From the NCBI GenBank assembly GCA_009843725.1, contig VYCX01000496.1, forward strand, positions 18,766 through 29,276: a stretch of 10,511 nt of DNA, given 5' to 3'. How positions within the stretch are numbered: the first letter of the stretch is position 1; each line of letters begins with the position of its first letter. Positions 1 to 10,511 of the stretch are shown here, piece after piece. Made by a program: the position numbers and the translations under genes. Source of the stretch: Boseongicola sp. SB0675_bin_26 (lineage in GTDB: Bacteria; Pseudomonadota; Alphaproteobacteria; Rhodobacterales; Rhodobacteraceae). Under the pieces are notes generated by a model, which saw only the letters and a list, made by a program, of their open reading frames with translations, was not told the DNA's origin and made no database searches.

Positions 1-55
1 CGAGCCGCCGAGCCGCCGAGCCGCCGAGCCGCCGAGCCGCCGAGCCGCCGAGCCG
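1..55. repeat. 8-bp tandem repeat, about 6.9 copies
   Basis: Six full copies plus seven bases of the unit CGAGCCGC run from the window edge, so the array may continue to the left. The unit is not a multiple of three, so each gained or lost copy changes reading frame, and no frame on either strand contains a stop within the array. It lies about 70 bases before the first gene. It could be the 3' end of an upstream coding region (an RAAEPPSR octapeptide repeat) or a leader. Arrays of short units that are not a multiple of three are known slippage sites in other bacteria; a role here is inference. Confidence 0.9.
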
Positions 56-107
56 ATTGTACTGCGTGTCAAGCCCGGGAATCAACAAGAATTCGTGTCC
101 CATGGGC

Positions 108-120
108 GTCGTTATACGAC
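108..120. promoter_or_regulatory. Perfect inverted repeat before first gene
   Basis: GTCGT-TAT-ACGAC is a perfect 5-bp inverted repeat with a 3-bp centre. It lies two bases before the ATG at 123, in a leader (about 56-125) that is visibly less GC-rich than the genes around it. It could be an operator half-site arrangement or a weak RNA hairpin over the ribosome entry site. No convincing -35/-10 pair or purine-rich Shine-Dalgarno sequence is visible. An inverted repeat this short can occur by chance. Confidence 0.25.
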
Positions 121-122
121 AC

Positions 123-972
123 ATGGTGCCCGCCCTGTAAAGCGGTTTTCCGCGCCGCATTTCTTGCAGCCTTCCTGACGACCCCGTCCTGGGCGTCTTT
201 CGAGACCGCCGGAACCGCCGTTCGGGGCGAGCTGATCCGCTGCCCGGACTGGGAGCGCCTTGCGCCCCCGGTGGTGCTGGCGAGCGCGAAGGCAGGCCAG
301 ACGAATCAGGCTTTCGACGCGCGCGCGGGCAGCCCGCCGGTCGCCGCGTCCAGCCCGAAGCACCCAGCCGCCTGCAGCCACGTCGTCGCCGCCGGCGACA
401 CGCTCGGGGCGATTTCCTCCGCCCGGCTCGGGACGGCGACGCGTTGGAAGGAGATCACCGAATTGAATCCTGGCCTGAAGCCGACGGCGCTGCGTCCCGG
501 GCAGGTACTGAAGCTTCCATGCAGCGTCGGCGACGGGGCAGGGGAGGGCGGTGCGGGAACTCCTCCTGCCCGCGCCGCCTTCCTGGATCTGCTGCGAGGC
601 GCCCTTTCGGGACCGGACGCGGCGGACGGCGAAACGGCGAAGGCCTCCGATGCCGGCGCCGCACCCTCCGGAGACTCCGCTGCCGGCAAGGCGGCCGCTC
701 CGGAAGAGGATCAGCCGCTTCCGCCGCCGCCGGTCTGGACCGCGGCGCAGGGCGAGTTCCTGGCGGACGTGCTGACGCGCTGGGGCACGAAGGCGGGCTG
801 GGACGTCTGGATCGACACCACGGACGCCTGGCGGCTCCAGGTCGCGTTCCGGATGGAAGGCGCGTTCGACGCCGTCGTCGGCGAGCTCATACGCGGCATG
901 GGCCATGACGGCGTCCCGCCCATGGTGCGCCTCTTTCCAAACCAGGTCCTGCGCCTCGGAGGTCCGCTGTGA
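123..972 (+). CDS. LysM + TcpQ-like periplasmic pilus protein, 5' frameshift
   Basis: This is a secreted type IVb pilus assembly protein that probably binds peptidoglycan and helps the secretin assemble. The frame used from base 139 to the stop encodes a Sec signal peptide (hydrophobic core FRAAFLAAFL, cleavage near PSWA/SFE). A LysM domain follows at about residues 85-133 (VVAAGDTLGAI to VLKLPC), bracketed by Cys84 and Cys133, then an Ala/Pro/Gly-rich linker. From about residue 202 to the end is a domain resembling the TcpQ/PilL C-terminus (WTAAQGEF, WGTKAGWDVW, FPNQVLRL). That frame has no ATG, GTG or TTG before the GTG at 271, which would remove the signal peptide and has no Shine-Dalgarno. 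Skipping T138 joins ATG 123 to it as M-V-P-A-L-K-A-V-F-R. So the start is either frameshifted, non-standard or left of the window. The stop overlaps the secretin start by GTGA. Confidence 0.75.
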
Positions 973-2459
973 ACGTCGCCCGGGCAGCCCTCCCGATCCT
1001 GCTGGCCGGTGCGCTGGCCCTGCCGGGCTGCGATTCCGGGATCCGGTTCGACGCGGACTCCGGCCTCGAGGACGGCCGCAGGCTGACCGCCGCCGAGCGG
1101 GCGAGGCTGCGGGCCGTCCATCGCGGCGAGATCCTGCACGAGGACAGGCCGTTGTACGGAACCTTCGTCAAGGCAGCGCGGGGCTCGGTGAACGGAACGC
1201 CGCTGCCGCGACGTCTCGAAGGCGCGCGGGGGATCAGCCTTTCGCTCGCGGGGCAGGCCGATGTCCGCGCAGTTGCCGCCGCGGTCACGGCGGCCAGCGA
1301 CATCCCCGTGAACATCCGGACGCGCTACGTGCTGGGGGACGGCGACGTGGTCGAGGTGCCGATCGGCACCAGGATGGCCGTGAAGGACTGGGAGGGCCCG
1401 CTGTCGGCGTTCCTGGACCGGCTGTCGGCCCGCATGGACGTCGCCTGGTCCTACGACGGCGCGGTGATCACCATCGACCGCATGACGCGGCGGACGTGGC
1501 GCGTGCCCCTGCCCATCGGCGCCGCCGAGATCGAGGAGGGCACGGAAGGCGCCAACGGTTCCGCCGTGAAGGTCACCCGCAAGCTCGACCCCTGGGCCGG
1601 GCTGGCGGCGCGGCTCGCGCCGCTCGCGCCGCCGCCGGCCCGCGTCACGCTCTCCCCCGAGTTTGGCCGCGTCGAGATCTTCGGGCCGCCCTCTGTCCAG
1701 AAGGCGGCGGGCGAGGTGCTGGAGGACATCGTCGCCACCGCCGGCATGCGCATCGGCCTCGACGTCGCCGTGCTCTTTGTCGACTCGGACCGCGCCGACG
1801 AGTTCGGCCTGGGCGTCAACGCGACCGCCACGGCGGGGGCGTTCGGGGCGGGGATCATCGCGGCGGCCACCGGCAACGCGGCCGGCGGGCTGGTGATCTC
1901 GCGCGGCGCGGACCGCGTCAGCTTCCAGGCGCTCGCGCGCGACAGCGCGGTGGTCGACTACCGGCTCGCGTCCTCGGTCGCGCAGTCAGGCGTCGTGACG
2001 CCGATCGCGCTCACCGAGGAGCGCAGCTACATCCGCAGCGTCACCACCGAGCGGGGCGACGACAACAACCCGCCGACGGTCGAGTACGAGATCGCGGAGC
2101 TGGAGACCGGCCTTTCCATCACCGCGCTTGCGCGCCTGGTCGAGGGGCGCCGCATCCAGCTGGCGCTCTCATTCAGCCAGCGCGCGTTCCGCGGCTTCGA
2201 CGCCGACGTGCTGGCCCGGACGGGCACGATCCAGCTTCCCGCCGTGGACAGCCGCACGATCCACAACGAGACGGTGCTCGCCGCCGGCGAGACGCTGGTG
2301 CTGTCGGGCTACGAGCAGGACGTGGCGGTCCGCGCCGACAGCGGCGTCGGGATCCTGCGCAGGCTCGGCCTCGGCGGCAACTCCGAGGCGACCCGCCGCA
2401 AGATCCGCATGGTCGTGCTGGTCCGGCCCACCCTCATTCCCTCCGGAGGGCGCGCATGA
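969..2459 (+). CDS. pilN: PilN-type lipoprotein secretin of type IVb pilus
   Basis: This is the outer-membrane secretin subunit that forms the ring through which the pilus passes; 496 aa, a usual length for PilN/BfpB-type secretins. The GTG start overlaps the previous stop (GTGA) and leads straight into a lipoprotein signal (ALPILLAGALALPGC, lipidated Cys21). Residues about 85-178 look like an N-terminal secretin (STN/N0-like) domain. About 218-260 form a short N1-like module, and about 275-490 the secretin barrel domain. The family's end pattern is visible: LPAVDSRTIHNETVLAAGET, then LVLSGYEQDVAVRADSGVG and a final VVLVRPTLIP. Asp at position +2 after the lipid Cys would signal inner-membrane retention in E. 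coli; this rule is not firmly transferable. The gene is coupled on both sides, ending in an ATGA overlap. Confidence 0.9.
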   Translation: MNVARAALPILLAGALALPGCDSGIRFDADSGLEDGRRLTAAERARLRAVHRGEILHEDRPLYGTFVKAARGSVNGTPLPRRLEGARGISLSLAGQADVRAVAAAVTAASDIPVNIRTRYVLGDGDVVEVPIGTRMAVKDWEGPLSAFLDRLSARMDVAWSYDGAVITIDRMTRRTWRVPLPIGAAEIEEGTEGANGSAVKVTRKLDPWAGLAARLAPLAPPPARVTLSPEFGRVEIFGPPSVQKAAGEVLEDIVATAGMRIGLDVAVLFVDSDRADEFGLGVNATATAGAFGAGIIAAATGNAAGGLVISRGADRVSFQALARDSAVVDYRLASSVAQSGVVTPIALTEERSYIRSVTTERGDDNNPPTVEYEIAELETGLSITALARLVEGRRIQLALSFSQRAFRGFDADVLARTGTIQLPAVDSRTIHNETVLAAGETLVLSGYEQDVAVRADSGVGILRRLGLGGNSEATRRKIRMVVLVRPTLIPSGGRA

Positions 2460-3160
2460 AGGTCTTTCTGACGGACATCATGTACAGCTTCGGCGTTGAC
2501 GGCTCGAGCGGCGGCCTCAAGGAGCTGGTGGTGAACCTGATTCCGGAAAGCGGGCGCGGGATCCCGGCGGACGAGGACGCGGATTCGGTGAGGGTCGCGA
2601 TGCGGGAAGGGTCGGAGCTGTACGCGGTGATGGATCGCTACGTCTCCGTGCTGGACCGGCTCTTCGCCGAAGACTTCCTGGAAGGCCGGCGACAGCCCTG
2701 GTGGAAGGACGAGAGGGACACGGTCCAGGCCGGGCACCGGTACGGCGGCCGCTGGCGGGCGAAGGCGCGGCGGCGGCCCGACGCGGAGGTGGCAGCGAGA
2801 CTCGCGGAGATCTTCGGTGTGCCTGACCCGGACATGCGCGGCGGGCAAGGCGCGCGGGCCGATCTTGGGGCAAGGGTCACGCTGAGCGGGCCGAAGCCGG
2901 CCGCAGAGCCGCCTGAGGGTCGCTGGTTCACGGGTCCGGAGGTCAACGTCTGGCTCGGCCTGGGTCACGCGCTGAACACCTGTGTCTTCCGCTTCACCCA
3001 GGCGCTGGCGCTGCAGTGCGTTGACATCGGGGAGGATGCGGCGGAGGACCTGGCCCTTCTCGACGCGACGCTGGCGGCGGACTGGGACAGTCCGGGCCGG
3101 GACCACTGCATGGCGCTCAGGCAGGCCTGGGCCGAAGCCGGTCCGGAGGCGAGGGCATGA
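2456..3160 (+). CDS. Unknown cytoplasmic protein, paralog A in pilus operon
   Basis: 234 aa with no signal peptide or membrane helix, so probably cytoplasmic. I do not recognise the family. It begins MKVFLTDIMYSFGV and has a GG-L motif near residue 19. Other features are LFAEDFLEG near 69, a basic stretch (RWRAKARRRP) near 97, an EIFGVPDPDMRG motif near 118-129, an RVTLSG strand, and EVNVWLG near 162. The next gene matches it along most of its length, so the two are paralogs. The start is set by the ATGA overlap with the secretin stop, and the end overlaps paralog B the same way. Between a secretin and a PilO2-like gene it most likely serves pilus assembly or its control, but no catalytic motif supports a precise role. 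The frame is open far upstream of 2456, but that part is only a shadow of the secretin gene. Confidence 0.85.
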   Translation: MKVFLTDIMYSFGVDGSSGGLKELVVNLIPESGRGIPADEDADSVRVAMREGSELYAVMDRYVSVLDRLFAEDFLEGRRQPWWKDERDTVQAGHRYGGRWRAKARRRPDAEVAARLAEIFGVPDPDMRGGQGARADLGARVTLSGPKPAAEPPEGRWFTGPEVNVWLGLGHALNTCVFRFTQALALQCVDIGEDAAEDLALLDATLAADWDSPGRDHCMALRQAWAEAGPEARA

Positions 3161-3786
3161 ACGTCGTGCTGGCGCATTTCGCATACGGGCTTCAGGTCAG
3201 GGGCAGGAAGGGCGGCCTCGAACATCTTCAAATGAGGTTCGATCCCGCTGGCGGCGCACGGGAGGACCGGGAAGCCGCGACGGCCGCGCTGCGGCCTGTC
3301 ATGGAGCGCTATACCGACATTTTCGACCAGCTGGTCGCCGAAGACTTCCTGAAGGCCGGCCGGGTCCCGGTCCTGGACGAGTGGCCCGCCGCGGGCGACG
3401 TCGGATACGAGTGGTCCGGGTCATGGAGAAGGAGGTCGCCGTTCCACAGGCGCCCGGACGTCGCCGGGCGGCTCTCGGCGATCTTCGGCGTCCAGGAGCC
3501 GGACATGCGCGGGCAGGAGGAGCGGCACGTCACGCATCGGGCGTCGGTCACGTTCGGGGCGCGCAAGGCGCCGGAGACGCTGCGGCATGTCGAGGTGACA
3601 TGCAGCTTCGGCCACAAGGTGAACGTCTGCCTGCTCCGGTTCGCGCAGTCGCTTCATGACGGGAACATCGCGGAAGCGGCGCTCGACGAGATGCGCAACC
3701 TCGACCGGGCGCTCTCGCTCGCGTGGGAGCGGATGGACGTGGACTGGTACAAGGCCCTGGTTCCCGGAGCGGAGGATCCGGCATGA
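3157..3786 (+). CDS. Unknown cytoplasmic protein, paralog B in pilus operon
   Basis: 209 aa, soluble by composition, family not recognised. It shares with paralog A the opening M-[KN]-V-x-L...Y...V-x-G and the GGL near residue 19. Also shared are VAEDFL near 60, HRRPDVAGRLSAIFGVQEPD near 98-117 followed by MRG, an RASVTFG strand, KVNV near 154 and a helical C-terminus ending in W-rich turns (AWERMDVDWY). The segments between motifs are diverged. Conservation of the same ordered motifs argues both copies are functional, possibly as a heterodimer; that is inference. ATGA overlaps at both ends put it in the same coupled unit as the secretin and the PilO2-like gene. No signal peptide or transmembrane segment is visible. 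Confidence 0.85.
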   Translation: MNVVLAHFAYGLQVRGRKGGLEHLQMRFDPAGGAREDREAATAALRPVMERYTDIFDQLVAEDFLKAGRVPVLDEWPAAGDVGYEWSGSWRRRSPFHRRPDVAGRLSAIFGVQEPDMRGQEERHVTHRASVTFGARKAPETLRHVEVTCSFGHKVNVCLLRFAQSLHDGNIAEAALDEMRNLDRALSLAWERMDVDWYKALVPGAEDPA

Positions 3787-5303
3787 CCGCGCTCGACGCA
3801 TTCCGTGGCGGGTTCCCGCCCGGTCCTCGAAGCGAAGGGGCCGTGCGGGCCGACGACGGTCCGGCCCCGGATCCTGCGGACGCGGCGACGGCAGGCGGCG
3901 CGCAGGCCCTGGACGCGCAGTTGCCGCTGCCGGTCACCGTTCCGCCCGTCCCGGCGAGCCTCGCCGCGGAGGACGGCACGCGCCTCGTCGGCGGACTGGC
4001 CTGGGAGACCGCCTCCGGTCCCGAGGCCCCGGTCATCGGCGCCGACGCGCCGTCCGTCCTGCGCCTGGCGGATCGCCGCGCGCGGCTCGCGGTCGCGGAG
4101 GGCGACCGGTGCGGGTCGCTTCTTCTCGCGATGGCGGCGGGCCTGTCACGCCTCATGCCCGAGGCCTCCGGGCCCTGGGCCTTCATCGCGGAGATTCCCG
4201 AGGGCGACGCGCCTCTCCTCTGGCTGGCGGTCGCCGACATCGCGGCCGACGACGGCAAGGACGGCGGCACCGCCGCCCGCGTGACGCCGCGTCCGGGCCC
4301 CGAAGGGACGTTTGACGACGCCGACGAGGCCCTGGACGCGCTGGAGGGGCAGCTTTCCGTCACCGACGTCGCGGGAATCGCCGTCTGCTGGACGCCCGTC
4401 CGGCCCGGCATGACGCCCGCGGACACGTTTCGCGGCGCCGTCATCCAGCGCCTCGCCGACATCGCGCCGGACTTGCCGCTTCACGACGTCGAGCCGGCCG
4501 CCGGCACGCCCGTCTTCCTTCCTCCAAGGCGGGTGCCGGTCCGGCTGCTGGGCCGCCTCGCCGGCGGCGCGACGGCGCTGCTGGCCGGCGTCCTCTTCGT
4601 CGTGCCGGCGGTGCAGGCGCTCCTCGAGCCGGACGCGCCCCCTGCGGTGGAGACGGTCGCCGTCGCGATCCCGCCGGGCGCCTTCGCCTCGGCCTGCACC
4701 GGGGCCCTGGACGCATGGTGGCCCCGCGTCACCGGCTGGCAGGCCGGGAGCTCGGGCTGCGTGCTGGCCGGCCACCTGCCGCAGGAACGGGATCTGCCGG
4801 AGCCGGAGGCGACGAGACGGCTCGCGCGCTCCATGACGGTCTGGCGGCATCTCGTTCGCGACCCGGCGCGGAACAAGGCGCTGGCCCTCGCCGCCGCCGG
4901 GCAGCTGGTCGCGACCTGGCCGCACGAGGCGCGGCTTGGCGACGACGGCCTCACGCTCTGGAGGACGGCCTCCGTGCCGCTTGGGCGGGCGAGGACGCCC
5001 GTGGACGGCGCGGCCCCGCCGGACCCGGATGCGGTCCGCTCCCGCCTTGCGGCGCTCTGGGCCGACGCTCCGGACGCAGTGACCGGCGGCGACGGCCCCG
5101 ATGCGGGCGCCAGCCTCTTCACGGTCCGGACTCCGGGCGCGGAGCCGGCGACCGCGATCCTGTCCCGGGTCGAGGGGATCCGCGGGATCACGCCGGTCCG
5201 GCTCGTGCAGTCGGCGGCAGGCGGCACCGAGCTCGTCCTCGCGCCGGTCGCCCCGCGACTGGTGCCGGCCGCGCTGCTCGCCGACGGGGAGGGCGCGCAA
5301 TGA
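3783..5303 (+). CDS. pilO2: PilO2-like type IVb pilus inner-membrane protein
   Basis: 506 aa, resembling the PilO2 / pilin accessory family, a bitopic inner-membrane part of the type IVb pilus machine. The N-terminal half is cytoplasmic, with the family-like strand GTRLVGGLAWETA near residue 64 after a Pro/Ala-rich start. One membrane helix lies at about 257-280 (ATALLAGVLFVVPAVQALL). The C-terminal half is periplasmic, with two Cys (ACTGALDAWW, SGCVLAGH) close after the helix and an Ala/Leu-rich region. The start is fixed by ATGA overlap with paralog B, and the end overlaps the small membrane gene at ATGA. Family members are often somewhat shorter; the Ala/Asp/Gly-rich linkers account for the extra length. 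The assignment rests on layout, topology and position after the secretin; sequence matching by eye is modest. Confidence 0.65.
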   Translation: MTALDAFRGGFPPGPRSEGAVRADDGPAPDPADAATAGGAQALDAQLPLPVTVPPVPASLAAEDGTRLVGGLAWETASGPEAPVIGADAPSVLRLADRRARLAVAEGDRCGSLLLAMAAGLSRLMPEASGPWAFIAEIPEGDAPLLWLAVADIAADDGKDGGTAARVTPRPGPEGTFDDADEALDALEGQLSVTDVAGIAVCWTPVRPGMTPADTFRGAVIQRLADIAPDLPLHDVEPAAGTPVFLPPRRVPVRLLGRLAGGATALLAGVLFVVPAVQALLEPDAPPAVETVAVAIPPGAFASACTGALDAWWPRVTGWQAGSSGCVLAGHLPQERDLPEPEATRRLARSMTVWRHLVRDPARNKALALAAAGQLVATWPHEARLGDDGLTLWRTASVPLGRARTPVDGAAPPDPDAVRSRLAALWADAPDAVTGGDGPDAGASLFTVRTPGAEPATAILSRVEGIRGITPVRLVQSAAGGTELVLAPVAPRLVPAALLADGEGAQ

Positions 5304-5524
5304 TCCTGCAGTTCGCGCTTTGGCTCGTCCACTTCGTGTTCTCGTTCGTCTGCTTCAGCGTGCCCAACGGGGTCTTCATGGCGTTCCCCGGCCTGCCGGG
5401 CTGGCTGTTCTGGGCTTGCGCGGCCTGCGTGGCTCTCGTCGTCCTGCTGGTCGAGGCCTGGTTTCTCGCAAGCCGTCTCCATGCCCGAACGGGCGGCTCG
5501 CGGACAGAGGGGTGCGCGCGATGA
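5300..5524 (+). CDS. 74-aa two-helix membrane protein
   Basis: A small hydrophobic protein with two membrane helices at about residues 4-26 (FALWLVHFVFSFVCF) and 34-57 (WLFWACAACVALVVLLVEAW). A short polar, positively charged C-tail (SRLHARTGGSRTEG) follows, which the positive-inside rule would place in the cytoplasm. The family is not recognised. ATGA overlap with the PilO2-like gene supports both its start and its membership of the pilus operon. Its own stop overlaps another ATG at 5521 (see findings). A partner of PilO2 in the inner-membrane platform is a reasonable guess only. Confidence 0.75.
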   Translation: MILQFALWLVHFVFSFVCFSVPNGVFMAFPGLPGWLFWACAACVALVVLLVEAWFLASRLHARTGGSRTEGCAR

Positions 5525-5640
5525 ACCGGTCAGTCCATGCAGTGTCAGCCAGATTACGGAAAGAGGCGCTCGATCACGCCAAGCGCGACAGCGAGACCGC
5601 CGCAGGTTTCGGCTCTCCGTGCTGGCTGCGCCATGCTCCC
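5525..5640. other. Gap between membrane gene and antisense gene
   Basis: This stretch begins inside the ATG at 5521 whose frame is open through to gene 5962-8289. I see no terminator hairpin with a T-run on either strand and no convincing gene. Its encoded + strand peptide (MNRSVHAVSARLRKEALD...) resembles nothing I know. It may be the remnant of a gene or leader that was cut off when the antisense gene arrived. Confidence 0.4.
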
Positions 5641-5916
5641 TCAGCCTGGGGGGGGAAGGTATCTCAACGCGGGAAAGAGTGCGCCGGCCACGATCGCCAT
5701 TGCGACTCCCAGCCTGAGGGTGATCTTGTCGCTCTGGGCGGCGATGTCCTTCTGAAGGCTCTCGACCGCATGCTTGAGATCCTCCTTGGTCGCCACGCCG
5801 ACAAGGATCGCCTTGGAGTGGTCGACGAGAAGATCAGCCTGCGCCTCGTCGAAGGAACCGCTCTCGGCAAGGCGCTTGAATTCCTTCCTGGTGTCGAATG
5901 CGGCGTCTGCAGGCAT
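5641..5916 (-). CDS. DUF1640-like coiled-coil membrane protein, antisense
   Basis: 91 aa on the strand opposite the pilus operon. It matches the general pattern of the CCDC90/DUF1640 group of small bacterial proteins. An N-terminal helix (FDTRKEFKRLAESG) leads to DEAQADLLVDHSKAI, a TKEDL turn, a coiled coil (KHAVESLQKDIAAQSDKITL) and a C-terminal membrane helix (about 69-86, LGVAMAIVAGALFPAL). The ATG at 5916 has a good Shine-Dalgarno, GGAAGGA, nine bases before it on the minus strand. The last codons run through a C8 tract (LPPPG-stop). The role of the family in bacteria is not established. Being antisense inside a tightly coupled operon is odd and suggests insertion. Downstream on the minus strand is the end of the small membrane gene, with no visible terminator. 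Confidence 0.8.
   Translation of the reverse strand: MPADAAFDTRKEFKRLAESGSFDEAQADLLVDHSKAILVGVATKEDLKHAVESLQKDIAAQSDKITLRLGVAMAIVAGALFPALRYLPPPG
5648..5655. repeat. G8 homopolymer tract
   Basis: Eight consecutive G on the + strand (C8 on the coding minus strand) lie in the last four codons of the antisense DUF1640-like gene. A one-base slip would replace the stop and alter only the C-terminal tail. It would also break the long + strand frame that runs from 5521. Such tracts are also common sites of sequencing error. Confidence 0.85.
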
Positions 5917-5961
5917 GTTCGTCGGTCCTTCCCGTCTTTCCCGTTCAAGGTAGCCTCTTTC
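5917..5961. promoter_or_regulatory. Divergent 45-bp gap between antisense gene and secreted protein gene
   Basis: The gap separates two divergent starts. It contains the minus-strand Shine-Dalgarno (5926-5932) and a weak + strand AAGG near 5946-5949, about a dozen bases before the ATG at 5962. Any promoter for either gene would have to overlap the neighbouring coding sequence. I see no clear -35/-10 pair. Confidence 0.35.
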
Positions 5962-8289
5962 ATGCCGGATTTCCAGTCCGCGCTGCGGCGCGCGCTGCCG
6001 GCCGCGCTGGTCGCCCTCTCCATGCTGACTCCCGCCACGCTTCCGTCGCCCGCCCTCTCGCAGGCGGCGCAGGGCGGCACGCGCGGGATCGACTGCGACA
6101 AGCCGCGCTACAACGCCCAGGGCAAGCTCATCCTCGACTTCTCGGACGGCGCGCGCCAGGCCATATGCGAGGCGCATCGGACCACGGCGCTCACCTACGC
6201 CAACGCGGTCATGGAGACGGCGAACCGGCTCCGGCGCGCGCTGAGGACCCTGCCGCCGCCGGTCTGGGAGGATCTCGTCGGGCATCTCCGCACCGACGAC
6301 GACGTCGCGGACTGGACCTACGCCGACGCCGCCGCGATGCAGCGGCTCCTCAACCTGAGCGCGGCCGCGCCGACCACGCCCGGCGCGGACGGCACGACCC
6401 CCTCCAGCGCCGCGCACGGCGTCGCCACCCACTGGCAGGGCGGCATCCTTGCCCGCAGCGGGATCGGCGCCGACTGGCAAGCGTCCGTCCAGGCGCGGGC
6501 CTGCGGCTTCGACGCCAGCGACGATCCGGTCAACGGCGCCGTCGTCCTGGTCTGGCTGGACCCCGACGCGGTCCGGGACAGCTGGACGCCCCGGATGGTG
6601 CAGCGGACGGCTCTGGCCTGGCAGGAGCGCCAGGGCGACCGCGCCACGGCCCTCGGCAAGGTGCCGCACGTCCTGACCGCCGCCAACACGATGACGGACG
6701 CAAGGGGCAGCGCCCTCCAGGTGTCCGGCGACGCCGCCATCCAGGCCTGCCTTGCCACGGTGCCCGTCGGCGCGCTGGTCGAGCGCGTCGGCCTCTCGCA
6801 GCCCCGCAGGGGCGGGGAGCGCGCGCTCCGCTGCGAGGACCCGGCCGAGATCGGAAGCCGGACGTTCGTCTGGGAGCGCCGGAACGGCGTGTACATGGTG
6901 CCGCCCTTCGCGGTGCTCGCGGACGGCAGCGACCACCCGGACCGCGGCGAGCCGCTGCTCGGCCAGCGCCCGGACCTGCCGCTCGTCGCGACGGAGCCGG
7001 ACCCGACGAGCACGGTCCCGCAGCCCGGCGAGTTCCTGCGCCTGGGATCGTCATGCCGCCCTCCGCTCTGGCGCGATGCCGTGCGGCCGCAGGACTGCCC
7101 CGCGATCGTCGGCTCGGTGGCGGACCACGACCACGCCACGCCGCACGGCTTCACCGATGCCGAAAGCCATGGGCTGCGGCGGCATTCCCACGTCACGGGA
7201 ACGCATGTCAGGCGGTTCCGCTTCCGGGAAACGCAGGACGATCCCGTTGACCCCTTCCTCGTGAACTGGGAGCCGGTCATGCCCGACCCGCTTGACCCCG
7301 ACAACGACCTGGGGGTCATCGCGCCCGTCGGCGACCCGCATCCCGAATGGGCGAGCGTCACCGTCTTCTGCGACAGCATCCCGCCAAGCGACGCCCCGCC
7401 CGTGCCGCCTCGCGTGAACGACTGGACGCCGCCAGACTGCCCGGCGCAATGGCCCGGACGGTTCGTCCACGGCCACCGGCTCGGCTTCACCCAGCACTTC
7501 GACTATCCGCCCGAATGGAACACGAGCGGCGTCAAGCGCGACGAGGCGATCCGCACGATCGACGACTACTGCTTCAACCCGGTGCAGGTAACCGGCTCCC
7601 AGAGCCGGACCGGCGGGGCCTGCGAGGCGGTGACCGGCACGAGCTCGAGCACGACCGCAACCAGCAGTTACACCGTGACCGACATCCACGATGATCCGAA
7701 CAACCCGGGCGCCACCACGAGCACGACCACGACGCACGACCAGACGGAAACCGGCACGAACGCCGGACCCTGCGAATGCCCGGCCGGGTGGTCAGGCTCG
7801 ATCACTCAGGAGCGCGACTTCCGGTGGCACAACCGGACCTGGGCCGTGCCTCACCAGAGGCTGAACGGAACGCGAAACGACGCGCGGGCGCAATGGGGCG
7901 TCGGCGCGGTCGCCGGATTCTACGACGCGACGGCGACGACCGACGCCGTGCTGGGCGCGATCGGACGGCTTCCCGTCCTGCCCACGGACCCGCCGGCCCC
8001 GCCCGGACTGGCGGCGTTCATCCGTCTGATCTCGATGACCGCCGACTGGCACGAGGAAAGCAACACCTGCCGTCCGCCGATCACCTACAGCGGCGGGTCG
8101 GACGAGGACCAACTCTATTACGAAGACGCCGACGGCAACACCTACCACACGAACAGCTATCGAAACGGCCCGTCGTCCTGGACCCGGAACTGGGACAACG
8201 GGATGACGGAAAAACGCGGATCGTGTCAGGGCAGTTGCGACTTCAGCCCCGGATCCCCGGACACGGACCCGACCACCAAAGGCGCATGA
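5962..8289 (+). CDS. Large Cys-rich secreted protein in pilus operon, unknown
   Basis: 775 aa. The ATG at 5962 begins a clear Sec signal peptide (SALRRALPAALVALSML, cleavage around residues 32-36), so the mature protein is exported. It has 16 Cys, an even number fitting disulphide bonding. About 45-470 is a large Asp/Pro-rich region with no family I recognise. A His cluster at about 389-415 (HDHATPHGF, RRHSHVTGTH) could bind metal. A Ser/Thr-rich spacer lies at about 556-597. A small Cys-rich tail starts at about 598 with CECPAGWSGSITQER and carries Tyr/Asn-rich turns (LYYEDADGNTYHTNSYRNG). A secreted, disulphide-rich protein with a T/S linker in a pilus operon could be a tip adhesin or a protein passing through the secretin; this is inference. 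It lacks a prepilin leader, so it is not a pilin. The open frame continues left to 5521, but the signal peptide argues for 5962. Confidence 0.8.
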   Translation: MPDFQSALRRALPAALVALSMLTPATLPSPALSQAAQGGTRGIDCDKPRYNAQGKLILDFSDGARQAICEAHRTTALTYANAVMETANRLRRALRTLPPPVWEDLVGHLRTDDDVADWTYADAAAMQRLLNLSAAAPTTPGADGTTPSSAAHGVATHWQGGILARSGIGADWQASVQARACGFDASDDPVNGAVVLVWLDPDAVRDSWTPRMVQRTALAWQERQGDRATALGKVPHVLTAANTMTDARGSALQVSGDAAIQACLATVPVGALVERVGLSQPRRGGERALRCEDPAEIGSRTFVWERRNGVYMVPPFAVLADGSDHPDRGEPLLGQRPDLPLVATEPDPTSTVPQPGEFLRLGSSCRPPLWRDAVRPQDCPAIVGSVADHDHATPHGFTDAESHGLRRHSHVTGTHVRRFRFRETQDDPVDPFLVNWEPVMPDPLDPDNDLGVIAPVGDPHPEWASVTVFCDSIPPSDAPPVPPRVNDWTPPDCPAQWPGRFVHGHRLGFTQHFDYPPEWNTSGVKRDEAIRTIDDYCFNPVQVTGSQSRTGGACEAVTGTSSSTTATSSYTVTDIHDDPNNPGATTSTTTTHDQTETGTNAGPCECPAGWSGSITQERDFRWHNRTWAVPHQRLNGTRNDARAQWGVGAVAGFYDATATTDAVLGAIGRLPVLPTDPPAPPGLAAFIRLISMTADWHEESNTCRPPITYSGGSDEDQLYYEDADGNTYHTNSYRNGPSSWTRNWDNGMTEKRGSCQGSCDFSPGSPDTDPTTKGA

Positions 8290-8301
8290 AAGGATACGCC
8301 C

Positions 8302-9075
8302 ATGCTCAAGACACTGACCGCCGCCGCCATCGCGCTGCACGTCGCTGCAAGCGCGGCGACTGCCGCCGACCGGCACATCTCGCTAAAGGCGCTCTATGCC
8401 GCCTTCGCAGCCGGTGACCTGGAAACCGTCATGGCCTTCAAGGCGAAAGACCTTGGCACCGACTTCATTTTCTTCGGCCCCTATGGCATGTCGCTCGTGC
8501 ACAGCGCGGCCCAGCACAACCAACCAGCCATTGCCGCCGCGCTGATCGATGACGGCCTGCCCGTCGACATCCGCACAAAGCCGCCGGAAGGCCAACGCGG
8601 AACGCCCATCATGGTCTCGGCCGGTTTTTGCAGCCTGCAAGCTGGCCTCTTTTTTCTGGACGCCGGTGCCGAAGTCAACGCAGTGCACGGCACCGGTAGC
8701 ACTGCGTTGATCTTTGCTGCGCGAAACGACTGCCCGGAAATGGTGTCTTTGTTGCTGGACCACGACGCGGACCCGATGATTGCGGCACGCGGCCGGAAAC
8801 TCCCCAAGGACGAGCGTGGCTTTCGCGCCGTCGACTTTGCCCGGAAATACAGTCCCGAGCTCCTGGAAACCCGCGCCGGCAAGCGCCTGGTCGCGCTGAC
8901 CGAGGCGGGCGAGGGCTGCGACGGCGGAACGGTCGAGCGGGGCGACAGCCACCTGGGGCTCTTCGCCGAGCGCATTCTCGGGGACGCCGAGCGCTGGCGG
9001 GAGATCGCGAAGCTCAACGGGATCGGGCCGGACAGCCCGGCGCGATACGGCGACTGCCTGAAGCTGCCGGCCTGA
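8302..9075 (+). CDS. Secreted ankyrin-repeat protein with C-terminal LysM
   Basis: 257 aa. The start ATG at 8302 has AAAGGA seven bases upstream, overlapping the previous stop. A Sec signal peptide ends near residue 22 (AIALHVAASAATAA/DRH). About four ankyrin-type repeats follow at roughly 26-175; the clearest are GMSLVHSAAQHNQPAIAAAL, GTPIMVSAGFCSLQAGLFFL and GSTALIFAARNDCPEMVSLL. The C-terminus (about 206-257) is LysM-like: VERGDSHLGLFAERILGD, then RWREIAKLNGIG and a final YGDCLKLPA. This is close to the LysM of the first gene and also carries a bracketing Cys pair (206, 252). It probably sits on periplasmic peptidoglycan and presents ankyrin repeats to a partner. The ankyrin part is near 61 percent GC against about 74 percent in the tail, suggesting two origins. 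Its role in pilus assembly is not evident from sequence. Confidence 0.85.
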   Translation: MLKTLTAAAIALHVAASAATAADRHISLKALYAAFAAGDLETVMAFKAKDLGTDFIFFGPYGMSLVHSAAQHNQPAIAAALIDDGLPVDIRTKPPEGQRGTPIMVSAGFCSLQAGLFFLDAGAEVNAVHGTGSTALIFAARNDCPEMVSLLLDHDADPMIAARGRKLPKDERGFRAVDFARKYSPELLETRAGKRLVALTEAGEGCDGGTVERGDSHLGLFAERILGDAERWREIAKLNGIGPDSPARYGDCLKLPA

Positions 9076-9108
9076 GTGTTCCCAAGGCCTCGATCCGGAC
9101 AACCAGAG

Positions 9109-9124
9109 GGAAGGACGTGAGATG
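9109..9124 (+). promoter_or_regulatory. Strong + strand Shine-Dalgarno and ATG at 9122
   Basis: GGAAGGA lies six bases before an ATG at 9122. It is the best + strand ribosome site in this part of the window. The frame it opens stays open to the window end, in frame with the PilP-like gene. Yet bases 9179-9511 of it are occupied by a convincing gene on the opposite strand. It may mark the original start of the next operon gene before that insertion, or a very short leader peptide. Confidence 0.5.
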
Positions 9125-9178
9125 AACGACGCGATGCTGACAACGGCGACAATGACGGATCCGGGAACGAGCCTGCCG

Positions 9179-9511
9179 TCACCTGGCCCTTGGCAGCCGC
9201 TCCTCGAGGATCGCCTCGATCCGGGCCTGGCCTTTCGCCAGTTCCGTGATCGCGGCCCGGTTCTCGCGGATCTCCTCGCGGACGGAAGCGATCTCGGTGC
9301 GGAATTCCGATCGGAGCTCGTCCCGGACGGAACCGATCTCGGTCCACAAGGCGCCGGACACGATGAGGCCGACGGCGACAAGCCCGCCGAACATCGCCAT
9401 AAGCGTCGACCGGTCGAAGCCCTGGGCGGACGGTCGCCCAATCGTCTCTCGCAGGAACTCGATCTGCTCCCGCGTGAAGCCGTGGCTTGTCCGTTCCGTC
9501 GCGTCGGCCAA
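9179..9511 (-). CDS. Small membrane coiled-coil protein, antisense, TTG start
   Basis: 110 aa, opposite in direction to the pilus operon. An N-terminal polar part (ADATERTSHGFTREQIEFLR) is followed by one membrane helix at about 37-55 (LMAMFGGLVAVGLIVSGALW). A long charged coiled coil runs to the end (EIGSVRDELRSEFRTEIASV, REEIRENRAAITELAKGQAR). The start is TTG, chosen because a near-perfect AGGAGG lies seven bases upstream and the frame has no better start. Similar helix-plus-coiled-coil small proteins are common hypotheticals in alphaproteobacteria and their phages; function is unknown. It is the second antisense small membrane gene in this operon. It differs from the first in having the membrane helix before the coil. 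Confidence 0.8.
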   Translation of the reverse strand: MADATERTSHGFTREQIEFLRETIGRPSAQGFDRSTLMAMFGGLVAVGLIVSGALWTEIGSVRDELRSEFRTEIASVREEIRENRAAITELAKGQARIEAILEERLPRAR

Positions 9512-10511
9512 CGCCTTTCCTCCTTCACCCTGCGACCCAACCTATGCGCGTCGCCGACTTTCCGCAAGGCGTTGGCGCTTGCCGTCACCCTTGCGCTGGC
9601 CTCCACGGCGCACGCCCAGACCCGCCCTCTCGGGACCGTTCCCGGCACGCCGCCCGACAGCCTCGCCGCGCTGCGCGACTGCCGGGCGGAGGCGCTGCAG
9701 GAGGCGTGGGACGAGATGCTTCCGCTGCAGGCGGAGGCGGTGAAGGCCGAGGTCCTTGCGCTCTGCACCGAGCGCGTGGAGGCGGTCGCGGCGTTCCTGG
9801 CGGGGCAGGCCCGGCTTGACGCGGCGCTGGCGGAGCTCCGCGCGTCGGGCGCCTCCTCCGGAGGCTCGAGGGAACTGTCCGTCCCGGACGCCGTGCCGCG
9901 GCTCCGGGCCGAGATCTCGGGTCTGCGGGACCGCATCGCGCGGCTGGAGGGCCAGCCGGAGCGTCCGGAGACGGAAGCGACGCTGGCGGGCCTGCGCGGC
10001 GAACTCGCGTCGGCGCAGGCGGACCTTGCCCGGCTGGAGGGCGGCGCGGCCTCCGGAGACCCCCAGGTGGTTCCGGCCGACCCCGCCGAGCTTGAAGAAA
10101 CCGGGGACGTTGCCGCGCCATCCGCCCCGGAAACCCTCCCGCCTCCAGGATCGGGGCTGCTCGCGGCCCCGGGCCCGGACGCGCAGGACCCGCCGCTGAC
10201 GGACGGTTCCGTCACGGCCCTTGCCCCTCCCGGCACGGTCATGCCGGGCGCGTCGCCCGCGATGGCCGCGGCGGCGTCGGACGCGCCGCGTCCCGGGCCG
10301 ACCGAGTGGCGGGCGGTCTTCGCGGTGCGACAGGGCGGCGGCCCGTGGCTGGTCCGGCTGCAGGGCAGCCGCGAGATCCGGCTGCCCGTGCCGGTCTCGG
10401 GAACCGGGGAGGCGGGCAGCGACGCCGTGATCCCGTCCGACATCCGCTGGAAGTCGGTCACGGAGAGCGACCTGCCCGTCGACCTCTCCGTGGGCGACCT
10501 GCTTCCCGACG
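9482..10511 (+). CDS. Probable PilP-like coiled-coil pilus protein, 3' partial
   Basis: An exported protein cut by the window end. The signal peptide core is KALALAVTLALASTAHA/Q, with cleavage before base 9617. Two Ala/Leu-rich coiled coils follow (about bases 9680-9850 and 9893-10043). Next are a Pro/Ala-rich linker and a final compact domain from about 10303 (WRAVFAVRQGGGPWLVRL to SVGDLLPD). The order of signal, coil, linker and a C-terminal small beta domain with G-D-x-L-P matches type IVb PilP, which usually follows PilO. The protein is longer than classic PilP. The start is uncertain. GTG 9482 is in frame without a ribosome site, and TTG 9572 lies inside the signal. ATG 9122 has a good ribosome site but reads through the antisense gene. 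ATG 9544 would give M-R-V-A-D-F-R-K-A-L only if C9562 were removed. PilP identity is a moderate-confidence inference. Confidence 0.6.
   Translation, partial: MACPFRRVGQRLSSFTLRPNLCASPTFRKALALAVTLALASTAHAQTRPLGTVPGTPPDSLAALRDCRAEALQEAWDEMLPLQAEAVKAEVLALCTERVEAVAAFLAGQARLDAALAELRASGASSGGSRELSVPDAVPRLRAEISGLRDRIARLEGQPERPETEATLAGLRGELASAQADLARLEGGAASGDPQVVPADPAELEETGDVAAPSAPETLPPPGSGLLAAPGPDAQDPPLTDGSVTALAPPGTVMPGASPAMAAAASDAPRPGPTEWRAVFAVRQGGGPWLVRLQGSREIRLPVPVSGTGEAGSDAVIPSDIRWKSVTESDLPVDLSVGDLLPD
9519..9524 (-). promoter_or_regulatory. Shine-Dalgarno AGGAGG deciding a TTG start
   Basis: On the minus strand AGGAGG (with a following AAA) is seven bases upstream of the TTG at 9511. It is the strongest ribosome site in the window and fixes the start of the antisense gene at a non-ATG codon. 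Confidence 0.8.

Follow-up and report, generated by a model that had tools for sequence, protein, structure and literature searches.

The R64/IncI-type pil operon runs in the order pilIJKLMNOPQRSTUV, as given in PMC6232867, where plasmid pYR4 is also described as having three pilN copies and two pilO copies; variation at this place of the operon therefore has precedent. We analyzed a 10,511-nucleotide stretch of DNA (the window) from Boseongicola sp. SB0675_bin_26 in which the same succession is found, namely a TcpQ-domain gene, a gene for a PilN-like secretin and then a gene for a bitopic PilO2-like protein (P3). Unlike the R64/IncI-type operon, the window has two additional coupled genes, A and B, which separate the secretin gene from that of the PilO2-like protein, and a further small membrane gene, S74, downstream of the latter (Table 1). 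An earlier note on this DNA had claimed that the IncI-type layout has nothing like A and B. This holds for the plasmids read: nine records had a secretin match, and in each of the three that were read the gene directly after the secretin is pilO2 or, in one record, a similarly sized gene without a name.

Small tyrosine-recombinase mobile units are another described system that can be compared. Such units have a single Phage_integrase-family recombinase, one or two cargo genes and flanks that differ per site. The units that carry homologs of A and B are alike in these respects and differ in their cargo, a member of the protein family described below together with a single-pass membrane protein.

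The pilus operon and its surroundings

The window forms the right end (18766-29276) of a contig of 29,276 bases in a draft genome of 4.14 Mb and 574 contigs. RepC-like (RP-C) and ParA-like genes were also found on the contig, which is probably a plasmid of the repABC type. The TcpQ domain (PF10671) scored 34.5 bits in Pfam against a cut-off of 27, and its gene adjoins that of the PilN-family secretin, for which the best NCBIfam match was TIGR02520 (E=3.3e-24) at 85.3 bits, below the curated cut-off of 287.65. Downstream of the gene pair lie P3, S74, a large protein and an ankyrin protein. No gene for an assembly ATPase, a pilin or a prepilin peptidase was found in the window, where the contig ends, and no T2SSE match above the cut-off in the draft genome; an Rfam search of the window returned no family.

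We take the operon to be of the type IVb pilus type, as its most complete relative, locus L058 continued in L061, encodes an ATPase of the T2SSE family, a pilin of the PilS type and an A24 peptidase. This relative is devoid of A, B and S74. The ATPase of L061 and the gene after it, which gave no match to the expected T2SSF family, were matched in the L064 and L059/L062 loci, and the pilin and the peptidase were unmatched there at E<=0.01.

Table 1. Features of the window, numbered from its first nucleotide.
Feature	Position	Strand	Basis
LysM + TcpQ protein (PilL-like) of the pilus operon	271..972	+	Pfam PF01476 and PF10671 above cut-off
PilN-like secretin	969..2459	+	Pfam PF00263, 34.3 bits (cut-off 27.5)
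Gene A, 234 aa, first member of the pair	2456..3160	+	ORF, family alignment, AlphaFold2 model
Gene B, 209 aa, second member of the pair	3157..3786	+	ORF, BLASTP to A, AlphaFold2 model
Probable inserted stretch (A and B), with ATGA overlaps at its bounds	2456..3782	+	blastn break against L058; missing in 4/4 related operons found
P3, PilO2-like bitopic inner-membrane protein, 506 aa	3783..5303	+	Hydrophobic stretch 255-283; directly after the secretin in 4/4 relatives
S74, small membrane protein, 74 aa, two hydrophobic stretches; putative second insertion	5300..5524	+	Hydropathy; missing in 3/3 relatives that reach the junction
Large operon protein, start uncertain, no known family	5872..8289	+	Relatives in L058 and L064

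The pair had been placed between the secretin and PilO2. Its position and the secretin (PF00263) stand, but the identity of PilO2 lacks profile support: P3 had no match in Pfam or NCBIfam, and hhalign against three plasmid proteins at the PilO2 position gave a non-significant E=0.13 and aligned only an N-terminal GL.W motif. P3 is called "PilO2-like" for its position, its single transmembrane segment and this short N-terminal motif. When 289 genomes of the class were searched with P3, the only match besides that in its source genome was one in G183, which has two stops inside and was dismissed as chance.

Genes A and B are paralogs outside the known families

Both genes are complete open reading frames with a GC3 of 0.86 in each. 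A, B and the next gene (3783) each start in an ATGA overlap with the preceding stop, in line with the description of two adjacent, coupled genes, and ATGA was found at all four window junctions examined. They are true paralogs, as had been proposed: the proteins are 35-39% identical (BLASTP 78/223 = 35%, E=6e-31) and the genes 58% at the nucleotide level, and A retrieved B from the whole genome at E=8.5e-24. Both members of the pair are intact, and the earlier note was also right that the proteins are soluble, a hydrophobic segment being absent from both (19-residue Kyte-Doolittle maximum 0.98 in A and 0.86 in B).

The shared ordered motifs that had been listed needed some correction. When searched as regular expressions, four of the six hold as written, V-x-L....Y, GGL, AEDFL and [AE]IFGVx[DE]PDMRG being present in both proteins. 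R-x-[ST]VT was found in B only; A has ARVT, and the common form is A[RS]VT. VNV occurs in both at non-aligned positions, that of A (163) opposite VEV in B and that of B (155) opposite LNT in A, and the true common motif in this region is GH.[LV]N.C..RF.Q.

Nothing above the cut-off was found for A or B in Pfam, NCBIfam, PHROGs, PADLOC or PDB sequences, and the matches in Pfam and PHROGs were sub-threshold only, which agrees with the claim that they belong to no known family. AlphaFold2 models were obtained for A (pLDDT 79.3, pTM 0.79) and B (pLDDT 79.1, pTM 0.80), and these have one common fold order. Their likeness to the Eag chaperones and the DcrB fold (DUF1795; SciW, EagT6, DcrB) is weak, with TM-scores of about 0.2-0.3 and no significant score, and at E<=1 Pfam listed the DcrB/DUF1795 family for neither protein.

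Related operons run from the secretin to P3 without the pair

A secretin search of 16 chosen genomes returned close relatives, a distant second copy and seven weak matches. The closest secretins are 88% (G005, locus L058) and 84% (G446, L049) identical to that of the window, and the second copy of G005 (L059) is 46-49% identical. One more, at 58-60% (G036, L064), was added when 198 genomes of the family were searched and only matches under E 1e-40 were listed. None of the seven weak matches (22-28% identity, E 2e-14 to 2e-4) was counted as a related operon; at the one that was looked at (L060, on G445:C253) the window's other proteins were unmatched.

A and B are absent from all four related operons found, and in each of these pilN overlaps or abuts the P3-like gene. 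The junction is an ATGA overlap at L058 9934, L049 2561 and L064rc 6928, and in L059 the P3-like gene starts just past the stop, at 8102. Using blastn, window positions 2-2468 were aligned with 7449-9946 of L058 and positions 3832-5286 with 9983-11437, so that collinearity is broken at the pair. The match stops again at 5286 and picks up at 5517, which makes S74 extra in the window. S74 is missing from each of the three relatives that reach this junction (L058, L059 and L064), L049 ending before it.

Given a draft genome in so many contigs, and the finding that seven other genomes of the genus yielded no homolog of A or B when searched, the pair might be suspected to be an artefact of assembly or binning. 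We consider this highly improbable: L058 is collinear with the window on either side of the pair, at 80-84% nucleotide identity, the ATGA overlaps are exact at all junctions, which is hardly expected of a chimaera, and the family pattern is kept in both reading frames.

Homologs of A and B

When A alone was searched against 101 genomes, no homolog was found in the 100 besides its own, nor did a first scan of genome contigs reveal any; a second such scan gave three loci, on contigs equal in length to ones already known from the other searches. An A+B profile searched against 385 genomes of the class gave one true homolog (G426, E=7e-11), and a search of 95 genomes around G426 brought ten further matches, spread over five other members of its genus (g277, of a family other than that of the window's genome). 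A seven-row profile was then positive in three of the 385 class genomes (the window's genome, G426 and a fragment in G348), in one of 61 relatives of the window's genome (itself), in 7 of 14 genomes of family f80 (all g277, G348 again with a fragment) and in two of 398 genomes of the phylum (the window's genome and G616). Absence is not firm in these later sweeps, as the sets overlap, the class and phylum sets are samples and at most seven or eight candidates per genome were scored.

Altogether, 12 full-length homologs were found outside the window, in seven genomes of two genera; none of the proteins found is an ortholog of A or of B. A plasmid collection searched with A, B and P3 gave nothing, and nothing came from viral contigs either, whether the query was the A+B alignment, a family alignment of four rows, P3 or the secretin. 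Rejected as chance were a match to A in G000:C209 (43% over ~50 residues, with an internal stop) and matches to the A+B profile in G167 and G181 (E 0.002-0.005).

A and B are members of a family, undescribed as judged by database matches, whose cytosolic alpha/beta proteins are ~200-230 aa long; an unnamed family is one that escapes a word-based literature search. We name it the GGL family, after the motif near its start. An alignment of 11 members has Y10, GGL19-21, D67, L116, G121, N174 and R179 invariant. Y10, GGL19-21, N174 and R179 are present in A and B, and both align over their full length with homologs outside the window. A distant homolog (L075), outside this alignment, has GGV instead of GGL. 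With the family profile, hmmsearch gave 2e-73 for A and 1e-77 for B, which follows from their being part of that profile, and no hit below E 0.2 in the pil loci that were searched. In a tree, A and B were placed together (support 89/88) next to a chromosomal homolog (L034), on long branches that make false joins possible.

Most homologs are cargo of a mobile unit

Seven of the 12 homologs (L015, L028, L029, L030, L031, L032 and the first in L033) lie in a unit of ~2.2-2.3 kb, which consists of a tyrosine recombinase gene, a divergent homolog and then a gene for a single-pass membrane protein. The recombinase has 338-355 aa where complete, and the single-pass protein has 87-91 aa and a basic tail. 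A Phage_integrase match in Pfam was obtained for two of the seven recombinases, the two that were scanned, and the others are alike in DNA. Positions 4914-7213 of L030 are 94% identical to 9448-11747 of L031, and 5018-7214 of L030 are 91% identical to 2045-4241 of L032. Since these copies of 2.2-2.3 kb lie amid different surroundings, the unit is mobile. The copies represent one lineage.

An intact tandem pair is found in L033, where the second homolog is in turn followed by a small membrane gene; only about the first 44 bases of the second gene of this pair are left in L030, and 24 in L031. A membrane protein gene follows nine of the 12 homologs, comprising the seven single-pass genes of the cassettes, another in L033 and a Band_7/SPFH gene in L036. 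The homolog paired with the Band_7 (SPFH) gene lies near genes for an M78 metallopeptidase, an Hma-like helicase and a defence-type ATPase. As read from the sequence, the homologs of L034 and L035 sit after a putative NAD synthetase gene, and that of L075 is alone on its strand near putative cytochrome-c maturation genes.

The cassette homolog genes are under constraint yet fast-evolving. By the Nei-Gojobori method, which is rough in such GC-rich genes, six pairs of the L030 type gave a dN/dS of 0.30-0.50, three pairs of the L015 type 0.58-0.64 and twelve pairs across the two types 0.59-0.85; for the L030-type recombinase, three pairs gave 0.28-0.38.

These observations bear on the idea that A and B ride along as passenger (moron-like) genes whose task has nothing to do with the pilus, for instance defence, keeping out competing elements or responding to membrane stress, and that the operon is used only for their expression. 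Their homologs are mobile cargo, the homolog of L036 has the helicase and the ATPase nearby, and the dN/dS values of the cassette homologs between types and in the L015 type are high compared with those in the L030 type and in the recombinase. However, the rates are subject to the roughness mentioned above, only one member lies near defence genes, and PADLOC gave 0 families at E<=0.01 for A, B and three homologs. A passenger role is thus a serious possibility that falls short of being probable; it is compatible with the insertion proposed below and differs in mechanism.

Genes like those of this operon are not found beside the homologs

None of the 12 full-length homologs has genes like those of this operon beside it in 118.5 kb of context, some of the contexts being only 4.6-7 kb long. 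Nine pilus-locus proteins were used as queries against 12 context loci of 130.5 kb in total, made up of these 118.5 kb and 12 kb around a remnant (L076). The sole match covered 24 residues (E=0.009), with the window's last open reading frame as query. In a control with three pil loci, seven of the nine queries were matched; the pilin and peptidase queries gave nothing there, so their negative result means little.

The earlier note had seen in the pair the best candidate for a new pilus-associated component, and had named as evidence to the contrary homologs that usually lie away from pilus genes and never occur as pairs. The homologs do lie away from such genes, but the tandem pair of L033 speaks against the second half. 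As true lineage-specific pilus parts, A and B would form a cytosolic hetero-oligomer that docks on the PilO2-like protein and alters assembly, retraction or mating specificity. The exact site, at which the pair is translationally coupled both to the secretin gene before it and to the PilO2-like gene after it, fits such a role, as do the intactness of both copies and their solubility, which is as for a cytosolic regulator. Against it stand the related operons, where the pair is found at the same place in 0/4, and the contexts of the homologs. Moreover, G446 holds both a pilus operon and a homolog, and these are on different contigs. The reading as a pilus component is thereby weakened, and as parts of the machine itself we regard A and B as unlikely.

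An accessory pair inserted in a pilus operon

We favor, as a fairly probable explanation, that A and B are an accessory, mobile pair inserted in the pilus operon. The GGL family would be accessory and mobile, its members being cargo of the tyrosine-recombinase unit or solo genes, mostly with a membrane protein gene next to them. In the window's lineage, a pre-formed and already diverged A-B pair would have entered between pilN and the PilO2-like gene, and the S74 gene would have been inserted after the latter. The ATGA overlap at each join would keep the operon translationally coupled.

As to the direction of change, we infer from the comparison of operons a gain in the window's lineage and not a loss, because the distant operons are without the pair too and a gain is simpler than four clean losses. 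A and B probably diverged before entry and came as a pair, to judge from their 58% nucleotide and 39% amino acid identity, against 88.6% nucleotide identity between the pilN gene and that of an insert-free relative; this argument is weaker if the family evolves fast, as the cassette members do.

How such proteins might act can be suggested tentatively, and the suggestion is rather doubtful. The cytosolic proteins may attach to a short inner-membrane partner at its membrane-proximal part and hold or gate it, the candidate partners being the basic-tailed single-pass proteins in the cassettes and S74 or the PilO2-like protein in the window. A and B would be expressed with the inner-membrane platform of the pilus and would perhaps modulate it, outside its core. 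A bolder version, to which we give little credence, would make the GGL family a new Eag/DcrB-like class of chaperones that are cytosolic, serve short inner-membrane proteins and have been spread by the tyrosine-recombinase unit. In the window, a heterodimeric pair and its own membrane partner, S74, would have been built into the pilus operon, where the pair would control the PilO2-like platform and thereby the timing or the target of pilus deployment.

The operons with and without the insertion are 88% alike in the secretin, which makes the role of A and B directly testable. If insertion of an accessory pair is the right explanation, an unnamed protein family has a mobile, recombinase-linked life, and a pilus operon took up a whole pair of its genes at stop/start overlaps with translational coupling unbroken. 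An extra gene in the operon of a machine would then not by itself be evidence of a machine part.

Genetic context of the pilus operon

The window lies on what is probably a plasmid contig. RepC- and ParA-type replication genes are found at its positions 1-19000, together with genes for a DNA methylase with an HNH domain, an NYN/LOTUS protein, an ankyrin protein and an HNH protein. No match to the T2SSE ATPase over the Pfam cut-off was obtained in the draft genome (G000, 92% complete), and the remainder of the pilus operon is therefore probably absent from the assembly.

The gene of the 74-aa small membrane protein S74 is bounded by ATGA overlaps; by comparison with three of the related operons, it is a second insertion. 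No S74 homolog was found among the other loci compared; the top match (E=0.08) was taken as chance. Further along the window, the ankyrin protein has a C-terminus similar to part of the LysM/TcpQ gene of the related operons (E 1e-5 for L049; 4e-5 for L058). A further copy of the large-unknown and ankyrin-like pair was read by eye downstream of the pil operon in genome G005.

GGL-family genes in other genomes

A mobile unit of ~2.2-2.3 kb was identified, consisting of a tyrosine recombinase, a divergent GGL-family gene and a basic-tailed single-pass membrane gene. Genome G448 has this same arrangement three times (L028, L029 and L030).

The 3'-terminal 49 codons of a Band_7 (SPFH) gene, spread over two frames, adjoin the right border of the L031 cassette and resemble the Band_7 gene located 3' of the GGL-family homolog in L036. 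There, the GGL-family and Band_7 genes adjoin genes for an M78 metallopeptidase, an Hma-like helicase and a defence-type ATPase, as well as a gene that, judged by reading its sequence, resembles a DNA methylase gene. In genome G348, a GGL-family gene has been cut down to 65 codons by an internal deletion that fuses both ends; this remnant and the L034 homolog are preceded by the same neighbour gene.

Coordinates of the features described
Feature	Locus	Position
S74 gene	window	5300-5524
Large protein without known family + ankyrin protein	window	5872-9075
Ankyrin protein	window	8302-9075
Further copy of the pair	L061	16444-19513
Mobile unit	L030	4914-7213
Mobile unit	L031	9448-11747
Mobile unit	L032	2045-4241
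Band_7 remnant	L031	11746-11891
GGL-family/Band_7 neighbourhood	L036	147-14500
GGL-family remnant	L076	6327-6524
Replication gene region	L004 (contig C463)	1-19000
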